Positions 1 to 64,000 of a stretch of DNA of 64,000 nt are shown piece after piece. The notes below the pieces were generated by a model, which worked only from the letters and a program-made list of their open reading frames with translations, had not been told where the DNA came from and did not search any database. How positions within the stretch are numbered: position 1 is the stretch's first letter; every line of letters begins with the position of its first letter. This DNA is from Roseburia sp. AF12-17LB. GTDB taxonomy: Bacteria > Bacillota > Clostridia > Lachnospirales > Lachnospiraceae. The stretch spans positions 146,248 through 210,247 of the forward strand of contig NZ_QUHR01000004.1 in assembly GCF_003479605.1 (NCBI RefSeq), given 5' to 3'. The position numbers and the translations under genes are program-made.

Positions 1-2
1 AA

Positions 3-164
3 GAATTGTTCTGTGAAGATTGCAGAAAATGTATGTTTTTGAAGAATTATTACAGAAAGAAAAGAGGTCATTTAATTCCGGATGAGGGGATAGATGAAGA
101 CTACAGCTACAGGAAACATGCAGATCCCGATGATGAAGGGATTTTATACGACAATTTAGATTAA
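3..164 (+). CDS. C-terminal end of an unidentified protein (partial)
   Basis: An open frame enters from the left edge and ends at a TAA at 162-164, leaving 53 residues. The visible tail contains a Cys-rich CEDCRKC stretch, then a basic patch and an acidic, Tyr/Asp-rich end. The next gene begins 15 bases later behind an AAGGAGG ribosome binding site, so the two are probably co-transcribed. The CxxC spacing could bind metal, but too little is visible to name a family. Confidence 0.5.
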   Translation, partial: ELFCEDCRKCMFLKNYYRKKRGHLIPDEGIDEDYSYRKHADPDDEGILYDNLD

Positions 165-178
165 GGAGGAACCGTAAT

Positions 179-1174
179 ATGATGAATTATGAGATTTTTA
201 AGGAAGTAGTAAAGGAAAAGTTTCTGGATTATATGCCGGAGAAGTACAAAGGGATGGAGGTTGTGACTGCACCTGTTGAAAAGGTAAATATGACTCTTGA
301 TGGGTTAAGCCTCAGAGAAGAGGGCAAGCATATCTCACCTACCATTTATATCAACGATATGTATAAGAGATATCAGAACTGTGAGGACTTGGAACAGACA
401 ATTATGGGAGCCTGTGATGTTATGGTGAAAGCATTTGAAGAGATTCCACCGGTTAGTGTGGATAGCATCTTAAAAGATGCCAGTGAAAGGGTTGTGTTTC
501 AGATTATCAATACACAGCAGAATAAGTCGTTTTTGGAGAAGGTTCCGCACAGGGAGTTCCAGGATCTCTCTATTGTGTACAGAGTAGTGATTAATGAAGA
601 TAAGAATGGTATTCAGAGTACAAAAGTTACCGATGAACTTGCTGGCAGACTCGGAATGAATGAGGAACAGCTGTTTAAGTGTGCTGCGGAGAATACCAGA
701 AGACTTTTCCCGCCTACGGTAAGAAGCATGAATGATGTGATGAAGGATATGTTTTTAAAGGATGGCATGCCGGAAGAGATTGCAGAGATGATGATTGGAG
801 AGATTCCACCGGAGCAGACATTGTGGGTGATTTCCAACAGTAAAGGTATTAATGGTGCGGTAAATATGCTCTATGAGAATGAACTGCATGATTTGGCAGA
901 AAACCTTGGCAGTGATCTTTATATCTTACCTTCAAGTGTGCATGAGGTGCTTGCCGTATCCTCAGAAATGGGAAGCCCGGAGGAACTTGCAGAAATGGTT
1001 GTACAGGTCAACATGGAAGCTGTAGACCTCGATGAGAGACTTTCCAATCAGGTATATCACTATGATAAGGATTTAAGAAAGCTCACACTTGCTACAGACA
1101 CTCCGAATAAGAGACTCGATGGCATTGTGGCAGAACCACCGCTTGTATATGACTCTAAGGAAAAGTCCAAATAG
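179..1174 (+). CDS. DUF5688 family protein
   Basis: A 331-residue soluble protein resembling the DUF5688 family found in Firmicutes conjugative elements; its function is unknown. The start is ATG at 179, preceded by AAGGAGG; an ATG at 182 is also possible. No signal peptide or membrane segment is visible. The N-terminal part (KEVVKEKFLDYMP, then a conserved region with the YINDMY block) matches the family as I remember it, and the protein is rich in Glu and Met throughout. It is the first complete gene of a tight run of early ICE genes (JAB protein, primase-like protein). Family assignment is by recognition and is fairly secure; the role is not. Confidence 0.72.
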   Translation: MMNYEIFKEVVKEKFLDYMPEKYKGMEVVTAPVEKVNMTLDGLSLREEGKHISPTIYINDMYKRYQNCEDLEQTIMGACDVMVKAFEEIPPVSVDSILKDASERVVFQIINTQQNKSFLEKVPHREFQDLSIVYRVVINEDKNGIQSTKVTDELAGRLGMNEEQLFKCAAENTRRLFPPTVRSMNDVMKDMFLKDGMPEEIAEMMIGEIPPEQTLWVISNSKGINGAVNMLYENELHDLAENLGSDLYILPSSVHEVLAVSSEMGSPEELAEMVVQVNMEAVDLDERLSNQVYHYDKDLRKLTLATDTPNKRLDGIVAEPPLVYDSKEKSK

Positions 1175-1183
1175 GAGGCAGTT

Positions 1184-1300
1184 ATGGAGCAGGAACTTAC
1201 AATGGAAGAACTCATTGCTCTCATAAACAGCCAGAAAGGTGACTTTGTTATCCGTGTCGAGTTTGGAGAGGAGGCGGTGTCTGATGCCAAAGAAGAATGA
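1184..1300 (+). CDS. Small 38-aa protein overlapping the JAB gene
   Basis: A short frame opens with ATG 10 bases after the preceding stop, behind AGGAGG, and closes with TGA inside the next gene (17-base overlap, different frame). The peptide begins MEQELTMEELIALINSQKGD and is acidic. Good ribosome binding site placement and translational coupling geometry argue for a real small gene. No family recognised. Confidence 0.5.
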   Translation: MEQELTMEELIALINSQKGDFVIRVEFGEEAVSDAKEE

Positions 1301-1823
1301 CTTCAAGCTTGATGTGGTTTCGGTAAGACTTGTAAAGGATGCTCCGATTTATTCGGAGCACACCTTTAATAATCCGGCGGATATAGCTGCTGTCATGGGA
1401 GACTGTATGTGCCAGTTTGACAGGGAAGTAGTGTGTGTGGTCAATCTAAGGTCAGATTTAAAACCTATCAATGTGCATTTTGCAAGTGTTGGTTCTTTAA
1501 ATGAGGCAATGGCACATCCGAGAGAGCTGTTTAAATCAAGTATCTTAAGCAATGCTGCAAGCATGATGTTAATCCATTGTCATCCATCCGGAAATGTATT
1601 CCCAAGCAAGGCAGACACGATGATGACAGACCGCATGAACAAGCTGTGTGAACTGATGGGAATACCGCTCATTGATCATATCATAGTCGGTGGAGACAAT
1701 CGTGAATTTTTCAGTTTCAGGGAAAAAGGCATGATTGATAATCCTAAGATTACCTTGAGCACAGATTACCGGACACTTGATATCAAGTCACCGCTTGTAG
1801 CAGAGCAGGGAAAGGCAAGGTGA
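1284..1823 (+). CDS. RadC-like JAB domain protein
   Basis: A 179-residue JAB/MPN-fold protein of the RadC type, common in mobile elements. The metal-binding JAMM signature is visible as HCHPSGNVFPSKAD (HxHPSG followed by SxxD), with an upstream acidic strand typical of the fold. The N-terminal helix-hairpin-helix of chromosomal RadC is absent, as in most element-borne copies. The start at ATG 1284 is chosen because GGAGAGGAGG lies just upstream; a GTG-type extension from 1239 would add 15 residues without an RBS. Its biological role in ICEs is not settled. It overlaps the 38-aa gene before it and is followed 5 bases later by the primase-like gene. Confidence 0.85.
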   Translation: MPKKNDFKLDVVSVRLVKDAPIYSEHTFNNPADIAAVMGDCMCQFDREVVCVVNLRSDLKPINVHFASVGSLNEAMAHPRELFKSSILSNAASMMLIHCHPSGNVFPSKADTMMTDRMNKLCELMGIPLIDHIIVGGDNREFFSFREKGMIDNPKITLSTDYRTLDIKSPLVAEQGKAR

Positions 1824-1827
1824 AAGC

Positions 1828-2805
1828 ATGGATGGAAGATTTACGGATGAAGAGCTTGTCATAGCAAAGAGTGTTGACCTGTGTGCAGTTGCAGAAAGCC
1901 TTGGGTATACAGTAAAGAGGATTGGCAAATACCACACTTTAAAGGAGATGGATTCCATCCGTATCTATAACAGAAGCCATTGGTACAGATGGTCAAGGCA
2001 GTTTGACAAAGGCAACAATGGCGGCTCACAGATAGATTTCTTACGGGTATTTTGTGGAATGAGTGTAAAAGAGGCTGTGTTCTGGCTTCTGGACTTTGCA
2101 GGATACAGAAGAATCGAGAATCCTGTAAAGCAACCACTTGTTCATCAGGTATCACAGAAGCAGGCAGAGGAGAGAAAGCCGTTTGTCCTACCGGAACCGG
2201 CAGGAGATAATTCCTATCTTATTTCATATCTGAATCAGGAGAGAGGAATCAGCAGAGCAGTCATAGATCTTTTTTTAAAAGACGGACTGATTTATGAGAG
2301 CAGGCATTACCACAATGTTGTTTTCAAGGGAAATGATAAAAATGGAGTGACAAGATTTGCAAGTATGAGGGGCGTGTTTGATAAGCAGGGCAAGCCATTC
2401 AAGTGTGATGTCACAGGCAATGATAAAAACTATGGATTTAATGTAGTAAATGTTAACAGTACAGAGCTTGTAGTATTTGAGGCAGCAATCGACCTTATGA
2501 GTTATGTTGATATCTTCACGGATTATGAATCAAATAAGCTGGCACTTGGAATGCTTGCAGATGCCCCGCTTGAGACATTTCTTCGGGAACATCCGCAGAT
2601 TACTTCCATCCGGTTCTGCCTTGATGGAGATGAGCCGGGACGGAAGGCGGCAGCTGAACTTATGAGAAAGTATTATGAGCTTGGATATGAGGTAGAAGAC
2701 TGCCCGCCTCCAGCCGGATATAAGGATTACAACGAGTGGCTTGTAGCGGCAAAGCTTAATCTGAACAGGATGAATAAGCGAGCAGATGAACCAGTCAGGG
2801 CATGA
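1828..2805 (+). CDS. DUF3991/Toprim-domain primase-like protein
   Basis: A 325-residue protein with an N-terminal DUF3991-like region (SLGYTVKRIGKYHTLKEMDS, then WYRWSRQ and GGSQIDFLR) and a C-terminal Toprim-like domain. The Toprim signature appears as the acidic strand around ELVVFEAAIDLMSY and the later CLDGDEPGRKAA. This arrangement is typical of small primase-related proteins in Firmicutes ICEs. By family knowledge it may prime or process element DNA during transfer or replication; no activity is shown here. It starts with ATG 5 bases after the JAB gene, behind AAGGTGA. Its 3' end touches the hairpin array that follows. Confidence 0.8.
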   Translation: MDGRFTDEELVIAKSVDLCAVAESLGYTVKRIGKYHTLKEMDSIRIYNRSHWYRWSRQFDKGNNGGSQIDFLRVFCGMSVKEAVFWLLDFAGYRRIENPVKQPLVHQVSQKQAEERKPFVLPEPAGDNSYLISYLNQERGISRAVIDLFLKDGLIYESRHYHNVVFKGNDKNGVTRFASMRGVFDKQGKPFKCDVTGNDKNYGFNVVNVNSTELVVFEAAIDLMSYVDIFTDYESNKLALGMLADAPLETFLREHPQITSIRFCLDGDEPGRKAAAELMRKYYELGYEVEDCPPPAGYKDYNEWLVAAKLNLNRMNKRADEPVRA

Positions 2806-2825
2806 GAAACCGGATTTTGATGTGT

Positions 2826-3036
2826 GGGGGCAGAAAGTGCCCCCAAAACAGCAAAGTGGGGGCAGAAAGCGCCCCCAAAATGTCAAAGTGGGGGCAAAAA
2901 GTGCCCCCACAATTTGGACACGACAAAATCCGGACTGAAGTAAAAATAAAAGTGGGGGCAGAAAGCGCCCCCAAAATAACAAAATGGGGGCAGAAAGCGC
3001 CCCCAAAGTAGCAAAGTGGGGGCAAAAAGCGCCCCC
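2826..3036. repeat. Six GC-rich hairpin repeats in 32-bp register
   Basis: Six 19-bp copies of GGGGGCANAAAGYGCCCCC begin at 2826, 2858, 2890, 2954, 2986 and 3018, spaced 32, 32, 64, 32 and 32 bp; one slot at 2922 is empty. Each copy is a hairpin with 6-7 bp G/C arms, and the 13-bp spacers are also similar (AAAA..CAAAGT). A 10-bp inverted repeat, CCGGATTTTG (2810-2819) and CAAAATCCGG (2924-2933), brackets the first three units. About three helical turns per unit suggests an array bound by protein on one face of the DNA, such as an iteron, partition or transfer-control site. Confidence 0.9.
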
Positions 3037-3056
3037 ACTTTCATAAACAGAGGGTT

Positions 3057-3119
3057 TTAGGGAGATTTTCTCCCTAACTAGATGGCATTAGGACAGAGAT
3101 GTCTCTAATGCGTATCTAG
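3057..3119. other. Nested palindromes, candidate oriT or regulatory region
   Basis: Two consecutive inverted repeats lie in the non-coding gap before the mobilisation genes. The first has perfect 9-bp arms, TTAGGGAGA and TCTCCCTAA, around a TTT loop (3057-3077). The second is a long imperfect hairpin (3078-3119) with paired blocks CTAGAT/ATCTAG, GCATTAG/CTAATGC and GACA/TGTC. Relaxase-type origins of transfer often carry such palindromes beside mobC and the relaxase, here 0.6-0.9 kb downstream. A nick site cannot be seen by eye, and there is no T-run for a terminator. Confidence 0.45.
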
Positions 3120-3198
3120 CCGTAAACCTAAGAGATTCAGACAGGCGTGTGGGTGGAAGAGATATACAAAACACGGATAAGGGAGGTGCAGGAAAGCA

Positions 3199-3720
3199 AT
3201 GGATAAAGAACTTACAATAATCGCAGAACCAGAGGAACTTATTGCCTGGGCAGACACATTTGATATCTTACTAAACCCTTCGATAGAAGATGCTGCAATT
3301 CTGCTTAACTATATGGAAGGACATGATTATGCCATTGGCATAGATTCAGATGGGAAGATGTACAGGCAGGATGTAGCTGAGGAGAATGGTGAAATTGAAC
3401 CATACCCGATAGATGATGTTATAGATATTGTCTGTGAATGGAACTATGAACTGATACTTGATGCGGAAGCACACAGGAGTGATCCAAAGGATTTTAACGA
3501 CTATAACGAGTATCAGAGCAAGTATGAAAGTCTGAAAGCAGATGAAAAGAGACTGGACAGATTGTTTGATAAAACCTGTTATGGTAAGGAACTTATAGAA
3601 GTTGCCACAGAGCTTGCAGACAGGGTTATTGCCCAGCTGGGTAATAAAGAACTGGAAAAAGTTGCTGTAACAGTAGCAGAAGGAGTAAGAGAATACAGTA
3701 CGGGTAAGAGAGGAAGGTGA
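3199..3720 (+). CDS. Conserved hypothetical protein of the mobilisation region
   Basis: A 173-residue acidic soluble protein with no family I can name. It starts at ATG 3199 behind GGGAGGTG. The N-terminal two thirds are rich in Asp/Glu (for example DDVIDIVCEWNYELILDAEA); the last third is helical and ends with a basic tail (STGKRGR). No signal peptide, membrane span or cysteine motif is visible. It lies between the hairpin array and mobC, 4 bases before mobC, so it is probably translated from the same message. A role in relaxosome assembly or in regulating it would fit the position but is only inference. Confidence 0.7.
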   Translation: MDKELTIIAEPEELIAWADTFDILLNPSIEDAAILLNYMEGHDYAIGIDSDGKMYRQDVAEENGEIEPYPIDDVIDIVCEWNYELILDAEAHRSDPKDFNDYNEYQSKYESLKADEKRLDRLFDKTCYGKELIEVATELADRVIAQLGNKELEKVAVTVAEGVREYSTGKRGR

Positions 3721-3724
3721 TTCT

Positions 3725-4057
3725 ATGGCGGATAAAGTTCATTGTATAAGGAAAACACTAAGACTTATGCCACAGGAAGCGAAGGTACTTTCTGATAAGG
3801 CAAAGGCAAATGGAATGAATGAAGCCGAATATATCAGGCTTCTAATCAGTCAGAAACCAAATGATTATCCGGAAGTAAGGAAACTTTTTAAAGAGCTTAT
3901 CAATGAGATAAACCGAATCGGCATTAACATCAATCAGATTGTATTTAACAGCAATGCACAGCTGTATTCCAAGAAAGATAAGGAACAGCTTGTGGCATAT
4001 ATGAAAAAGCTGAATCAGTCTGTCAGCGAGGCGGTGGTAAAGATTGGCAATCAGTAA
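3725..4057 (+). CDS. mobC: MobC-like relaxosome accessory protein
   Basis: A 110-residue basic protein of the MobC family, which binds near oriT and helps the relaxase open the DNA. The N-terminus (IRKTLRLMPQEAKVLSDKAK, then GMNEAEYIRLLI) has the ribbon-helix-helix look of the family. The later ELINEINRIGININQI block is the typical MobC helix, where Asn-Gln pairs recur. The 3' end overlaps the start of the relaxase by 14 bases, which implies translational coupling. The length is usual for element-borne MobC proteins. Confidence 0.88.
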   Translation: MADKVHCIRKTLRLMPQEAKVLSDKAKANGMNEAEYIRLLISQKPNDYPEVRKLFKELINEINRIGININQIVFNSNAQLYSKKDKEQLVAYMKKLNQSVSEAVVKIGNQ

Positions 4058-5486
4058 GATACTTCACATGAAGGACAGCGGGAATTCTTTTCATGCAAGG
4101 CATTTGAAACGGGCACTGGATTATGTGATGAATCCTGAGAAAACGCAGAGAGGAAGACTTGTGGGAGCTGTTAACTGTCAGGCAGATATGGCTTTTGAAC
4201 AGATGATGGATACAAAGAAGCAGTTTGGAAAAACAGACAAGCGACAGGGGTATCACATCATTCTTTCCTTCAAAGAGGATGAGGTGGAACCGGACAGGGC
4301 TTTTGAGATAACACAGAAGTTTGTAGCAGAATATCTTGGCGATGCCTATGAAGCGGTATTTGTGGTTCATGATAATACAGACCATGTTCATTCACACATT
4401 GTATTTAACAGTGTAAGCTTTGTGGATGGGAAAAAGTATCGCTACGAGAAAGGTGACTGGGCAAAGTATATCCAGCCGATTACCAATAAGCTGTGTCAGG
4501 AGTATGGTCTTTCCATTATAGATGTGGAGGATGGCAGCAAAGAGAAACAGCACGAGAATTATAAGGATTGGAGCGAATATCGTGAAGGCAGCTTTGTGTG
4601 GGCAGATATGATAAAAAGAGATTTGGATGCCTGCATTTTACAGGCAAATGATTTCAGAGGATTTCTGGAACTGCTGTCGGAAAAAGGATATGAGGTCAAG
4701 CAGGGAAAGTATCTGGCAGTCAGACCACAGGGGATGACAAGATTCAGAAGATGTAAGACTCTTGGCGAGAATTATTCACAGGAAGCTATTGTGGAGCGTA
4801 TTGCTAAGGAAGATTTATCTTTTTACCAGTCACAGAATGAGGAAAAACAGGCAGCGATAGTAAAGTGCTATGTCAAAAGATACCGCAGGGCGAAGATGTC
4901 AGGCTTGCAGAAAAGATATTATGCAAAGCTTTACCGGATTGGGAAGCTGAAAAAGAAGCCATATAGTCAGGTATGGAAGTATAGGGATGATATCCGAAAG
5001 ATGCATAAGCTGCAGGAGCAGTATCTATTTCTGGTAAGGCATAAGATTGAGAGTGCGGAAGAACTTGTATCGGTACTTGATAATCTGACGGATAAGAAAA
5101 AAGAAGCATCAAAGGAAAAGAGTAAGACCTATAAGGCAAAGGAAAGATTTAAAGATATTTTTGACAAGGCTGAACAGATTCGGGAGCTTGATGATGCGGA
5201 ATCGTGTTATCAGAGTGGGGATACCTTCTTTGAAGATGAGCACAATGCATGGGAAAGGCTTAACACTGAACTTTTAGCACAGGGATACAGTGTGGAAGAG
5301 GTCGAGAGTCTTAGAAAGAAATATGAGAGCAAGTATGCACAGGACTGTAAGGCAGAACGGGCGGTATCAAAGGAACTTAGCCTTGGAAGATCAATATGGA
5401 AGGAACTTACTGTATCAGCTTCGGCAGAAGAGAAGCAGTATGACAAAGAAACAATAAGAGACAGAAAAGAACAGCCGGTACGTTAG
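4044..5486 (+). CDS. MOBP-type relaxase
   Basis: A 480-residue relaxase/mobilisation nuclease that would nick oriT and pilot the strand into the recipient. It starts at TTG 4044 inside the end of mobC. The N-terminal domain (about residues 1-150) carries a candidate catalytic tyrosine, Tyr27, in the ALDYVMNPEKT block. The metal-binding motif III, HDNTDHVHSH, lies at about residues 109-118. The rest is a Lys/Glu-rich helical region, likely partly coiled coil, as in other large MOBP proteins. MobC precedes it and a terminator overlaps its stop. No truncation is visible, so it is probably active. Confidence 0.92.
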   Translation: MAISKILHMKDSGNSFHARHLKRALDYVMNPEKTQRGRLVGAVNCQADMAFEQMMDTKKQFGKTDKRQGYHIILSFKEDEVEPDRAFEITQKFVAEYLGDAYEAVFVVHDNTDHVHSHIVFNSVSFVDGKKYRYEKGDWAKYIQPITNKLCQEYGLSIIDVEDGSKEKQHENYKDWSEYREGSFVWADMIKRDLDACILQANDFRGFLELLSEKGYEVKQGKYLAVRPQGMTRFRRCKTLGENYSQEAIVERIAKEDLSFYQSQNEEKQAAIVKCYVKRYRRAKMSGLQKRYYAKLYRIGKLKKKPYSQVWKYRDDIRKMHKLQEQYLFLVRHKIESAEELVSVLDNLTDKKKEASKEKSKTYKAKERFKDIFDKAEQIRELDDAESCYQSGDTFFEDEHNAWERLNTELLAQGYSVEEVESLRKKYESKYAQDCKAERAVSKELSLGRSIWKELTVSASAEEKQYDKETIRDRKEQPVR

Positions 5487-5497
5487 GCTGTTTTTTT
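5470..5497 (+). terminator. Intrinsic terminator after the relaxase gene
   Basis: A 7-bp stem, AACAGCC/GGCTGTT, with a 9-base loop is followed directly by a run of seven T. It overlaps the relaxase stop codon and probably ends or attenuates the mobilisation transcript before the next operon. Confidence 0.75.
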
Positions 5498-5515
5498 AGT
5501 GGTTAGGAGGCATAT

Positions 5516-6700
5516 ATGGAAGAAAAAAGAGCGCCATTAAGTGAAATGGCGATTGAGAGAAAGATACAGATTCTTCGTAATAAGCATATGGACAGTGAGG
5601 TCATTGCTCTTGTCAAAAGCGATTATGAATATGGACTGACTGATGATGAAATCGGTCTGTATCTTAACAAAAGTTATGACATTGAACAGATGAAGGTGTT
5701 ATCAAAATGCCTGCATAAGGGTGTATCAGAAGAGTTGTTAACGCTGCTGAAAGATAGCAGGATGGCAGCACCTAAGATGCAGACAGTATTGGATTACTAT
5801 GAAAAAGGTGTGCCGATTGATGCAATCAGAGAGGTAGTCCAAAAAGATGATACAGCAGTAAACATGCGCAGGATGTTTGATGTGGTATTAGAAAAGCTTA
5901 ATAAAGCCAAAGAGCAGATGCCACAGGATTTAGAGTATGTGAAAAGTCTTGTAGCTCAGATGGATGAAGTGGTTGCAAAGATCAATCATCAGAATGAAAG
6001 GTATGATGCCCTGAATAAGAAGCTTTCTGAAATAGAAACTTCCAAAGATGACGAGGAAGTCAGGGAGCGTCTGGTCAAGGAGAACCAGGATAAGGACGCT
6101 CTTATCAACAGTCAGCAGAATGAACTGAATAAGGCAAGCAGTACGATTGCAAGACTCAGGGATGATATTGAGAAAAAGGATAAGGAGATGAAGCGTATGG
6201 GAGACAGAATAGAGTCATTGGAAGATAAGATCATAAGTGTTGCCACAGAGAATAAGAAAGAGGCAGAAAGTAAGGCAGAGCCGCAGGAAAGCCAGTCCGT
6301 ATCACAGGCAGATAAAAAGATGGTTGATACAGTTGCAGTTCCTCAGAATATGCAGGCTGTGGCAAACGGGATTCCGGTCTATTATCAGATTCCGGTAGTT
6401 GATGGTACTGGAAATGTGGTGCAGAGACTTCCGATTGAGCGAAGTGTGAGAAAGAGCAGCAACAGCGGAGTGGCAAGTCTTTTTGCAAGACTGTCATTTA
6501 AGAAAAAGTCAAGAGCAGACATTGTAAAGCTGGTTGCATCGGGAGACCTTGTTCCGGCGCAGCTTGTGCAGATTAAGAGTGCAATAGAAAAGGGACTTAC
6601 TGAGTCACAGCTTGTAGAGCTTATAAACAACAACATTTCAGCGGAAAAGATGAAGGAGATCATTGAGATTGCTGTGCTTGAAAACAGCATGGCAGATTAG
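5516..6700 (+). CDS. Coiled-coil ICE protein of unknown function
   Basis: A 394-residue soluble protein with no named family that I recognise. The N-terminal ~130 residues are helical, with repeated short units that resemble one another (DEIGLYLNKSYDIEQMKVL, then PIDAIREVVQK). Residues ~140-250 are a long heptad-rich coiled coil (KKLSEIETSKDDEEV and onward). A Gln/Pro-rich linker follows. The C-terminal part (about residues 335-394) again contains helical repeat-like units (SGDLVPAQLVQIKSAIEKG). ATG 5516 follows GGAGG. The gene opens the operon leading into the coupling protein, so a structural or adaptor role in the relaxosome-channel link is possible. Confidence 0.7.
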   Translation: MEEKRAPLSEMAIERKIQILRNKHMDSEVIALVKSDYEYGLTDDEIGLYLNKSYDIEQMKVLSKCLHKGVSEELLTLLKDSRMAAPKMQTVLDYYEKGVPIDAIREVVQKDDTAVNMRRMFDVVLEKLNKAKEQMPQDLEYVKSLVAQMDEVVAKINHQNERYDALNKKLSEIETSKDDEEVRERLVKENQDKDALINSQQNELNKASSTIARLRDDIEKKDKEMKRMGDRIESLEDKIISVATENKKEAESKAEPQESQSVSQADKKMVDTVAVPQNMQAVANGIPVYYQIPVVDGTGNVVQRLPIERSVRKSSNSGVASLFARLSFKKKSRADIVKLVASGDLVPAQLVQIKSAIEKGLTESQLVELINNNISAEKMKEIIEIAVLENSMAD

Positions 6701-6709
6701 GAGGAACTT

Positions 6710-7114
6710 ATGAATTTAGCAGTAGTAAATGAAGCAGTAACAGAAATGAATGGTGTGGAGCATCAGTTTACAGAGGAAGAGAAAAACTTTGTTGTCCAGT
6801 TCGCATTCAGAAGTGGCAGCAAGGAAGACACGATTTCTCTTATTGAAGCTTTGGCACATTCAGCGGATAAGGCTGAGTCGGACGAGATTATGGTCACATA
6901 CAGGTCTAAATATGATATGAAGCCTGCATGGGTGGAACAGGTGGAAAACCTGCTTGTGGCACTTGAAATGTATCGTATCGAGGAGGAGAAAGCAATCAAT
7001 CATCTGGCAGATATTTTGACTGCTTATGGTATTGATGTATCAGCCGAGGAAATCCGTACTACAGAGACAGAAACACTTAAAACAACAGTCAGAGAGAAAG
7101 TGGAGGTGCGATAA
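6710..7114 (+). CDS. Small acidic ICE protein of unknown function
   Basis: A 134-residue soluble acidic protein with no recognised domain. It starts 9 bases after the coiled-coil gene, with GGAGG upstream, and its TAA overlaps the ATG of the PcfB-like gene by one base. It is predicted mostly helical, with a Glu-rich middle and a C-terminal ETETLKTTVREKVEVR tail. It lies directly before the coupling-protein adaptor and is translationally coupled to it. That suggests work at the relaxosome or coupling step, but nothing in the sequence proves it. Confidence 0.65.
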   Translation: MNLAVVNEAVTEMNGVEHQFTEEEKNFVVQFAFRSGSKEDTISLIEALAHSADKAESDEIMVTYRSKYDMKPAWVEQVENLLVALEMYRIEEEKAINHLADILTAYGIDVSAEEIRTTETETLKTTVREKVEVR

Positions 7115-8232
7115 TGGCAGAAGAGATTCAGGAAGCGGTGCAGATCATCCGTGTAGCTTATGATGGCATTGAGATTGCCATGAAGGTAGGAAGCGGCGGC
7201 ATTGCTGCCATGCAGAAGGCAATAGATTTCTTAAAAGGGATGCTTGATTATGAAAAGTCACTTGGCAAGACATCCATGAGAAAGCTGATCTTAAAAGGTG
7301 GCGATTTACAGGTGTTGCAGTTTAATACCGAAGATATGAAAAAGGTTGAAAAGATGGCAAAGAAGTATGGAATCCTGTATTCGGTACTTCCAGACTGTAA
7401 CAGGAAAGATGGACTGAGTGAGGTTATCTTCCATACTGAGGCAGTTCCCCGTGTGAATATGATGATACAGAAGCTCAAGTTTGGTAAGATTGCCACATTT
7501 GACGATTATCTGAAGAATGGAGATGAAAAATCCCTTGGCAAGCTGATGGATTTTTTGAAGAAACAGCAGGGAAACGAGAAAAGCCACACGATAGAAGGGG
7601 ATAGGGTTAATACCGCTATTGACGGACTGATCGAAAAGGTCGGAATGTTTGCAATGGAAAAGAAAGCTATCAGTGTGGATCAGGTCAAGGAGAATTTCAG
7701 TATCAATGGTGAGCAGGCTGAAAGTGTTATCAAACAGCTTGAGACAATCGGTGTGCTTGGCAGCAAGAATGAGGATGGCACCCATACAGTCATGATGGAC
7801 AAGGATGCATTTATCAACCGTGTCAGAGGCTATCAGGACCTTGCTGAGAGAATGAGGGCAGTTGCAGCATCAAAAAATGCGAACCTGTCAGATGTGACAA
7901 TCAGCAAGAAGCTGATTATCGAAGAAAATGACCATGCTGTTAAGACCAGAGTTCCCGGCACATGGGGAGAAGAGGCAAGATATGTATGGCTCCGTAAGGA
8001 AAACATCATGGAGATTCATGGTGGAAAGACAATGCTTACCTTCCTTGATTCAACCAAGGATTATAAGCTCTACGATGAGCAGAATCGTGTGGTGACAACC
8101 CAGAAAGGAACCGAGCTTTATACTCACTACGACAAGGTGGAGTCATCTGTCAGGGAGCGTTACGAGAAAGTGCAGAAGCAGCAGAAAAAGACCACACAGA
8201 AGAAAACTGTTACCACAAAGAAAGCGAGGTAG
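7114..8232 (+). CDS. PcfB-like (DUF3801) adaptor protein
   Basis: A 372-residue protein whose N-terminal ~150 residues match the PcfB/DUF3801 family. The visible blocks are AIDFLKGMLDYEK and FNTEDMKKVEKMAKKYGILY followed by an SVLPD-type turn. In the pCF10 plasmid system, PcfB acts with the VirD4-type protein PcfC at the inner membrane to recruit the relaxosome. This gene ends 6 bases before a VirD4 gene, which supports the same role here. The C-terminal half extends beyond the usual short PcfB and ends in a Lys/Gln/Thr-rich basic tail (QKQQKKTTQKKTVTTKKAR), a likely nucleic-acid or membrane-proximal contact. Confidence 0.82.
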   Translation: MAEEIQEAVQIIRVAYDGIEIAMKVGSGGIAAMQKAIDFLKGMLDYEKSLGKTSMRKLILKGGDLQVLQFNTEDMKKVEKMAKKYGILYSVLPDCNRKDGLSEVIFHTEAVPRVNMMIQKLKFGKIATFDDYLKNGDEKSLGKLMDFLKKQQGNEKSHTIEGDRVNTAIDGLIEKVGMFAMEKKAISVDQVKENFSINGEQAESVIKQLETIGVLGSKNEDGTHTVMMDKDAFINRVRGYQDLAERMRAVAASKNANLSDVTISKKLIIEENDHAVKTRVPGTWGEEARYVWLRKENIMEIHGGKTMLTFLDSTKDYKLYDEQNRVVTTQKGTELYTHYDKVESSVRERYEKVQKQQKKTTQKKTVTTKKAR

Positions 8233-8238
8233 CAGCCT

Positions 8239-10434
8239 ATGCAGACAACAAAGAAAATGCCGTCACTGATATTCATCCTTGTGGGTGCAGTGTTAGCAGG
8301 GTATCTTGGTTATCTGATAAATGGTGCGTGGACGGAAGGGATTGCCTTTAATGAATTTATGGACAGATTCAATGAGGTATGTGCTGTTCCTTTTGCCAAT
8401 TATTACAATTCCAATACAGTAAAAGCAGTAGCCATTGCATTAGGTATCTATGCGATGGCTATTGTCATGTATTACACCAGTCAGAGAAACTATATGCCTG
8501 GCAAAGAATTTGGTACGGCAAGATTTGAAAATCCGAAGCAGGTCAACAAGATACTTGCAGATAAGGATGAAAATTTCAACCGGATACTCAGCCAGAATGT
8601 GAAGATGTCGCTGGATTTCAGGAGACTCAAGCTCAATGGAAATATCCTTATCTGTGGTGGTTCCGGAGCAGGAAAAACATTTTATGAAGTAAAGCCGAAT
8701 CTGATGCAGATGCCGCATAACTGTTCCTTTATCTGTACCGATCCAAAGGGAGAAATCCTTAGAAGCTGCGGGCAGATGTTAAAAAATAACGGATATAACC
8801 TGAAAGTCATTAATCTGTTAGAGATGGATAAATCAGACTGTTACAATCCATTTTCCTATATCAGAGAGGAAACAGATGTGGTCAAGCTGATTACAAACCT
8901 TATCAGCAATACGACACCAAAGGGAGCGACACCAAGTGATCCGTTCTGGGAAAAAGCGGAAGGATTGTTCTTACAGGCTATCTTTTATTATGTGTGGCTG
9001 GAGGTACAGCCGGCAAAGAGAAACTTTGAGACAGTACTTAAACTTCTTGGAGAGGCAGAGGTTACAGAGCAGGGGAAGGCATCAAAGCTGGATGTGCGTA
9101 TGAAGTTTTTAGAGGAAAGTTCCCCACTCGGAGCCAATCATCCGGCAGTCAAGCAGTACAACAAATGTATGAGAGGTGCAGGAGATACCGTCCGTTCCAT
9201 TATCATCAGTGCCAACTCAAGACTTGCATTTCTTGAAAATAAGCAGGTTTTACGATTACTCTCCAAAGATGAGCTTAATCTGTCCGATATCGGTATTGGT
9301 GTAAACGGAGATGGGGAGACAAAGACAGCACTCTTTTGTGTAATCCCGGATAGTGACAAATCCTATAACTTTATTATCGGTATGTTATACACGCAGATAT
9401 TTCAGGAATTGTACTATCAGGCAGACTTTAATTGTGGTGGAAGGCTGCCAATCCATGTGACATTTATGTTAGATGAATTTGCGAATGTCGCATTGCCAGA
9501 TGACTTCTGTTCACTGTTATCGACAATGCGAAGCCGTGAGATTTCAAGTATTATCATTATTCAGAACTTTGCCCAGTTAAAAGCACTTTTTAAAGATACC
9601 TGGGAGACAATTCCCGGCAACTGCGATACGTTCATCTATCTCGGTGGAAACGAGCAGAGTACGCATAAGTATGTGTCAGAGCTGCTTGGAAAAGGTACGA
9701 TTGATAAGAAGTCAAGTGGAGAAACAAAGGGCAGACAGGGAAGCTCTTCAAGAAACTATGATGTATTAGGCAGAGAATTGTTTACACCCGATGAAGTCAG
9801 AAAGCTGGATAATAAGAAATGTATTATCTTTATCCGTGGTTTTGATCCTATCATGGACAATAAGTTCATACCGTTCAATCATTCGATGTTTAACCAGACA
9901 GCAGATGGCAAGGGAGAGCCTTATGTTCATCAGATAAGAGGAGCAGATAATCTTATCGGTCCGCCATTTGAGATTCTTTCAGACAAGGCAGTTAAGTATT
10001 ATGAAAAGCTGAGGGATAAGGGCGAGAATGTGTATATAGATTCTCTTACCTATGAGCAGTTTATGATGCTTGGTGATGCGGAGTTAAGCAGAAGATTCTC
10101 CATGCAGGATGAGGCAGAGCAGAAAGCAAAGATTGACAGGGAGCAGGCAAATGAGCTTGAGTATGTCGATGAGTCACAGAAGTCTGATACTACAGAATGT
10201 GCTAACTCTTCTAATGGAAGTGCTGGTACTAAGCCTGTAAGGAATCCTGAGAGGGAAAAGCCTAAGTGGGAGGATACAATCACAAACCGAATGCTGCACT
10301 GGTCATATACACCGGAGCAGAAAGAGGAAGTGAAGAAGGCACTTGCGGCAGGAGTTCCGAAGGCAACGATTCTTACTTACTTTTATCCGGAGGTTACTGT
10401 GGAGAAGATGAGTTCATATCGAAAGAAGCAGTAA
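8239..10434 (+). CDS. virD4: VirD4/TraG-type coupling protein
   Basis: A 731-residue membrane ATPase that links the relaxosome to the secretion channel. Two N-terminal membrane segments are visible (about residues 9-30 and 62-80). They are followed by the Walker A motif GGSGAGKTF (about residues 140-148) and Walker B within FMLDEFANV (about residue 415). The C-terminal ~80 residues are acidic and Ser-rich, then end in a helical block (EEVKKALAAGVPKATILTYF) common in ICE-type homologues. ATG 8239 follows the PcfB-like gene with a 6-base gap. Length and motifs are those of a complete protein. Confidence 0.95.
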   Translation: MQTTKKMPSLIFILVGAVLAGYLGYLINGAWTEGIAFNEFMDRFNEVCAVPFANYYNSNTVKAVAIALGIYAMAIVMYYTSQRNYMPGKEFGTARFENPKQVNKILADKDENFNRILSQNVKMSLDFRRLKLNGNILICGGSGAGKTFYEVKPNLMQMPHNCSFICTDPKGEILRSCGQMLKNNGYNLKVINLLEMDKSDCYNPFSYIREETDVVKLITNLISNTTPKGATPSDPFWEKAEGLFLQAIFYYVWLEVQPAKRNFETVLKLLGEAEVTEQGKASKLDVRMKFLEESSPLGANHPAVKQYNKCMRGAGDTVRSIIISANSRLAFLENKQVLRLLSKDELNLSDIGIGVNGDGETKTALFCVIPDSDKSYNFIIGMLYTQIFQELYYQADFNCGGRLPIHVTFMLDEFANVALPDDFCSLLSTMRSREISSIIIIQNFAQLKALFKDTWETIPGNCDTFIYLGGNEQSTHKYVSELLGKGTIDKKSSGETKGRQGSSSRNYDVLGRELFTPDEVRKLDNKKCIIFIRGFDPIMDNKFIPFNHSMFNQTADGKGEPYVHQIRGADNLIGPPFEILSDKAVKYYEKLRDKGENVYIDSLTYEQFMMLGDAELSRRFSMQDEAEQKAKIDREQANELEYVDESQKSDTTECANSSNGSAGTKPVRNPEREKPKWEDTITNRMLHWSYTPEQKEEVKKALAAGVPKATILTYFYPEVTVEKMSSYRKKQ

Positions 10435-10463
10435 TGTTTTTAGATATATTACAGAGTATATGA

Positions 10464-10517
10464 TATAATTTGCTCACATGGTATGCTTCAGCTTATTGGA
10501 CTACTAACATGTGAGCA
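10464..10517 (+). promoter_or_regulatory. Promoter-like site with inverted-repeat operator before the XRE gene
   Basis: A TATAAT box at 10464-10469 is followed by a 10-bp inverted repeat, TGCTCACATG (10471-10480) and CATGTGAGCA (10508-10517), lying between the likely start site and the XRE gene. The arrangement suits autorepression by that regulator or a leader hairpin. No convincing -35 box is seen. Confidence 0.5.
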
Positions 10518-10557
10518 GTTACAAAAGACAGAAATTATTTTATATTGGAGGTACAGG

Positions 10558-11097
10558 ATGAATACGGAAAAGACTTTTGCAGATAGATTAAAAGAGTTGC
10601 GTAATATACGAAACTATACACAGGAAGAGCTGGGTAAGATAACAAATATATCTGTTCAGAGTATACGACGTTATGAACAAGGTAGACTCAATGAAGAGCC
10701 AAGTGCGTATAATCTTTTACAACTAGCAAAGGCACTAGATGTAACACCTGAATACTTATTGATAGGAGATAATAATATGACAAGTTACACGGAGGCAATT
10801 AAGAGAGAATTGAAGCAACTTAATGACTATGGACAAATATCTGAAATTAAAGAAACCGAGTTGAATTCCACGATTTTATCACATCTTGAGATGAGTAATG
10901 ATTTAGTAGATGCTGTAAAGACGGATTGGAATGAAAAAGGCATATTTAAGAGGATAGAGAAAGAGGAAGATAAACAGATTGTGGTAGACAGTTATTGTAC
11001 AAGACCTTATGTACAGGATGTCATATTACGATATTGCCAGAATAGATCTATATTTAAGACAAAGTTTGCAATAATTGATGGAATGCTTTTAGAATAA
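10558..11097 (+). CDS. XRE-family transcriptional regulator
   Basis: A 179-residue regulator with an N-terminal HTH_XRE domain (LKELRNIRNYTQEELGKITN, then SVQSIRRYEQG), about residues 10-65, and a C-terminal region of unknown type. The start at ATG 10558 follows TTGGAGG; an upstream in-frame start at 10483 lacks an RBS. It stands alone between the coupling protein and the pilin gene. It has its own TATAAT box and inverted repeat upstream and a terminator downstream, so it looks like an independently expressed insertion into the transfer operon. AT-rich codon use also differs from the flanking transfer genes. Confidence 0.85.
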   Translation: MNTEKTFADRLKELRNIRNYTQEELGKITNISVQSIRRYEQGRLNEEPSAYNLLQLAKALDVTPEYLLIGDNNMTSYTEAIKRELKQLNDYGQISEIKETELNSTILSHLEMSNDLVDAVKTDWNEKGIFKRIEKEEDKQIVVDSYCTRPYVQDVILRYCQNRSIFKTKFAIIDGMLLE

Positions 11098-11117
11098 AGC
11101 AAATTTGAGAGTAAATT

Positions 11118-11152
11118 AGCACTTTAGCCATATGGTTAAGGTGCTTTTTTTC
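11118..11152 (+). terminator. Terminator after the XRE gene
   Basis: An imperfect stem (AGCAC..TTA.CC / GG.TAA..GTGCT, loop ATAT) is followed by TTTTTTT. It lies 21 bases after the XRE stop and isolates that gene from the pilin operon. Confidence 0.75.
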
Positions 11153-11256
11153 ATACCTTGAAAGGAGATGGTCACAGCAAAAACGCATCGGGGAAAGCCC
11201 GATTAACCAGTACAACAGGCATTGCCTGATTATCATAGAGTAACTATCAACAGGAC

Positions 11257-11319
11257 AGAAAGGAATGCATATATTCCGTTCGGAAAGCTAGCCGGATTGG
11301 AATATGTGTATTCCTTTCT
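11257..11319 (+). promoter_or_regulatory. Long leader hairpin before the pilin gene
   Basis: Two 21-base arms at 11257-11277 and 11299-11319 pair with only a few mismatches around a 21-base loop. The sequence just after the second arm is GGCTTTTTCC, so AGCC in the loop (11289-11293) could pair with GGCT to form a different, terminator-like stem. The 11098-11420 stretch otherwise holds only the XRE terminator and tiny frames. It may be an attenuator or a stabilising 5' structure for the abundant pilin mRNA. Confidence 0.5.
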
Positions 11320-11420
11320 GGCTTTTTCCGCTTCTGTCACTTCAAAAAAGGAGATTAAACAACATGAGAAAAGAACAGGTTATTTCAACAACAAACAACA
11401 ATCAGATGGAGGAGAAAGGC

Positions 11421-11744
11421 ATGAAGAGTAGATTCATTCACTTAAAAAAGAGATTCGTTCCGGCAGTATCCGGAGCACTTATGGGAGTAATGCTTATGAG
11501 CACTACTTGTTTTGCAGCAGGTACAGGTACTTCCGCAGTAACACAGCCACTTGAGAACTTAAAGACACTTATTATTGCAGTCATTGGTGCTGTTGGTGTC
11601 ATTATTCTTGCAAAGAATGTCATGGAGTTCGCACAAGCATATCAGCAGCAGGATTCATCTACCATGAACTCCGCTCTGAAAGGGATTGTGGCAGGTGTCA
11701 TGATGGCTGGTATTTCAACAGTTCTGACATTCTTAGGCTTCTAA
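11421..11744 (+). CDS. VirB2-like conjugal pilin/TrbC-type membrane protein
   Basis: A 107-residue protein with a classic signal peptide (MKSRFIHLKKRF, a hydrophobic core, then a TTCFA cleavage-type end), followed by two membrane segments. These are around LIIAVIGAVGVIILAKNVM and GIVAGVMMAGISTVLTFLGF. This is the layout of VirB2/TrbC-type pilins and of the small membrane subunits of Firmicutes ICEs. ATG 11421 has GGAGGAG 9 bases upstream and gives a normal signal peptide. An alternative ATG at 11364, also with AAGGAG, would add a 19-residue polar leader. It heads the channel operon, 54 bases before the VirB6-like gene. Confidence 0.78.
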   Translation: MKSRFIHLKKRFVPAVSGALMGVMLMSTTCFAAGTGTSAVTQPLENLKTLIIAVIGAVGVIILAKNVMEFAQAYQQQDSSTMNSALKGIVAGVMMAGISTVLTFLGF

Positions 11745-11798
11745 GATTGGGGAAATGTATTTCCCCTTTTAGTAAAAGGAAAGAGGTGAATAACAAGT

Positions 11799-12641
11799 AT
11801 GGATATTTTTAAGCTTGGAGACAAGATCCTTGCACTTCTTGAGGCGGTGTTTGGGTTTTGGAACAATCAGATATCCCTGGTCTTTGCAATGCTTGGACAG
11901 TCACCGGTCAGTTTCAAGGGCGGAGGTCCCTGGGCAGTCATTGAGGGTATTGAGCCGGTCTTTGTAGCGGTCGGCTCTTCCCTTGTTGTGCTGTTCTTTG
12001 TTATCGGTTTCTGCTCGGAAAGCATAGACGTAAAAGATGAGATGAGGTTTGAATCAATCCTGCGTATGCTTATCCGACTGGGACTTGCAGAATGGTTTGT
12101 TGCAAATAATGTCACGATTATGAAAGCATTTTTTACTTCCATAGGAAATCTGGTGGGACTTATATCTGCCGGGACAACGATGCAGCTTGCCATTGACAGT
12201 ACACAGGCAGACATCATTAAGGGACTCGGATTTGGTGAAAGTCTGGTAATGCTGATACTTACAGCTTTGCTTGCAATCATCATTATTATCTGTGGATTTT
12301 TTATCATCTACACAGTGTATTTCAGGTTCTTAAAGATTCTGATTATTGTGCCGCTTGGTGCGATTGCCTGCTCCACGATGGCAGGAAACAGAATGGTCAG
12401 TCATACAATGGCTACCTACTGTAAATATTTCTTGTCATGTGTGTTTGAGGCAGTAACGATGGCACTTGCGATTGTGGTATGTAATGCATTTATCAATGCA
12501 GGACTTCCGGCATTTACAGGAAGTTATGCTGACTGGGCACAGACACTTATATATCTGTGTGAAATGACATTTACGATAGCAATGACTGTTGGAAGCGTGA
12601 AGGGTGCACAGACACTTACAAGCAAGGCATTTGGATTATAG
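11799..12641 (+). CDS. VirB6/TrbL-like channel protein
   Basis: A 280-residue polytopic membrane protein with about six hydrophobic segments (for example VFVAVGSSLVVLFFVIGF, LILTALLAIIIIICGFFIIY and the C-terminal FTIAMTVGSVKGAQ). Its place between the pilin-like gene and PrgI/VirB4, and its profile, fit the VirB6/TrbL family that forms the inner-membrane part of the transfer channel. The start follows AGAGGTG. The C-terminal KGAQTLTSKAFGL tail is typical of ICE homologues as I remember them. No break is visible. Confidence 0.82.
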   Translation: MDIFKLGDKILALLEAVFGFWNNQISLVFAMLGQSPVSFKGGGPWAVIEGIEPVFVAVGSSLVVLFFVIGFCSESIDVKDEMRFESILRMLIRLGLAEWFVANNVTIMKAFFTSIGNLVGLISAGTTMQLAIDSTQADIIKGLGFGESLVMLILTALLAIIIIICGFFIIYTVYFRFLKILIIVPLGAIACSTMAGNRMVSHTMATYCKYFLSCVFEAVTMALAIVVCNAFINAGLPAFTGSYADWAQTLIYLCEMTFTIAMTVGSVKGAQTLTSKAFGL

Positions 12642-12653
12642 AAGGAGGCAGAA

Positions 12654-13064
12654 ATGGATAATGAAAAGAAACAGGTTACTTATAATTCAAGTATAACCGG
12701 AGAAACGCAGGTGACATTTGATATCCAGCAGTATATGAATAACAGGGCAATGTTTATTGGTCTTATGTGTAATGAAGATGGATATGAGGAGCCTTTTGGG
12801 GATGTGACAGTGAATTTATCTGTTGCAGCACCAAATTACTGCGGATATCTGAATGTGAATGACATGCCGGATATTGAAAAGTTTATTACAGACAATGACA
12901 TTGGAGAGTTTACAGGATTCACGCAGAGGAGCGGTTTCTGCGAATATCCACTTTATCTGTTCAATGTAGATAAGCTTAGGGAACTGTGTCCGGATGGAAT
13001 GGATAAGTATGAGGCGAATATTGGAATGACAAGAAAGCCGGAAACAAAGGATTTATCAAGATAG
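12654..13064 (+). CDS. DUF4313-like ICE protein
   Basis: A 136-residue soluble protein that resembles DUF4313. The recognisable part is a central strand-rich stretch, EDGYEEPFGDVTVNLSV, after a short N-terminal lead. No membrane segment or catalytic motif is visible. It starts 12 bases after the VirB6-like gene behind AAGGAGG and ends 12 bases before the PrgI gene. It is therefore in the channel operon, although it does not look like a channel part. The family match is by memory and moderately secure; the role is unknown. Confidence 0.62.
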   Translation: MDNEKKQVTYNSSITGETQVTFDIQQYMNNRAMFIGLMCNEDGYEEPFGDVTVNLSVAAPNYCGYLNVNDMPDIEKFITDNDIGEFTGFTQRSGFCEYPLYLFNVDKLRELCPDGMDKYEANIGMTRKPETKDLSR

Positions 13065-13076
13065 GAGGCAGCGACA

Positions 13077-13589
13077 ATGGTAATCGAAGTAAACAAGGAT
13101 ATAGACCGCTATCAGGAATCGGTTGCGATGGGACTTACTGCAAGGCAGCTTATATTTTCCATTGCAAGCGTAGTGGTCGGTGGCGGTATCGTCCTTCTTC
13201 TTTACAAGTATATCGGTCTTACGGGTTCTGCTTATGTGGCAATTCCCTGTGTGGCACCGATTGCACTTGGTGGTTTCTATTCCTTTAATGGGATGAATTT
13301 CTACGAGTATATGGGAAAGAAACTGCATTTTATGTTTGGAAACAGGGCATTTACCTATGTATCAACAGAGGGAGAGCCTGCAATAAAGCAGTTAGAAGCA
13401 GAGCAGAATGAACAGATAAAGAAGAAAGGCAGAAAGGCTGAACCGGAGACTGTAACAGCTGATTCGGTTGTAAAGAAGCAGGAGGAGTTTGAAGCGATGA
13501 AGAAAAAGACGAGAAACATGCTGCTTGGACTTGTCGCAGTCATTGTTGCGATAACAGCTGGTATTGCAGCATATAAGGCGATGCATTAG
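13077..13589 (+). CDS. PrgI family (VirB3-like) membrane protein
   Basis: A 170-residue protein of the PrgI family, which serves as the VirB3-like partner of VirB4 in Gram-positive systems. The N-terminal block (VIEVNKDIDRYQESVAMGLT, with the RQLIFS lead into the first span) is characteristic. Two adjacent membrane segments follow at about residues 25-65. A charged linker (EQNEQIKKKGRKAEPE) and a third C-terminal span (LLGLVAVIVAITAGIAAY) complete it. It starts 12 bases after the DUF4313-like gene with AGGAGG upstream and sits directly before virB4 apart from a structured gap. The extra C-terminal span makes it longer than the shortest family members. Confidence 0.88.
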   Translation: MVIEVNKDIDRYQESVAMGLTARQLIFSIASVVVGGGIVLLLYKYIGLTGSAYVAIPCVAPIALGGFYSFNGMNFYEYMGKKLHFMFGNRAFTYVSTEGEPAIKQLEAEQNEQIKKKGRKAEPETVTADSVVKKQEEFEAMKKKTRNMLLGLVAVIVAITAGIAAYKAMH

Positions 13590-13602
13590 ATAAAAAGTAT
13601 CT

Positions 13603-13655
13603 GACCGCAAGGTCGGGAACACAGCCCGCAGGGTGAAGTTCCCGGCGGGCTTTCA
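13603..13655 (+). promoter_or_regulatory. Structured intergenic RNA with crossing stems before virB4
   Basis: Three stems are visible: GACC/GGTC (13603-13614, GCAA loop), GGGAAC/GTTCCC (13615-13620 with 13638-13643) and AGCCCGC/GCGGGCT (13623-13629 with 13645-13651). The last two cross, so they are either mutually exclusive or form a pseudoknot. The last stem is followed by TTTC only, a weak terminator at most. It could tune readthrough into virB4. Confidence 0.5.
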
Positions 13656-13679
13656 TTATAAGAAAGCGAGGTTAGAGAC

Positions 13680-16055
13680 ATGGGTTTATTTACAGACGGA
13701 TTTAAGTTATTAAAGAAGGCGAGTGAGCCTTTGTATAAGACACCTAAATCCATTCAGGAAACCATAGAGATTATGGCGGTGGCTGAAAACGGCATTTTTG
13801 AAGTGAGCAAAAATAAGTATTCCAAATGCTACCGCTTTCAGGACATCAATTACACGACAGCAACGGAGGATGAGCAGATCGGTATTTTCGAGAGGTATTG
13901 CAAGTTCCTAAATTCGCTGGACTGTAATTATAAGATTACGATCAACAATAAGAACAAAAACATGGATGAACTCCGTGACAAGGTTCTGATTGCTGAGAAA
14001 AACGATGGCTTCAATAATTATAGAAGAATCTACAATGACATCATTGAGGAGAAGATTATTGAGGGCAGACAGGGGATTGAGCAGGAGAGATACCTGACAA
14101 TCACGATTGAGAGAAAGAACTTCGAGGAGGCAAAGGCACAGTTTGCTACCCTTGAGGCAACGATACACAAGGCTTTCATTGAGCTTGGGGCAGAGATTGT
14201 TCCGCTTAATGGCAATGAGAGACTGAAAGTGCTCTATGATTATTATCATCTTGGAGATGAGGGCAGCTTTGATTTTGATATCAAAAAGGCAAAGAAGGTC
14301 GGAGCAGATTTTAGAAATGATCTGTGCAATGGGATGGTGAAATATTTCCCGGACCATTTTGAGGATGAGAGTAAATTCTGCAAGGCACTTTTTATCAAAA
14401 AGTATCCGAGCAGTTTGTCAGACAGATTTATCAATGAGATTACTTCCCTTCCGGTTCATTCCATCACGAGCATTGATGTGGTGCCTGTTCCTAAGGATTT
14501 GACTACAAAGGTGCTTCAGAAGAAATACCTTGGTATTGAGTCGGATATCATTAAGCAGCAGAGAGTCCGTAATAAGAATAACGACTTTTCTACGGAAATT
14601 TCATATGCCAAGAGAACGGAGAAAAAGGAGATTGAGGAAATCATGGATGATGTTCGTGAGAATGACCAGTGCCTTTTCTTCGTGGGAGTTACTATTATTC
14701 TTATGGCAGAGAGCAAAAAAGAGCTTGATAGCGTCTGTGAGACAGTGGAGACTATCGGAAAGCGTAACAGCTGTACGATTGATACACACTACTTAAAGCA
14801 GAGGGAGGCACTCAACACAGCGCTTCCGATTGGTGTAAGACAGGTGGAGACAATGCGTACCCTTCTTACCCAGTCACTTGCGGTGCTTATGCCATTCAAT
14901 GTGCAGGAATTAAATGACAGCACAGGGAACTATTATGGTATCAATCAGATCAGCAAGAATGTGAATATCGGTAACAGAAAGAAGCTGATAAACGGAAATG
15001 GCTTCGTTTTCGGAGTGCCGGGTTCCGGTAAATCCTTCTTCTGTAAGATGGAAATGGGCAGCGTATTCTTGTCGGGAGATGATGAGATAATCGTCATAGA
15101 TCCAATGAACGAATACTTTGATATTGCTGAGACTTATGGTGGAACAGTGGTAAATATGTCCACTTACACGGATAACTATGTGAATCCGCTGGAGATGGAT
15201 GTATGGAGCCTTGATCCGAATGATTCCAAGGGAATGGTAAGAGAAAAAGGCGAGTTTATGCTTGGTCTTTGTGAGCAGTGTATCGGAGACAGCTTAAATT
15301 CAAGACAGAAGTCAATCATTGACCGCTGCGTGAGAAAGCTGTATATCGACATTGCAAGAAGCAAAGAGAAGTATATCCCGGTGATGAGTGATTTTTACGA
15401 TATCCTTATGGCGCAGCCGGAGGAGGAAGCAAAGGACATTGCACTGTCACTAGAGCTTTTCGTAAATGGTTCGCTTAACATCTTCAATCACCAGACAAAT
15501 GTGGATGTGGATAACAGATTTACAGTATATGGCATCAGGGACTTGGGTACAGAACTTAGTCCTATCACAATGCTTGTTATGATGGAATCCATTCAGAACA
15601 GGATTGTTGAGAATGGCAAGAGAGGCAAGGCAACATGGCTCTATATTGATGAGTTCCATGTTCTGCTTAATTCCGAGTATTCTGCAAAATACTTGCAGCA
15701 GCTCTGGAAGAAGGTAAGAAAGCAGGGAGGTCTTTGTACCGGTATCACGCAGAATGTTGTCGATCTGTTGCAGAATTACACAGCAACCACAATGCTTGCA
15801 AACTCTGAGTTTGTGGCACTCTTGAAGCAGGCAAATACAGATAGTTCAAAGATGGCGGAGGTTATCGGGGTATCAGAGGCACAGCTTCGGTTCGTAACTA
15901 ATACCGCCTCTGGAATGGGACTTATTAAGTGTGGTTCGGTAGTAATTCCCTTTGATAATCAGATCAGCAAGGATACGGATTTGTACAGGCTGTATAATAC
16001 CAACATTCATGAGAAGATTGCGGAACAGAAGAAAAAAGAAGCAATGCTGCAGTGA
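13680..16055 (+). CDS. virB4: VirB4-type secretion ATPase
   Basis: A 791-residue cytoplasmic ATPase that powers the type IV channel. The N-terminal half is the long VirB4 region without ATPase motifs. Walker A is GVPGSGKSFF at about residue 446, and Walker B lies in WLYIDEFHVLL at about residue 653. The downstream conserved QLWKKVRKQGG and GITQNVVDLLQ blocks are also family-typical. It is a full-length member. ATG 13680 is preceded by AGCGAGG, and the gene follows the structured gap after PrgI. A hairpin lies 36 bases after the stop, where the operon is interrupted by a pseudogene and a peptidase gene. Confidence 0.95.
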   Translation: MGLFTDGFKLLKKASEPLYKTPKSIQETIEIMAVAENGIFEVSKNKYSKCYRFQDINYTTATEDEQIGIFERYCKFLNSLDCNYKITINNKNKNMDELRDKVLIAEKNDGFNNYRRIYNDIIEEKIIEGRQGIEQERYLTITIERKNFEEAKAQFATLEATIHKAFIELGAEIVPLNGNERLKVLYDYYHLGDEGSFDFDIKKAKKVGADFRNDLCNGMVKYFPDHFEDESKFCKALFIKKYPSSLSDRFINEITSLPVHSITSIDVVPVPKDLTTKVLQKKYLGIESDIIKQQRVRNKNNDFSTEISYAKRTEKKEIEEIMDDVRENDQCLFFVGVTIILMAESKKELDSVCETVETIGKRNSCTIDTHYLKQREALNTALPIGVRQVETMRTLLTQSLAVLMPFNVQELNDSTGNYYGINQISKNVNIGNRKKLINGNGFVFGVPGSGKSFFCKMEMGSVFLSGDDEIIVIDPMNEYFDIAETYGGTVVNMSTYTDNYVNPLEMDVWSLDPNDSKGMVREKGEFMLGLCEQCIGDSLNSRQKSIIDRCVRKLYIDIARSKEKYIPVMSDFYDILMAQPEEEAKDIALSLELFVNGSLNIFNHQTNVDVDNRFTVYGIRDLGTELSPITMLVMMESIQNRIVENGKRGKATWLYIDEFHVLLNSEYSAKYLQQLWKKVRKQGGLCTGITQNVVDLLQNYTATTMLANSEFVALLKQANTDSSKMAEVIGVSEAQLRFVTNTASGMGLIKCGSVVIPFDNQISKDTDLYRLYNTNIHEKIAEQKKKEAMLQ

Positions 16056-16090
16056 TAACAGATGAATTTTTATAGAATCTATAGTATAAT

Positions 16091-16118
16091 CAAGAGGTCG
16101 GATGAATGTCCGACCTTG
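16091..16118 (+). terminator. Hairpin after virB4
   Basis: CAAGAGGTCGG pairs with CCGACCTTG around a short loop, 36 bases after the virB4 stop. No T-run follows, so it may be a 3' stabiliser rather than a strong terminator. Confidence 0.4.
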
Positions 16119-16173
16119 ATGATAATAAATTAGATATTCCCTATTTTTAAGAAGAAAGCATATAAGATTCGAT

Positions 16174-16354
16174 ATGAAAAATAAATAAGGAAGCAGTTCT
16201 AAAATGTATCATTTGTACCGGAGAACATGTGGCTGGATTTTAAGATATGCTTATCGTACACTTTGACGAGAATATGTTGATTGGGGATGCAGCGGACCTG
16301 GATGCATTTATGGAAATGTATGGTGTGGAAGCAATTTCCAAGGAATATTTGTAA
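16174..16354 (+). pseudogene. Decayed small ICE gene with CTGEHVAGF motif
   Basis: A coding remnant can be read from 16178 to 16354 in one frame. It includes KCIICTGEHVAGF, then an in-frame TAA at 16241-16243, then DMLIVHFDENML and on to a TAA at 16352. An ATG at 16174 with a short frame (MKNK, stop) lies just upstream in a different frame, so at least one shift and one nonsense change are needed to restore it. The CTGE.VAGF motif resembles small ICE proteins often labelled aspartate dehydrogenase-like; that match is from memory. An ATG at 16247 could still give a 35-residue peptide. Confidence 0.55.
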
Positions 16355-16394
16355 TTATTAGGGAAAAGAAAATTTGAATTTTGTGGAGGGTGTT

Positions 16395-17081
16395 ATGCAA
16401 TATACCGAGGTACAGAATATAGCGAAAAAGACAATCGAGTTCATTAAAGATAATATACAGCCCGGCATGACATTGCTTGAGGTAAGACATTTGTGTGAAA
16501 CAAAAATGATGGAATTGGGAGCTGATTCTTTTTGGTATTGGGATGTGGGGGCTTTTGTTTTTGCTGGGGATGAAACCACATTATCCGTTTCAGGGAAAGA
16601 ATATACTACAAGTGAAAGAGTTATTGCAGAAAATGACATTATTACAATCGACTTGAGTCCACAAAATGAGGATACATGGGGCGATTATGCAAGAACCATT
16701 ATTATTGAAAATGGAAAGGTTGTCGAAACTGATAATGTGACTAATGATGAATGGAAAAAAGGATTGTTGATGGAAGAATATTTGCATGAGGAGATGTGCA
16801 AATTTGTTGCACCGGAAACTACCTTCGAGGAGCTATATTATCATATAAATGGTATCATAGAAGAAAAAGGGTATATAAATCTTGATTTCATGGGAAACTT
16901 GGGGCATTCAATTGTTCGGCAGAAAAATGATAGAATCTATATAGAAAAGGGCAATCAAATTTGCCTTGGCGAGGTTCATTATTTTACTTTTGAGCCACAT
17001 ATAAGTGTTCAAGGTTCAAAATATGGATATAAAAGAGAGAATATTTACTATTTTGAAAATGGAGAAATCAAAGAGTTATAA
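16395..17081 (+). CDS. M24 family (aminopeptidase P-like) metallopeptidase
   Basis: A 228-residue protein with the M24 pita-bread fold seen in methionine aminopeptidase and Xaa-Pro aminopeptidase. Candidate metal ligands are visible. There is an Asp in IDLSPQNEDTWGDYAR (D...D spacing somewhat altered), a His in GNLGHSI, a Glu in FEPHIS and a Glu in the C-terminal KRENIYYFENG. ATG 16395 has GGAGGG just upstream; a TTG at 16374 has none. It is AT-rich, ends before its own terminator, and sits between virB4 and the hydrolase gene. It therefore looks like a late insertion into the transfer operon. Substrate unknown. Confidence 0.8.
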   Translation: MQYTEVQNIAKKTIEFIKDNIQPGMTLLEVRHLCETKMMELGADSFWYWDVGAFVFAGDETTLSVSGKEYTTSERVIAENDIITIDLSPQNEDTWGDYARTIIIENGKVVETDNVTNDEWKKGLLMEEYLHEEMCKFVAPETTFEELYYHINGIIEEKGYINLDFMGNLGHSIVRQKNDRIYIEKGNQICLGEVHYFTFEPHISVQGSKYGYKRENIYYFENGEIKEL

Positions 17082-17149
17082 TTTGTAGATGTACCCGAAA
17101 TTTCAGTTTCATGTTGCTTTTAATAATTGAATATTGAATGATTTTACAT

Positions 17150-17190
17150 AGCCGTTAAGGAGTAATTTTTGCTCCCTAGCGGCTTATTTT
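17150..17190 (+). terminator. Terminator before the CwlT-like gene
   Basis: A stem formed by AGCCGTTA.GGAG and CTCC.TAGCGGCT is followed by a T-rich stretch (TATTTTATTTTTC). It ends the peptidase transcript 27 bases before the next gene. Confidence 0.7.
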
Positions 17191-17216
17191 ATTTTTCAAA
17201 GTAGGAGGTGAGAAAA

Positions 17217-19142
17217 TTGAAAATTAGAAAGGTTGATGACAAACCGATGGTCATTCACACCAAGGAGAAAGCCAAGATTCATGCCCACGAACCGAAGGGA
17301 GCCAAGATTAAGGGGAGTAACATCTATACAGTAGAGAGAGGTCCTAAGACAGCTGGTGCAAAGGTAACTAATACGGATAGAAAGAAGTCATATCGCAAGA
17401 GTACCATTCATCAGTCAGAGTCGAAGAATAAAGGATTATCAAGATTTAAGCGAAACTATAGAGAATCTAACACTTCCATCAAGACCAAGAACACGAATCT
17501 TCACATTGCAGGAAGAACAGGTGCACTTGCAGCCGGGGCAGTAACGGAGCATGTGGAAGGTGGTCAGGAGGTATCGCAGGCAGCATATCTTGCATATGAA
17601 GCAAGCCGACCTGTTACCGGAACTGCTTCCAAGGGTGCAGCACTTTTCAGGAAAAAGGCGGCAGCCGAGGCAAAGAAGCGAATCAAGAAGGTAGATGCAG
17701 GAAAGAAGCTGGCAAAAAAGACAGCAAAGAAAGCTGCCAAAGATACTGCCAAAACCGTAGCTAAAGAGACGGCAAAAGAAACAGCCAAGACTACTGCCAA
17801 GGTTGCAGCGAAAACTGCTTCAAAGACAGCTGCTACAGCGGCAGGAACAGCGGTTGCACCGGGAGTTGGTACTGCAATTGGCATAGCAGCTGGATATGCA
17901 GCAGGTGTGTCCATAGAGGTCAAGGATGAAAAGATGACCAACCGGAGCAGGAAGATAAAATTCTTTCTGGATAAGATGAAAGCACAGGAGAATCAGACAG
18001 ACAGCGTGGCAAAGCTGGTAAAGGATCTGATTGTGCGAAAAGCGATTACCTGGGTAAAGGCAGCGGCACCGATTGTCGGACTGGTGCTTTTATTACTTGT
18101 TCTTGTAGTTGCCATGATTGCGGTTCCGGTTATTGCGGCGATAGCAATCCTTTACAATTCTCCATTTGCTTTATTTCTGCCACCACTTGAATCAGGAGAT
18201 ACCGTGCAGACAGTAACGAGTGCTTATGTGCAGGAATTTAACCGGGATGTGAATACGAAAGTGAATGAGCATACCGGATATGACCTTGGAGAGCTTGTAT
18301 ATGTGGACTATGAAGGTATGGAAGAAAACCCAAGCAATTACTATGACATCATGGCTGTCTATATGGTCAAGCATGGTGTCGGAGATACTGCAACAGTCAT
18401 GAATGATACTTCAAAAGGCTGGCTGCAGGCAGTTGTAAATGATATGTGTTCATACACCACAAGCACAGGAACAAAAGATGTGGAAGAAACAGATGCAGAC
18501 GGTAATGTAACTACTGTCACGAAGTCGGTTCTGTATGTGAATGTCACACTAAAATCGTACAGGGATATGATTTCGGTCTATGGATTTAATTCTGATCAGG
18601 TGGAAATGCTTGAGCAGATCATGAGTCCTGAGTTTATGGGACAGCTTGGATATGCCGGAAGCGGAAGTGGAGGTGGAGGCGGCAGTCCGGGAGTAAGCTC
18701 CATGACTGAGGATGAAATCAATGCCATCCTAAACGAAATTACAGACAGCAGGCAGAAAACAGTCTGCTCCTATGCACTACACAGAGTTGGTTTTCCTTAT
18801 AGTCAGGATTTAAGAGACAGCGGTAACTATTATGACTGCAGTTCCTTAGCCTATTATTCATGGAAAGATGCAGGCGTGGATATTAGTTATGGCGGTGCAA
18901 CCACAGCGGCAGCGGAGGCACAGGGACTTGATGAAGCCGGAAAGACTGTCTCCTTTGATGAGTTACAGCCGGGAGACCTTATCTTTTACAGTTTTACAAG
19001 CAATGGAAGATATAAGAACATCAGCCATGTGGCAGTATATGTCGGAAATGGCAAGGTGGTAGAGGCACTTAATGAAAGTCTTGGTGTGGTCTACAGGGAT
19101 GTGGCAAGCACAGGAAAGATTGTTGTGATAGGAAGACCATAA
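17217..19142 (+). CDS. CwlT-like cell-wall hydrolase with NlpC/P60 domain
   Basis: A 641-residue protein expected to open peptidoglycan for the transfer channel. The order is: a basic N-terminal cytoplasmic region (residues ~1-250) with an Ala/Lys/Thr-rich repeat tract (AAKKTAKKAAKDTAKTVAKE type), one membrane segment (~280-315), an extracellular middle domain, a Gly/Ser linker, and a C-terminal NlpC/P60 domain. In that last domain the catalytic Cys lies in YYDCSSLAYYSW and the His in ISHVAVYVGNG. TTG 17217 is chosen because AGGAGG sits 8 bases upstream. The soluble repeat tract is longer than in textbook CwlT and may contact the secretion machinery inside the cell. Confidence 0.9.
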   Translation: MKIRKVDDKPMVIHTKEKAKIHAHEPKGAKIKGSNIYTVERGPKTAGAKVTNTDRKKSYRKSTIHQSESKNKGLSRFKRNYRESNTSIKTKNTNLHIAGRTGALAAGAVTEHVEGGQEVSQAAYLAYEASRPVTGTASKGAALFRKKAAAEAKKRIKKVDAGKKLAKKTAKKAAKDTAKTVAKETAKETAKTTAKVAAKTASKTAATAAGTAVAPGVGTAIGIAAGYAAGVSIEVKDEKMTNRSRKIKFFLDKMKAQENQTDSVAKLVKDLIVRKAITWVKAAAPIVGLVLLLLVLVVAMIAVPVIAAIAILYNSPFALFLPPLESGDTVQTVTSAYVQEFNRDVNTKVNEHTGYDLGELVYVDYEGMEENPSNYYDIMAVYMVKHGVGDTATVMNDTSKGWLQAVVNDMCSYTTSTGTKDVEETDADGNVTTVTKSVLYVNVTLKSYRDMISVYGFNSDQVEMLEQIMSPEFMGQLGYAGSGSGGGGGSPGVSSMTEDEINAILNEITDSRQKTVCSYALHRVGFPYSQDLRDSGNYYDCSSLAYYSWKDAGVDISYGGATTAAAEAQGLDEAGKTVSFDELQPGDLIFYSFTSNGRYKNISHVAVYVGNGKVVEALNESLGVVYRDVASTGKIVVIGRP

Positions 19143-19192
19143 CAGGAAATTTGCAGAGAGGGCATAGTCCCTCTCTGAGACTGGAGGTAAGA

Positions 19193-20089
19193 ATGGATTT
19201 AAAAGATATGATACTGGTAACAGAAAACGACAGGGGAACAGAGACAAATATGCTGATGACTCTGGATGATTATAAGAGTTTTATAGCAATTGATGATATG
19301 TCAGAGCTTGCAGAAAATTTGTTGCAGCTTGGAAGGACACTTGGTGAAGCAGATAACTTCACAGAGTATTACAGGGCAGCAAATGTAACTGTATCTGCGA
19401 GATTCTGTCTGGATGATATTCAGCTCGGACATTTTCTTCAGGGATTTTATAACGATTCCAAAGAATTCCGGTTTGATAAAGAAGCCAGTTCTTCTGAATG
19501 TGTTGCAAAGCTTAAGGAGATTGGAATGACCGATAAGGGCTGGGTGGATGATTTTAACCTGCATTATGAAATGGAGAACCGCTCATTTGAAAGGGGACAG
19601 ACATTTCATAACTTCAATGACCATGATTACATGGTGCTTGAAGCATTATCACCAAGGAATCTTGTGGTGATGGATATGAAGTCAGGTTCCCTTACAATCG
19701 CCCTTGGTGCGACAGAGTATAAGCGTTATCCGAAGGATGAGAAGCCTACAAAGGACAATACCACAATCGGGGTATCGTGGGAGCATGGCATTTATCTAGG
19801 TTCCACACTTTCAACTACAAATTTCAAGGCATACAAGAGGGAGTATGGCACACCGGAAAAGATAGAGGATATCTATGATTACAGGGCAAAGCTAAAGCAG
19901 AAGTTCTATTTTTATCAGGATATGTCAAAGGATGATGATGTACCAAAGAAGCTGCAGAATGACTTCCTTCACCAGATGTATGAGGATTTTGGAACGATTG
20001 AAGAGGACTGTTTTTACGACAGGCTGGAAGATGGAAAGTACGATGAAGGCTTTAAGGAAAGACAGGTAAAGGAAGAAAAGAGCCGGTGA
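19193..20089 (+). CDS. Conserved ICE protein of unknown function
   Basis: A 298-residue soluble, acidic protein I cannot assign to a characterised family. It carries no membrane segment. The sequence is mixed alpha/beta with conserved-looking aromatic blocks (WVDDFNLHYEMENRSFERG, YMVLEALSPRNLVVMDMKSG). The C-terminal ~60 residues are charged and helical. ATG 19193 follows ACTGGAGG; an upstream start at 19151 has no RBS. It lies 50 bases after the CwlT-like gene, in the same direction, and precedes the DpnD/PcfM gene. Proteins in this position recur in related ICEs, and a role in later transfer steps is only inferred. Confidence 0.7.
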   Translation: MDLKDMILVTENDRGTETNMLMTLDDYKSFIAIDDMSELAENLLQLGRTLGEADNFTEYYRAANVTVSARFCLDDIQLGHFLQGFYNDSKEFRFDKEASSSECVAKLKEIGMTDKGWVDDFNLHYEMENRSFERGQTFHNFNDHDYMVLEALSPRNLVVMDMKSGSLTIALGATEYKRYPKDEKPTKDNTTIGVSWEHGIYLGSTLSTTNFKAYKREYGTPEKIEDIYDYRAKLKQKFYFYQDMSKDDDVPKKLQNDFLHQMYEDFGTIEEDCFYDRLEDGKYDEGFKERQVKEEKSR

Positions 20090-20116
20090 TGAGATTTTTA
20101 CAGGAGGCGATATCAT

Positions 20117-20335
20117 ATGGAACAGGAATTTGATGTTGAGATAAAAGAAGTGCTTTCACGAGTACAGAAAGTAAAGGCAGAGTCGCTTGACGATGCCATC
20201 AATAAGGCAATGGATATGTATTATGCAGAGCAGATAGTCCTTGGAGCAGAGGACATGAAGGGAGTTGATTTTGCACCTATCAGCGAAAGTCAGCTCCCTT
20301 CTTCATTAAAAGAAAACGGAGGAAGAGCAAGATGA
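20117..20335 (+). CDS. DpnD/PcfM family small protein
   Basis: A 72-residue protein matching the DpnD/PcfM-like domain: an N-terminal strand (EFDVEIKEVLSRVQKVKAES), a helix (LDDAINKAMDMYYAEQ) and a final strand (IVLGAEDMKGVDF). The family is common in conjugative plasmids and ICEs; its function is not known. It starts behind AGGAGG, and its stop overlaps the ATG of the next gene, so the two are translationally coupled. Length is full for the family. Confidence 0.8.
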   Translation: MEQEFDVEIKEVLSRVQKVKAESLDDAINKAMDMYYAEQIVLGAEDMKGVDFAPISESQLPSSLKENGGRAR

Positions 20336-20700
20336 AAAGTGATTCAACAACAGTAATTAAGAACATGGAGTTTTTAGTAAAGGAACTTCATAAGGAGTGG
20401 GACAGATCGGGTGCTTCTAAGGCATCCGTTATTATTTCCCTTGAGGAAGTAGATGGTATCAATGATAAGTTAAAAGAGATTATCTATCAGACACAGAAGT
20501 CAGTCGATGAGGATGAGCTGACCTTTAAACAGAGCATTGCAAAGTCCAAGGAGTGCTATGTGCTTCTTCGTGTGGTGCGTAAGATTGCAAAGGAAAAGGA
20601 TAAATGCGAAAAACAGGCAATCGACAATGAATTTGCAATCGAGCTGGATAAGGATGAGTTAAAGCTCTTTAAGGGATTGTTTGCAGAGATGTTTAAGTAG
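20332..20700 (+). CDS. Small hypothetical ICE protein
   Basis: A 122-residue, mostly helical, Lys/Glu-rich soluble protein without a recognised domain. Its ATG overlaps the preceding stop (ATGA), and the giant methylase/helicase gene starts 14 bases after its stop. The sequence begins [20 protein letters not shown] and continues as amphipathic helices with a few Cys. The position suggests a partner of the large protein, but no direct evidence is visible. Confidence 0.65.
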
Positions 20701-20714
20701 AGGAGGACAAAGGT

Positions 20715-23700
20715 ATGGGCGTTGATATGAAGGTCAAAGCGATATACGATTCTGAAATTGGTAACATCACCAGAACAGATAAGAACTGGAAAGATGTTTT
20801 AAAGGTTGCAGGTCAGTTGTACCGCTATGAATTTGACAATATCGTTATGGTAACAGCTCAGAGATCTCCGGAGAGAAGCACACTTATGGCAGATTATGAT
20901 ACCTGGAAAAAGGTGGGAAGATATGTAAAGCGTGGTGCGAAAGGCTGTGCCATTTTCCCGTCAAGGGCACTGAATCCCCGTATGAGATATATCTTTGATA
21001 TCAGTGATACCGGAGGGAAGAATGTTAAGCTGACATGGGACCTTGAGGGAGAAAATCTTAAGGATTATGTGGATTTTCTTGTGTCAGAAGGTCAGATTGA
21101 GCAGTACGATAACAGCGACAGGGAGTCTCTAAAAAATATATTAAAACAGTTTACAGGAACAGATGTTTGGCTTATAATAAAAGAAGAGTTCGGAGACCGA
21201 ATGACCGAACTTATGCAGCTATCAGGTAGTGTGATAAAGGAAGAAAGTAAGAAACGCAATGGCTTACAGCAGGAAATGGACATGGAGCAGCTTGTATATG
21301 CAAGTGTCATGTATGCTGTAGGGACGAGATGCGGATTTGACTTATCTGTGCAAGAACAGGATTTTAGTCAGATCGTAAATATCAAAGACGAAGAGATCAT
21401 TTACCGTCTTGGTTCCATTGTATGCGATGTCTCCTGTAGTGTTCTTAGAGAATTTAGTCGTAACTTAAAGGCAATCGAGAGCGAAAGGAGAATTGGATAT
21501 GTTAGAAGAAATGACTTACAAGGAAGTGGACGGACTGCTTTATCCGCAGATAGAGATGCCGGACGAGACGGAGGATCTCACGAAGCTGGGCAAATACGGA
21601 AGGATGGCGATGAACTATCTAAAGGAGAACGAGCCGGCAAGATACAAGACGCTGATGAGATTCGGGAAGATGTACGAGAAGATGTCAGCGGTAGAGGAGG
21701 AAGCGAACCAGCTGTACGACCAGCTGGAGATGCAGTATCTGGCGAAGCACAAGCCACAGAATCCGTCATCGACAATGGAGATGTGGAAGATAAGAGAGCA
21801 GGCGAAGATGCAGGCAGAGGAAGTGGTACTGAATCAGATAGTGATGCGATTCCACTAGAATCAGATGATACAGAACTGAATAGGGAACTTGATGAAATCA
21901 ATTCATTGGGTGTTAGTAAGGAAGCCGAATATACACAGGCTTCCTTTTTTTTCGACCAGAATGGGCAGGCAAGCATTGGCACTATTCATACTGAGGACGA
22001 AAACAATAATCAGTTTATGCGTCAGTTCGAGCAGGACAGAAAAGCTGCATTAGCAGGTAAATACAATTACCTGAATCCCAAAAAGTCTGCAACAGTACCA
22101 AGTGAGTATATCAAACAGGTGCTTATGAGAGGTACAGGTTTTATCGGTGGCAAGGGCAGGGTATGCAAGATTTTTGAAACTGAGATTGATGCAGGAACCA
22201 GGGCAAAGCGTATCAAAGCAGAATATGGTCAGGGAGGTGCAGGCTGGCCGGTTGACGGACTGGGACTGCACGGATATGACACATTTCATGGGAATGGACT
22301 GCGTTTTCAGTGGCGAGATGAGGATGGAGAGGTTGAAGGATATGTTTCGTGGAAAGATATCGAAAAAGAGCTTGGTGTCCTTATTCTTACAGGGGAATAC
22401 CAGCCTGAGACACCTCGTATTGATGAGCTTGCGATGGACGGACTCCGTGAGGATGATGAGGTCATTGATGCCGAATACCGGGAAGTGGAACCGGAGGAGG
22501 CAGAATCAGAGATTGATGATTATGCAATACCGGATGAGCCGGAGAGCTATGCTTCTAACAGAGATTATGTAAGTGCAAAAGGCATGACACCACAGGAAAC
22601 TGCCGATGAAGACCGCATGGTAACACAGGCAGAATATGGTGCAGAGATAGAAGCTGAAACAACTGAAAAAGATCCATCAGAGCTTCAGTATATTACACCG
22701 ATTGATTATGCCAAGCGTATTGCAGAGCTTGATGAAGACCTGCGTGATGCGGCGGAGATTCTTGTAACAGATTGCAGCTGCTACACTCCGTTTAGGGCAT
22801 TCCTTATGGATGTGGTGCAGTCTGATTTTGCATTTATGCCCAATAAACTTGACCTTATCAGGGATATTGCATTAGGGACAGATAATGCAGAAAGAAAGGC
22901 ATATTCCAACAATAAGTATGGTCTTGTGGAGTACTCAATCAGAAGTGGATATGTGAAGATCAGCTATAAGAACAGGAATGGTGTGCGTAAGGAAGGTGCT
23001 CTCGACTGGCGTGAGTTATATGAGATTTTATCCTATATGGTAAAACAGCCATTTTACTGCGGAGAAGACCAGAAAAAGTATTATCAAGAGATAAAGCAGA
23101 AGGCTGACAGGGATAAGATGAATCCGGTCTATAAGAGATTCTTTGACATCGAGGATAGTGTAAAAGCTAATCGTCTTGAAACCAGGGAAAGAGCAATAGC
23201 GAATGGATGGGAAACCAAGATTGATGAGAATGGACATGTAGTTTCAGATGATGTGGTATCAGTATCTGTGGATGATATTCAGGCTGATACAGAATCACAG
23301 GAAACTGTAGATTTTACACCAAAGCAGGAACCAGTACAGCAAGTAGAAAGTCTTGAAAATGAGAAGAATGTTGCCGGGCAGACGAAGCACAACTTCCATT
23401 ACAATCTCTGGGAAATGGAAAAAGGCGGTGCCAAGACCAGATATCAGTGGAATATGGATGCAATTCGTACTTTAAAGCAGATTGAATCAGAAAACAGGCT
23501 TGCAACACCGGAGGAACAGAAAACCTTGTCGAAGTTTGTCGGATGGGGCGGACTGTCACAGGCATTTGACGAGGAAAACGCAGGCTGGAGCAAAGAGTAC
23601 AAAGAACTCAAAGAGATGTTATCGGATGAAGAGTATGCTGCAGCTAGGGCAACAGTAAACAATGCCTTTTATACTTCACCGGAGATTGCCATGTGCATGA

Positions 23701-26700
23701 ACTCGGCACTTGTCCAGTTTGGTTTCAGAGGCGGCAATGTATTAGAACCATCTATGGGTATCGGTAACTTCTTTGGGAGTATGCCGGCACCTATGCAGAG
23801 AAGTAAGCTGTATGGGGTGGAGCTTGACAGCATTTCGGGAAGAATTGCAAAGCAGCTTTATCAGAATGCCAATATCAGTATCACAGGATTTGAGAATACC
23901 ACATATCCGGATAACTTCTTTGATGTAGTTGTCGGAAATGTGCCATTTGGTGATTATAAGGTTTTTGATCCGAAGTACAACAAGTATAACTTCCGTATCC
24001 ACGATTATTTTCTGGCAAAAGCACTTGATCAGGTAAGACCGGGAGGCATGGTTGCGGTGATTACCACAAAGGGAACACTTGATAAGGCAAATCCTACTAT
24101 CCGAAAGTATCTGGCTGAAAGAGCAGAGCTTGTGGGAGCGATAAGACTTCCGAATACTGCATTTAAAGATAATGCAGGAACCGAAGTGACAGCAGATATC
24201 CTGTTTTTGCAGAAAAGGGAGAGAAAGATTGATATTGAGCCGGACTGGGTACACCTTGGTGTAACTGAGAATGGCATTGCAGTCAACTCTTATTTTGCAG
24301 AGCATCCGGAAATGATGCTTGGATCTATGGAATATGACACAAGGATTTACGGACAGGACAGCAGATACACAGTCTGCGTGAATGATGATGAGAACTTCAA
24401 TATTTATGAAGCATTAAACAAAGCTATCGGTAATATCAAAGCCCAGATGACAGATTTTGAGAGAGTGGCAGATGAGGCGGAGCAGACGGAGGAAGTTATC
24501 CCGGCTGATCCGGATGTGAGAAACTACACTTACACATTTTTTGAAGGAAAACTCTATTACAGGGAAAATTCCGAGATGGTAAGAAAAGAAGTATCACAGA
24601 CTGCCGAGGAGCGAATCAGAAGCCTTGATGAAATCAGACAGATAACAAGAGATCTGATTGATATCCAGATGGATGGCTGCAGCGAGGAGGAGCTTTCTGA
24701 TAAGCAGAGACTTCTTAATGTAAAATATGATGCCTTCGTAAAGCAGTATGGAGCCATTACTTCAAAAGCAAACAGAATAGCTTTCAGAGATGACAGCGAT
24801 TACCCACTTCTTTGCAGTCTTGAAGAAGTAAATGAAGACGGGGAGGTGAAAAAAGCGGATATGTTTTATAAGCAGACGATTAAGGCAAAGACTGTCATAG
24901 ACAGGGTTGAGACTGCTGTGGAAGCATTGAATGTATCCGTCAATGAATTTGGATATGTAAATCTTGCCTATATGCTCTCTATCTATGAGCCGGATATTAC
25001 TAATGTAAAGGAAGAACTTGCAGAAAAGTCCGGGCAGACAGCTGATGAGATAACATTTAGTGATGATGCTTTGGCAGAGCTTAGAAGGGCAGTTCTTGTG
25101 GAAGAGCTGGATGGATTGATTTTCCTAAATCCCGACCGCTACAACGAGAACAATCCCGACATCGGCTGGGAGACGGCAGACGAGTATCTTTCCGGCAATG
25201 TGAGAGACAAGCTTCGTGTAGCAAAGGCTATGGCAGCGGATACAGGCAATCCGCAGGCAGAAAAATTTGCAGGCAATGTGGCAGCACTTGAAAAGGTACA
25301 GCCGGAGTGGATTGAAGCCTCGGATATTGATGTAAAGATTGGCACGACATGGATTGAGCCGCTTGATTATGAGCAGTTTATCTATGAGCTTCTCAATACA
25401 CCAAGACGGGCAAGGGCAGTCAGAAGCCAGTTTTACAATACAGGCATTCAGGTACACTTAAATAAGATGAGCATGGAATGGTTCATCGAGAATAAAAGCA
25501 TGGATAAGCATTCAGTGGCGGCTACTAAGACCTATGGTACAAGCCGCATGGATGCTTATTCTATTTTTGAGGATACGCTGAATCTAAAGACAGTAACAGT
25601 CAGGGACAGGATTGATGACGGTGATGGCAGGTATCATTACGAAGTCAATAAGAATGAGACAATGCTTGCAAGGGAAAAGCAGAACATGATCAAGGAGAAG
25701 TTCAAGGAGTGGCTGTTTGCAGAGCCGGAGCGAAGACAGAAATATGTGGAGTATTACAACGAGACATTTAATAACATCCGCCTGCGTGAGTATGACGGAA
25801 GTCACTTACAGTTTCCGGGAATGAATCCGGCGATTGAGTTAAAGCCACACCAGAAAAATGCGGTGGCAAGAATTCTTCTTGGGGGAAATACTCTGCTGGC
25901 ACACTGTGTCGGTGCCGGAAAGTCATTTGAGATGATGGCTGCCTGCATGGAGCAGAAGAGACTTGGACTTGCCAATAAGACAATCATGGTTGTACCAAAG
26001 CCGCTTATCGGTCAGACGGCATCAGAGTTTTTAAGGCTTTATCCGTCAGCAAATATCTTAGTTGCCACGGAGCGTGATTTTGAAAAAAGCCGCAGAAAGC
26101 AGTTCGTATCAAGGATTGCAACTGGTGACTATGACTGTATCATCATGTCACACTCACAGTTTGAGAAAATCCCAATCTCCGCAGAGAGAAAGGAGCGAAT
26201 GCTTAACGAGCAGATTGATGAAATCAGCTATGCGATTGATGAGATGAAGGAGCGTAACGGAGAGCGATGGACTGTAAAGCAGATGGAAAGCCAGAAGAAA
26301 AAACTGGAGGAACAGCTGAAATCCTTGTCAGATGAGAGCAGGAAGGATGACCTTATTACCTTTGAGGAACTGGGTGTAGATTCTATTATGGTAGACGAAG
26401 CACATAATTTTAAGAACCTTGCGATTTTTTCCAAGATGAATAATGTGTCAGGTATCAGCAGTAGCGGAGCTAAGAAGTCAACGGATATGCAGCTTAAATG
26501 CCAGTATTTGTCTGAGATAAATGATGGCAGGGGTATTGTGTTTGCAACAGGTACACCAATATCCAATACCATGTGTGAGATGTATGTCATGCAGCTTTAC
26601 TTACAGAAAGCGGCACTTGAAGAGATGGGGATTTATCACTTTGATTCTTGGGCAGCAAACTTTGGTGAAGTGACAACAGCACTTGAGCTTACTGTAGAGG

Positions 26701-28367
26701 GAAGCGGATTTCGTTTTAAGAGCAGATTTAATAAGTTTACGAATCTGCCGGAGCTTATGAATATCTTCCGTGAGGTAGCAGATGTGCAGACCGCAGACAT
26801 GCTTGACCTTGATGTGCCAGCTCTCCGTGGCGGCAAGCCTATTATAGTGGAGTCGGAGCCTGACTGGTATGTGAAGCAGGTCATGGAAGACTTTGTTGTG
26901 AGGGCAGAGCGTATCAGAGGCGGTGGAGTTGATCCAAGCGTGGATAACTTTCTAAAGATTACCCATGAGGCAAGACTTCTTGGAACGGATGCCAGACTGA
27001 TTGATAAGGATGCGCCGAACAATCCGGATGGAAAACTCAATAAGGTAGCGGAGAATGTATGGAAAGAATATGAGAAAGGAAATGCTGATGGTCATATAGG
27101 CTGCCAGCTTATTTTTTCGGACATCGGCACACCGGGACCAGATAAGGACTTTACCATCTACGATTATCTGAAAGAAACACTGATCCAGTATGGTATTCCG
27201 GCAGATGAGATAGCTTTTATTCATGATGCCAAGACGGATGCACAAAGGGACGCACTTTTTAAGGAGATGAGGACAGGTAAAAAGAAGGTTCTTATCGGTT
27301 CAACGGACAAGTGTGGAACAGGTGTCAATGTGCAGACACACCTTGTTGCAATGCATCATGTGGATTGCCCTTGGAAGCCTTCTTCTATTGAACAGAGGGA
27401 AGGACGAGGCATACGACAGGGTAATGAAAATGAAGAGGTGGCAATCTACAGATATGTCACCAAAGGGACATTTGATGCATACAACTGGTCGCTTGTTGAA
27501 AATAAGCAGCGATTCATCAGTCAGGTCATGACAAGCAAGGCTGTAAGCCGAAGCTGTGAGGATATCGACGAGGCAACACTTTCCTATGCAGAGATTAAAG
27601 CGGTTGCCACAGGCAATCCTTTAATCAAGGAAAAGATGGAGATTGACAATGATGTCCAGAGATTAAAGCTCTTAAAGGCATCCTATGACAATCAGAGATA
27701 TGGCTTGCAGGATAACTTTATGATTAAGTATCCGAAGCTGATTAAGACAGCAACAGAAAAGCTTGCCAATGTAAGAGAGGATGTAAAGGCAAGGGATAAA
27801 GAGCTGATTGATAATCCGGAATTTGCCATTACCATAGGCAAAGTAACTTACACAGAGCGTGTGGATGGCGGAACGATGATGCTTGAAGCAATCAGTAAAT
27901 GTAAGACCGGAGAGACAACTGTAATCGGTAAATTCCACGGATTTGAGCTGCTTGTGGAAAAGAACTTCCTTGGCATCAATTATATGGTGCTTCGTGGAAA
28001 GACAGAGTATAAAGCAGAGCTTTCCACAAGTCCTGTCGGCAGCATGGTGAAGCTGGAAAACCTGTTCAATGGACTCCATGAGAACATTGATTTCTTTGAA
28101 AAGAAGATTGAGCAGTACCAGAATGACCTTGAAGCATCAAAGGCAGAGTATGACAAGCCATTTGCGTACAGCAAGGAACTGGAAGAAAAGCTGGCTAGGC
28201 AGTGTAAACTGAATGCCCAGCTTGACCTTGAGAACGCAAAGGCTGTGGATGCAGACCTGAGCGGACCGGAGGAAGAAAGAGAAGCTGATGACAGAATGGA
28301 ATCTGCAGCAATTGTAGCAGAGGATAAAGGTGCTTATCCAGCCGACAGAGAGGGCAGAACACGATAG
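20715..28367 (+). CDS. Giant DNA methylase/SNF2 helicase fusion protein
   Basis: A 2550-residue protein seen in many Firmicutes and Bacteroidetes ICEs. The order is: an ArdC-like N-terminal segment (residues ~1-110, with [16 protein letters not shown]), a low-complexity Gly/Asp/Arg-rich linker (~260-385), and further linker domains. Next comes an N6-adenine methylase-type core ([12 protein letters not shown] at ~1008 and GNVPFGDY at ~1072, where the usual NPPF is NVPF). An SNF2-type helicase follows, with GAGKS at ~1730, MVDEAHNF at ~1891 and [11 protein letters not shown] at ~2226. It may protect or remodel transferred DNA against host defence; that is inference from the domains. A second gene, TnpV-like, is encoded in another frame within its linker. 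Confidence 0.9.
21499..21858 (+). CDS. TnpV-like protein nested inside the helicase gene in another frame
   Basis: A 119-residue protein encoded in the +1 frame relative to the surrounding helicase gene. The sequence ([20 protein letters not shown] and later [13 protein letters not shown]) is that of the TnpV family, first described in Tn4451-type transposons. AAAGGAG lies 8 bases before ATG 21499, and the frame ends exactly before the linker region ends. Because the nested protein looks conserved and the host protein is low-complexity here, the nested frame is probably the one under selection. Its job in ICEs is unknown; regulation or excision has been suggested for TnpV relatives. Confidence 0.82.
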
Positions 28368-28380
28368 GAGAGTGAATAAT

Positions 28381-28998
28381 ATGAGCATAAGAAAAGTGGT
28401 CGCAGGACTACTGATTGCAGCAGGGATTGCCATTATGGCAGTCCCTTTTTTCTGGCGGACAACCGGAGAAAAACAGACAGAACAGCTCATAAGTGAATTT
28501 GAGCAGACATTGGAGGATGATTACGATGAAGAAACAGATGTGGAGGAAGAGCAAACCTCCATTAGTAAAGAGGATGAAGCCATTCTTAAAGAAGGCGGTG
28601 TTATCGGCATCATTGAGATACCGGGCTTAGATATCAGGTATCCGGTAATGGAAGGAACCACAAGTAAAGTGCTTAATGCAGGGATTGGTCATATAGAAGA
28701 GACTGCAGGAATCGGAGAAAGTGGCAACTGTGTATTGTGCGGTCATAATGGCAGCAGATATGGCACATTTTTTACACCACTAAGTCAGATATCCATAGGT
28801 GATGAAGTAATGATAACCGACAAAAATGGGCTGAAGCATATCTATGAGGTAATAGAGACAGAGGTAGTAAATCCGTATGATAACAGCATCAAGACACAGG
28901 GTACAGAAAAAGAATTAACTCTTTTTACCTGTTCCCAGAAAGGAACCATGCGTTTTGTGGTCAGGTGCATTTATAAGGAGGCGGTGATGGATGAATAA
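28381..28998 (+). CDS. Sortase
   Basis: A 205-residue class B-like sortase with an N-terminal membrane anchor (VVAGLLIAAGIAIMAVPFF). The catalytic set is visible: His in LCGHNGSRYG, Cys in LTLFTCS and Arg in MRFVVRC. ATG 28381 follows GGAGAG; an upstream in-frame start at 28330 has no RBS. It starts 13 bases after the helicase stop and overlaps the next gene by 8 bases. Element-borne sortases usually anchor element-encoded surface proteins. A substrate with a sorting signal in the ICE itself was not seen here; the surface protein at 52.8 kb lies beyond the element. Confidence 0.88.
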   Translation: MSIRKVVAGLLIAAGIAIMAVPFFWRTTGEKQTEQLISEFEQTLEDDYDEETDVEEEQTSISKEDEAILKEGGVIGIIEIPGLDIRYPVMEGTTSKVLNAGIGHIEETAGIGESGNCVLCGHNGSRYGTFFTPLSQISIGDEVMITDKNGLKHIYEVIETEVVNPYDNSIKTQGTEKELTLFTCSQKGTMRFVVRCIYKEAVMDE

Positions 28999-29389
28999 GA
29001 GATACCGATTAGGTGAGATAGAAGAGGCAGTAGCAGAAATGGAAGAGCTAATTGACATCGAGGATGATATTGCTGAGATTGATGATGACTTTCAGATAGT
29101 CGTAAGCGGCTGGTCTGTGTATGTCGAAAGCCTGAATCTGACACTCAGACAGGGAATAGCCTGTGTATGGGATGCAGAGGAAGGATTATTTATGCCTGAT
29201 TTTGATGTGACTATCGTGTATGAGGGGAACATTGAAACACAGGAGTGGCTCTATTACGAGCAGGATGGAATGGTCGTTACACTTGGCAACTGGCTTAATG
29301 GCAGATTGTCTTGTGAACAGATAGAACAGCTTTGGTGTGAGCTTATCATACCGGAGCAAAACAAAGAACAAAAAGAAAGCGAGGAATAG
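28991..29389 (+). CDS. Small acidic ICE protein of unknown function
   Basis: A 132-residue acidic protein whose ATG lies inside the sortase 3' end (8-base overlap, TGGATGAATAA), so it is translationally coupled to it. The first ~35 residues are an Ile/Glu/Asp-rich helix (EEAVAEMEELIDIEDDI). The rest is strand-rich with Trp and Tyr (GWSVYVESLNLTLRQG). No family recognised. It stands between sortase and the tandem SpoVG gene, 3 bases before the latter. Confidence 0.65.
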   Translation: MNKRYRLGEIEEAVAEMEELIDIEDDIAEIDDDFQIVVSGWSVYVESLNLTLRQGIACVWDAEEGLFMPDFDVTIVYEGNIETQEWLYYEQDGMVVTLGNWLNGRLSCEQIEQLWCELIIPEQNKEQKESEE

Positions 29390-29392
29390 CAT

Positions 29393-30082
29393 ATGAAGTA
29401 TTCAATTAAAGTAAACGAAGTAAGAGCAAAAGAGGGCAGCAACATCAAAGGATTTGCAACAGTAGTATTTGGTGATTCATTTAAGATTACCAATATTGCA
29501 ATCCTTGAGAATAAGGATAAGGGAGAGCTTTTTGTATCAATGCCAAGATACCGCTCCAATGAGCGTGATGAAAGCAACGGTGTGATCTATAAGGATGTGT
29601 GCAATCCTATCACAGCAGAGTTTCGAGAGGAACTCTATACCAATATCCTTGATGCCTATGCAAGAATTAAGGAACCGGAGAAAGAGGAGACACAGAAGCA
29701 GGAGCGTACACAGGAAATGCCGGAGTTTTCCGTAACTGTAACACCTTATGAGAGGGAAGGTAGTAACATCAAGGGACTTGCACGCATTTATTTTGAAAAC
29801 AGTTTCATCGTAAATAACATCAATATCGTGCAGGGCAAAGAGAAAATCTTTGTATCAATGCCTTCTTATAAGACAAAGCAGGTGGACGAGCAGGGCAAGC
29901 CAATCTACCAGGATGTCTGCTATCCGGTCACAAAGGATTTCAGGGAAAAACTCTATAATGAGATTATCTCTGAATATGAGAAAGCAAAGGATAAGAGCAA
30001 CGAAAATGCAAGAGAGAGTGCAGAGAAACATCATGGCAATCCCGATAAAGAGAAGGACAAAGAGGCGCCGCCCTTTCGATAA
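29393..30082 (+). CDS. Tandem SpoVG-domain protein
   Basis: A 229-residue protein made of two SpoVG-like domains. The first (residues ~1-90) shows VRAKEGSNIKGFATVVFGDS and VSMPRY; the second (~105-205) repeats the pattern with REGSNIKGLARIYFENS and VSMPSY. SpoVG proteins are small DNA- or RNA-binding regulators. ICE copies are common and usually single-domain, so the duplication is a distinctive feature. The C-terminal tail is Lys/Asp/Glu-rich and disordered. It follows the previous gene by 3 bases behind AAAGCGAGG. Confidence 0.85.
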   Translation: MKYSIKVNEVRAKEGSNIKGFATVVFGDSFKITNIAILENKDKGELFVSMPRYRSNERDESNGVIYKDVCNPITAEFREELYTNILDAYARIKEPEKEETQKQERTQEMPEFSVTVTPYEREGSNIKGLARIYFENSFIVNNINIVQGKEKIFVSMPSYKTKQVDEQGKPIYQDVCYPVTKDFREKLYNEIISEYEKAKDKSNENARESAEKHHGNPDKEKDKEAPPFR

Positions 30083-30099
30083 TCAGTAATCAGAGTACA

Positions 30100-30119
30100 G
30101 GGGCGGCCAAGGCTGCCCC
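30100..30119 (+). promoter_or_regulatory. GC-rich hairpin between the SpoVG and DUF6674-like genes
   Basis: GGGGC.GCC pairs with GGC.GCCCC across an AA loop, 12 bases before the RBS of the next gene. No T-run follows. It may modulate translation of the next cistron or mark an RNA processing site. Confidence 0.45.
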
Positions 30120-30142
30120 ATTTACAGAATGGAGGAAACAGA

Positions 30143-30454
30143 ATGGATATGGAAGCAGGAAAAACACTTACCAATGAGGAGGTCATAAGAGAACTTCTCG
30201 ACTTATTAAAGAAAAATGCCATGAAAGAGCAGGCAAACGATGTATTTGAGATATGCAGCTATGTGGATGGACTGGAGAAAAAGATTGATTCCATGACGGA
30301 AGAACTCACCAATATGCAGAACCAGATCAAAGAAATGCAGGAAGATACTCTTGTCAATAATGCTAAAAAGGGCTTGACAAATAAAGGGTTAAGGAATATA
30401 ATTAGATTCAGTTTTATACAAGGAGTTAATAAATATGCGGCAAGGTATTCTTAA
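30143..30454 (+). pseudogene. DUF6674-like gene truncated by the tet(O) cargo
   Basis: The first ~72 residues (TLTNEEVIRELLDLLKKNAM, then VDGLEKKIDSMTEELTNMQ) resemble the N-terminus of DUF6674 proteins that follow SpoVG in related ICEs. After about position 30360 the frame continues into the promoter and leader of tet(O), giving an unrelated Leu/Arg-rich end (GLRNIIRFSFIQGVNKYAAR). The normal helical C-terminal half does not appear again in the window. So cargo insertion cut the gene, and the junction is near 30360-30373. Confidence 0.65.
30374..30402 (+). promoter_or_regulatory. Consensus promoter of tet(O)
   Basis: A perfect TTGACA box (30374-30379) and TATAAT box (30397-30402) are separated by 17 bases. 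It lies at the insertion junction and drives the leader peptide and tet(O). Confidence 0.9.
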
Positions 30455-30458
30455 ATAA
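30435..30458 (+). CDS. tet(O) leader peptide MRQGILK
   Basis: A 7-codon frame reading MRQGILK, 33 bases after the -10 box, with AAGGAG upstream. The bases GTATTCTTAAA of its coding region (30445-30455) pair with TTTAAGAATAC at 30537-30547. Ribosome pausing here could therefore change leader folding, as in the tet(M) attenuation model of Tn916. Confidence 0.7.
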   Translation: MRQGILK

Positions 30459-30611
30459 ACTGTCAATTTGATAGTGGGAACAAAAAGTAGCAGTCCCGTT
30501 TCACTTTTAATATGGGGCTTAGTTTTTTGTACCCAGTTTAAGAATACTTTTATCATGTAATTTTATATGCCCGAAAACATATAAGTGTTTTGGGGCTATT
30601 GGAGTTATTTA

Positions 30612-30647
30612 CCCAGTGATAGGAGTATTTATCACTGGGTATTTTTA
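30612..30647 (+). terminator. Attenuator terminator in the tet(O) leader
   Basis: A perfect 10-bp stem, CCCAGTGATA/TATCACTGGG (30612-30639), is followed by TATTTTT. It lies 36 bases before tet(O) and would stop transcription unless relieved, consistent with drug-induced readthrough in the tet(M) model. Confidence 0.8.
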
Positions 30648-30682
30648 TGCCCTTTTTTGGGTGTTGATAGGAGGAAAATCAC

Positions 30683-32602
30683 ATGAAAATAATTAACTTA
30701 GGCATTCTGGCTCACGTTGACGCAGGAAAGACAACATTAACGGAAAGTTTATTATATACCAGTGGTGCAATTGCAGAACTAGGGAGCGTAGATGAAGGCA
30801 CAACAAGGACAGATACAATGAATTTGGAGCGTCAAAGGGGAATCACTATCCAGACAGCAGTGACATCTTTTCAGTGGGAGGATGTAAAAGTCAACATTAT
30901 AGATACGCCAGGCCATATGGATTTTTTGGCGGAAGTATACCGTTCTTTATCCGTTTTAGACGGAGCAGTATTATTAGTTTCTGCAAAGGATGGCATACAG
31001 GCACAGACCCGTATACTGTTTCATGCACTACAGACAATGAAGATTCCGACAATCTTTTTCATCAATAAAATTGACCAAGAGGGGATTGATTTGCCAATGG
31101 TATATCGGGAAATGAAAGCAAAGCTTTCTTCGGAAATTATAGTGAAGCAAAAGGTTGGGCAGCATCCCCATATAAATGTAACGGACAATGACGATATGGA
31201 ACAGTGGGATGCGGTAATTATGGGAAACGATGAACTATTAGAGAAATATATGTCAGGGAAACCGTTTAAAATGTCAGAACTGGAACAGGAAGAAAACAGG
31301 AGATTCCAAAACGGAACGTTATTTCCCGTTTATCACGGAAGCGCTAAAAACAATCTGGGGATTCGGCAGCTTATAGAAGTGATTGCCAGTAAATTTTATT
31401 CATCAACGCCTGAAGGTCAATCTGAATTATGCGGGCAGGTTTTTAAGATTGAATATTCAGAGAAAAGGCGGCGTTTTGTTTATGTGCGTATATATAGCGG
31501 AACATTGCATTTGAGGGATGTTATTAGAATATCTGAAAAAGAGAAAATAAAAATCACAGAGATGTGTGTTCCGACAAACGGTGAATTATATCCATCCGAT
31601 ACAGCCTGCTCTGGTGATATTGTAATTTTACCAAATGATGTTTTGCAGCTAAACAGTATTTTGGGGAACGAAATGCTGTTGCCGCAGAGAAAATTTATTG
31701 AAAATCCTCTCCCTATGCTCCAAACAACGATTGCAGTAAAGAAACCTGAACAGCGGGAAATATTGCTTGGGGCACTTACAGAAATTTCAGATGGCGACCC
31801 TCTTTTAAAATATTATGTGGATACTACAACGCATGAGATTATACTTTCTTTTTTGGGGAATGTGCAGATGGAAGTCATTTGTGCCATCCTTGAGGAAAAA
31901 TATCATGTGGAGGCAGAAATAAAAGAGCCTACTGTTATATATATGGAAAGACCGCTTAGAAAAGCAGAATATACCATCCACATAGAAGTCCCGCCAAATC
32001 CTTTCTGGGCTTCTGTCGGGTTGTCCATAGAGCCGCTCCCTATTGGAAGCGGAGTGCAGTATGAAAGCAGAGTTTCACTTGGATATTTAAATCAATCGTT
32101 CCAAAATGCGGTTATGGAGGGGGTTCTTTATGGCTGCGAGCAGGGGCTGTATGGATGGAAAGTGACAGACTGTAAAATCTGTTTTGAATATGGATTGTAT
32201 TATAGTCCTGTAAGTACCCCCGCAGACTTTCGGCTGCTTTCCCCTATCGTATTGGAGCAGGCTTTAAAAAAAGCAGGGACAGAACTATTAGAGCCATATC
32301 TCCACTTTGAAATTTATGCACCGCAGGAATATCTCTCACGGGCGTATCATGATGCTCCAAGGTATTGTGCAGATATTGTAAGTACTCAGATAAAGAATGA
32401 CGAGGTCATTCTGAAAGGAGAAATCCCTGCTAGATGTATTCAAGAATACAGGAACGATTTAACTTATTTCACAAATGGGCAGGGAGTCTGCTTGACAGAG
32501 TTAAAAGGATACCAGCCAGCTATTGGTAAATTTATTTGCCAACCCCGCCGCCCGAATAGCCGTATAGATAAGGTTCGGCATATGTTCCACAAGTTAGCTT
32601 AA
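30683..32602 (+). CDS. tet(O): Ribosomal protection tetracycline resistance protein Tet(O)
   Basis: A 639-residue EF-G-like GTPase that removes tetracycline from the ribosome. The GTPase motifs are [14 protein letters not shown] and NKID near the N-terminus; the C-terminal half holds the EF-G-like domains that contact the 30S decoding site. Length and sequence throughout agree with Tet(O) as I remember it; stretches that distinguish Tet(W), such as its different 150-230 region, are absent. I see no sign of an O/W mosaic. It is preceded by a consensus promoter, leader peptide and attenuator, and followed by the KTR gene typical of tet cargo in gut Firmicutes. Confidence 0.95.
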
Positions 32603-32653
32603 CAGCTTGCAAAAGTCATATAAAATGAGATTTGAAAGGATTAGAGACTAATT

Positions 32654-32827
32654 ATGATGAAATGCGAATGGATATTGTGTCCTGTTTGTGGGAGCAAAAC
32701 CCGTAATAAAATTAGGAAGGACACTGTTTTGGAGAATTATCCCCTTTATTGTCCAAAATGCAGACAAGAAAGATTGATTAAAGTTGACAACTTGAAGATA
32801 ACTGTCATCAAAGAGCCAGACGCTTAA
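32654..32827 (+). CDS. Cysteine-rich KTR domain protein
   Basis: A 57-residue protein with two CxxC pairs (LCPVCGSKTRNKIRKDT and YCPKCRQERL), matching the Cys-rich KTR family. The KTR signature itself is visible (GSKTR). It probably binds one zinc. It is not known to confer resistance, but it recurs just after tet genes in Firmicutes elements, as here (51 bases after tet(O)). The ATG follows a weak AAGGATT site. Confidence 0.85.
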   Translation: MMKCEWILCPVCGSKTRNKIRKDTVLENYPLYCPKCRQERLIKVDNLKITVIKEPDA

Positions 32828-32891
32828 GACGCAGAGCCGATTATTTTTGTAATATATTAGAGCATCTAGAAGAAACTATTTATCAAATTTT

Positions 32892-33344
32892 ATGAAAAGG
32901 AATGAGCATATGTTTGGAGAAACATTGCATTGCGGTGAACTTATAAAGAGACTTAACGATGCACTTGGAAGAAAGGCTAATAATACGTTGATGTGCAATG
33001 ATGTCACCCTTTCGCAGATTAAGGTCCTCGCAACTATCAGCGAGGCAGCCGATGAGACGATAACGCTAAAAGAACTTGAAAAGCATTTTGAAGTTAAACA
33101 GGCAACGATGGCAGGAATTGCTGCACGTCTGGAAAAAAATGGGATGATAGAGGGGTTTTATGATTCAAATGATAAAAGAATCAAACATGTAAAGCTCACG
33201 GCAAAAGGTGAGGAGATATGCAAGACGGCAAGAGCTTCAATGGATGAAAATGAGAGGGAACTTTTAAAGGCACTTAATGATGATGAAAAAGGACAGCTTA
33301 GAAATCTTTTGCAGAAAGTATATGACAGTATCAAGTCATGCTGA
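32892..33344 (+). CDS. MarR-family regulator
   Basis: A 150-residue winged-helix regulator. The fold is visible as LSQIKVLATISEAADETITL leading to LKELEKHFEVKQATMAGIA (recognition helix) and LEKNGMIEGFYDSNDKRIK (wing with the typical DxR). It is 48 bases before the ABC exporter genes in the same direction, the usual layout for a local repressor of a drug pump. By family knowledge it would respond to a small aromatic or drug ligand. No clear operator was identified by eye. Confidence 0.88.
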   Translation: MKRNEHMFGETLHCGELIKRLNDALGRKANNTLMCNDVTLSQIKVLATISEAADETITLKELEKHFEVKQATMAGIAARLEKNGMIEGFYDSNDKRIKHVKLTAKGEEICKTARASMDENERELLKALNDDEKGQLRNLLQKVYDSIKSC

Positions 33345-33391
33345 CTGTAGACTTATAAGGTGAATTTAATCGAAGGGAGAATGATAAAAAT

Positions 33392-35137
33392 ATGATAAAA
33401 ACATTAGCAAAATGTATTGGCAAATATAAAAAAGAATCAATTATAACGCCAATATTTACTGCAGTTGAAGTTTTTTTGGAAATTCTTATTCCATTTATAA
33501 CAGCCTCAATAATTGATAAAGGAATACAGGCCGGAGATATGAGAAAGGTTGGTATTTATGGTGGAATAATGCTTATTATAGCATTTTTGAGCCTTTTTTG
33601 TGGTATACAGGCAGGAAAGTATGGGGCGGCAGCATCAACAGGATTTGCGTGTAATCTGAGAGAGAAAATGTATGAAAATATACAGACATTTTCATTTTCT
33701 AATATTGATAAATTCAGTACAGCAGGTCTTGTAACACGTATGACAACTGATGTAACTAATGTACAGAATGCTTATCAGATGATAATAAGGAGTGTTGTGA
33801 GAGCACCTCTCATGATGATTTGCAGTATTACAATGTGTGTAATAATAAGTCCGAGATTAAGTATTATATTTCTTGTTGCACTTATATTTTTAGGATTTGT
33901 ACTTTTCTTTATTATATATAAAGTAACACCGGTTTTTACATCAGGTTTTGAAAAATATGATGAACTCAATGCGAGCGTTCAGGAGAATATTTCAGGAATC
34001 CGTGTTGTTAAGGCATTTGTACGTGAGGAGCATGAAAATAAAAAGTTTAATAAAGCGGCAGATAATCTTTATAAAACATTTGTTAAAGCCGAGTCATTTC
34101 TTGCATTTAACAATCCGACTATGATGCTTGTTGTATATGGATGTATTGTTGCATTGTCATGGTTTGCTTCACATTTTATTGTGTCGGGTTCAATTACAAC
34201 TGGTAATCTTACATCAATGTTCAGTTACGTAATGAGCATGCTTATGGCACTTATGATACTTTCAATGATATTTGTAATGGTTTCAATGAGTGCGGCAAGT
34301 GCAAGGCGTATTTCAGAAGTTCTTAATGAAAAAGCGGACCTTGCCAATCCGGAAAAACCTTATGAAGAAGTGGAAGACGGAAGAATCGATTTTAATCATG
34401 TTAATTTTTCATACAGAAAAAACAGTACAGAGGATACTTTACATGATATTGATATTCATATTAATGCAGGTGAGACAATTGGTATTATTGGTGGTACAGG
34501 ATGCGGAAAATCAAGTTTTGTGAGCCTTATAAGCCGTCTTTATGATGTTACTGAAGGTTCTGTATGTGTTGGCGGAAAAGATGTAAGAACTTATGATATG
34601 GATGCACTCCGTAATCAGGTGGCTGTAGTATTACAGAAAAATGTCCTGTTTTCAGGAACAATACTTGACAATCTCAGATGGGGTGATGACAATGCTTCAT
34701 ATGAAGATTGTGTTGAGGCATGTAAACAGGCATGTGCTGATGAATTTATCGAGAGAATGCCTAAGAAGTATGATACATGGATAGAACAGGGCGGTACTAA
34801 TGTTTCAGGTGGTCAGAGACAGAGACTCTGTATTGCGAGAGCATTGCTTAAAAAACCAAAGGTTCTTATTCTTGATGATTCGACAAGTGCTGTAGATACT
34901 GCAACAGACGCAAAAATCAAACAGGCATTTGCCCAGAAAATTCCGGGAACAACAAAGCTTATAGTTTCGCAGAGAATTTCAAGTATTCAGGATGCCGACA
35001 GAATTATTGTTCTTGAAGATGGAAAAGTCAGTGGCTTTGATACACATGAGAATCTTATGGAAAATAACAAAGTTTACCGCGAAATCTGTGAAGTTCAGAT
35101 GCAGGGCGGCGGCGATTTCGACGAATCGGCAGAATAG
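33392..35137 (+). CDS. ABC exporter half-transporter, degenerate-site subunit
   Basis: A 581-residue type IV ABC exporter subunit: six membrane segments (~1-320) followed by an ATPase domain. Walker A is GGTGCGKSS and the signature is VSGGQRQR. Walker B is followed by Asp instead of Glu (LILDDSTSAVD), and the H-loop has Gln (VSQRISS) instead of His. These changes mark the degenerate nucleotide site of heterodimeric exporters. It starts behind AAGGGAG and is followed 18 bases later by the partner subunit. Together they most likely export a drug or peptide; TetAB-type tetracycline efflux pairs have this form, but the substrate is not shown. Confidence 0.9.
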   Translation: MIKTLAKCIGKYKKESIITPIFTAVEVFLEILIPFITASIIDKGIQAGDMRKVGIYGGIMLIIAFLSLFCGIQAGKYGAAASTGFACNLREKMYENIQTFSFSNIDKFSTAGLVTRMTTDVTNVQNAYQMIIRSVVRAPLMMICSITMCVIISPRLSIIFLVALIFLGFVLFFIIYKVTPVFTSGFEKYDELNASVQENISGIRVVKAFVREEHENKKFNKAADNLYKTFVKAESFLAFNNPTMMLVVYGCIVALSWFASHFIVSGSITTGNLTSMFSYVMSMLMALMILSMIFVMVSMSAASARRISEVLNEKADLANPEKPYEEVEDGRIDFNHVNFSYRKNSTEDTLHDIDIHINAGETIGIIGGTGCGKSSFVSLISRLYDVTEGSVCVGGKDVRTYDMDALRNQVAVVLQKNVLFSGTILDNLRWGDDNASYEDCVEACKQACADEFIERMPKKYDTWIEQGGTNVSGGQRQRLCIARALLKKPKVLILDDSTSAVDTATDAKIKQAFAQKIPGTTKLIVSQRISSIQDADRIIVLEDGKVSGFDTHENLMENNKVYREICEVQMQGGGDFDESAE

Positions 35138-35155
35138 TGAGAATAGGAGGAAGAC

Positions 35156-37042
35156 ATGAAAAATAAAAATGAGAACAAAGAGAAGAATCCGCTTTTATTA
35201 TTAAAAAGACTTCTTTCTTATATAGTAAAAAATTATAAATTGGCATGTTTCATGGTGGTCGTTTGCATATTGGTTTCGGCACTTACGACATTATGTGGAA
35301 CTTTATTTATACAGAAACTTATTGATAATTACATTGTGCCTCTTACCCAGATGGCAGTTCCTGATTATTCACCGCTTGCACAGGCTCTTTTAAAACTTGT
35401 AGCAATATTTGCAGTGGGTGTTTTATGTTCCTACGGATATAACAGAATTATGGTAAATGTTGGTCAGGGTACTATGAAAAAGCTCCGTACAGAGATGTTT
35501 ACTAACATGGAATCACTTCCAATCAGATATTTTGATACACATGCACATGGAGATATAATGTCGGTATATACAAATGATATTGATACATTAAGACAGCTTA
35601 TAAGCCAGAGTATTCCACAGGTTCTTAATTCACTTATAACACTTGTATCAACATTTGTAAGTATGATAGTTCTTGATATACCACTTACAATTGTATCTGT
35701 TATTATGGTTGCAATTATGCTTTTTGTGACATCAAAGCTTTCCGCTGCATCTGGCAGATATTTCATTGAACAGCAGAAAGATATCGGTAAAGTAAATGCT
35801 TATATTGAGGAAATGATGGAAGGGCAGAAGGTTGTTAAGGTATTCTGTCATGAGCAGGAAAGTCTTGAACAGTTTAAGCAGATTAATAACAAGTTAAGAG
35901 AAAGTGCCAACAATGCTAATAAAATTGCAAATATTACAATGCCTATCAATGAAAATATAGGAAATATAAGTTATGTTTTGTGTGCACTTGTAGGTGGTGT
36001 GCTTGCATTAAGCGGCTTTTCAGGACTTACAATTGGTACACTTGTAGCATTTCTTTCATTAAACAAGAGTTTCACACAGCCTGTAACACAGATAAGCCAG
36101 CAGGTAAGCAGTATTGTAATGGCTATGGCAGGTGCCGGCAGGGTATTTGACCTTTGTGATGAAGTACCAGAGACAGATGAAGGTGATGTTGAACTTGTAA
36201 ATATATGTTATGATTCAAATGGTGAAATCCATGAAACTGAAGAACTGACAGAGATGTGGGCATGGAAAAAACCAAATGCTGCAAACAAAGATGAAATGTA
36301 TACAAGACTTCAGGGTGATGTTACATTTGATGGAGTTGATTTTGGATATAATCCTGACAAAATCGTGCTTCACGATATAAAAATGTTCGCAAAACCTGGT
36401 CAGAAGCTTGCGTTTGTAGGTTCTACCGGTGCCGGAAAGACAACAATTACCAACCTTATTAACAGGTTTTATGATATACAGGATGGTAAAATCCGTTATG
36501 ATGGAATTAATATTAATCATATTAAAAAAGACGATTTACGCCGAAGCCTGGGCATTGTTTTACAGGATACCAACCTTTTTACAGGCACGATTATGGACAA
36601 TATCAGATATGGAAGACTCAATGCAGCTGATGAAGAATGTATAGCTGCCGCAAAGCTTGCTAATGCTGATGGATTTATAAAAAGACTTCCTGATGGTTAT
36701 AACACAGTGCTTACCGGCGGTGGTGCGAACCTTAGTCAGGGACAGCGTCAGCTTCTTGCAATAGCGAGGGCGGCAGTTGCAGATCCTCCTGTTCTTATTC
36801 TTGATGAGGCGACTTCTTCTATTGATACACGTACAGAAAAACTTGTACAGCGTGGTATGGATGCACTTATGACAGGAAGAACTTCATTTGTTATCGCTCA
36901 TCGTCTTTCTACGGTACGGAATGCAGACTGTATTATGGTTATGGAACAGGGAAGAATTATTGAGCGTGGTACACATGACCAGCTTATGGAAGAAAAAGGC
37001 AGATACTATCAGCTTTACACAGGAAAGTCAATCAGTGCGTAA
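35156..37042 (+). CDS. ABC exporter half-transporter, catalytic-site subunit
   Basis: A 628-residue exporter subunit with six membrane segments and an ATPase domain. Here the key residues are canonical: Walker A GSTGAGKTT, signature LSQGQRQL, Walker B with catalytic Glu (LILDEATSSID) and H-loop His (VIAHRLSTV). A ~45-residue acidic insert before the ATPase domain (around NICYDSNGEIHETEELTEMW) extends it beyond most homologues. Paired with the preceding degenerate subunit it forms one heterodimer with one active site. AGGAGG precedes the ATG. Confidence 0.9.
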   Translation: MKNKNENKEKNPLLLLKRLLSYIVKNYKLACFMVVVCILVSALTTLCGTLFIQKLIDNYIVPLTQMAVPDYSPLAQALLKLVAIFAVGVLCSYGYNRIMVNVGQGTMKKLRTEMFTNMESLPIRYFDTHAHGDIMSVYTNDIDTLRQLISQSIPQVLNSLITLVSTFVSMIVLDIPLTIVSVIMVAIMLFVTSKLSAASGRYFIEQQKDIGKVNAYIEEMMEGQKVVKVFCHEQESLEQFKQINNKLRESANNANKIANITMPINENIGNISYVLCALVGGVLALSGFSGLTIGTLVAFLSLNKSFTQPVTQISQQVSSIVMAMAGAGRVFDLCDEVPETDEGDVELVNICYDSNGEIHETEELTEMWAWKKPNAANKDEMYTRLQGDVTFDGVDFGYNPDKIVLHDIKMFAKPGQKLAFVGSTGAGKTTITNLINRFYDIQDGKIRYDGININHIKKDDLRRSLGIVLQDTNLFTGTIMDNIRYGRLNAADEECIAAAKLANADGFIKRLPDGYNTVLTGGGANLSQGQRQLLAIARAAVADPPVLILDEATSSIDTRTEKLVQRGMDALMTGRTSFVIAHRLSTVRNADCIMVMEQGRIIERGTHDQLMEEKGRYYQLYTGKSISA

Positions 37043-37096
37043 GATTTTGATTAATTGGTATTAAATAAACATTTCAAAAACACGGGGTATAAAAAT

Positions 37097-38377
37097 ATGA
37101 AATATGCTTATATTAACGGAAAAATACTTGACGGAACCAAAGATATGCAGGTAAAAGAGGGCTTCGTCATACTTACGGACAATGATAAAATTGAGGATAT
37201 TGTCAAGGCAGGCACGGATTTGAATGGATATGAAAAAGTTGATTTAAAACGCAGATATATTATGCCCGGTCTTATAAATATGCATGTTCACCTTGCAGGT
37301 AATGGCAAGCCGCAGAAAAAACAGCGTGATAATGAGAAACTTGTAAAAATACTTATGGGAAATGCACTTATGCGTTCAATTGCATACGGTATGGTTGCCG
37401 GATTTGCAAAAACAGAGCTTATGAGCGGTGTGACAACAATAAGAACGGTTGGCGGACTTGGAAGTTTTGATACAAAATTAAGAGATGAGATTAATGCAGG
37501 AACAAAGATGGGACCTAGAATACTTGCCGCTAATGAAGGGATTTCCGTGCCTGGCGGACATATGGCTGGCTCTGTTGCTGTTGCGGCGGACAGTATAGAT
37601 ACAGCCTTAAAACATCTGGAGCAATCGGAAAAAGAAAAGGTTGATTTGATAAAGCTTATGATTACTGGCGGCGTAATGGACGCAAAAGAAAAAGGTGTTC
37701 CGGGTGAACTGAAAATGTCTCCGGAAATGGTAAAGGTAGTCTGTGACAAGGCACATGAAAATGGCTATTTAGTTGCTGCACATGTCGAATCTCCGCAGGG
37801 GGTGCGTGTTGCTCTTGAAAATGGTGTTGACTCAATTGAACACGGTGCAAAAATTGATGATGATACAATTAAGTTATTCAAGGAAAGAAAAGCATTTCTT
37901 TGCACAACAATTTCGCCTGCACTTCCGTATGCATTGTTTGATCGTTCGATTACCAACGCAACTGAAGTTGAACAGTTTAACGGAAATGTTGTGTTTGAGG
38001 GAATAATTGCATGTGCGAAAGCGGCACTTGAAAATGATATACCTGTCGTTCTTGGCAATGATGTCGGATGTCCGTGGATTACACAGTATGATTTCTGGAG
38101 AGAATTGTATTATTTCCACAAATATACGGGCGTTTCCAATGCGTTTGCACTGTATACGGCAACCGCAAGAGCTGCCGAAATGGCGGGAATCGGTGATATT
38201 ACCGGTACGCTCGAAAAAGATAAATGTGCAGATATGATTGTAACCGAGGAAAACCCACTCGATGACCTCAGAGCATTACGACATGTAAAAATGGTTGTCG
38301 CAAGAGGAACGATTATGGAAAATCCTAAAGTTAAAATAAATAAGCGTGTCGAGACTGAACTTGATAAATTCCTATAA
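37097..38377 (+). CDS. Amidohydrolase family protein
   Basis: A 426-residue metal-dependent hydrolase of the imidazolonepropionase/prolidase-like amidohydrolase group. Metal ligands are visible: HVH in LINMHVHLAG, a candidate carboxylated Lys in LIKLMITGG, His in VAAHVESP, His in SIEHGAK and Asp in GNDVGCP. ATG 37097 is preferred over an upstream start at 37055 because the sequence from MKYAYINGKILDG is the family's standard N-terminus. It is 54 bases after the exporter pair and ends at a strong terminator, so it is probably in the same transcript. The substrate is unknown. Inactivation of an exported compound is a possible link to the pump, but that is inference. Confidence 0.85.
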   Translation: MKYAYINGKILDGTKDMQVKEGFVILTDNDKIEDIVKAGTDLNGYEKVDLKRRYIMPGLINMHVHLAGNGKPQKKQRDNEKLVKILMGNALMRSIAYGMVAGFAKTELMSGVTTIRTVGGLGSFDTKLRDEINAGTKMGPRILAANEGISVPGGHMAGSVAVAADSIDTALKHLEQSEKEKVDLIKLMITGGVMDAKEKGVPGELKMSPEMVKVVCDKAHENGYLVAAHVESPQGVRVALENGVDSIEHGAKIDDDTIKLFKERKAFLCTTISPALPYALFDRSITNATEVEQFNGNVVFEGIIACAKAALENDIPVVLGNDVGCPWITQYDFWRELYYFHKYTGVSNAFALYTATARAAEMAGIGDITGTLEKDKCADMIVTEENPLDDLRALRHVKMVVARGTIMENPKVKINKRVETELDKFL

Positions 38378-38382
38378 AAAAA

Positions 38383-38409
38383 CCCCGCTGCGGCGGGGCT
38401 TTTTTATTC
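38383..38409. terminator. Bidirectional terminator between amidohydrolase and MerR genes
   Basis: CCCCGC pairs with GCGGGG around a short loop, with A-rich sequence before and TTTTTTATT after. It ends the rightward cargo operon and the leftward merR gene, whose stop it overlaps. Confidence 0.85.
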
Positions 38410-39105
38410 ATATAGACACATATAATTTGTCAAATACTCTGTTATAATTTCTCCATAATAATTGTTCATCTGCAATTTCGCATAGATAAAAGGTTTTAAT
38501 AAATAACGGATTATGATACATATAACAGGACAAATAAAAATCCAGTTTTTATTAACTAGGGATGTTGCCACTCCTTTACTCCATTGTACTGGAATTTCTG
38601 TCGGCAACTTAGAATAAGACAAAGCCCCAATAATCAAGCATAGTGCGGTAATCATAGTCCAGGTAAGCATACTTCCCCATATATACAAAAAGCTGACTGA
38701 ATCCAGTTTGAAAACAGTTCGATTATCTTTCCAATAGTCATGAAAATCTGTTACATACTGTTCTACCTGTAATTTTTCATAACTAATACTTCCTTCATCC
38801 AGCATTTTTTCGCACATGAGTTTCGCCTTATTCAAATCAGTAATCTGATTTTTTAATACTTCCTTTTGCTTCTCAAGCATTTCCTGCAATGTTACTTTTT
38901 CGGATATAATATTTCGTATATCTTCAATAGAAATTCCCAATGTACGTAGATATGCAATCTTCTTTATATTTTCCACATCATTTTTAGAATAATCTCTATA
39001 ACCATTACTTTCATTTCTCGAAGGCTCAATAAGTTTTTCCTTTTCATAAAAACGGATATTAGAACGGGATAAACCTGTTCGCTCTTCTACGTCTTTTATA
39101 GTCAT
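38404..39105 (-). CDS. MerR-family regulator with C-terminal membrane segments
   Basis: A 233-residue regulator. The N-terminal ~70 residues form a MerR winged helix (IKDVEERTGLSRSNIRFYEK and the YLRTLGISIEDIRN wing region), then a coiled-coil dimerisation helix (~75-105). Unusually, the C-terminal half has two hydrophobic spans (ISFLYIWGSMLTW-type and IFICPVICIIIRYLL) around a LPTEIPVQWSKG motif like that in DUF1648 membrane proteins. The protein could sense membrane stress or a lipophilic drug directly. Its own promoter has MerR-type spacing. It is convergent with the amidohydrolase gene. Confidence 0.82.
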   Translation of the reverse strand: MTIKDVEERTGLSRSNIRFYEKEKLIEPSRNESNGYRDYSKNDVENIKKIAYLRTLGISIEDIRNIISEKVTLQEMLEKQKEVLKNQITDLNKAKLMCEKMLDEGSISYEKLQVEQYVTDFHDYWKDNRTVFKLDSVSFLYIWGSMLTWTMITALCLIIGALSYSKLPTEIPVQWSKGVATSLVNKNWIFICPVICIIIRYLLKPFIYAKLQMNNYYGEIITEYLTNYMCLYE

Positions 39106-39141
39106 ATTATGCCCTCCTTTCGAGCAACTCTATTTTACTTA

Positions 39142-39172
39142 ATAATAAGCTATAAACAAGGTTTACAGTCAA
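39142..39172 (-). promoter_or_regulatory. MerR-type promoter with 19-bp spacer
   Basis: Reading leftward, TTGACT (39172-39167) and TATTAT (39147-39142) are 19 bases apart, longer than the usual 17. The spacer begins with a near-perfect dyad, GTAAAC.CTT.GTTTAT. Extended spacers with a central dyad are the hallmark of MerR-activated promoters, so merR is likely autoregulated. Confidence 0.75.
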
Positions 39173-39255
39173 GCATTTATCAAAAAAACTATAGTTGTTG
39201 ATAAGGACATGAAAAGCTGTCCAAAATAGAAGGTGAACCGGATTGCTGCTCCGAC

Positions 39256-39456
39256 TCAATCTTCCACATGGAATACATCTTCCACCAGCATATTAAAGTA
39301 CTTTGATATCCGCAGCATAAATTCGGCAGATGGGGTGCTGTCCCCACGCTCTATCCTGCCGACAGTTTTGGTGCTGTATCCAATAGCAGCGGCAAGGTCA
39401 TCCTGGTAAATGCCTCGCTGTTCACGTATTTCTCTTATATTATTGGTAACCGCCAT
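39256..39456 (-). CDS. Small XRE-family regulator (copy 1)
   Basis: A 66-residue HTH_XRE protein composed only of the DNA-binding domain (IREIREQRGIYQDDLAAAIG, then STKTVGRIERGDS). It starts behind AAGGGAT, reading leftward, and lies 84 bases after the S24 repressor gene in the same direction. Copy 2 at 63173-63373 differs at two residues (Tyr27 to Phe, Met57 to Leu). It is likely a repressor or anti-repressor partner for the adjacent S24 protein. Confidence 0.85.
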   Translation of the reverse strand: MAVTNNIREIREQRGIYQDDLAAAIGYSTKTVGRIERGDSTPSAEFMLRISKYFNMLVEDVFHVED

Positions 39457-40090
39457 AAAAATCCCTTCTTTCAGTTCTATAGATATTTTCTTATTGTCAA
39501 TTATGCAAAATAATGTGTCCGATAAAAATGACTTGCAATTTTATCGGCAATGTCCTGTAATAGCACAAGCATCAGATTTTCCAAGAACTTTTCCAAATAT
39601 GTCTAAGCGGTCATTTTCACTAACCTTGATAGGTGCATACTTTTCATTGAGTGAGATAAGGAAAATTCCTTCTTTATCGTTTTGTAATTTCTTAATATAG
39701 GCTTCTCCGTTTAGAGCGAAGATGCCGATTTCTCCATTAGCAACAGATTCCTGCTGTAATATCCATGCAATCTGACCATCGTGGAATTCTGGTTCCATAC
39801 TGTCACCACTAATACGGACACCGAAAGTAGTATCTTCTGGCAGGATAGATTCATCTATGCGTACAGTCTCTTTCGGTCCATCTACAAGGAAGTTACCGGT
39901 TCCGGCTGATACAGCATTTTCAAAAATATCAATGCTTCGGAATGGAATTATCTTAGCAGTCTGCTTTTCATACATTCCGGATGCGTGGAGCAGATTGATA
40001 TAATCCATAGCTTTTTCCCTGCCTTCATCAGTTAGTGATGAGAAAGGATCGGCAGGATTTACTCCAAAATATGCCTCATACATGTTAGTA
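39256..40090 (-). repeat. XRE/S24 module, copy 1 of a long direct repeat
   Basis: This segment is nearly identical to 63173-64000 in the same orientation, about 23.9 kb away. Differences are scattered substitutions and one single-base indel. The identity begins exactly at the XRE stop codon; sequences beyond it to the left differ. The right limit of the repeat is not visible, because the window ends inside the second copy. Confidence 0.9.
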
Positions 40091-40275
40091 ATACCAAGGA
40101 TTCTACACACTTTGTAAAATATGGTAACGCTTGGTTCAGCAAGATTTCTCTCCCAGTTGGATATGGCTTTATAGGAAATGGTAATGCCTTCCTTTGCCAG
40201 TTCATCAGCGAGATCCTGTTGGAGCAAGCCTTTCTTTTTTCTATATGTTGAAATGATTTCTCCGATTGAGTACAT
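39541..40275 (-). CDS. CI/LexA-like repressor with S24 peptidase domain (copy 1)
   Basis: A 244-residue repressor with an N-terminal XRE-type HTH (IISTYRKKKGLLQQDLADEL, then YKAISNWERNLAE) and a C-terminal S24 self-cleavage domain. A candidate cleavage site (SAGTG), the catalytic Ser (GDSMEP) and Lys (AYIKKL) are all visible. Such repressors are inactivated by RecA-DNA filaments, so the neighbouring Y-family polymerase and possibly ICE functions would be DNA-damage inducible. It is transcribed leftward from a promoter facing the polymerase promoter. A hairpin (39519-39547) overlaps its stop. Confidence 0.9.
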   Translation of the reverse strand: MYSIGEIISTYRKKKGLLQQDLADELAKEGITISYKAISNWERNLAEPSVTIFYKVCRILGITNMYEAYFGVNPADPFSSLTDEGREKAMDYINLLHASGMYEKQTAKIIPFRSIDIFENAVSAGTGNFLVDGPKETVRIDESILPEDTTFGVRISGDSMEPEFHDGQIAWILQQESVANGEIGIFALNGEAYIKKLQNDKEGIFLISLNEKYAPIKVSENDRLDIFGKVLGKSDACAITGHCR

Positions 40276-40330
40276 ACATACGCCTCTTTTCTTTCATTTT
40301 GTTGATTTCAAATGTCTCTTTTCACTCCAT

Positions 40331-40359
40331 AGTATATAGCAATAGTGCCAATTATTCAA
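40331..40359 (-). promoter_or_regulatory. Promoter of the S24 repressor gene
   Basis: Reading leftward, TTGAAT (40359-40354) and TATACT (40336-40331) are 17 bases apart, 56 bases before the repressor start. It is divergent from the polymerase promoter at 40402. Confidence 0.65.
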
Positions 40360-40386
40360 GTTAAAAATCCAATATAATGAGAAAAA

Positions 40387-40430
40387 GGACACATGTGTCC
40401 GTTGACAGTCGATTATTCTTGGGGTTATAC
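40387..40430 (+). promoter_or_regulatory. Palindromic operator and promoter of the Y-family polymerase gene
   Basis: A perfect 14-bp palindrome, GGACACATGTGTCC (40387-40400), abuts a TTGACA box (40402-40407). A TTATAC-type -10 box follows at 40425-40430 after a 17-base spacer. A repressor bound there would block RNA polymerase; the divergent S24 protein is the obvious candidate. Confidence 0.75.
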
Positions 40431-40513
40431 TATGCCCTGTAAGGAACATTACTCATATACTTGGACTAAAGGTTATGGTAGTGACAGATTAAATGCAGCA
40501 GGAGGTTATGCAG

Positions 40514-41761
40514 ATGGGAGACAGGGTAATACTTCATTCAGATATCAACTGTTGCTATGCTTCGATTGAGCATCTGCATCATCCGGAGCTTGCAGGAAAG
40601 CCACTGGCAGTAGGCGGTGACCCGGAGGCAAGACATGGGATTGTCTTAACAGCCGACTATATTGCCAAGAAGTACGGTGTGAAAACAGGAATGGCACTCT
40701 GGCAGGCAAAGCAGGTCTGTCCTGACATAACGTTTGTTTCACCAAGAATGGACTTATATCTTCGATTCTCAAGAATGGCACATGAGATATATGCAGAATA
40801 TACGGACAGGCAGGAGCCATATGGAATTGATGAGTGCTGGCTTGATGTGACAGGGAGCAGCTCCCTTAAAGGGGATGGATTGCTCATTGCACAGGAAATC
40901 AGCAGGAGAATGAAGTCAGAGCTTGGCATCACAGTAAGTGTTGGTGTTTCTTTCAATAAGATATTTGCAAAGCTTGGTTCAGACTATAAGAAACCTGATG
41001 CAATCACAACTATGTATAAGAGTGAGTTTAAGCAGAAGGCATGGTCACTTCCGGTGGCAGATCTTCTATACGTTGGCAAAAGTACGAACAGAAAGCTTGC
41101 ATTATTTGGTATTAAAACCATAGGTGATCTTGCAAGAGCAGATGAAGATGTGCTTAACAGTCACCTTGGAAAGATGGGCAGTATCTTATGGTCATTTGCG
41201 AATGGCTATGATGATTCACCTGTCAAGCTAGAGAATACCCACGCTCCAATCAAATCGGTGGGAAACAGCACAACGACTCCAAAGGATTTAGTATGTGATG
41301 AGGATGTAAAGATTGTTCTTTATATTCTGGCTGAGAGTGTTGCAGCAAGACTTCGTGAGAATGGATTCCGGTGCAGAGTGGTTGAGATAAGTGTCAGGGA
41401 TAATGAGTTATTCTCTTTTATTCGTCAGAAAAAGATTGACCATGCAACGAATATCACCGGAGAGATAGCTGCATATGCTTATCAGATATTTAAGGAAAAC
41501 TATAACTGGAGCAAGCCGATCCGCAGTGTTGGTGTCCGAGGTGCAGACTTAGTAACAGATAATTATTGGGAACAGATTGATTTGTTCTCAAGTGTGGAGA
41601 AGCGTGAAAAGCAGATGAAGATGGATTCAGCGGTGGATGAGATACGCAGAAGATTTGGATTTTACAGTATCCAGAGGGGACTCATGTACCGGGACAGGAT
41701 TCTGTCGGCAGTCAATGCAAAAGAAGAACACACAGTACATCCACATGGGTATTTTGGATAA
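40514..41761 (+). CDS. Y-family (DinB/UmuC-like) DNA polymerase
   Basis: A 415-residue translesion polymerase. The catalytic carboxylates are in ILHSDINCCYASIE (first Asp) and YGIDECWLDV (Asp-Glu). A C-terminal QIDLFS matches the beta-clamp binding motif. ATG 40514 is favoured since GGAGG lies 8 bases upstream; starts at 40493 and 40508 are less well placed. It is read divergently from the S24 repressor and is followed by a LexA-type DNA-binding protein, a small SOS-style mutagenesis operon. Full length for the family. Confidence 0.92.
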   Translation: MGDRVILHSDINCCYASIEHLHHPELAGKPLAVGGDPEARHGIVLTADYIAKKYGVKTGMALWQAKQVCPDITFVSPRMDLYLRFSRMAHEIYAEYTDRQEPYGIDECWLDVTGSSSLKGDGLLIAQEISRRMKSELGITVSVGVSFNKIFAKLGSDYKKPDAITTMYKSEFKQKAWSLPVADLLYVGKSTNRKLALFGIKTIGDLARADEDVLNSHLGKMGSILWSFANGYDDSPVKLENTHAPIKSVGNSTTTPKDLVCDEDVKIVLYILAESVAARLRENGFRCRVVEISVRDNELFSFIRQKKIDHATNITGEIAAYAYQIFKENYNWSKPIRSVGVRGADLVTDNYWEQIDLFSSVEKREKQMKMDSAVDEIRRRFGFYSIQRGLMYRDRILSAVNAKEEHTVHPHGYFG

Positions 41762-41776
41762 AGAGGGAGGCGGAAC

Positions 41777-42019
41777 ATGAGCGAAGCAGCAAGAATTGAT
41801 CTGGTAGACAGAGCACCATTGACGGAGAAGCAGCAGAATGTGTATGAAAGCATTATGCAATATCAGCGTGTGAATGGTTATGCTCCTACTATCAGGGAGA
41901 TATGCAAGATGGTAGGGGTGGCATCGACTTCAAGTGTTTATGCACATCTGAAAATATTAGAAGAAAAAGGCTATATAGCAAGGAAGATGGATGCTTCCAG
42001 AGCAATAGCAATCTTGTAA
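41777..42019 (+). CDS. LexA DNA-binding-domain-only protein
   Basis: An 80-residue protein corresponding to the winged-helix domain of LexA (TEKQQNVYESIMQYQRVNGY, then PTIREICKMVGVASTSSVYA). The S24 peptidase half is completely missing, and the ORF ends cleanly after the wing. It could therefore bind LexA sites but not be cleaved. It lies 15 bases after the polymerase gene behind GGGAGG and 14 bases before the next gene. Confidence 0.85.
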   Translation: MSEAARIDLVDRAPLTEKQQNVYESIMQYQRVNGYAPTIREICKMVGVASTSSVYAHLKILEEKGYIARKMDASRAIAIL

Positions 42020-42033
42020 GGAAGGTGATTACA

Positions 42034-42279
42034 TTGAGCAATAAGGTATATGTTGATGTACTTGCAGAGTTTTCAAAGGACGGACTGCTCATTCCCAAAG
42101 AGATAACATGGGAAGATGGCAGAAAGTATGAGATTACACGAGTAAAAGACAAGCGCAGAGCAGCCAGTACAAGGGCTGGCGGCGTTGGAGAGCGTTATAC
42201 CTGTGTGGTAGATGGAAAGGAAATATTCCTTTTCTATGAAGATAACAATATGTGGTTTATGGAAAGAGCCGGAGCCTGA
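42034..42279 (+). CDS. Small hypothetical protein after the LexA-like gene
   Basis: An 81-residue protein starting at TTG 42034 behind GGAAGGTGA. Strands such as YVDVLAEFSKDGLLIPKEIT and a central Lys/Arg-rich turn (RVKDKRRAASTRAGG) suggest a small beta-rich domain. The C-terminal strands (YTCVVDGKEIFLFYEDNNMW) support a compact fold. No function known to me, but genes of this type often follow the mini-LexA in element SOS modules. A longer frame open from 41902 overlaps the LexA-like gene and is rejected. Confidence 0.7.
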   Translation: MSNKVYVDVLAEFSKDGLLIPKEITWEDGRKYEITRVKDKRRAASTRAGGVGERYTCVVDGKEIFLFYEDNNMWFMERAGA

Positions 42280-42287
42280 TGTGATTG

Positions 42288-42368
42288 TGTGCTGACAGCA
42301 CAATTCATATCAGTTGGCTTTAGATCAGCAAAGCCGGGGAATGTGCAGACATTCATCGGAACTCCCGG
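42288..42368 (+). ncRNA. Candidate structured RNA
   Basis: Several stems are packed into ~80 bases of non-coding sequence. These are a GTGCT/AGCAC hairpin near 42290, GGCTTT/AAAGCC (42316-42335), GAATGT/ACATTC (42339-42354), and CCGGG/CCCGG (42334-42368) enclosing the previous one. Two stems share bases, so alternative folds exist. No known riboswitch class is recognised. Confidence 0.4.
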
Positions 42369-42455
42369 CAACAGGCTTGCAAAGGTGATTTCCCTTTCCT
42401 TTACGAGTACAGAATTGTAGATTGATGATTTTGTATGAATAAGGAGCGAACTGAA

Positions 42456-42665
42456 TTGAACAAAGAGTTAAAAGTTATAGATTTTTATTGTAAGAAGTGC
42501 AAAAAGAGTATGAAAGTTTCATACATGGTTACAGGTAACAGAAATTATCCGGTACTGCCGAGAGTAATGATGAAATGTCACCATTGTGGCAGAGTAATGA
42601 CCTTGAAGAATTTCAAGGAAGGTGAACTGTTAGATAAAGTAGAGCAGGATAAGTATTATATCTGA
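42456..42665 (+). CDS. Small zinc-ribbon protein
   Basis: A 69-residue protein with two CxxC pairs (FYCKKCKKSMKV and MKCHHCGRVMTL) in a zinc-ribbon arrangement. TTG 42456 is chosen because AAGGAG is 9 bases upstream; an ATG at 42435 has none. The ends are charged. Such small ribbons recur in Clostridia elements; role unknown. Confidence 0.75.
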   Translation: MNKELKVIDFYCKKCKKSMKVSYMVTGNRNYPVLPRVMMKCHHCGRVMTLKNFKEGELLDKVEQDKYYI

Positions 42666-42799
42666 TACATACAGTCAGACATCAGATGGTGCGGCAGATA
42701 TTTGGTCGCAACAGGACAAGACAATTAAATTAGTGGTCATCATGATATGGGAGACACTTGCAATAAGCGTAAGCTGATGATACGCAAAGGTGCCATCCT

Positions 42800-42863
42800 A
42801 AGGACGCATGAAAAATTAGAAACCAGTTTGAGGACTGGGACTGTTTTTCATGTGTCCTTTTTT
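42800..42863 (+). terminator. Large terminator with nested hairpin
   Basis: A 16-base arm, AAGGACGCATGAAAAA (42800-42815), pairs with 42844-42859 with one mismatch, and an inner CCAGT/ACTGG hairpin fills the loop. TTTTTT follows. The preceding ~130 bases contain further stems, such as GCGTA/TACGC, but no gene. Confidence 0.75.
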
Positions 42864-42945
42864 ATTTGCTGAAAATTACATATCTAGGGAGTTATTGTCC
42901 GTCCTCAAACGAGTTAACGGTAACAAGTTTTAAAGGATGGACAAT

Positions 42946-43257
42946 ATGAACAAGGAAATAAGAGAATATGATAAGAATGTACAATTTGAAATAGGGCAGA
43001 GAATACAGGAAATGCGACTAGACAAAAATATGAAAAGCATTGAGTTGGCAACGGAATTGGGAATAACAAGGAACCAAATGTCACGGATTGAAAATGGTAG
43101 AGCAAATTGCACTATACAGCAGTTATATATAATGTCACAGATATTTGAGCACAGTATGGATTATATCATATCGGGCAAAAGGGGCAGACAGGAAAATAAG
43201 ATAACATTTGCCCAGAGAGAGGCAATTGATAAAATGTTGAGGGCATTTGATAAATAA
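42946..43257 (+). CDS. XRE-family regulator
   Basis: A 103-residue XRE protein with an N-terminal domain (IGQRIQEMRLDKNMKSIELA, then GITRNQMSRIENGRANCTI). ATG 42946 is chosen because AAAGGA lies 8 bases upstream; ATG 42937 would be too close to it. A paralogue is encoded at 44526-44879 with very similar core sequence (NQMSRIE.G.ANCT). This suggests an old duplication within the accessory region. Confidence 0.85.
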   Translation: MNKEIREYDKNVQFEIGQRIQEMRLDKNMKSIELATELGITRNQMSRIENGRANCTIQQLYIMSQIFEHSMDYIISGKRGRQENKITFAQREAIDKMLRAFDK

Positions 43258-43386
43258 ACAGTACTTTGCATAAATATCTTTTCATGCAAAAAATAGAAAG
43301 TTTTTGCTTTGATATGCAAATGTTGTGCAAAGATTTGACTACACGCAAAATCTATGGTATCCTTTGTGAAAGGAGGAAGCAAATTA

Positions 43387-44256
43387 ATGAAAAGAGATTT
43401 ATCAATTCTATCAGAATATGTAAGAATAAGTACTCCGGATAAGGATAGATTGGCAGAATTAGTTGTGAGAGCAAAAGGTCCAGAGCTTAGTATGTCACAG
43501 TTCGCAAAAAAGTGTGAGGTTAATCCGTCTACGCTTTCAAGAATTGTAAACAAAAAAACAACGGGCAAAAATTCAGATGCTTTAATATTTAATATTGCGG
43601 AGAATGCAGATCCAAATAGTGGAGTTACCTTTGAAATGCTTATGTCTGCTCATGGCATGAAAAAGCGTAATTTAAATGGAAAAGTGGATACAGAAGAATA
43701 CAGAGCATTTGAAAAAAATGCAGCTGACTTAGTACTGTCGGAGATTATGAAGAGGGGGTATAAAGTTCAGGTCCCAATGACACCTCAGGTTTACAATGCT
43801 TTAAATTATCATTATAGACCTGATTGGGAAATTGCTACTGATGCCGTTACTTCTGATAACACTATGGGACAATGGCTATTTGAGTTTTGGACAATGCTCG
43901 GTACGGAACAGCAAGCCATTCGTAAACAGACAATAAAACTAAGACAGAAATTATTGATGGTTTTAGGACTATATTATATGGATGAAGTCAAAGCAGATAA
44001 ATTATCGTTTGTGGTTTTTAATAGAAAATTCTATAAATTACTTAAAGATACCTTGGAGGGGATTTGTGTAAAACCATGGATTACAATTATGCTATTTGAT
44101 ATGGAGCAAGCACAATTTATAGAAGAATTCACTTTTTTATCGCCTGATGGAAGTGTTCGTGATAGTAATATGAAAATTTCTATGAATGAAGAATGCGATG
44201 ATTATACAGACGATTTGTTTGAAGATATAAATGGTCGTAATCAATTTATGGATTAG
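43387..44256 (+). CDS. HTH-containing protein of unknown function
   Basis: A 289-residue protein with a likely N-terminal helix-turn-helix (KGPELSMSQFAKKCEVNPST then LSRIVNKKT) and a long C-terminal part of unknown fold. That part contains Trp/Tyr-rich blocks (YNALNYHYRPDWEIATDA and QWLFEFWTMLGTEQQAIRK). Proteins with an XRE-like head and a large tail occur in Clostridia elements as regulators. ATG 43387 follows AAAGGAGG; the earlier in-frame start at 43354 has no RBS. AT-rich like its neighbours. Confidence 0.75.
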   Translation: MKRDLSILSEYVRISTPDKDRLAELVVRAKGPELSMSQFAKKCEVNPSTLSRIVNKKTTGKNSDALIFNIAENADPNSGVTFEMLMSAHGMKKRNLNGKVDTEEYRAFEKNAADLVLSEIMKRGYKVQVPMTPQVYNALNYHYRPDWEIATDAVTSDNTMGQWLFEFWTMLGTEQQAIRKQTIKLRQKLLMVLGLYYMDEVKADKLSFVVFNRKFYKLLKDTLEGICVKPWITIMLFDMEQAQFIEEFTFLSPDGSVRDSNMKISMNEECDDYTDDLFEDINGRNQFMD

Positions 44257-44272
44257 TCTATAGGAGGTGCTT

Positions 44273-44422
44273 ATGGAAGAAGATAAAACAGTTTTATTAT
44301 TTCGTCAGATACAGGCAGCAACTAAAAATGGTCATGATGCAGAAGTGCGCAGAGATAAAGATGGAAATTTTGTGGTTTATTCCGTAAAAAAACAGCGGGC
44401 AGATAAAATACAAGTTAAATAA
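44273..44422 (+). CDS. Small 49-aa hypothetical protein
   Basis: A 49-residue basic protein (starts MEEDKTVLLFRQIQAATKNG) with a strand motif NFVVYSVKK near the end. The start lies 16 bases after the previous stop behind AGGAGG, so translation is well supported. No family recognised. Confidence 0.6.
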   Translation: MEEDKTVLLFRQIQAATKNGHDAEVRRDKDGNFVVYSVKKQRADKIQVK

Positions 44423-44455
44423 TACATCAGCTGAATTGGCAGTTGATAAGGGCAA

Positions 44456-44507
44456 AAGGGAGCCGATATCGTTCAATATTTGAATGATAGAGGCTCCTTA
44501 TTTTTTT
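44456..44507 (+). terminator. Terminator between accessory genes
   Basis: AAGGGAGCC pairs with GGCTCCTT and encloses a second stem (TCGTTCA with TGAATGA); TTTTTTT follows. It ends the unit at 43.4-44.4 kb before the next XRE gene. Confidence 0.8.
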
Positions 44508-44525
44508 GTAAGGGAGGTGAGCAGA

Positions 44526-44879
44526 GTGATCCAAGAGATAAAAGAATATGATTCTGATACTTGTTCGAAAATTGGTATACGAATTCAAGATATACGAGAA
44601 TCAAGACATATGAAAGCTATAGAGTTGGCAAGCTATCTTGGTATTGGTAAGAACCAAATGTCTCGAATTGAAAGTGGAAAAGCAAATTGTACAATACCAC
44701 AATTGTATTGTATTGCACAAATCTTGGATTGCTCTGCTGATTTTTTGTTGTTTGGAGAAGAACACATGAATTATTCGCCGGAGATGGTGGAATTAGTAAA
44801 CAATTTAAAAATGGTGACTGGAAGAATAGAGGGAGAAATTAAAAATAGTCTTTTAAAGACTACAAATCAGAAAAGATAG
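44526..44879 (+). CDS. XRE-family regulator, paralogue of the 42.9-kb gene
   Basis: A 117-residue XRE protein starting at GTG 44526, 8 bases after GGGAGG. The core (IGIRIQDIRESRHMKAIELA, GIGKNQMSRIESGKANCTI) is clearly paralogous to the regulator at 42946-43257. The C-terminal tail (EEHMNYSPEMVELVNNLKM) is different and longer. It stands directly before a set of structured leader hairpins and the resolvase-like gene. Confidence 0.85.
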   Translation: MIQEIKEYDSDTCSKIGIRIQDIRESRHMKAIELASYLGIGKNQMSRIESGKANCTIPQLYCIAQILDCSADFLLFGEEHMNYSPEMVELVNNLKMVTGRIEGEIKNSLLKTTNQKR

Positions 44880-44926
44880 TCTTTAGAGTGGGCGCATAGG
44901 TTTTCTTAATAGAGTACCATAAACAT

Positions 44927-44987
44927 GTGCTAAGGAACAGCACACCACGAGAGTGGAGGCGCCAAAACTCTCCAATACGAAATCGTA
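44927..44987 (+). promoter_or_regulatory. Leader with three small hairpins
   Basis: GTGCT/AGCAC (44927-44943), GAGAGT/ACTCTC (44949-44972) and TACGA/TCGTA (44976-44987) follow one another before the resolvase-like gene's RBS. It could be a regulated 5' leader; no known class recognised. Confidence 0.4.
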
Positions 44988-45001
44988 AAGGAGATAACAA
45001 A

Positions 45002-45409
45002 ATGAATAAAAGAGATTTTAACGTAGTGGGAAACGAAGGTACAGATAATCAGGAGCTTGCTAAGGGAATTGCATTTATAAAGTCCCGCAGAGCAGAACTC
45101 AATGTAGTCCAGATGGTCGAGAATATGCGTGATCAGGCAATGCCTAACGGAGTAATAATTAACGATGCATATTGTGACCGCTCGATAACAAGAGACTATG
45201 ACAGAGAAGCACTGAATGCTTTCTTTGCAACACTTAAAGAGGAAGATTTTGAGGTTGTAGTAGTCAGAAGCCTGAATGAGATCACCGATGACATTTATGA
45301 TTTGGAAGAATTTGTTAAGACCATCACAGATATGGGCATATGGCTCTATTCTCTTGAAGTCGGTCCGGTGCCAATTATTGTATCTCATGCAGAGGACTTT
45401 GGATGCTAA
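45002..45409 (+). CDS. Resolvase-like domain protein without recombinase tail
   Basis: A 135-residue protein whose middle and end resemble the catalytic domain of serine recombinases. VVVVRSLNEITDDIYDLEEF aligns with the R-L-x-R region, and the following helix and strand (VKTITDMGIWLYSLE) fit as well. The usual YxRVSxxxQ block with catalytic Ser is not found at the N-terminus, and there is no DNA-binding tail, so recombinase activity is unlikely. It may be a regulator or partner protein. ATG 45002 follows AAAGGAG. It overlaps the next small gene by 7 bases. Confidence 0.6.
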   Translation: MNKRDFNVVGNEGTDNQELAKGIAFIKSRRAELNVVQMVENMRDQAMPNGVIINDAYCDRSITRDYDREALNAFFATLKEEDFEVVVVRSLNEITDDIYDLEEFVKTITDMGIWLYSLEVGPVPIIVSHAEDFGC

Positions 45410-45624
45410 CGGAGTTCTTTGGTAGAGCGACAACAGAAAATCATTCCGGTCGGGACAAACAAGTCCCGGCTGTGAAGGATTGCAGATTTACACAGACTGC
45501 ATTCGGAACAGTTGTACATGATTCAAGTGGGAAGTGGCTTGGTCAGTATGAGACAGAAGATGCAGCTGTAGAGATGTTAAGAGAAATGGCAAAGGTCGAT
45601 GGAGGATATAGCGATGAAATATGA
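45403..45624 (+). CDS. Small hypothetical protein
   Basis: A 73-residue protein overlapping both neighbours (start inside the resolvase-like gene, end inside the next XRE gene). An internal hairpin, TCGGGAC/GTCCCG, lies in the coding region. The C-terminal half (GTVVHDSSGKWLGQYETEDA) looks like a small alpha-beta unit with an acidic helix. No family recognised. The tight overlaps suggest one operon through to the toxin gene. Confidence 0.55.
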   Translation: MLTEFFGRATTENHSGRDKQVPAVKDCRFTQTAFGTVVHDSSGKWLGQYETEDAAVEMLREMAKVDGGYSDEI

Positions 45625-45940
45625 TGGTTATGTAGTTGGACCGATACTCCGTAAGCTGCGTGAAGATAGAGGGTATTCCTTGACACGGTTATCAGAAGTA
45701 ACAGGATTAAGCGTTTCCACATTGATTCAGATGGAACAGGGTGGAAGAAATCTCAGTATGAAAAGTCTTTATGTGTTAATGGAACTTTATAAAGTTGATG
45801 CAAATACAATTCTTGGGATAAATAAACGGGAGGATTGTAAATCCATCGATACAAGGCTTGCCAAAATGGAAAAAGAGAAGCGAGCGTATTTTACAGCTTC
45901 CTTTCTCTTTATGCTGGAAAATGCGGAAGCGATAGTTTAG
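45614..45940 (+). CDS. XRE-family regulator of the toxin operon
   Basis: A 108-residue XRE protein (LRKLREDRGYSLTRLSEVTG then SVSTLIQMEQGGRNLS). ATG 45614 has GGAGG 8 bases upstream. It lies between the two resolvase-like genes and is 11 bases before the second. It is a candidate repressor for the operon ending in the MazF-like gene, and may take part in antitoxin control. Confidence 0.82.
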   Translation: MKYDGYVVGPILRKLREDRGYSLTRLSEVTGLSVSTLIQMEQGGRNLSMKSLYVLMELYKVDANTILGINKREDCKSIDTRLAKMEKEKRAYFTASFLFMLENAEAIV

Positions 45941-45951
45941 GAGATGAATGT

Positions 45952-46335
45952 ATGGCAAATAAAAACAAAGTAATTCGTAAGACAATAGAATGCATAGAGT
46001 ATTTATCAGTCGAAGCACCACTTAGGAAAGTAGATTATCTGGAAGATAAGCAGAGCAAATATATCCATGAGTATGTGAAAAACAAGGAGTATTGCATTGT
46101 TGGAACAATGAGAAGACATGGATTTTCTCAAAGAGATGTTGACAGGCAATGGAGCGATATTGTGGATAAAATCCGAAGAAAAAAGGTTGATGGTGTAGTA
46201 ATTGCCAATATGGCAGCAGTATCAGTCAATCTTCTGGATGCGTATGTGAAGGTTTGTGAAGTTGTAGAGGCTGGAGGCATAATCGTCACAGTGGATGAGG
46301 GTAGACTTGGACTGAATATTAAGGAGGCGTTCTGA
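45952..46335 (+). CDS. Second resolvase-like domain protein, candidate antitoxin
   Basis: A 127-residue protein with a resolvase-like fold: an N-terminal YLSVEAP where functional enzymes have YLRVS, then VDGVVIANMAAVSVNLLDA aligned to the D-R-L-S-R core, and AGGIIVTVDEG as the last strand. Key catalytic residues of the family (Ser, Arg) are replaced. It is read immediately before the MazF-like gene with stop/start overlap (TGATG), the coupling expected of an antitoxin-toxin pair. A resolvase-like antitoxin would be unusual; that function is inference only. Confidence 0.6.
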   Translation: MANKNKVIRKTIECIEYLSVEAPLRKVDYLEDKQSKYIHEYVKNKEYCIVGTMRRHGFSQRDVDRQWSDIVDKIRRKKVDGVVIANMAAVSVNLLDAYVKVCEVVEAGGIIVTVDEGRLGLNIKEAF

Positions 46336-46766
46336 TGAAAAGAAGATATGAGAAATATAGAAAATATGATGTTGTATATGTCGATTTTGGAAATAATCCG
46401 CATGGAGTTCAAAGCGGTATCAGACCGGGAGTAATAGTTTCGTGTGATAGAAGTAACCATGAGTATGCACCACAGGTATGCATTGTCCCATTAAGCACGA
46501 AACTCAAAGACAATCCTGTGCATGTGAAACTTAATCCAGAAGATGTAAAGGGATATAAACTGAAAGCGAAGTCGGATTTTATACCAGAAGACATGCAGAC
46601 TGTTTCTAAAGGGAAGATCAGAGGAAAAACAGGTTATATTCCGAAGAATTCACCGGTGCGTGATGATATAGACAGAAGTTTGATATTACAGTTGGATCTT
46701 TTATCTGCAGCAAGAAAAATGATTATGGAGGAAGTAGAAAATGGATGCGAAAACGAGGAAAACTAA
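46335..46766 (+). CDS. MazF/PemK-like toxin
   Basis: A 143-residue endoribonuclease-type toxin. The N-terminal DVVYVDFGNNPHGVQSG and the IRPGVIVSCDRSN block (RP.v.vsn motif) are characteristic, and VPLSTKLKDNPVHVKL follows with the expected strand order. MazF proteins cleave mRNA at short sites when not bound by antitoxin. The partner is not a typical MazE; the resolvase-like gene directly upstream overlaps its start. The C-terminus is longer than in minimal MazF and ends Glu/Asn-rich, overlapping the DUF6462-like gene by 26 bases. Confidence 0.85.
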   Translation: MKRRYEKYRKYDVVYVDFGNNPHGVQSGIRPGVIVSCDRSNHEYAPQVCIVPLSTKLKDNPVHVKLNPEDVKGYKLKAKSDFIPEDMQTVSKGKIRGKTGYIPKNSPVRDDIDRSLILQLDLLSAARKMIMEEVENGCENEEN

Positions 46767-46953
46767 TAATAAAAGATTTGTCCGTTATTCAGAAGGTGCT
46801 GAGATGTATTCAATGGGAAAGACAAAATTTCAGGAATTAGCTAAGGATGCGAAAGCCTGTTATAAGGTCAATCAGTTGGTACTGGTGAATTTAGACATTT
46901 TGGACGCTTATCTGGAGACATTCCGTATAACAGATGAAGATTTCTATAAGTAA
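46741..46953 (+). CDS. DUF6462/excisionase-like protein
   Basis: A 70-residue basic protein resembling DUF6462 and the small DNA-binding excisionases of Tn916-like elements. It has a winged-helix-like YSEGAEMYSMGKTKFQELAK core, with VNLDILDAYLETFRI near the end. Its start lies inside the toxin gene (26-base overlap). Because an integrase follows 300 bases later, an Xis role is plausible. No direct proof is visible. Confidence 0.7.
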   Translation: MDAKTRKTNNKRFVRYSEGAEMYSMGKTKFQELAKDAKACYKVNQLVLVNLDILDAYLETFRITDEDFYK

Positions 46954-46989
46954 ATTCAAAGATATATGGAGAAACTTGCACGAATACAC

Positions 46990-47018
46990 TTGACTTATTG
47001 GCAGACAAAAAGTATAAT
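46990..47018 (+). promoter_or_regulatory. Strong promoter before the RHH and integrase genes
   Basis: TTGACT (46990-46995) and TATAAT (47013-47018) are 17 bases apart, 24 bases before the RHH gene's start codon. It separates integrase expression from the toxin operon. Confidence 0.85.
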
Positions 47019-47041
47019 ATCTATATGAGGAGGTGCATAGG

Positions 47042-47212
47042 ATGGCAAAGATGGGAAGACCTAAGAGTGAAAAGCCGTTAGATAAAAGAGTTACTATAAG
47101 GCTTAACGAAGAGGAATTTACTATTTTAGTCGAGTATGCGCAGAATCATGATATTACAGTAACGCAAGCTGTTAAGTCATGTATTCAGGAGAAAATCCTG
47201 AATAGGTGTTAG
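47042..47212 (+). CDS. Ribbon-helix-helix protein before the integrase
   Basis: A 56-residue CopG/Arc-like DNA-binding protein: basic N-terminal arm (GRPKSEKPLDK), a strand RVTIRLNEEE and two helices. AGGAGG precedes ATG 47042. It is the first gene of the integrase transcript and ends 38 bases before the integrase start, so it is a likely repressor of its own promoter and of integrase. Confidence 0.82.
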   Translation: MAKMGRPKSEKPLDKRVTIRLNEEEFTILVEYAQNHDITVTQAVKSCIQEKILNRC

Positions 47213-47250
47213 GTGCAAAGGACTCCTTCGTATTAGAAAGGAGGAGTACA

Positions 47251-48486
47251 TTGGCAACAAGAAAGGATGGAAAAGGAAGAGCCTTGAGAAAAGGCGAACA
47301 CTATCGAAAAAGTGATGGGAGATATTCCTATTCATATAACGATGTGTTTGGAAATCGAAAATTCATATACTCAAATAATCTTGCAAAATTAAGAGAACGT
47401 GAAGAACAGTTAGTAAGGGATCAGCTGGATGGATTAGATGTATATGTAGCAGGAAGTGCAGATTTGAATTTTGTATTTGACCGCTATATTTCAACTAAAT
47501 CTGAGCTGAGAAGCACTACTCGTTCAAACTATCTTTACACATGGAATCATTTCATTAGAGATGGATTCGGTAAGAAGAAAATTGGAGATATAAAATATTC
47601 AGATGTTTTGTATTTCTACAACTATCTTATAACTGAGAAGAAATTGCAGATTAGTTCGATAGAAAGTATAAATACGGTGTTACATCCTACGTTTCAGTTG
47701 GCTGTTAGGGATGATATAATAAGAAAAAATCCTACCGATGGAGCGTATGCTGAAATAAAGAAGCGAAATGGCGGAACTAAAAAAACAAGGCACGCTTTAA
47801 GCGTAGAGCAGCAGAGGTCATTTATGAATTATGTTGCTGATAGTCCTATCTTTTACACATGGTATCCGTTATTTGCATTTCTATTAGGAACTGGATGTCG
47901 AATTGGAGAAGCAATTGGCTTGAGATGGGATGATGTAAATCTTGAGAATCGAATGATTGATATTAATCATAGTTTGACATATTATCCAAGGCGAGAAAAA
48001 ACTTATGTATGTGAGTTTCGAGTATCATTGCCCAAAACCGAGGCAGGAAAAAGAGTCATTCCGATGATGGAACCTATATATAATGTTTTAAAATCGGAAT
48101 ACGAAAGACAGCAAGAAGAAGGCTTCTGCGATACAGTAGTTGATGGCATGACAAACTTCATCTTTACTAACCGATTTGGTAATCCACATAATCCGGCATC
48201 AATCAATAGAGCTATTAAGAGAATCGTGGATGCTCATAATGCTGAAGAGGAAGTAGAAGCAAAGAAGGAAAAGCGTAAGCCTATTATGTTACCAAGATTT
48301 TCGTGTCATATATTTAGACATACTTTTGCTTCAAGAATATGTGAGAATGAAACGAATGTAAAAATTATTCAGCAGTTAATGGGACACGCAGATGTATCGA
48401 CAACCATGAATATCTACGCAGAAGTAAATGCAGAAAGTACCAGAGAATCTATTGAAAATCTGGCAAAAAATTTAGATGTTTTTTAG
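47251..48486 (+). CDS. int: Tn916-type tyrosine integrase
   Basis: A 411-residue tyrosine recombinase that excises and integrates the ICE. The N-terminal ~60 residues form a basic AP2-like arm-binding region (SDGRYSYSYNDVFGNRKFIY). A SAM-like domain is next, then the catalytic domain: Arg in GTGCRIGEAIGLRWDD, H-x-x-R in HIFRHTFASR, His in LMGHADVSTTM and the nucleophile Tyr in NIYAEV. TTG 47251 is chosen since AGGAGG lies just upstream; a frame opening at 47206 would overlap the RHH gene. Complete length for the family. Confidence 0.95.
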   Translation: MATRKDGKGRALRKGEHYRKSDGRYSYSYNDVFGNRKFIYSNNLAKLREREEQLVRDQLDGLDVYVAGSADLNFVFDRYISTKSELRSTTRSNYLYTWNHFIRDGFGKKKIGDIKYSDVLYFYNYLITEKKLQISSIESINTVLHPTFQLAVRDDIIRKNPTDGAYAEIKKRNGGTKKTRHALSVEQQRSFMNYVADSPIFYTWYPLFAFLLGTGCRIGEAIGLRWDDVNLENRMIDINHSLTYYPRREKTYVCEFRVSLPKTEAGKRVIPMMEPIYNVLKSEYERQQEEGFCDTVVDGMTNFIFTNRFGNPHNPASINRAIKRIVDAHNAEEEVEAKKEKRKPIMLPRFSCHIFRHTFASRICENETNVKIIQQLMGHADVSTTMNIYAEVNAESTRESIENLAKNLDVF

Positions 48487-48609
48487 AAGAGAGTCCATAT
48501 TAAATGGGACTTTCAGGTAGGACAACAAAATAGGATGGATGACAACAATCTGACAACAAAAAGACGTAAAAAGTTGCATAAATCCGAACAAAAATGAACT
48601 TATTAAAAA

Positions 48610-49146
48610 ATGAATTATAAATGGATGCAAATCAGTTTGGAGAAATATAAAGTGCAAACAAATGTTCTCCCGACGATGAAGTCCTTAGATGGTGTAAATA
48701 AGAAAAATGATGTAAATAATATAGCTTCTGAAGCACCTGAAAAAAATGTAAAAACTGAGTCTGAAAAGATTGATTTTTCTAAAGTAAAGATTGAGCCTTT
48801 GTTTGAGGAAATGGTAGACTTTGATACATTCAGCAAGTCAGATTTCCGTGCAGTAAAGGTTAAAGAGTGTGTTGCAGTACCGAAGTCAAAGAAACTGTTA
48901 CAGTTTACTCTTGATGACGGAACAGGCACAGACAGAACCATTTTAAGCGGTATTCATAGCTTTTATGAGCCGGAGGAACTGGTTGGAAAGACTCTTATCG
49001 CTATCACAAATCTTCCACCGAGAGCGATGATGGGCATTGACTCTTGCGGTATGCTCCTCAGTGCTATTCATGAAGAAGAAGGCGAAGAAAAGCTTCATCT
49101 TCTGATGGTAGATGACCACATTCCGGCAGGTGCAAAGCTCTATTAA
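48610..49146 (+). CDS. C-terminal tRNA-binding domain of methionyl-tRNA synthetase at the ICE end
   Basis: A 178-residue ORF in which residues ~60-178 match the dimerising tRNA-binding domain at the C-terminus of MetRS (FRAVKVKECVAVPKSKKLLQ and EELVGKTLIAITNLPPRAMM, ending HIPAGAKLY). The catalytic core of MetRS is absent. The first ~55 residues are unlike MetRS and probably derive from the ICE end. So either the ICE is inserted within metG, upstream of this domain, or this is a stand-alone domain. The coding sequence has ATG 48610 but no good RBS. Confidence 0.7.
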   Translation: MNYKWMQISLEKYKVQTNVLPTMKSLDGVNKKNDVNNIASEAPEKNVKTESEKIDFSKVKIEPLFEEMVDFDTFSKSDFRAVKVKECVAVPKSKKLLQFTLDDGTGTDRTILSGIHSFYEPEELVGKTLIAITNLPPRAMMGIDSCGMLLSAIHEEEGEEKLHLLMVDDHIPAGAKLY

Positions 49147-49159
49147 GATGAGAAACTGA

Positions 49160-49199
49160 GCCTTGCGGCGGTGTGCGCTTGCGAACACCGACATAAGGC
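49160..49199. other. GC-rich hairpin after the MetRS fragment
   Basis: GCCTT pairs with AAGGC outside CGGTGT/ACACCG and a CG/CG inner stem with a CTTG loop. It lies 14 bases after the stop and is more GC-rich than its surroundings. No T-run, so it may be a structural remnant or a 3' stabiliser. Confidence 0.4.
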
Positions 49200-49313
49200 G
49201 AAAAACGCACGGAGACGCCAGTCGACGTGATGTAAAGATGTACCGTTTTACCAAATAGACGGGACGTACTTCATTTGATAAAAAACTAAAAAAACAGCGA
49301 TTTACATCAAACT

Positions 49314-49329
49314 TACATCAATTGATGTA
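49314..49329. other. Perfect 16-bp palindrome
   Basis: TACATCAATTGATGTA is self-complementary over all 16 bases and is preceded 13 bases upstream by a further TTTACATCAA. A repeated TACATCA unit suggests a protein-binding site. The 49147-49437 gap otherwise has only two hairpins. Confidence 0.5.
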
Positions 49330-49374
49330 GAAATCGGTGCAAGCAAGAAAAAATCGCATAATTAGTGCAATGAG

Positions 49375-49407
49375 TGGGCAATTCCAATCGGAGTTGCCCA
49401 TTTTTAA
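49375..49407 (+). terminator. Terminator before the membrane protein gene
   Basis: TGGGCAA pairs with TTGCCCA around TCC/GGA and an AATC loop; TTTTTAAAA follows. It probably ends transcription from the MetRS fragment. Confidence 0.7.
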
Positions 49408-49437
49408 AACAAACAGAAATACAAATCAGAGTTTGTG

Positions 49438-49884
49438 ATGGTAGATAATATGGAATGGTTTAATGTTTTTGGGCTGATTTTTATTGCAGTCATTATGATA
49501 CCCAATGTTGTATTTGCGATTAAGTGTAAAGATGGATTTGATAATAAGTGGAACAATAAATATGTTGAGGTCACAGAACAAGTAGGGAGATTGGGTTGTT
49601 TCGGATTCATGATAATCAATATTCCGGGAACTTGGTTCGGGTGGTGGTCTGACGAAGCATTTGCACTATATCTGATTGTAGATACCATATTGGTAATGCT
49701 TTATTGTGCTATTTGGATTATATGTTTTAAGAAAAACAGCGTTTTCAGAGCATTAGCACTTTCTACTATTCCTTCAATGTTGTTCTTATTTAGTGGGATT
49801 ATGAGTAGGTCAGTGCTATTGATTATTGCATCAGTATTATTTGCACCAAGTCATATTGTGATTTCATATAAAAATGTAAAATGA
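49438..49884 (+). CDS. Small polytopic membrane protein
   Basis: A 148-residue protein with four hydrophobic segments (FGLIFIAVIMIPNVVFAI and others) and short loops, the pattern of a 4-TM membrane protein. No family recognised. ATG 49438 is chosen, but no strong RBS is seen and ATG 49450 is possible. It belongs to a run of three unlinked accessory genes beyond the ICE. Confidence 0.6.
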   Translation: MVDNMEWFNVFGLIFIAVIMIPNVVFAIKCKDGFDNKWNNKYVEVTEQVGRLGCFGFMIINIPGTWFGWWSDEAFALYLIVDTILVMLYCAIWIICFKKNSVFRALALSTIPSMLFLFSGIMSRSVLLIIASVLFAPSHIVISYKNVK

Positions 49885-49946
49885 TATTTACAAATTCAAG
49901 TTTGTTAAATTGGAAAATTAGAATTTATATATAAAGGAGAATATTG

Positions 49947-50549
49947 ATGAAACTGTTTTTATGTTCGCACTTTTCAAGTGTAGGAAGTCTGATAAAGGAA
50001 GAAATTGAAAATAAGAAAGTCGCATTTATTCCAACAGCTTCACTGCGTGAAGGCTACACCGGTTATGTCGGCTCGGCTCGAAAATTATTCAAAAAGTTGG
50101 GAGCGATCATAACTGAAATTGATATTTCAACGGAGGCTTATTCAACGATACAGTCTGTTTTTGAAGATGCGGATGTGATATATTTTACCGGCGGAAATTC
50201 TTTTTTCCTTATAGACCAGCTCCGTAAAACGGGAACGGATGAGCTGTTGAAAAAAGAATTGGCAAAGGGAAAACTGATGATTGGTGAATCGGCAGGTGCG
50301 ATTATATGCGCTCCAAGCATCCAATATATCGAGCAAATGGATGAAAAGCCGGAGGACTACTCACAAGAAGATGATGCAGGGATTGATTTGATTGATTTCT
50401 ATGTTCTTCCGCATTATCTTACAGCACCATTTAAGAAAGTTACCGAGAAAATAATGACTGAATTTTCGGATTTGAATCTATGCCCTATTAACAACCATCA
50501 GGGAATTGTAATTGATGGTGAAGGTTCAAAGGTTATTTGCAAAGACTAA
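49947..50549 (+). CDS. Peptidase S51 (dipeptidase E-like)
   Basis: A 200-residue enzyme of the S51 family, which cleaves Asp-containing dipeptides or cyanophycin-type amides. The nucleophile Ser is in LMIGESAGAII, and the strand before it (YFTGGNSFFLIDQL) has the family's GGN motif. ATG 49947 follows AAAGGAG. Length is usual for the family; nothing appears missing. Confidence 0.85.
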   Translation: MKLFLCSHFSSVGSLIKEEIENKKVAFIPTASLREGYTGYVGSARKLFKKLGAIITEIDISTEAYSTIQSVFEDADVIYFTGGNSFFLIDQLRKTGTDELLKKELAKGKLMIGESAGAIICAPSIQYIEQMDEKPEDYSQEDDAGIDLIDFYVLPHYLTAPFKKVTEKIMTEFSDLNLCPINNHQGIVIDGEGSKVICKD

Positions 50550-50603
50550 TTTGAAAAATCCTTTTTTTGAAACTGGAAAATCGGAAGCTGAGGAGATAGA
50601 CTA

Positions 50604-51122
50604 TTGAGAACATATGAGAATAAAGACGAGCTTAAAAACGAGATAAATAAAAGCTTTGCAAAGTATATTTCAGAATTTAATGATATTCCGGAGCATTTAA
50701 AAGATAAGAGAATTGATGAGGTCGATCGAACTCCGGCAGAAAATCTTGCTTATCAGGTTGGCTGGACAACTCTTGTTATTAAATGGGAATCAGACGAAAG
50801 AAAGGGTATTCCTGTCAAAACTCCTTCGGATAATTTTAAGTGGAATCAGCTTGGCGAATTATATCAATGGTTCGCAGATACATATGCTCAGCTGTCACTG
50901 CAAGAATTGAAAGACAGATTGAATGAGAATATCAACTCTATTTATGTAATGATTGATTCTCTGAGTGAGGAAGAATTATTTAAACCACATATGAGAAAAT
51001 GGGCTGACGAAGCAACTAAAACAGCTGTCTGGGAAGTATACAAATTCATACATGTTAATACAGTTGCTCCGTTCGGAACCTTTAGAACCAAGATTAGAAA
51101 ATGGAAAAAGATTGCACTATAA
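50604..51122 (+). CDS. ClbS/DfsB-like four-helix protein
   Basis: A 172-residue protein of the ClbS/DfsB (DUF1706) family. The expected helices are seen (ELKNEINKSFAKYISEFNDI, then PAENLAYQVGWTTLVIKWES). The family includes the colibactin self-resistance protein ClbS, but most members have unknown roles. TTG 50604 lies behind AGGAG. Independent transcription is likely, since gaps on both sides lack coupling. Confidence 0.85.
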   Translation: MRTYENKDELKNEINKSFAKYISEFNDIPEHLKDKRIDEVDRTPAENLAYQVGWTTLVIKWESDERKGIPVKTPSDNFKWNQLGELYQWFADTYAQLSLQELKDRLNENINSIYVMIDSLSEEELFKPHMRKWADEATKTAVWEVYKFIHVNTVAPFGTFRTKIRKWKKIAL

Positions 51123-51263
51123 CTTCCAGTTTGCCAACTTGCCCTTTGAGAGAGGAGAAATCCCTTTCCCATAGGGCTTTTTCTATTTATACGGATATTC
51201 GCAAACTACAAGATAAAGCCAAAACTTCATATACTCTAAGCACAAGGAGGTTGAGGTTTGGCT

Positions 51264-51437
51264 ATGAATAACAGTTTAGCAGAAGTACACCCGGAGCTTG
51301 TTTCGGAGTGGTCGGAAAAGAATTTAACGCTTACGCCTGATGACATTACTTTCGGTTCAAATAAAAAAGTATGGTGGAGAGGTGCTTGCGGTCATGAATG
51401 GCAGGCAAGAAATGTTGGAAACAGATATAGAAAATGA
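51264..51437 (+). pseudogene. Truncated zinc-ribbon (DUF4379-like) gene
   Basis: 57 residues from MNNSLAEVHPELVSEWSEKN, with WWRGACGHEWQARNVGNR matching one unit of the probable zinc-ribbon repeat family, which normally has several units. The frame stops at 51437 in a sequence that belongs to the YhcG-type gene that follows. The gene was therefore cut after its first unit by a deletion or recombination. Confidence 0.7.
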
Positions 51438-51864
51438 ACTTGTAAAAAATGTTACTTCTCTACTGATGGAATTAGGCACTGGTTTTGCTTTTATGGGACA
51501 GCAGTATCATCTTGAAGTTGGAGGAAAAGATTTCTATATAGACCTTCTGTTCTATAACACAAAGCTTAGATGTTATGTAGCAATAGACCTTAAAACTGGC
51601 GAGTTTAAGCCAGAACAGGCAGGAAAGATGAATTTTTATTTATCTGCTTTAGACGATTTAGTGAAAGCTCCAGAGGATAATCCATCAGTGGGACTTATTT
51701 TGTGCAGAGATGAAAATAGAACAATTGCAGAGTATGCATTGAGAGATATGTCAAAACCGATTGGTGTCAGTGAATATCACTTATGCACGGATTTACCGTT
51801 AGATTTGAAAAATGCATTACCTGCCGTAGAAGATATTAGAAGTAGAATTGATATGAAAAAGTAA
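51412..51864 (+). pseudogene. C-terminal half of a YhcG (DUF1016) PD-(D/E)XK nuclease
   Basis: 150 residues that correspond to the C-terminal nuclease domain of YhcG/DUF1016 (LELGTGFAFMGQQYHLEVGG, then DFYIDLLFYNTKLRCYVAID, which holds the likely catalytic Asp and Glu/Lys positions; AGKMNFYLSALDD follows). The N-terminal half found in full proteins is missing. The frame overlaps the truncated zinc-ribbon gene, so both are remnants of a fused, deleted locus. ATG 51412 has no RBS. Confidence 0.7.
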
Positions 51865-51887
51865 TTTGTGCAGACCGTCTGCACAAA
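51865..51887. terminator. Perfect hairpin after the YhcG remnant
   Basis: TTTGTGCAGA and TCTGCACAAA pair perfectly around a CCG loop directly after the stop. The A-rich 5' and T-poor 3' context gives at best a weak terminator on this strand. Confidence 0.5.
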
Positions 51888-52090
51888 TTGCAGGATAAAA
51901 GTTCATTGAACAAAAAAGCCTTTATAGGCTGTAATTTTCAATGAAAACAAAAACTTTACTTTTAACATTGGTTGAGTTAAAAAGAAATAAATTGAGTTAA
52001 GCGGAAAAATATCAAATGCCAGTTGCTTTTTCACTCTCGAGATGATATTATTAGTATATATACTAAAATATTTGAAGAGAGGTGATATAT

Positions 52091-52795
52091 TTGCGGAGAG
52101 ACAGCAGTGAAACAAAGAGGAAAATACTGACTGTGTGCGTCCGTCTCTTTCTGGAACAGGGGTATAAAAACACCACTGTCAGTCAGATTGTGGACGAAGC
52201 AGGTGTTGCAAGAGGAAGCTATTTGAATCTGTTTCCCACCAAGGATAAAATTTTGCTGGACTTGACCGAAACGATGTTCGGCGGACAGTTCGGCGTGGCA
52301 AGAAGCATTGCAGACAGCAAGCTGCCGCCGGTTTACGCCTATGCGGTGGAAACGGCGATCCAACTGACACTGACCGAGCTGAACGAGAACCTGCGGGAAA
52401 TCTACATTGAAGCCTATTCCCTGCCCGAAACATCGGAGTATATCTACCTGCATACCACGGCAGAGCTGAAGCAGATTTTTGGTGAAAATTTCCCCGATGA
52501 TACCGAGAGCGACTTTTACGAGATGGAAATCGGCACGGCGGGACTGATGCGCAGCTATATGGCGAGAAAATGTGATATTCATTTTCCGTTGGAACGCAAG
52601 CTCAGCCGTTTTCTGACGGCGGCGATGCGGGTGTATCGTGTACCGGAGGCAGAGCAGGCAAAGGTGCTTGCTTTTATTCAATCATTAGATATTAAAGCAA
52701 TTGCCACAGAGGTTATGTATAAACTGTTTGCCATGTTGGAAATGAAATACGATTTTAAGCTGTCAAAGAACGGCGAAATGGAGGAAACAAGATGA
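52091..52795 (+). CDS. TetR-family regulator
   Basis: A 234-residue TetR-type regulator with an N-terminal HTH (KRKILTVCVRLFLEQGYKNT, then VSQIVDEAGVARGSYLNLFP) and a helical ligand domain. TTG 52091 is preferred with GAGAGGTG upstream; GTG 52082 is possible. GC is much higher than the flanks from about 52.2 kb. Its last codons overlap the ATG of the surface protein gene (ATGA), so it is translationally coupled to it, which is unusual for a TetR repressor and its target. Confidence 0.85.
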   Translation: MRRDSSETKRKILTVCVRLFLEQGYKNTTVSQIVDEAGVARGSYLNLFPTKDKILLDLTETMFGGQFGVARSIADSKLPPVYAYAVETAIQLTLTELNENLREIYIEAYSLPETSEYIYLHTTAELKQIFGENFPDDTESDFYEMEIGTAGLMRSYMARKCDIHFPLERKLSRFLTAAMRVYRVPEAEQAKVLAFIQSLDIKAIATEVMYKLFAMLEMKYDFKLSKNGEMEETR

Positions 52796-55700
52796 AGAAA
52801 CGATTATTCAGTATCCTGCTTGCTCTGTGCATGGTGCTCTGCCTTGTGTCGACCACGGCATTTGCCGAGAGCGAGACGGAAGAATCGCCTGTATGCACCT
52901 GCGAAACGGCCTGCACAGCAGAAGCAATGAACGCAGATTGTCCCATCTGCGGCGCAGAGGGCGCTTTGCCGGAAAACTGCGAATGCAGCGAGCCCATTGA
53001 GAACGCAGAGCCGGAAGGCGAAGAGAACGAAGAACAGCCGGAGACGGCCTTGACAGCGTTGAGCGGCGCGGGCGAGACGCCCGCCGCGAGCGGAGCGGTA
53101 ACAGAAGTCGGCAACGAGTCTGCCTTGACTGCGGCGATTGCAAATTCTGCTGTCAGCACCGTCAAGCTGACAGGGGACATTAGCATCAGCAACTCCCTGA
53201 CCGTCAACCGCACCGTGACGCTGGACCTGAACGGTCATGTGCTCAAATACGAGAGCGCAAACAAGGGCAGCGTGATTGTGGTCGAGGGCGGCGGGCAGCT
53301 GACGATCGAGGACAGCAATACGAGTAATCTCTCGCACAGATTCAATCCGAATGGCAAACTGTGGGTGCTGGACGAGGCAAGCGGCACAGAGACCGTCACC
53401 GGCGGCGTCATCACCGGCGGCACGGGCTATCCGATTCTGCTATATGGCTCCTACTACTATTATGGCGGCGGTGTGTATATCGCATCCGGCGGGCAGTTGA
53501 CCATGACCGGCGGCAATATTATCGGCTGCTCCGCGACGTACGGCGGCGGTGTACATATTGATGGTGAATCGGGTCAGTTCTCTATGTCCGGCGGCAGCAT
53601 CGCCGGATGCGTCGCCTCCATCATCGGCGGCGGTGTTCGTGCTTCCGGCACGTTCAAAATGTCAGGTCAGGCGGTCATTCGCAGCTGCACCGCCGAAAGC
53701 GCGACCCAATTTGTTTTCGGCGGAGGCGTATATGTCAACGGCAGCAGCAGCTTTGAAATGTCTGGTGAGGCAAAAATCAAAGGCTGTCAGGCAATCTCCA
53801 ACTCTTCCCATTCTTCCAACGGCGGAGGCGTATATGTCAGCAGCAGCAGCAGCTTTGTGATGTCTGGTGAGGCAAAAATCGAAGACTGTAAGGCAATCTC
53901 CAACTCTTCCAAATCTTCCAACGGCGGGGGTGTCTTTCTCGCAAACGGTACGTCGCTCACCCTGTCGGGCAACGCCGTGATTCAAAATTGCACGGCAACG
54001 AATTCCGTCAACTCCGGCGAAGCCTATGGCGGCGGTGTGCGCGCCTTTTATGTGAGGGAGATCACCTTGGCGGACAATGCGTGCATTGTCGGCTGTACTG
54101 CGGCAAACGGAAGCGGACTATACATCACCGGCTCTACGACACCTGGCAATGGGAAACTTTTCGCCAACGGCGGCTCGGTTAACGGCGACGTCGTGCTGGG
54201 AGATACAACAGAGGGTCCCTGTACCATTACAGGCTCCGGCGAGACTGTGTTCAAGGGCAAAGTGACCGTTACCCCCGGCAGCACCATCGAAAACGGTAAA
54301 TTCAACGGCGAGGTCATCAACAACGGAACCATCACCGGCGGCGTTTTTAACAGCACAGTTTCCGGCAGCGGTATCATCAACGGCGGCACATTTAACGGCA
54401 CCCCCGATCACATCACCGGCAGCGGCACGGAGACAGATCCCTATCAAATCAGCACCGCCGCGGGGCTGAAATGGTTCCGGGATAAGGTGAACGATGCAAA
54501 AACCGAAGAAGAAACCAAAATCTGCGCCGTGCTGACAGCAGCCATTGATTTGAATAACGAACCGTGGACGCCAATCGGAAACTATACCGAAGGAAATAAG
54601 ATTTACTACGAGGGCACATTTGACGGCGGCGGCCACACCATTTCCGGCCTGAACGTTACGGACAACTTCAGGTATGCCAGTCTGTTCGGTGCTGTAAAAG
54701 GCGGCACGATTAAAAACCTGACAGTGGCAGGTAACGTATCCCATAATTATAATTTGACGGGTCTAGCCTGTCACGTCGGCGGCATTGTGGGCGGCGCTTT
54801 GGATGCTGCGACGATTGAAAATTGCAGCAACAATTGCAGCGTTACTGGCGGCAGTGGCGATTATATTGGCGGTATTGCTGGCAGTAATATTGACAATGCG
54901 AGAATCATCGACTGCTATAATGTTGGCACAATTACCGGCACAATTAATGGAACTGGCGGTGTTACGTGGCTTAACATGGGCACGATCTCCAATTGCTACA
55001 ATGTTGGAACGATTAAAACACCCTATAATAGTGATGCTGTTGGCGAAATCGTTGGCCGTAATCATGGCACTGTAGAAAACTGCTACTATCTTGCCGGTAC
55101 GAACCTGAACGCAGTTGGCCAAAACAATAGTAATGGCAACATTACAAAAACAGAGTCCAAAACCGCCGCAAACTTCGCCAACGACACGGTGCTGGCGCTG
55201 CTCAAGGCTGACCGCGACAATTCTCCATGGGACAGCTGCCAGTATGTGGCTGCGGCAAAAATAACCCTGCCCGTGTTCAAGGGACAGGGCGATGAACATA
55301 CCCACAATGGGAACTGGACATCGAACGACAACGGCACCCACAGCCGCCGCTGCACCTGCAATGTCGTGGAAACACAAAACTGCTCCGGTGGCACGGCAAC
55401 CTGCACCCAAAATGCCGTCTGTGAGTTTTGCAAGGCTGAGTATGGCGAAAAGCTGCCCCACGACTTCACGGCGGAGACCGTGGATGCAAAGTACCTGAAA
55501 TCCGCCGCCACCTGCACGGAAAAGGCGGTCTACTACAAGTCCTGCGCAGTCTGCGGTCTGAGCTCCGAGGGCACGGCGGATGAGGCGACCTTCTTCTCCG
55601 GCAATGCGCTGGACCACAACTGGGGCGCTTGGACGCAGAACAGCGATGAAAAGACACACACCCGAATCTGTAAGCGTGACACCAGCCATACGGAAACCGA

Positions 55701-56187
55701 GAATTGCATCGATGCAAACAAAGACCACAAATGTGATATCTGCGATTATATAATCAGCGAGTGTGCAGACGATAACAAAGACCACAAGTGTGATTATTGC
55801 GGCAAGAAGCTGATTGAGCACACCGGCGGGAAAGCGACCTGCAAGGACAAGGCAAAGTGCGAAGTCTGCGGTGCGGAATACGGTGAGCTTGATGCGAAGA
55901 ACCACACCGACTTAAAGCACTTCCCGGCAACTGCGGCGACCAAGACCACCGAGGGCAATATCGAGTACTGGTACTGCGAAGGCTGCGGTAAATATTACAG
56001 CGACAAGGACGGTACAAAGGAAATCAAAAAAGCCGACACCGTAACGGCGAAGCTGAAGGACGATTCCAAATCTCCGCAGACCGGCGATACAAGCAACCTT
56101 GCTTTGTGGATTGCCCTGCTGTTTGTCAGCAGCGGTGCTGCCATTGGTACAACGGTTGTCAGCAGAAAGAAAAAGTACAACAAATAA
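52792..56187 (+). CDS. Large cell-wall-anchored surface protein
   Basis: A 1131-residue secreted protein: signal peptide (residues 1-25), an acidic Cys-rich segment (~37-70), and a Gly-rich, beta-helix-like region (~145-470) with SGGQLTMTGGNIIGC-type units. A segment with GGIVGG-type repeats (~660-750) follows, then a Lys/Asp/Cys-rich part with a repeated DNKDHKCD motif. The C-terminal anchor is SPQTG (residues ~1094-1098, a variant of LPxTG), a membrane span and a Lys-rich tail. Long GC-rich codon use differs from the window. It could be an adhesin. A sortase is required; the ICE sortase at 28.4 kb is one candidate. Confidence 0.82.
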   Translation: MKKRLFSILLALCMVLCLVSTTAFAESETEESPVCTCETACTAEAMNADCPICGAEGALPENCECSEPIENAEPEGEENEEQPETALTALSGAGETPAASGAVTEVGNESALTAAIANSAVSTVKLTGDISISNSLTVNRTVTLDLNGHVLKYESANKGSVIVVEGGGQLTIEDSNTSNLSHRFNPNGKLWVLDEASGTETVTGGVITGGTGYPILLYGSYYYYGGGVYIASGGQLTMTGGNIIGCSATYGGGVHIDGESGQFSMSGGSIAGCVASIIGGGVRASGTFKMSGQAVIRSCTAESATQFVFGGGVYVNGSSSFEMSGEAKIKGCQAISNSSHSSNGGGVYVSSSSSFVMSGEAKIEDCKAISNSSKSSNGGGVFLANGTSLTLSGNAVIQNCTATNSVNSGEAYGGGVRAFYVREITLADNACIVGCTAANGSGLYITGSTTPGNGKLFANGGSVNGDVVLGDTTEGPCTITGSGETVFKGKVTVTPGSTIENGKFNGEVINNGTITGGVFNSTVSGSGIINGGTFNGTPDHITGSGTETDPYQISTAAGLKWFRDKVNDAKTEEETKICAVLTAAIDLNNEPWTPIGNYTEGNKIYYEGTFDGGGHTISGLNVTDNFRYASLFGAVKGGTIKNLTVAGNVSHNYNLTGLACHVGGIVGGALDAATIENCSNNCSVTGGSGDYIGGIAGSNIDNARIIDCYNVGTITGTINGTGGVTWLNMGTISNCYNVGTIKTPYNSDAVGEIVGRNHGTVENCYYLAGTNLNAVGQNNSNGNITKTESKTAANFANDTVLALLKADRDNSPWDSCQYVAAAKITLPVFKGQGDEHTHNGNWTSNDNGTHSRRCTCNVVETQNCSGGTATCTQNAVCEFCKAEYGEKLPHDFTAETVDAKYLKSAATCTEKAVYYKSCAVCGLSSEGTADEATFFSGNALDHNWGAWTQNSDEKTHTRICKRDTSHTETENCIDANKDHKCDICDYIISECADDNKDHKCDYCGKKLIEHTGGKATCKDKAKCEVCGAEYGELDAKNHTDLKHFPATAATKTTEGNIEYWYCEGCGKYYSDKDGTKEIKKADTVTAKLKDDSKSPQTGDTSNLALWIALLFVSSGAAIGTTVVSRKKKYNK
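53719..53922 (+). repeat. Two 102-bp tandem repeats in the surface protein gene
   Basis: Near-identical units at 53719-53820 and 53821-53922 encode 34-residue repeats (GGGVYV..SSSF.MSGEAKI); a third, partial unit starts at 53923. The unit keeps the reading frame, so copy number could vary by slippage. Confidence 0.85.
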
Positions 56188-56224
56188 TTGAATAGCGTTC
56201 CCTTGCTCCAGCTTCCGAGCAAAA

Positions 56225-56256
56225 CAAAAGCGTCGTAGCAATACGGCGCTTTTGTC
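56225..56256 (+). terminator. Terminator after the surface protein gene
   Basis: CAAAAGCG.CGT and ACG.CGCTTTTG pair around AGCAAT, 37 bases after the stop. Between here and lexA (56188-56544) there are only this hairpin, a tiny frame at 56300-56356 behind GGAGG (18 aa) and the next terminator. Confidence 0.75.
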
Positions 56257-56416
56257 GGAGAAAGAAAATAGCGGATAGAATTATTTTGGAGGAATGAAAA
56301 TGAAGAAGAAACTTCTCGGTAAGAATCCGGAACTTGTATTGTATAAGAAAAGATGAAAATAGAGAAAAATAGTAAGCCATTGGAGTTAATGATTTCAGTG
56401 CAAGCAAAGGAATTTT

Positions 56417-56448
56417 GAGGTGTTAGCAAATTGCGACACCTCTTTTCT
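56417..56448 (+). terminator. Terminator upstream of lexA
   Basis: GAGGTGT pairs with ACACCTC, with GCAA/TTGC inside, followed by TTTTCTTTT. It separates the upstream remnants from the lexA promoter region. Confidence 0.75.
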
Positions 56449-56544
56449 TTTACGAAAAACCTACTTGAAAAATTTTTCGTATCAGGTATAATAAAACTAT
56501 CGAAAGCAAACTGCTTCTGATAGAAAAGAAAGTGAGGTGCAGGT

Positions 56545-57144
56545 ATGAGAAGCAAGAGTCCTGAACTTATGAGTGAAATAAAAAAGTATATCGAGGATTA
56601 TTACCTGCAAAACAGACAATCCCCATCGACTACAAAAATTGCTGAAGCTGTTGGCATTGCCAGAGGTACAGCATATAAATACTTAGTAGAGATGGCTGAG
56701 AAGAATATGATTGAGTACGACGGACAGGAGATTCGCACCAATGTGACCCGTAAGTACAGTGGCGAACAAACACAGACACCGATTGTAGGTTCTATTCCTT
56801 GTGGCAGTCCTCAGTATGAGGAAGAAAATATTGAAGAATATGTATCACTTCCTACTGCTATTTTCGGCAAAGGAGATTTCTTCATATTAAGAGCAAGCGG
56901 TCAGTCTATGATTGAAGCAGGGATTGATGACGGCGACCTTGTGGTTGTTAAAAAGCAGGTAGAAGCCAAAGAGGGCGATATAGTAGTTGCCCTTGTGGAT
57001 AATCAGAATACATTGAAACGGTACTTCCGAGATGATGAGAATAAGAAAATCATTCTCCATCCGGAAAATAAGAAGATGAAAGACATCATTGTAGATGAGT
57101 GCTGCATTCAGGGTGTGGCTTGTCACATCATCAAAGAACTATAA
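56545..57144 (+). CDS. lexA: LexA-like SOS repressor
   Basis: A 199-residue LexA: winged-helix domain (KKYIEDYYLQNRQSPSTTKI, then RGTAYKYLVEMAEKN) and an S24 peptidase domain. The cleavage site reads IPCG (Cys-Gly rather than Ala-Gly), the Ser is in ASGQSMIEAG and the Lys in TLKRYF. ATG 56545 follows AGTGAGGTG. Its sequence differs from the S24 repressors of the element module, so it is a separate LexA lineage. It is followed by a small gene and an ImmA-like protease, a phage/island type of regulatory set. Confidence 0.88.
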   Translation: MRSKSPELMSEIKKYIEDYYLQNRQSPSTTKIAEAVGIARGTAYKYLVEMAEKNMIEYDGQEIRTNVTRKYSGEQTQTPIVGSIPCGSPQYEEENIEEYVSLPTAIFGKGDFFILRASGQSMIEAGIDDGDLVVVKKQVEAKEGDIVVALVDNQNTLKRYFRDDENKKIILHPENKKMKDIIVDECCIQGVACHIIKEL

Positions 57145-57158
57145 CAGAGGACAGACGA

Positions 57159-57278
57159 ATGAGAACACTTGAAGGAATTCGCTATCTAATCAATTTGGAT
57201 AGTGCGGAAATACAACAGAACTTTGCCGGAGGAGTTGCACCGCCGGACAAGGTGGAGTCGGAGGTGGACACAACTTGA
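57159..57278 (+). CDS. Small 39-aa protein between LexA and ImmA genes
   Basis: A short frame (MRTLEGIRYLINLDSAEIQQ, acidic end) starting 14 bases after lexA with CAGAGG upstream, and overlapping the TTG start of the metalloprotease gene (TTGA). Tight coupling supports it as real. No family recognised. Confidence 0.5.
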   Translation: MRTLEGIRYLINLDSAEIQQNFAGGVAPPDKVESEVDTT

Positions 57279-57973
57279 GTATTTATATGTCAAGAGCCGA
57301 GTTGGAAGAAATCAGCGAAGGCTTGATAACAGCTTATGCTAATAAGTTTAGCAATCGAGTGATTCAATCCATCGACATAGAACATTTCATTACAGAATTT
57401 CTTATGTTACGAATTGAATACGCTTCTTTCGCAGAAGATGATGCAGGCAGGATTGGTTTTCTGGCAGATGGAGCAACACCACTGCTGATACATCAGGACG
57501 GAAAAATTATTCCCTTTGTTTTCCCGAAAGATACCATCATACTTGATAAATTTCTTCTTGCCGAAAAGGAGCAAGGACGTCGCAGGTTTACAATGGCACA
57601 CGAAGCGTCACATCATATCTTGAGTAAGATGTATGCAATGCCGAGTGAAGGACGCTTTCATGCAGAGTATGACAGTGAGCGTAGTTATTCCAAAGAGGAA
57701 CTGGCTCAGATGTTTGCGTCTGTTGAGTGGCAGGCAGATACAATGGGAGCTTCGCTTCTTATGCCGAGAAGGATTATTGAAAATGCCTTGGCGAAATATA
57801 ATCAGTCAAATCCGATAAAAGTTTATGGTGATAATACCATTGCTTCAAAGGAAAAAGCAATTATTCGTAGAATGGCAGCTTATATCGGAGTATCTTATAC
57901 AGCCTTGGTTATCAGATTGAGAGATATGGGACTATTTGAGTATCACAATATCCTTGAATACATTTCCAATTAA
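57275..57973 (+). CDS. ImmA/IrrE-family metallopeptidase
   Basis: A 232-residue zinc protease with the HExxH motif in MAHEASHHIL (about residue 109), the family hallmark. The adjacent region (PLLIHQDGKIIPFVF) and the helical C-terminus fit ImmA/IrrE. Members cleave repressors after DNA damage in ICEBs1-like systems. A LexA-type repressor lies upstream, suggesting such a pair. TTG 57275 overlaps the previous stop; ATG 57287 is an alternative. Confidence 0.88.
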   Translation: MSIYMSRAELEEISEGLITAYANKFSNRVIQSIDIEHFITEFLMLRIEYASFAEDDAGRIGFLADGATPLLIHQDGKIIPFVFPKDTIILDKFLLAEKEQGRRRFTMAHEASHHILSKMYAMPSEGRFHAEYDSERSYSKEELAQMFASVEWQADTMGASLLMPRRIIENALAKYNQSNPIKVYGDNTIASKEKAIIRRMAAYIGVSYTALVIRLRDMGLFEYHNILEYISN

Positions 57974-57980
57974 TTAAATC

Positions 57981-58388
57981 TTGGAGGTGTTTCGCAATGA
58001 GGTTACTAATGATATTACAAAAGAACGATTTGGAGATCAGTGGATGTTACATTTAATGGATAATATCTGTAGAATCATGGAAATTATCAAATTCCGTATT
58101 CCAGATGTGGAAATTTTTATCATGGCGTTTTATCCTGCAAATCTTCACCTGCCATGGCAGACAGAACAATCAATCCAATGGATGAAACTCCGTACTCCTG
58201 AAAATCTTATATTATGTAATCATCGATTAAAAGAAATAGCAGAAAAATACGGTTGTCGTTACCTTGATTGTAATGAAGCACTTGTTGATGAACATGGTGA
58301 ACAGAAATCGGAGTATGCCATTGATGGTGTACATATGTATGCAAATGGATATTTGAATGTTTTTAAGTCTTTAAAGCCTTATTTGTAA
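57981..58388 (+). pseudogene. Truncated SGNH/GDSL hydrolase
   Basis: About 128 residues that match the C-terminal half of SGNH hydrolases: a TNDITKERFGDQW block in place of the GTND motif, and the DGVHM Asp-His dyad near the end (YAIDGVHMYANGYLNVFK). The N-terminal half with the nucleophile Ser is missing. The 5' part of the frame starts without a sensible start codon context, so the gene was cut at its 5' side. Confidence 0.7.
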
Positions 58389-58589
58389 TTCATGAAAGGG
58401 TTTTATTAGTGGAACAAAAAGTAAACAAATCGGAATTTCGAGGTGATACAGAATGCAGCACGAGTGTAAAATAAGAAAAAACTTCTGGGACAGATTTTCT
58501 AAAATGTAGCAAACTTCATCAAATCTTTATTTTTCCCTGATAGATTATATTTCAGTAAGAAATAAAATATAGAAGGAAGGATAGAAAAG

Positions 58590-59303
58590 ATGGAAATGAT
58601 GTTGCAGACACAAAATCTATGTAAATATTTTAAAAAGCAGAAAGCGGTAAATAATGTTTCACTCAATATAGAAAAAGGACAGATTTATGGACTGCTTGGA
58701 CCGAATGGCGCTGGTAAATCTACCACGTTGAAAATGTTGACCGGTATGATGAAACCTACTGCAGGAAAGATTTACTTTGATGGAAAACTTTGGGATAGGA
58801 AAGATTTATCAAAAATAGGAGCGTTAATTGAGAATCCGCCTATTTATGAAAATCTTTCCGCCAGAGAGAATTTGAAGGTAAGACAATTATTGCTTGGTAC
58901 AGATGAAAACAGAATTGATGAGGTTTTGCAGATTGTATCACTTACAAACACCGGAAAGAAGAAAGCAGGACAGTTTTCTTTGGGAATGAAGCAAAGACTA
59001 GGCATTGCAATGGCATTGCTTGGAGAACCGGAACTTTTGATATTGGATGAACCTACGAATGGATTAGATCCAATAGGAATCGAGGAATTACGAGAGCTGA
59101 TTCGGTCTTTTCCGGAACAGGGAATCACTGTAATTCTCTCCAGTCATATTCTCTCGGAGGTACAGTTACTTGCAGATAAAGTTGGGATTATTTCAGGTGG
59201 AATCTTAGGATACGAAGGAGCATTAAAGCAGGGAGATAATCTTGAAGATTTGTTTATGAATGTGGTAAGAAAAAACCAGAAAGCAGGTGAAATCCATGGT
59301 TAA
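58590..59303 (+). CDS. LanF-type ABC transporter ATPase
   Basis: A 237-residue ATPase of the lantibiotic immunity/BcrA type. Walker A is GPNGAGKST, signature SLGMKQRLG, and Walker B LLILDEPTNGLD. ATG 58590 follows AAGGAAGG. The gene leads a five-gene operon with two permeases, response regulator and kinase, the order of the CprABC-RK/NisFEG-RK group. It would energise extrusion of cationic antimicrobial peptides from the membrane. Confidence 0.92.
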   Translation: MEMMLQTQNLCKYFKKQKAVNNVSLNIEKGQIYGLLGPNGAGKSTTLKMLTGMMKPTAGKIYFDGKLWDRKDLSKIGALIENPPIYENLSARENLKVRQLLLGTDENRIDEVLQIVSLTNTGKKKAGQFSLGMKQRLGIAMALLGEPELLILDEPTNGLDPIGIEELRELIRSFPEQGITVILSSHILSEVQLLADKVGIISGGILGYEGALKQGDNLEDLFMNVVRKNQKAGEIHG

Positions 59304-60027
59304 TATTATAAAAGCAGAACATCAAAAAGCCAAAAGAACCATGCGAAAAAAGTTTATCTGGGGATTTCCTCTTCTTACATTTGTCATGGCATTTATATTT
59401 ACTCTTGGGATGACAAATGCTTATGCAGAAAGTGTTTGGAACTGGTGGTATACACTTTTGCTGCCGGGGATGATTGCCCTATTTTGTTATCTTTCTGTGG
59501 CGCAGGAGAAAAAGATAAAATACTATCATTTAACGACTATTCCAACAGACAGAAGAAAATTGTTGCTGGGGAAAATTATTTATATTGGGTGCATGATTCT
59601 GTTTTCCAATGTGATTGTGTTTGCAGGAGCAACGCTTGGAGGCTTTCTTCTAACGACACATGTTCCGGTGAAAGGAGCGTTGATTGCAGTATTGTTTCTG
59701 ACGTTTTCTGAGTTATGGGAGATTCCGGTAGCTTTATTTTTAAGTGAACGATTTGGAATGATTGTAAACCTGTTCGTCTGCCTATTTATTACCGTCAGCG
59801 GTGTGGTAATATCACAAACCAGAATCTGGTATGTACTTGTTTCTGCAATCCCTATGCGAATGATGTGCCCGTTGCTTCATGTTTTACCAAATGGACTTGC
59901 CGCAGAAGCAGGGAATCCTCTTTTGGATACGGGAGTCATTGTTCCGGGAATGTGTCTCTCAATCATCTGGTTTGTTTTTGTAACGGTTCTGTTTTTGAAA
60001 TGGTTTGAGAGAAGAGAGGTGAAATAA
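59296..60027 (+). CDS. LanE-type ABC transporter permease
   Basis: A 243-residue membrane protein with six hydrophobic segments (for example FIWGFPLLTFVMAFIFTLGM), resembling the LanE/MutE permeases. The ATG overlaps the LanF stop. The conserved N-terminal block (IIKAEHQKAKRTMRKKF) is typical of this subfamily. It would form half of the immunity transporter channel together with LanG. Confidence 0.85.
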   Translation: MVNIIKAEHQKAKRTMRKKFIWGFPLLTFVMAFIFTLGMTNAYAESVWNWWYTLLLPGMIALFCYLSVAQEKKIKYYHLTTIPTDRRKLLLGKIIYIGCMILFSNVIVFAGATLGGFLLTTHVPVKGALIAVLFLTFSELWEIPVALFLSERFGMIVNLFVCLFITVSGVVISQTRIWYVLVSAIPMRMMCPLLHVLPNGLAAEAGNPLLDTGVIVPGMCLSIIWFVFVTVLFLKWFERREVK

Positions 60028-60028
60028 G

Positions 60029-60769
60029 ATGATTGGAAGATCTCTTAATGCAGACTTGCGAAAGATGAAAGGAACATCTGTGATTCTGGCACACTTACTG
60101 ATTCCGATTATAACCAGCGTTATATTTTTAATATATTACTTTTTTTCACCATGGAATGAAAATATGAAAGTGATTGCATTTTATCAGGCAATAGGAGCAG
60201 GACTTCCGGTACTTATTGGAATTTTTACAGCAAGTGTGATGGAACAGGAACAAAATGCAGGTGATTTTCAAAATCTGTTGTCTTTACCGGATAAACCTGC
60301 AGCATTTTTATCGAAACTGTTGATGCTACTGGTTTTGTGTCTGTGCTCTATCCTATTGACAGCAATCATATTCGGAATTGGATTTGGAAGAATCGCATCA
60401 AGCGATATCGAAATCATGAAAGGATGTATATTTGCAGCATTGCTGCTGTGGGGAAGCAGTGTTCCACTTTATCTGTGGCAGCTGATTCTGGCTTTTCAGT
60501 TTGGAAAAGGGGTATCCATTGGAGCAGGGATTATATCAGGACTAATTAGTGCATTGATGCTTACCGGACTTGGAGATTATGTGTGGAAATATGTATTTGT
60601 CTGCTGGACGGGTAGAGTACCATATACTTATCTGCAATCTGTATTGGGAGAAACTAGTGTAGGTGAATGGTTGTCATTCATACCAGGTTGCTTAATATTT
60701 ACAGGGATTAGTATGGTATACTATTTTTGGTGGGTAAACCACTGGGAAGGAAACAGAATATCGGAATAG
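60029..60769 (+). CDS. LanG-type ABC transporter permease
   Basis: A 246-residue membrane protein with six segments, starting one base after LanE. The blocks DLRKMKGTSVILAHLLIP and FYQAIGAGLPVLIGIFTASV match LanG/MutG permeases. Together with LanF and LanE it completes the transporter. No break is visible. Confidence 0.85.
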   Translation: MIGRSLNADLRKMKGTSVILAHLLIPIITSVIFLIYYFFSPWNENMKVIAFYQAIGAGLPVLIGIFTASVMEQEQNAGDFQNLLSLPDKPAAFLSKLLMLLVLCLCSILLTAIIFGIGFGRIASSDIEIMKGCIFAALLLWGSSVPLYLWQLILAFQFGKGVSIGAGIISGLISALMLTGLGDYVWKYVFVCWTGRVPYTYLQSVLGETSVGEWLSFIPGCLIFTGISMVYYFWWVNHWEGNRISE

Positions 60770-60783
60770 AATCGAGGGAAACT

Positions 60784-61446
60784 ATGGCAAAAATACTGGC
60801 AGTTGATGATGAACCGGCAATTCTGGAAATGATAGAAAGCATTTTGAATAAGGATGGACATCTGGTTACCAAAGTAAGTGATCCACTAAAAATTAATATG
60901 GAAGAATTACATCGTTATGACCTGATTTTACTGGACATTATGATGCCTGGAATTGATGGCTTCGAATTATGCAAAAGAATCAGGGCACTTGTGGATTGTC
61001 CGATTTTGTTTCTTACGGCAAAAACGGAGGAAAACAGTCTGGTAAACGGACTTTCTTTAGGAGCAGATGATTATATTTCAAAGCCATTTGGAGTGATGGA
61101 ACTTCGGGCAAGGATTCATGCACATCTTAGAAGAGAGCACAGGGAACATTCTGTCCGGATGGTTTTAGGGAGAGTCTGCATTCAGATGTCTCAAAAGAAA
61201 CTATTGGTTGATGATAAGGAACTTCCTCTTACGAAAGCGGAGTACGAAATTTGTGAATTCCTGGCTAAAAACAGGGGACAGGTTTTCTCGAAAGAACAGA
61301 TTTTAGAAGAGGTCTTTGGTTTTGACAGTGAGAGTAATGACAGTACCATTATCACGCATATCAAAAATATAAGAGCAAAATTTGCGGATTATGATTATAC
61401 ACCGATAAAAACAGTCTGGGGGATTGGATATAAATGGGAAGAGTAA
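60784..61446 (+). CDS. OmpR-family response regulator
   Basis: A 220-residue response regulator. The phosphoacceptor Asp is in LILLDIMMPGIDG, with the Lys in YISKPFGVMEL, and the winged-helix output domain (AEYEICEFLAKNRGQVFSKE) follows. ATG 60784 follows CGAGGG. It is adjacent to LanG and overlaps the kinase by 13 bases. It likely activates the transporter operon in response to antimicrobial peptides. Confidence 0.92.
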   Translation: MAKILAVDDEPAILEMIESILNKDGHLVTKVSDPLKINMEELHRYDLILLDIMMPGIDGFELCKRIRALVDCPILFLTAKTEENSLVNGLSLGADDYISKPFGVMELRARIHAHLRREHREHSVRMVLGRVCIQMSQKKLLVDDKELPLTKAEYEICEFLAKNRGQVFSKEQILEEVFGFDSESNDSTIITHIKNIRAKFADYDYTPIKTVWGIGYKWEE

Positions 61447-62810
61447 AGAGAAGCAATGCACTCAGCTGGATTTTTATGAGATATGTACTAGTCATGCTTG
61501 GATCATTAGTAGGTTTGGTGATTGTTGCTTGGCTGCTGCTGTACCTTTTGATTAGTGTGGGCTGTATCTATCCGGCGAATTATGCAGAGCAAAAGATTAA
61601 TGAAGCATATGATACGATTTTACATGCGGATAAAGTAACTGCTGAGATGATTCCCGCACTTTGTGATTATGTAATCTTTTCAGAGAATGGAGAGAAAATA
61701 GGTGGAGATCTGTCAGAACAATACGAACAGATAGCATGGAATGTTGCAAAGTACGGAAACGCATCCGGGAAATATTTTTATAAAGTAATTGTAAGGGAAA
61801 ATGAATATGTTGTATTGCAATATCGCCTGACACCTCAATATCATTCAGCTTTTTTGAGGGAGCATTTTATAGGACCACAGAATGTGATGAGTATTATGTC
61901 TGTGATTGGAGCGGTAGCGATTATCATCATTCCGTCCATACGTTTTGGAAAAAGAATCAAAAAGCAGATGCAGCCTGTATTAGACGCAATCGGACAAATA
62001 AAGGATCAAAATCTGGAATATGAGACATCCTGTTCCGGTATCAAAGAGTTTGATGACTGTTTATCGGCAATCGATGATATGCGAGATGCATTGCGAGAAT
62101 CTTTAGAAAAGCAGTGGAAAACAGAGCAGGAAAAGAAACAGCAGATGTCTGCTTTGGCGCATGATATTAAAACACCTCTTACGATTGTACGGGGAAATGC
62201 AGAACTACTTTCAGAGACTGAACTGACCACAGAACAGAAGAATAATATCACTTATGTTTTGAACGGCACAACACAGATACAAAGTTATGTAAAACAGTTG
62301 ATAGATGTCACAAAATCATGGAATTGCAGTGATGTTACCTATACAACGGTGAGGTTAGAAGATTTTTTCACAGATATAAAGGAACAGGCACTCGGACTGG
62401 TAGAAATCTATCACCAGAAGATAGATTGGAAGGCGGAACAAAGTGATAAAAAGGTAACGATTGTTTATGATCCAATGTTCCGAGCCGTAATGAATGTGAT
62501 TCAGAATGCAGTGGAGCATACAAAAGAAAATGGAATCATTTATATTGACGCAAAGGAGCAGGATGGCCGGCTGACATTCATTGTGGAGGATAGCGGATCA
62601 GGATTTACAAAAGAAGCATTATTGCATGGCACAGAGCAGTTTTTTATGGATGACACAAGTAGAAATGGCGAAGCCCATTATGGGATGGGGCTATTTTTTG
62701 CAAAAACTGTGGCTGAAAAATATGGCGGAGGGATTAAACTTTCAAATTCTGAAAATACAGGTGGGGCGAGGGTAGAAATATTTTTCCTGAGTAGTCAAGA
62801 AACAAGCTAA
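61434..62810 (+). CDS. Sensor histidine kinase
   Basis: A 458-residue kinase with two membrane segments (about residues 12-38 and 160-180) around an extracytoplasmic sensor domain. The phospho-His lies in SALAHDIKTPLT; the N-box (VMNVIQNAVEH) and G-boxes (EDSGSGF and YGMGLFFAK) are intact. ATG 61434 overlaps the regulator gene. The pair is that of CprK/NisK-like systems, sensing peptide antibiotics. Confidence 0.92.
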   Translation: MGRVKRSNALSWIFMRYVLVMLGSLVGLVIVAWLLLYLLISVGCIYPANYAEQKINEAYDTILHADKVTAEMIPALCDYVIFSENGEKIGGDLSEQYEQIAWNVAKYGNASGKYFYKVIVRENEYVVLQYRLTPQYHSAFLREHFIGPQNVMSIMSVIGAVAIIIIPSIRFGKRIKKQMQPVLDAIGQIKDQNLEYETSCSGIKEFDDCLSAIDDMRDALRESLEKQWKTEQEKKQQMSALAHDIKTPLTIVRGNAELLSETELTTEQKNNITYVLNGTTQIQSYVKQLIDVTKSWNCSDVTYTTVRLEDFFTDIKEQALGLVEIYHQKIDWKAEQSDKKVTIVYDPMFRAVMNVIQNAVEHTKENGIIYIDAKEQDGRLTFIVEDSGSGFTKEALLHGTEQFFMDDTSRNGEAHYGMGLFFAKTVAEKYGGGIKLSNSENTGGARVEIFFLSSQETS

Positions 62811-62934
62811 ATAGACCGCAATTAAGCTATGTAAAAGAAATTTTACATGCTTTTATCTAATATGTAAAAGCCTTTTGATAGACATTACTACTACGTTTGC
62901 TGTAATCTCATGGAAGAAGGAGGCATACAGAATT

Positions 62935-63033
62935 ATGATAGCTGATAAAATTAAAAATGCTCGTACTATTCTTTATTACATAACTATCATTATAGTTGGG
63001 ATTATATGCACATATAAGAAGAGAATAATATAA
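62935..63033 (+). CDS. Possible 32-aa membrane peptide
   Basis: A short frame (MIADKIKNARTILYYITIII and a Lys/Arg end) with one hydrophobic segment, 12 bases after AAGGAGG, just downstream of the kinase. Single-span peptides near immunity operons may be regulators or relics. The rest of the 62811-63149 gap shows no other gene, so support is weak. Confidence 0.35.
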   Translation: MIADKIKNARTILYYITIIIVGIICTYKKRII

Positions 63034-63149
63034 CTTTTGTTATGATATCAAATGATTTTTTCATTTAATATAACATTGCATTGGATGAAAAAATGTGTTT
63101 GGAGATGAAAACATAATCGAATTGAAGGTTGACGATTCAAACATAAAAA

Positions 63150-63174
63150 GAGCTGGGTGGCATCTACCCAGCTC
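63150..63174 (-). terminator. Terminator of the XRE gene (copy 2)
   Basis: GAGCTGGGT and ACCCAGCTC pair perfectly; on the minus strand the hairpin is followed by TTTTTATG. It overlaps the XRE stop and is absent beside copy 1. Confidence 0.8.
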
Positions 63175-63373
63175 AATCTTCTACATGGAAGACATCTTCC
63201 ACCAATAAATTAAAGTATTTAGAAATCCGTAGCATAAACTCGGCAGATGGGGTGCTGTCCCCACGTTCTATCCTGCCGACAGTTTTGGTGCTGAATCCGA
63301 TAGCAGCGGCAAGGTCATCCTGGTAAATGCCACGCTGTTCTCGGATTTCTCGGATATTATTGGTAACCGCCAT
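63173..63373 (-). CDS. Small XRE-family regulator (copy 2)
   Basis: A 66-residue HTH_XRE protein, identical to the copy at 39256-39456 except Tyr27 to Phe and Met57 to Leu. Reading leftward, it follows the S24 repressor gene and ends in its own terminator. The conserved start and RBS context (AAGGGAT) are shared with copy 1. Confidence 0.85.
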   Translation of the reverse strand: MAVTNNIREIREQRGIYQDDLAAAIGFSTKTVGRIERGDSTPSAEFMLRISKYFNLLVEDVFHVED

Positions 63374-63456
63374 AAAAATCCCTTCTTTCAGTTCTATAGA
63401 ATTTTCTTATTGTCAATTATGCAAAATGATGTGTCCGATAAAAAGGACTTGCAATT

Positions 63457-64000
63457 TTATCGGTAATGTCCTGTAATAGCAGAAGCATCAGATTTTCCAA
63501 GAACTTTTCCAAATATGTCTAAGCGGTCATTTTCACTAACCTTGATAGGTGCATACTTTTCATTAAGCGAGATAAGGAAGATTCCGTCTATATCGTTTTG
63601 CAATTTTTTAATATAGGCTTCTCCGTTTAGAGCGAAGATGCCGATTTCTCCATTAGCAACAGATTCCTGCTGTAATACCCATGCAATCTGACCATCGTGG
63701 AATTCAGGTTCCATACTGTCACCACTAATACGGACACCGAAAGTAGTATCTTCCGGTAAGATAGATTCATCTATACATACAGTCTCTTTCGGTCCGTCTA
63801 CAAGGAAGTTACCGGTTCCGGCTGATACAGCATTTTCAAAAATATCAATGCTTCGGAATGGAATTATCTTAGCAGTCTGCTTTTCATACATTCCGGATGC
63901 GTGGAGCAGATTAATATAATCCATAGCTTTTTCCCTGCCTTCATCAGTAAGTGATGAAAAAGGATCAGCAGGATTTACTCCAAAATATGCTTCATGAAGA
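63457..64000 (-). CDS. S24 repressor (copy 2), partial at the window edge
   Basis: The S24 peptidase part and some linker of the repressor seen at 39541-40275. The frame remains open to the window end, so the HTH domain is outside. About six residue changes are seen over the shared C-terminal 155 residues, including two Cys losses near the end (SDACAITGHCR becomes SDASAITGHYR). Catalytic Ser (GDSMEP) and Lys (AYIKKL) remain. A second Y-polymerase module may follow beyond the edge. Confidence 0.88.
   Translation of the reverse strand, partial: LHEAYFGVNPADPFSSLTDEGREKAMDYINLLHASGMYEKQTAKIIPFRSIDIFENAVSAGTGNFLVDGPKETVCIDESILPEDTTFGVRISGDSMEPEFHDGQIAWVLQQESVANGEIGIFALNGEAYIKKLQNDIDGIFLISLNEKYAPIKVSENDRLDIFGKVLGKSDASAITGHYR

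What the first reader, a model, noticed from the sequence alone, without database searches (positions are those of the whole stretch)
2786..3050. Phased array of six GGGGGC hairpins with an empty slot
Seen directly: six 19-bp hairpins at exact 32-bp steps (one 64-bp step), about three helical turns, with similar 13-bp spacers and a 10-bp inverted repeat around the first three. Because 32 is not a multiple of 3, the peptides encoded across the array change frame in each unit, so selection is on DNA or RNA, not on protein. It sits between a primase-like gene and the mobilisation genes, so an iteron-type origin, a partition site, a transfer-control site or a cruciform array are all possible. I do not recognise it as a described system.
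Basis: partly seen in the sequence, partly recalled or inferred. Interest (0 to 1): 0.75.

Follow-up and report, generated by a model that had tools for sequence, protein, structure and literature searches.

The report
Partition-type binding array beside transfer origin
A row of repeated DNA sites next to the transfer start of a gut-bacterial mobile element looks like the docking platform for the element's own partition protein, and related elements carry their own private versions of it.

Summary
The six 32-bp-phased units are real (window 2824-3038). They are not primarily hairpins. Of 50 loci with the same adjacent oriT-like block, 43 carry repeats phased at 31-33 bp, against 0 of 50 coding controls. 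The repeat sequence differs between elements. In one large clade the paired half-sites are direct repeats that do not fold. What persists is helical phase: same-orientation spacings fit 10.7 bp per turn. The protein that best tracks the repeat sequence is a small ParR-type protein, ribbon-helix-helix-like but not proven so. It is encoded behind an actin-like ParM-type gene, 2.6-14 kb from the oriT block in 11 elements measured and outside this window. Among 40 pairs with at least 75% backbone identity, ParR identity predicts same versus different array with AUC 0.98-0.99; ten other proteins score 0.45-0.70. No repeat array precedes parM in 25 elements. Best reading: a parC-like, ParR-read centromere located away from parMR and beside oriT, coupling maintenance and transfer. 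Binding and function are inferred. A new variant of a known kind (type II partition).

The parts
2824..2846 (+). Unit 1 (A-type): GTGGGGGCAGAAAGTGCCCCCAA, two half-sites 2825-2831 (+) and 2839-2845 (-)
2856..2878 (+). Unit 2 (A-type), half-sites 2857-2863 (+) and 2871-2877 (-)
2888..2910 (+). Unit 3 (B-type, longer palindrome GTGGGGGC..GCCCCCAC), end of first triad
2911..2951 (.). Gap between the two triads; start-to-start 64 bp here, 43 or 54 in some other elements (about whole helical turns)
2952..2974 (+). Unit 4 (A-type)
2984..3006 (+). Unit 5 (A-type, starts ATGGGGGC)
3016..3038 (+). Unit 6 (B-type), end of second triad, 13 bp before the oriT-like block
3052..3120 (+). Conserved oriT-like block: GGGTTTTAGGGAG..CTCCCTAAC hairpin, then CTAG-flanked hairpin ending GCGTATCTAGC (3110-3120, nic-like only by recalled resemblance to MOBP nic sites)
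   Evidence: same block found in 50 of 61 sources scanned; nic position not shown
1828..2805 (+).
   Evidence: AUC 0.52
3199..3720 (+). 173-aa ORF of unknown function; no ortholog found in L080, L085, L086, L088, L121
3725..4057 (+). NikA-like/MobC relaxosome accessory protein; conserved across array classes
   Evidence: AUC 0.45
4071..5486 (+). MobA/VirD2-type relaxase

Best explanation
The array is a parC-like centromere: about twelve ~7-bp half-sites, arranged as two triads of pairs in register with the DNA helix, read by the element's own ParR-type protein. In relatives that protein is encoded with an actin-like ParM-type protein several kb upstream; for this element the genes would lie outside the window. 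Shown here: the array, its helical phasing, its place beside an oriT-like block, its rapid sequence turnover, co-variation of the repeat sequence with ParR far above the ten other proteins tested, and absence of a repeat array in front of parM in 25 elements. Inferred: that ParR binds it, coats it as a higher-order complex and hands it to ParM filaments. The use would be to hold or segregate the excised, replicating ICE and, because the site abuts oriT, possibly to position the relaxosome for transfer. Hairpins arise only when half-site pairs happen to be inverted.
For: Architecture: 43 of 50 loci with the oriT block have at least two repeats phased at 31-33 bp, versus 0 of 50 coding controls and 9 of 250 resampled controls; spacings fit 10.7 bp per turn, mean cosine 0.72 over 32 elements. 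Partner: ParM-type gene in 36 of 37 genomes holding 40 of the 58 relaxase loci, Pfam ALP_N 3.9e-13, NCBIfam ParM 4.8e-10 but far below that model's cut-off. ParR: AUC 0.98 (whole) and 0.99 (residues 1-62) over 40 pairs with backbone identity >= 0.75; ten others 0.45-0.70; within-clade permutation reaches the observed value 2 of 5000 times for residues 1-62 and 5 of 5000 for the whole protein. Linkage alone does not explain it: genes between parR and the array (DUF5688 0.45, RadC 0.55, Toprim 0.52) and ParM beside ParR (0.64) track it little. Contrast: L070-L078, backbone 0.85, different array, ParR strand identity 0.33; L070-L080, backbone 0.81, same array, 0.89. Elements fetched by ParM alone: same-class ParR went with the same array (L169 GGGGGC; L180 and L181 GGTACC; L177 GTCAAC, on the contig of L111 already in hand). 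[quoted passage not shown] ParR_B sites are two 8-bp direct repeats 3 bp apart (PMC9426499); SrpR of SXT/R391 ICEs binds direct and inverted repeats upstream of srpM, in the srpM-mobI region where oriT also lies (PMC4489591).
Against: No binding or function is shown. The window's own parMR is not seen: its assembly is not held, so its ParR is inferred from relatives. The ParR fold is uncertain: no convincing Pfam family in 35 members and no NCBIfam family for the one tested, AF2 mean pLDDT 60.6 (residues 11-50 at 83-88: extended segment, then two helices, no strand assigned), no meaningful Foldseek match. Distance-correlation scans did not single ParR out: over 18 elements ORF173 and ORF394 (0.58 each) equalled ParR residues 1-62 (0.57); over 29 elements ParR 0.33 versus relaxase 0.30, with none of the 30 best 10-residue windows in ParR. 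ORF173 and ORF394 also beat most within-clade permutations (5 and 20 of 1000 reach them). With pairs down to 0.60 backbone identity the ParR advantage shrinks (0.87 whole, 0.92 residues 1-62, 0.86 for the backbone itself), partly because AT-rich words match (L093). L081 and L083 share 78% of the strand but not the array. Scattered one-mismatch half-sites, up to six per element, do occur before parM. Canonical parC sits directly upstream of parM; this one does not.
Confidence: 0.75

Rival explanations
1. Transfer enhancer: ParR and ParM act at this array not for partition but to recruit the relaxosome or coupling protein, like the overdrive site with VirC1/VirC2 in Agrobacterium.
For: The array abuts the oriT-like block rather than parM; in R1, ParM and ParR stimulate relaxase cleavage and ParM binds the coupling protein (PMC4949242 passages, where the VirC1/overdrive parallel is also drawn); in NAH7 a KorA-type partition protein also named ParR binds the oriT region and raises transfer (PMC12421886 passages).
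Against: No functional data here; an excised ICE could need partition regardless; srpMRC of SXT/R391 stabilises, and its deletion lowers transfer only about 4- to 14-fold (PMC4489591 passages); R1 ParR does not bind oriT (PMC4949242 passages).
Confidence: 0.3
2. Operator array: ParR (or another repressor) bound here controls the mobilisation operon that starts at 3199.
For: Position directly upstream of the mob genes; by recall, R1 parC also serves as the parMR operator.
Against: No sigma-70-like promoter match in 2700-3250 (a simple consensus scan); twelve phased half-sites over about 210 bp is more than a simple operator needs.
Confidence: 0.2
3. Hairpin or cruciform/RNA array: the stems themselves are the functional feature.
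For: Strong fold in this element (z -11.0 and -12.4); 14 of 37 arrays have mostly inverted pairs, mean z -7.4.
Against: 10 of 37 arrays show no excess folding on the + strand (z > -2), six of them in the GGTGTAG/GATATAG clade whose counted pairs are all direct; no Rfam match reached its gathering score.
Confidence: 0.04
4. Iteron-type replication origin read by a Rep protein.
For: Phased repeats; DUF3991/Toprim (primase-like) gene next door.
Against: Toprim identity does not track the repeat class (AUC 0.52); no Rep-type protein was recognised among the neighbours scanned or among those scanned at the element's left end in G001.
Confidence: 0.06
5. The 173-aa ORF, the 394-aa coiled-coil ORF or MobC is the reader.
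For: They are near; after ParR, ORF173 has the highest AUC (0.70 at backbone >= 0.75; 0.95), ORF394 0.62; both exceed most within-clade permutations (5 and 20 of 1000).
Against: No ORF173 ortholog in L080, L085, L086, L088, L121, and L080 keeps the GGGGGC array; MobC AUC 0.45 and up to 98% identical between GGTGTAG and GATATAG elements; all are well below ParR.
Confidence: 0.08

Closest known systems
parMRC type II partition of plasmids R1 and pSK41
   Same: Actin-like ParM gene followed by a small DNA-binding ParR gene; clustered iterons in two sets (two sets of five in R1, PMC4949242 passage); about 11-bp half-site step in the direct-repeat elements, as in R1's 11-bp repeats (PMC9426499 passage)
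   Different: The array is 2.6-14 kb from parR and beside oriT (11 elements); half-sites occur in direct or inverted pairs; no array before parM in 25 elements; ParR not recognised by Pfam or NCBIfam
srpMRC of SXT/R391 ICEs (PMC4489591, passages)
   Same: ICE-borne ParM/ParR; direct and inverted repeats; centromere in the same intergenic region as oriT
   Different: srpC lies directly upstream of srpM with four 13-bp repeats; here parMR is remote and there are about twelve half-sites phased at 32 bp
ParMRC families of Clostridium perfringens conjugative plasmids (PMC9426499, passages)
   Same: Many exclusive ParR/parC specificities among related conjugative elements; ParR_B reads two 8-bp direct repeats 3 bp apart (11-bp step)
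   Different: parC upstream of parM there; repeat sequence and spacing both differ between families there, whereas here the layout is largely kept while the sequence changes
overdrive with VirC1/VirC2 (VirC2 recalled; VirC1/overdrive named in PMC4949242 passages)
   Same: DNA site beside a transfer origin linked to a partition-like ATPase
   Different: VirC1 is ParA-like, not actin-like (recalled); no phased array known to me

Membership tests
Type II (ParMRC) partition system | Actin-like ParM ATPase in the element | tested here: met
   Pfam ALP_N 3.9e-13; in 36 of 37 genomes of relatives; for the window's own element only by inference
Type II (ParMRC) partition system | Small ParR gene directly downstream of parM | tested here: met
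   ORF of ParR type starting 1 nt before to 19 nt after the parM stop codon, or from an upstream start in L072 and L080 (24 of 25, 11 of 11); not found in L089
Type II (ParMRC) partition system | ParR has a ribbon-helix-helix DNA-binding fold | tested here: inconclusive
   AF2: extended N-terminus, helices 20-30 and 40-54, residues 11-50 at pLDDT 83-88, but mean 60.6, no strand assigned and no meaningful Foldseek match; weak PDB hit to an antitoxin (MazE4, E 0.098)
Type II (ParMRC) partition system | parC repeats directly upstream of parM | tested here: not met
   In 25 elements no repeat array in the 500 bp before parM (most repeated words are A/G- or A/T-rich, at most 6 copies) and no exact half-site upstream except one 6-bp match at -507 in L119; scattered one-mismatch matches, up to six per element
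Type II (ParMRC) partition system | Iterated repeats recognised by the cognate ParR | tested here: inconclusive
   Repeats present and co-vary with ParR (AUC 0.98-0.99); binding not testable here
Type II (ParMRC) partition system | Stabilises a plasmid | not testable with these tools
   needs experiment
Iteron-type replication origin | Repeats read by a Rep initiator of the element | tested here: inconclusive
   Neighbouring primase-like gene does not track repeats; no Rep recognised among the genes scanned, but not every gene of the element was scanned
Structured RNA/cruciform array | Stem pairing conserved across relatives | tested here: not met
   10 of 37 arrays at z > -2 on the + strand; direct-repeat pairs in a whole clade
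oriT accessory binding array | Fixed position beside oriT | tested here: met
   50 of 61 sources have the oriT-like block; 43 of those 50 have phased repeats in the 250 bp 5' of it; that the block is an oriT is itself inferred

The most novel reading that the evidence does not exclude
A type II partition system has been split and rewired in these ICEs: the centromere has moved to oriT, so that ParR and an actin-like filament act on the relaxosome itself. Each lineage keeps the helical scaffold while switching half-site sequence and even half-site orientation together with its ParR, giving a family of some 20 or more mutually exclusive addresses that let several related ICEs share one cell.
Probability: 0.35. 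Interest if true: 0.8.

Novelty: new variant of a known kind. Interest (0 to 1): 0.6.

Why it matters
It gives a natural series of ParR/array pairs with the backbone held nearly constant, so rules of ribbon-type DNA recognition, incompatibility between ICEs and the link between partition and conjugation become directly testable. It also warns that a striking hairpin array in one genome can be an accident of half-site orientation.

Tried and rejected
Rfam: six sub-threshold matches, none at its gathering score. Pattern scan of viral contigs: 55 stretches; the contexts printed look like chance GC-rich matches, none this array. MobC, DUF3801 (weak FtsK_gamma match; considered as a KOPS-like reader), T4CP, Toprim, relaxase, ORF394 and ORF173 as readers: tested and outperformed by ParR. 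Columns that separate the GGTGTAG from the GATATAG class: at most 2 per gene in nine window-type genes (ORF134 had too few). Distance-correlation and 10-residue sliding-window scans over 18 and 29 elements were confounded by clade structure and did not single out ParR. Half-sites in front of parM: no exact match except one 6-bp match in L119; scattered one-mismatch matches. ParR of the GATAGC class in plasmid records: none. ParM in plasmid records: 23, all below 60% identity. AF2 plus Foldseek/VIA on ParR: no meaningful match. Pfam and PHROGs on 35 ParR members, NCBIfam on one: nothing convincing (PHROG 876 'transcriptional repressor' for one member, 3.6e-4). Two patterns in viral contigs: none. 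Helical-period fit: no shuffled control was run for it. Literature: no paper describing this array appeared in the listings; the library holds open-licence PMC papers only and lists were capped. Papers seen as passages: PMC4489591, PMC9426499, PMC12421886, PMC4949242, PMC12904643; as outline and abstract: PMC12614216; the rest as listings.

Rows dropped before counts: near-duplicates L067, L076, L108, L071, L074, L095 (and L169, L176 of the second set) and L089 (no ParR found behind parM). The ParM search was given 40 of the 58 relaxase loci. Of 20 regions fetched, 11 held both ParR and array; 9 of these entered the test. The other nine: five end at or near a contig end or were cut short (L168, L172, L175, L179, L185), L170 gave no ParR behind parM, and L184, L186 and L187 showed no oriT block. 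Array classes were assigned by eye; searches used a fixed k-mer rule.

Full report
What is there. The window carries a conjugative element: DUF5688, RadC and DUF3991/Toprim genes, then the array, an oriT-like block, a 173-aa ORF, MobC/NikA, a MobA/VirD2-type relaxase, two ORFs without a convincing family, DUF3801 and a VirD4-type coupling protein. The reported array is confirmed: six units at 2824-3038 with steps 32, 32, 64, 32, 32. Twelve of the thirteen TGGGGGC words of the window lie in it. Units 1, 2, 4 and 5 end in CCCCCAA; units 3 and 6 in CCCCCAC. It is therefore two copies of the same triad (A, A, B) rather than six units with one missing.

Relatives. A relaxase search of GTDB genomes gave 58 loci, mostly Lachnospiraceae or other Clostridia by record title. 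A block resembling GGGTTTTAGGGG..CCCCTAAC..hairpin..GCGTATCTGGC was found in 50 of the 61 sources scanned: the window, L064, L065 and the 58 loci. The misses were L065 (degraded copy), L069, L079 and L113 (the contig starts close by), L104 (array present by another scan), and L114-L118 and L120 (no array found). In the 250 bp 5' of the block, 43 of 50 loci have at least two same-orientation repeats 31-33 bp apart, 39 of 50 at least four. The controls were 0 of 50 stretches of upstream DNA and 9 of 250 resampled sequences with at least two.

Sequence turns over, layout stays. Close relatives keep GGGGGC, as does L080 at 66% relaxase identity. Other relatives at about 70% and below have GTGGTGG, GAACTT, GATTGT, GCTAGC, GAGTGA, GTCAACT, GGTATGA, AAGTAGG, AAGTAGT, GATATAG, GGTGTAG, GGGTGCA, GGATTAA and others. 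A k-mer rule gave 30 different top 7-mers in the 50 loci, some of them different words of one class. Enterococcus and Lactococcus plasmids carry related arrays; the one read (L064) has a GATAGC version with the same 3+3 layout. Same-orientation spacings in 32 elements fit a period of 10.7 bp: mean cosine 0.72, falling to 0.41 at 10.5, 0.35 at 10.9 and below zero at 10.3 and 11.1 (no shuffled control). The gap between triads is 43, 54 or 64 bp start to start in the elements read off, i.e. about whole turns.

Hairpins are incidental. In the GGTGTAG/GATATAG elements each pair is a direct repeat with 11-bp step, and these arrays fold no better than shuffles. Overall 10 of 37 arrays have z > -2 on the + strand; 14 have mostly inverted pairs (mean z -7.4), 13 mostly direct (mean z -2.1), 10 neither. 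A DNA-binding protein with short half-sites explains both arrangements; a hairpin function does not.

In the nearest genome held (G001, Butyribacter intestini by its shared contig with L070) the left part of the element encodes an actin-like protein (Pfam ALP_N 3.9e-13) followed by a 149-aa protein without any Pfam match. The actin-like gene is present in 36 of 37 genomes reached through 40 of the 58 relaxase loci. For 36 elements it lies on the same contig as the array, judged by equal contig length (25, 11). The next gene is a ParR-type protein with a variable N-terminal segment that holds an invariant Arg, followed by an invariant His (35 sequences). I first compared array classes assigned by eye over 29 elements: ParR identity separated same from different arrays with AUC 1.00 over 108 pairs (15 same), against 0.57-0.95 for ten other proteins, ORF173 being the 0.95. 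I then fetched 20 more regions chosen by ParM alone; 11 had both ParR and array, though two of these contigs (L176, L177) were already represented. With a fixed k-mer rule on 38 elements, 40 pairs with backbone identity >= 0.75 (18 same, 22 different) gave AUC 0.98 for ParR, 0.99 for its first 62 residues and 0.91 for its C-terminal part. The others were ORF173 0.70, ParM 0.64, ORF394 0.62, coupling protein 0.58, relaxase 0.57, RadC 0.55, DUF3801 0.53, Toprim 0.52, MobC 0.45 and DUF5688 0.45 (some genes are missing in some pairs). Permuting ParR within nine clades reached the observed value 2 of 5000 times for residues 1-62 and 5 of 5000 for the whole protein; the same test gave 5 of 1000 for ORF173, 20 for ORF394, 68 for ParM, 132 for Toprim, 188 for MobC, 218 for relaxase, 372 for DUF3801 and 410 for the coupling protein. 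Pairs within a clade are not independent, and the 18 same pairs come from six clades. At backbone >= 0.60 (153 pairs, 23 same) the contrast is weaker: ParR 0.87, residues 1-62 0.92, strand 0.95, backbone itself 0.86.

Linkage is not the likely explanation: the genes lying between parR and the array, including the Toprim gene 18 bp from the array, track the repeat class poorly, and so does ParM beside ParR. Single-step changes are suggestive: GGTGTAG elements have segment xF[TS]IRFS and GATATAG elements GF[PL][VL]RFS; AAGTAGG goes with VTVRLSY and AAGTAGT with VTLRLLY. A counter-example is L081/L083, with 78% of the segment shared and different arrays.

No local centromere seen. The 500 bp in front of parM in 25 elements has no repeated word comparable to the array and no exact copy of the element's half-site, except one 6-bp match at -507 in L119; scattered one-mismatch matches occur. 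From parR end to oriT block the distance is 2.6-14.0 kb in 11 elements.

How it probably works. By analogy with R1 and pSK41 (passages of PMC4949242 and PMC9426499), ParR dimers would coat the phased half-sites into one curved assembly that engages a ParM filament. Because the array abuts oriT, the same complex could hold the relaxosome. SXT/R391 ICEs show that an ICE can carry such a system and that its centromere can share an intergenic region with oriT (PMC4489591 passages). Whether partition or transfer is the main use cannot be told from sequence.

Limits. The window's own ParR is not seen: its assembly is not held. The ParR fold is not established: AF2 mean pLDDT 60.6, with residues 11-50 at 83-88 (extended segment and two helices) and no meaningful Foldseek match. 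Distance-correlation scans did not single ParR out. That the conserved block is an oriT is inferred from its place beside MobC and relaxase genes. No binding was measured.

Noticed in passing
window 30683-32602: TetM/TetW/TetO/TetS-family ribosomal protection gene inside or next to the element, above its NCBIfam cut-off.
   Followed up: partly
L064 6001-6293 (Enterococcus faecium plasmid NZ_CP079928.1) and 7 other Enterococcus/Lactococcus plasmid records: Array of this family on plasmids; in L064 mob genes follow it and fexA and optrA are annotated nearby. No GATAGC-class ParR and no ParM at 60% identity or above in the plasmid collection, so the array may be an orphan; in L064 the right half-sites of four units have drifted.
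   Followed up: partly
L188 (MT836647.1, labelled Bacteriophage sp.) about 13815-13925: The record reads as a chromosomal fragment with carbamoyl-phosphate synthase-like genes (by eye); it holds a single unit of the array next to a degraded oriT block.
   Followed up: partly
L081, L086, L088 (one organism); L093/L094; L098/L099; L180/L181: Co-resident elements carry different array classes in three genomes; one genome holds two elements of the same class (GGTACC). Fits an incompatibility role but too few to test.
   Followed up: no
L096, L097, L104: Arrays with three half-sites per unit (L096, L097) or extra units (L104): copy number can expand while the 11-bp step is kept.
   Followed up: no
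L076: A four-unit array with steps 32, 32, 64, as if two units were lost.
   Followed up: no
P0110, P0116, P0184, P0188: Public records name the ParR-type protein 'ATP-binding protein', which looks like a wrong name passed on.
   Followed up: no
window 7114-8232: DUF3801 protein has a weak FtsK_gamma-like match (8.4e-5, below cut-off), directly before the coupling protein gene.
   Followed up: partly
window 20715-28367: A 2550-aa protein whose C-terminal part weakly matches helicase-containing defence families, below their cut-offs.
   Followed up: no
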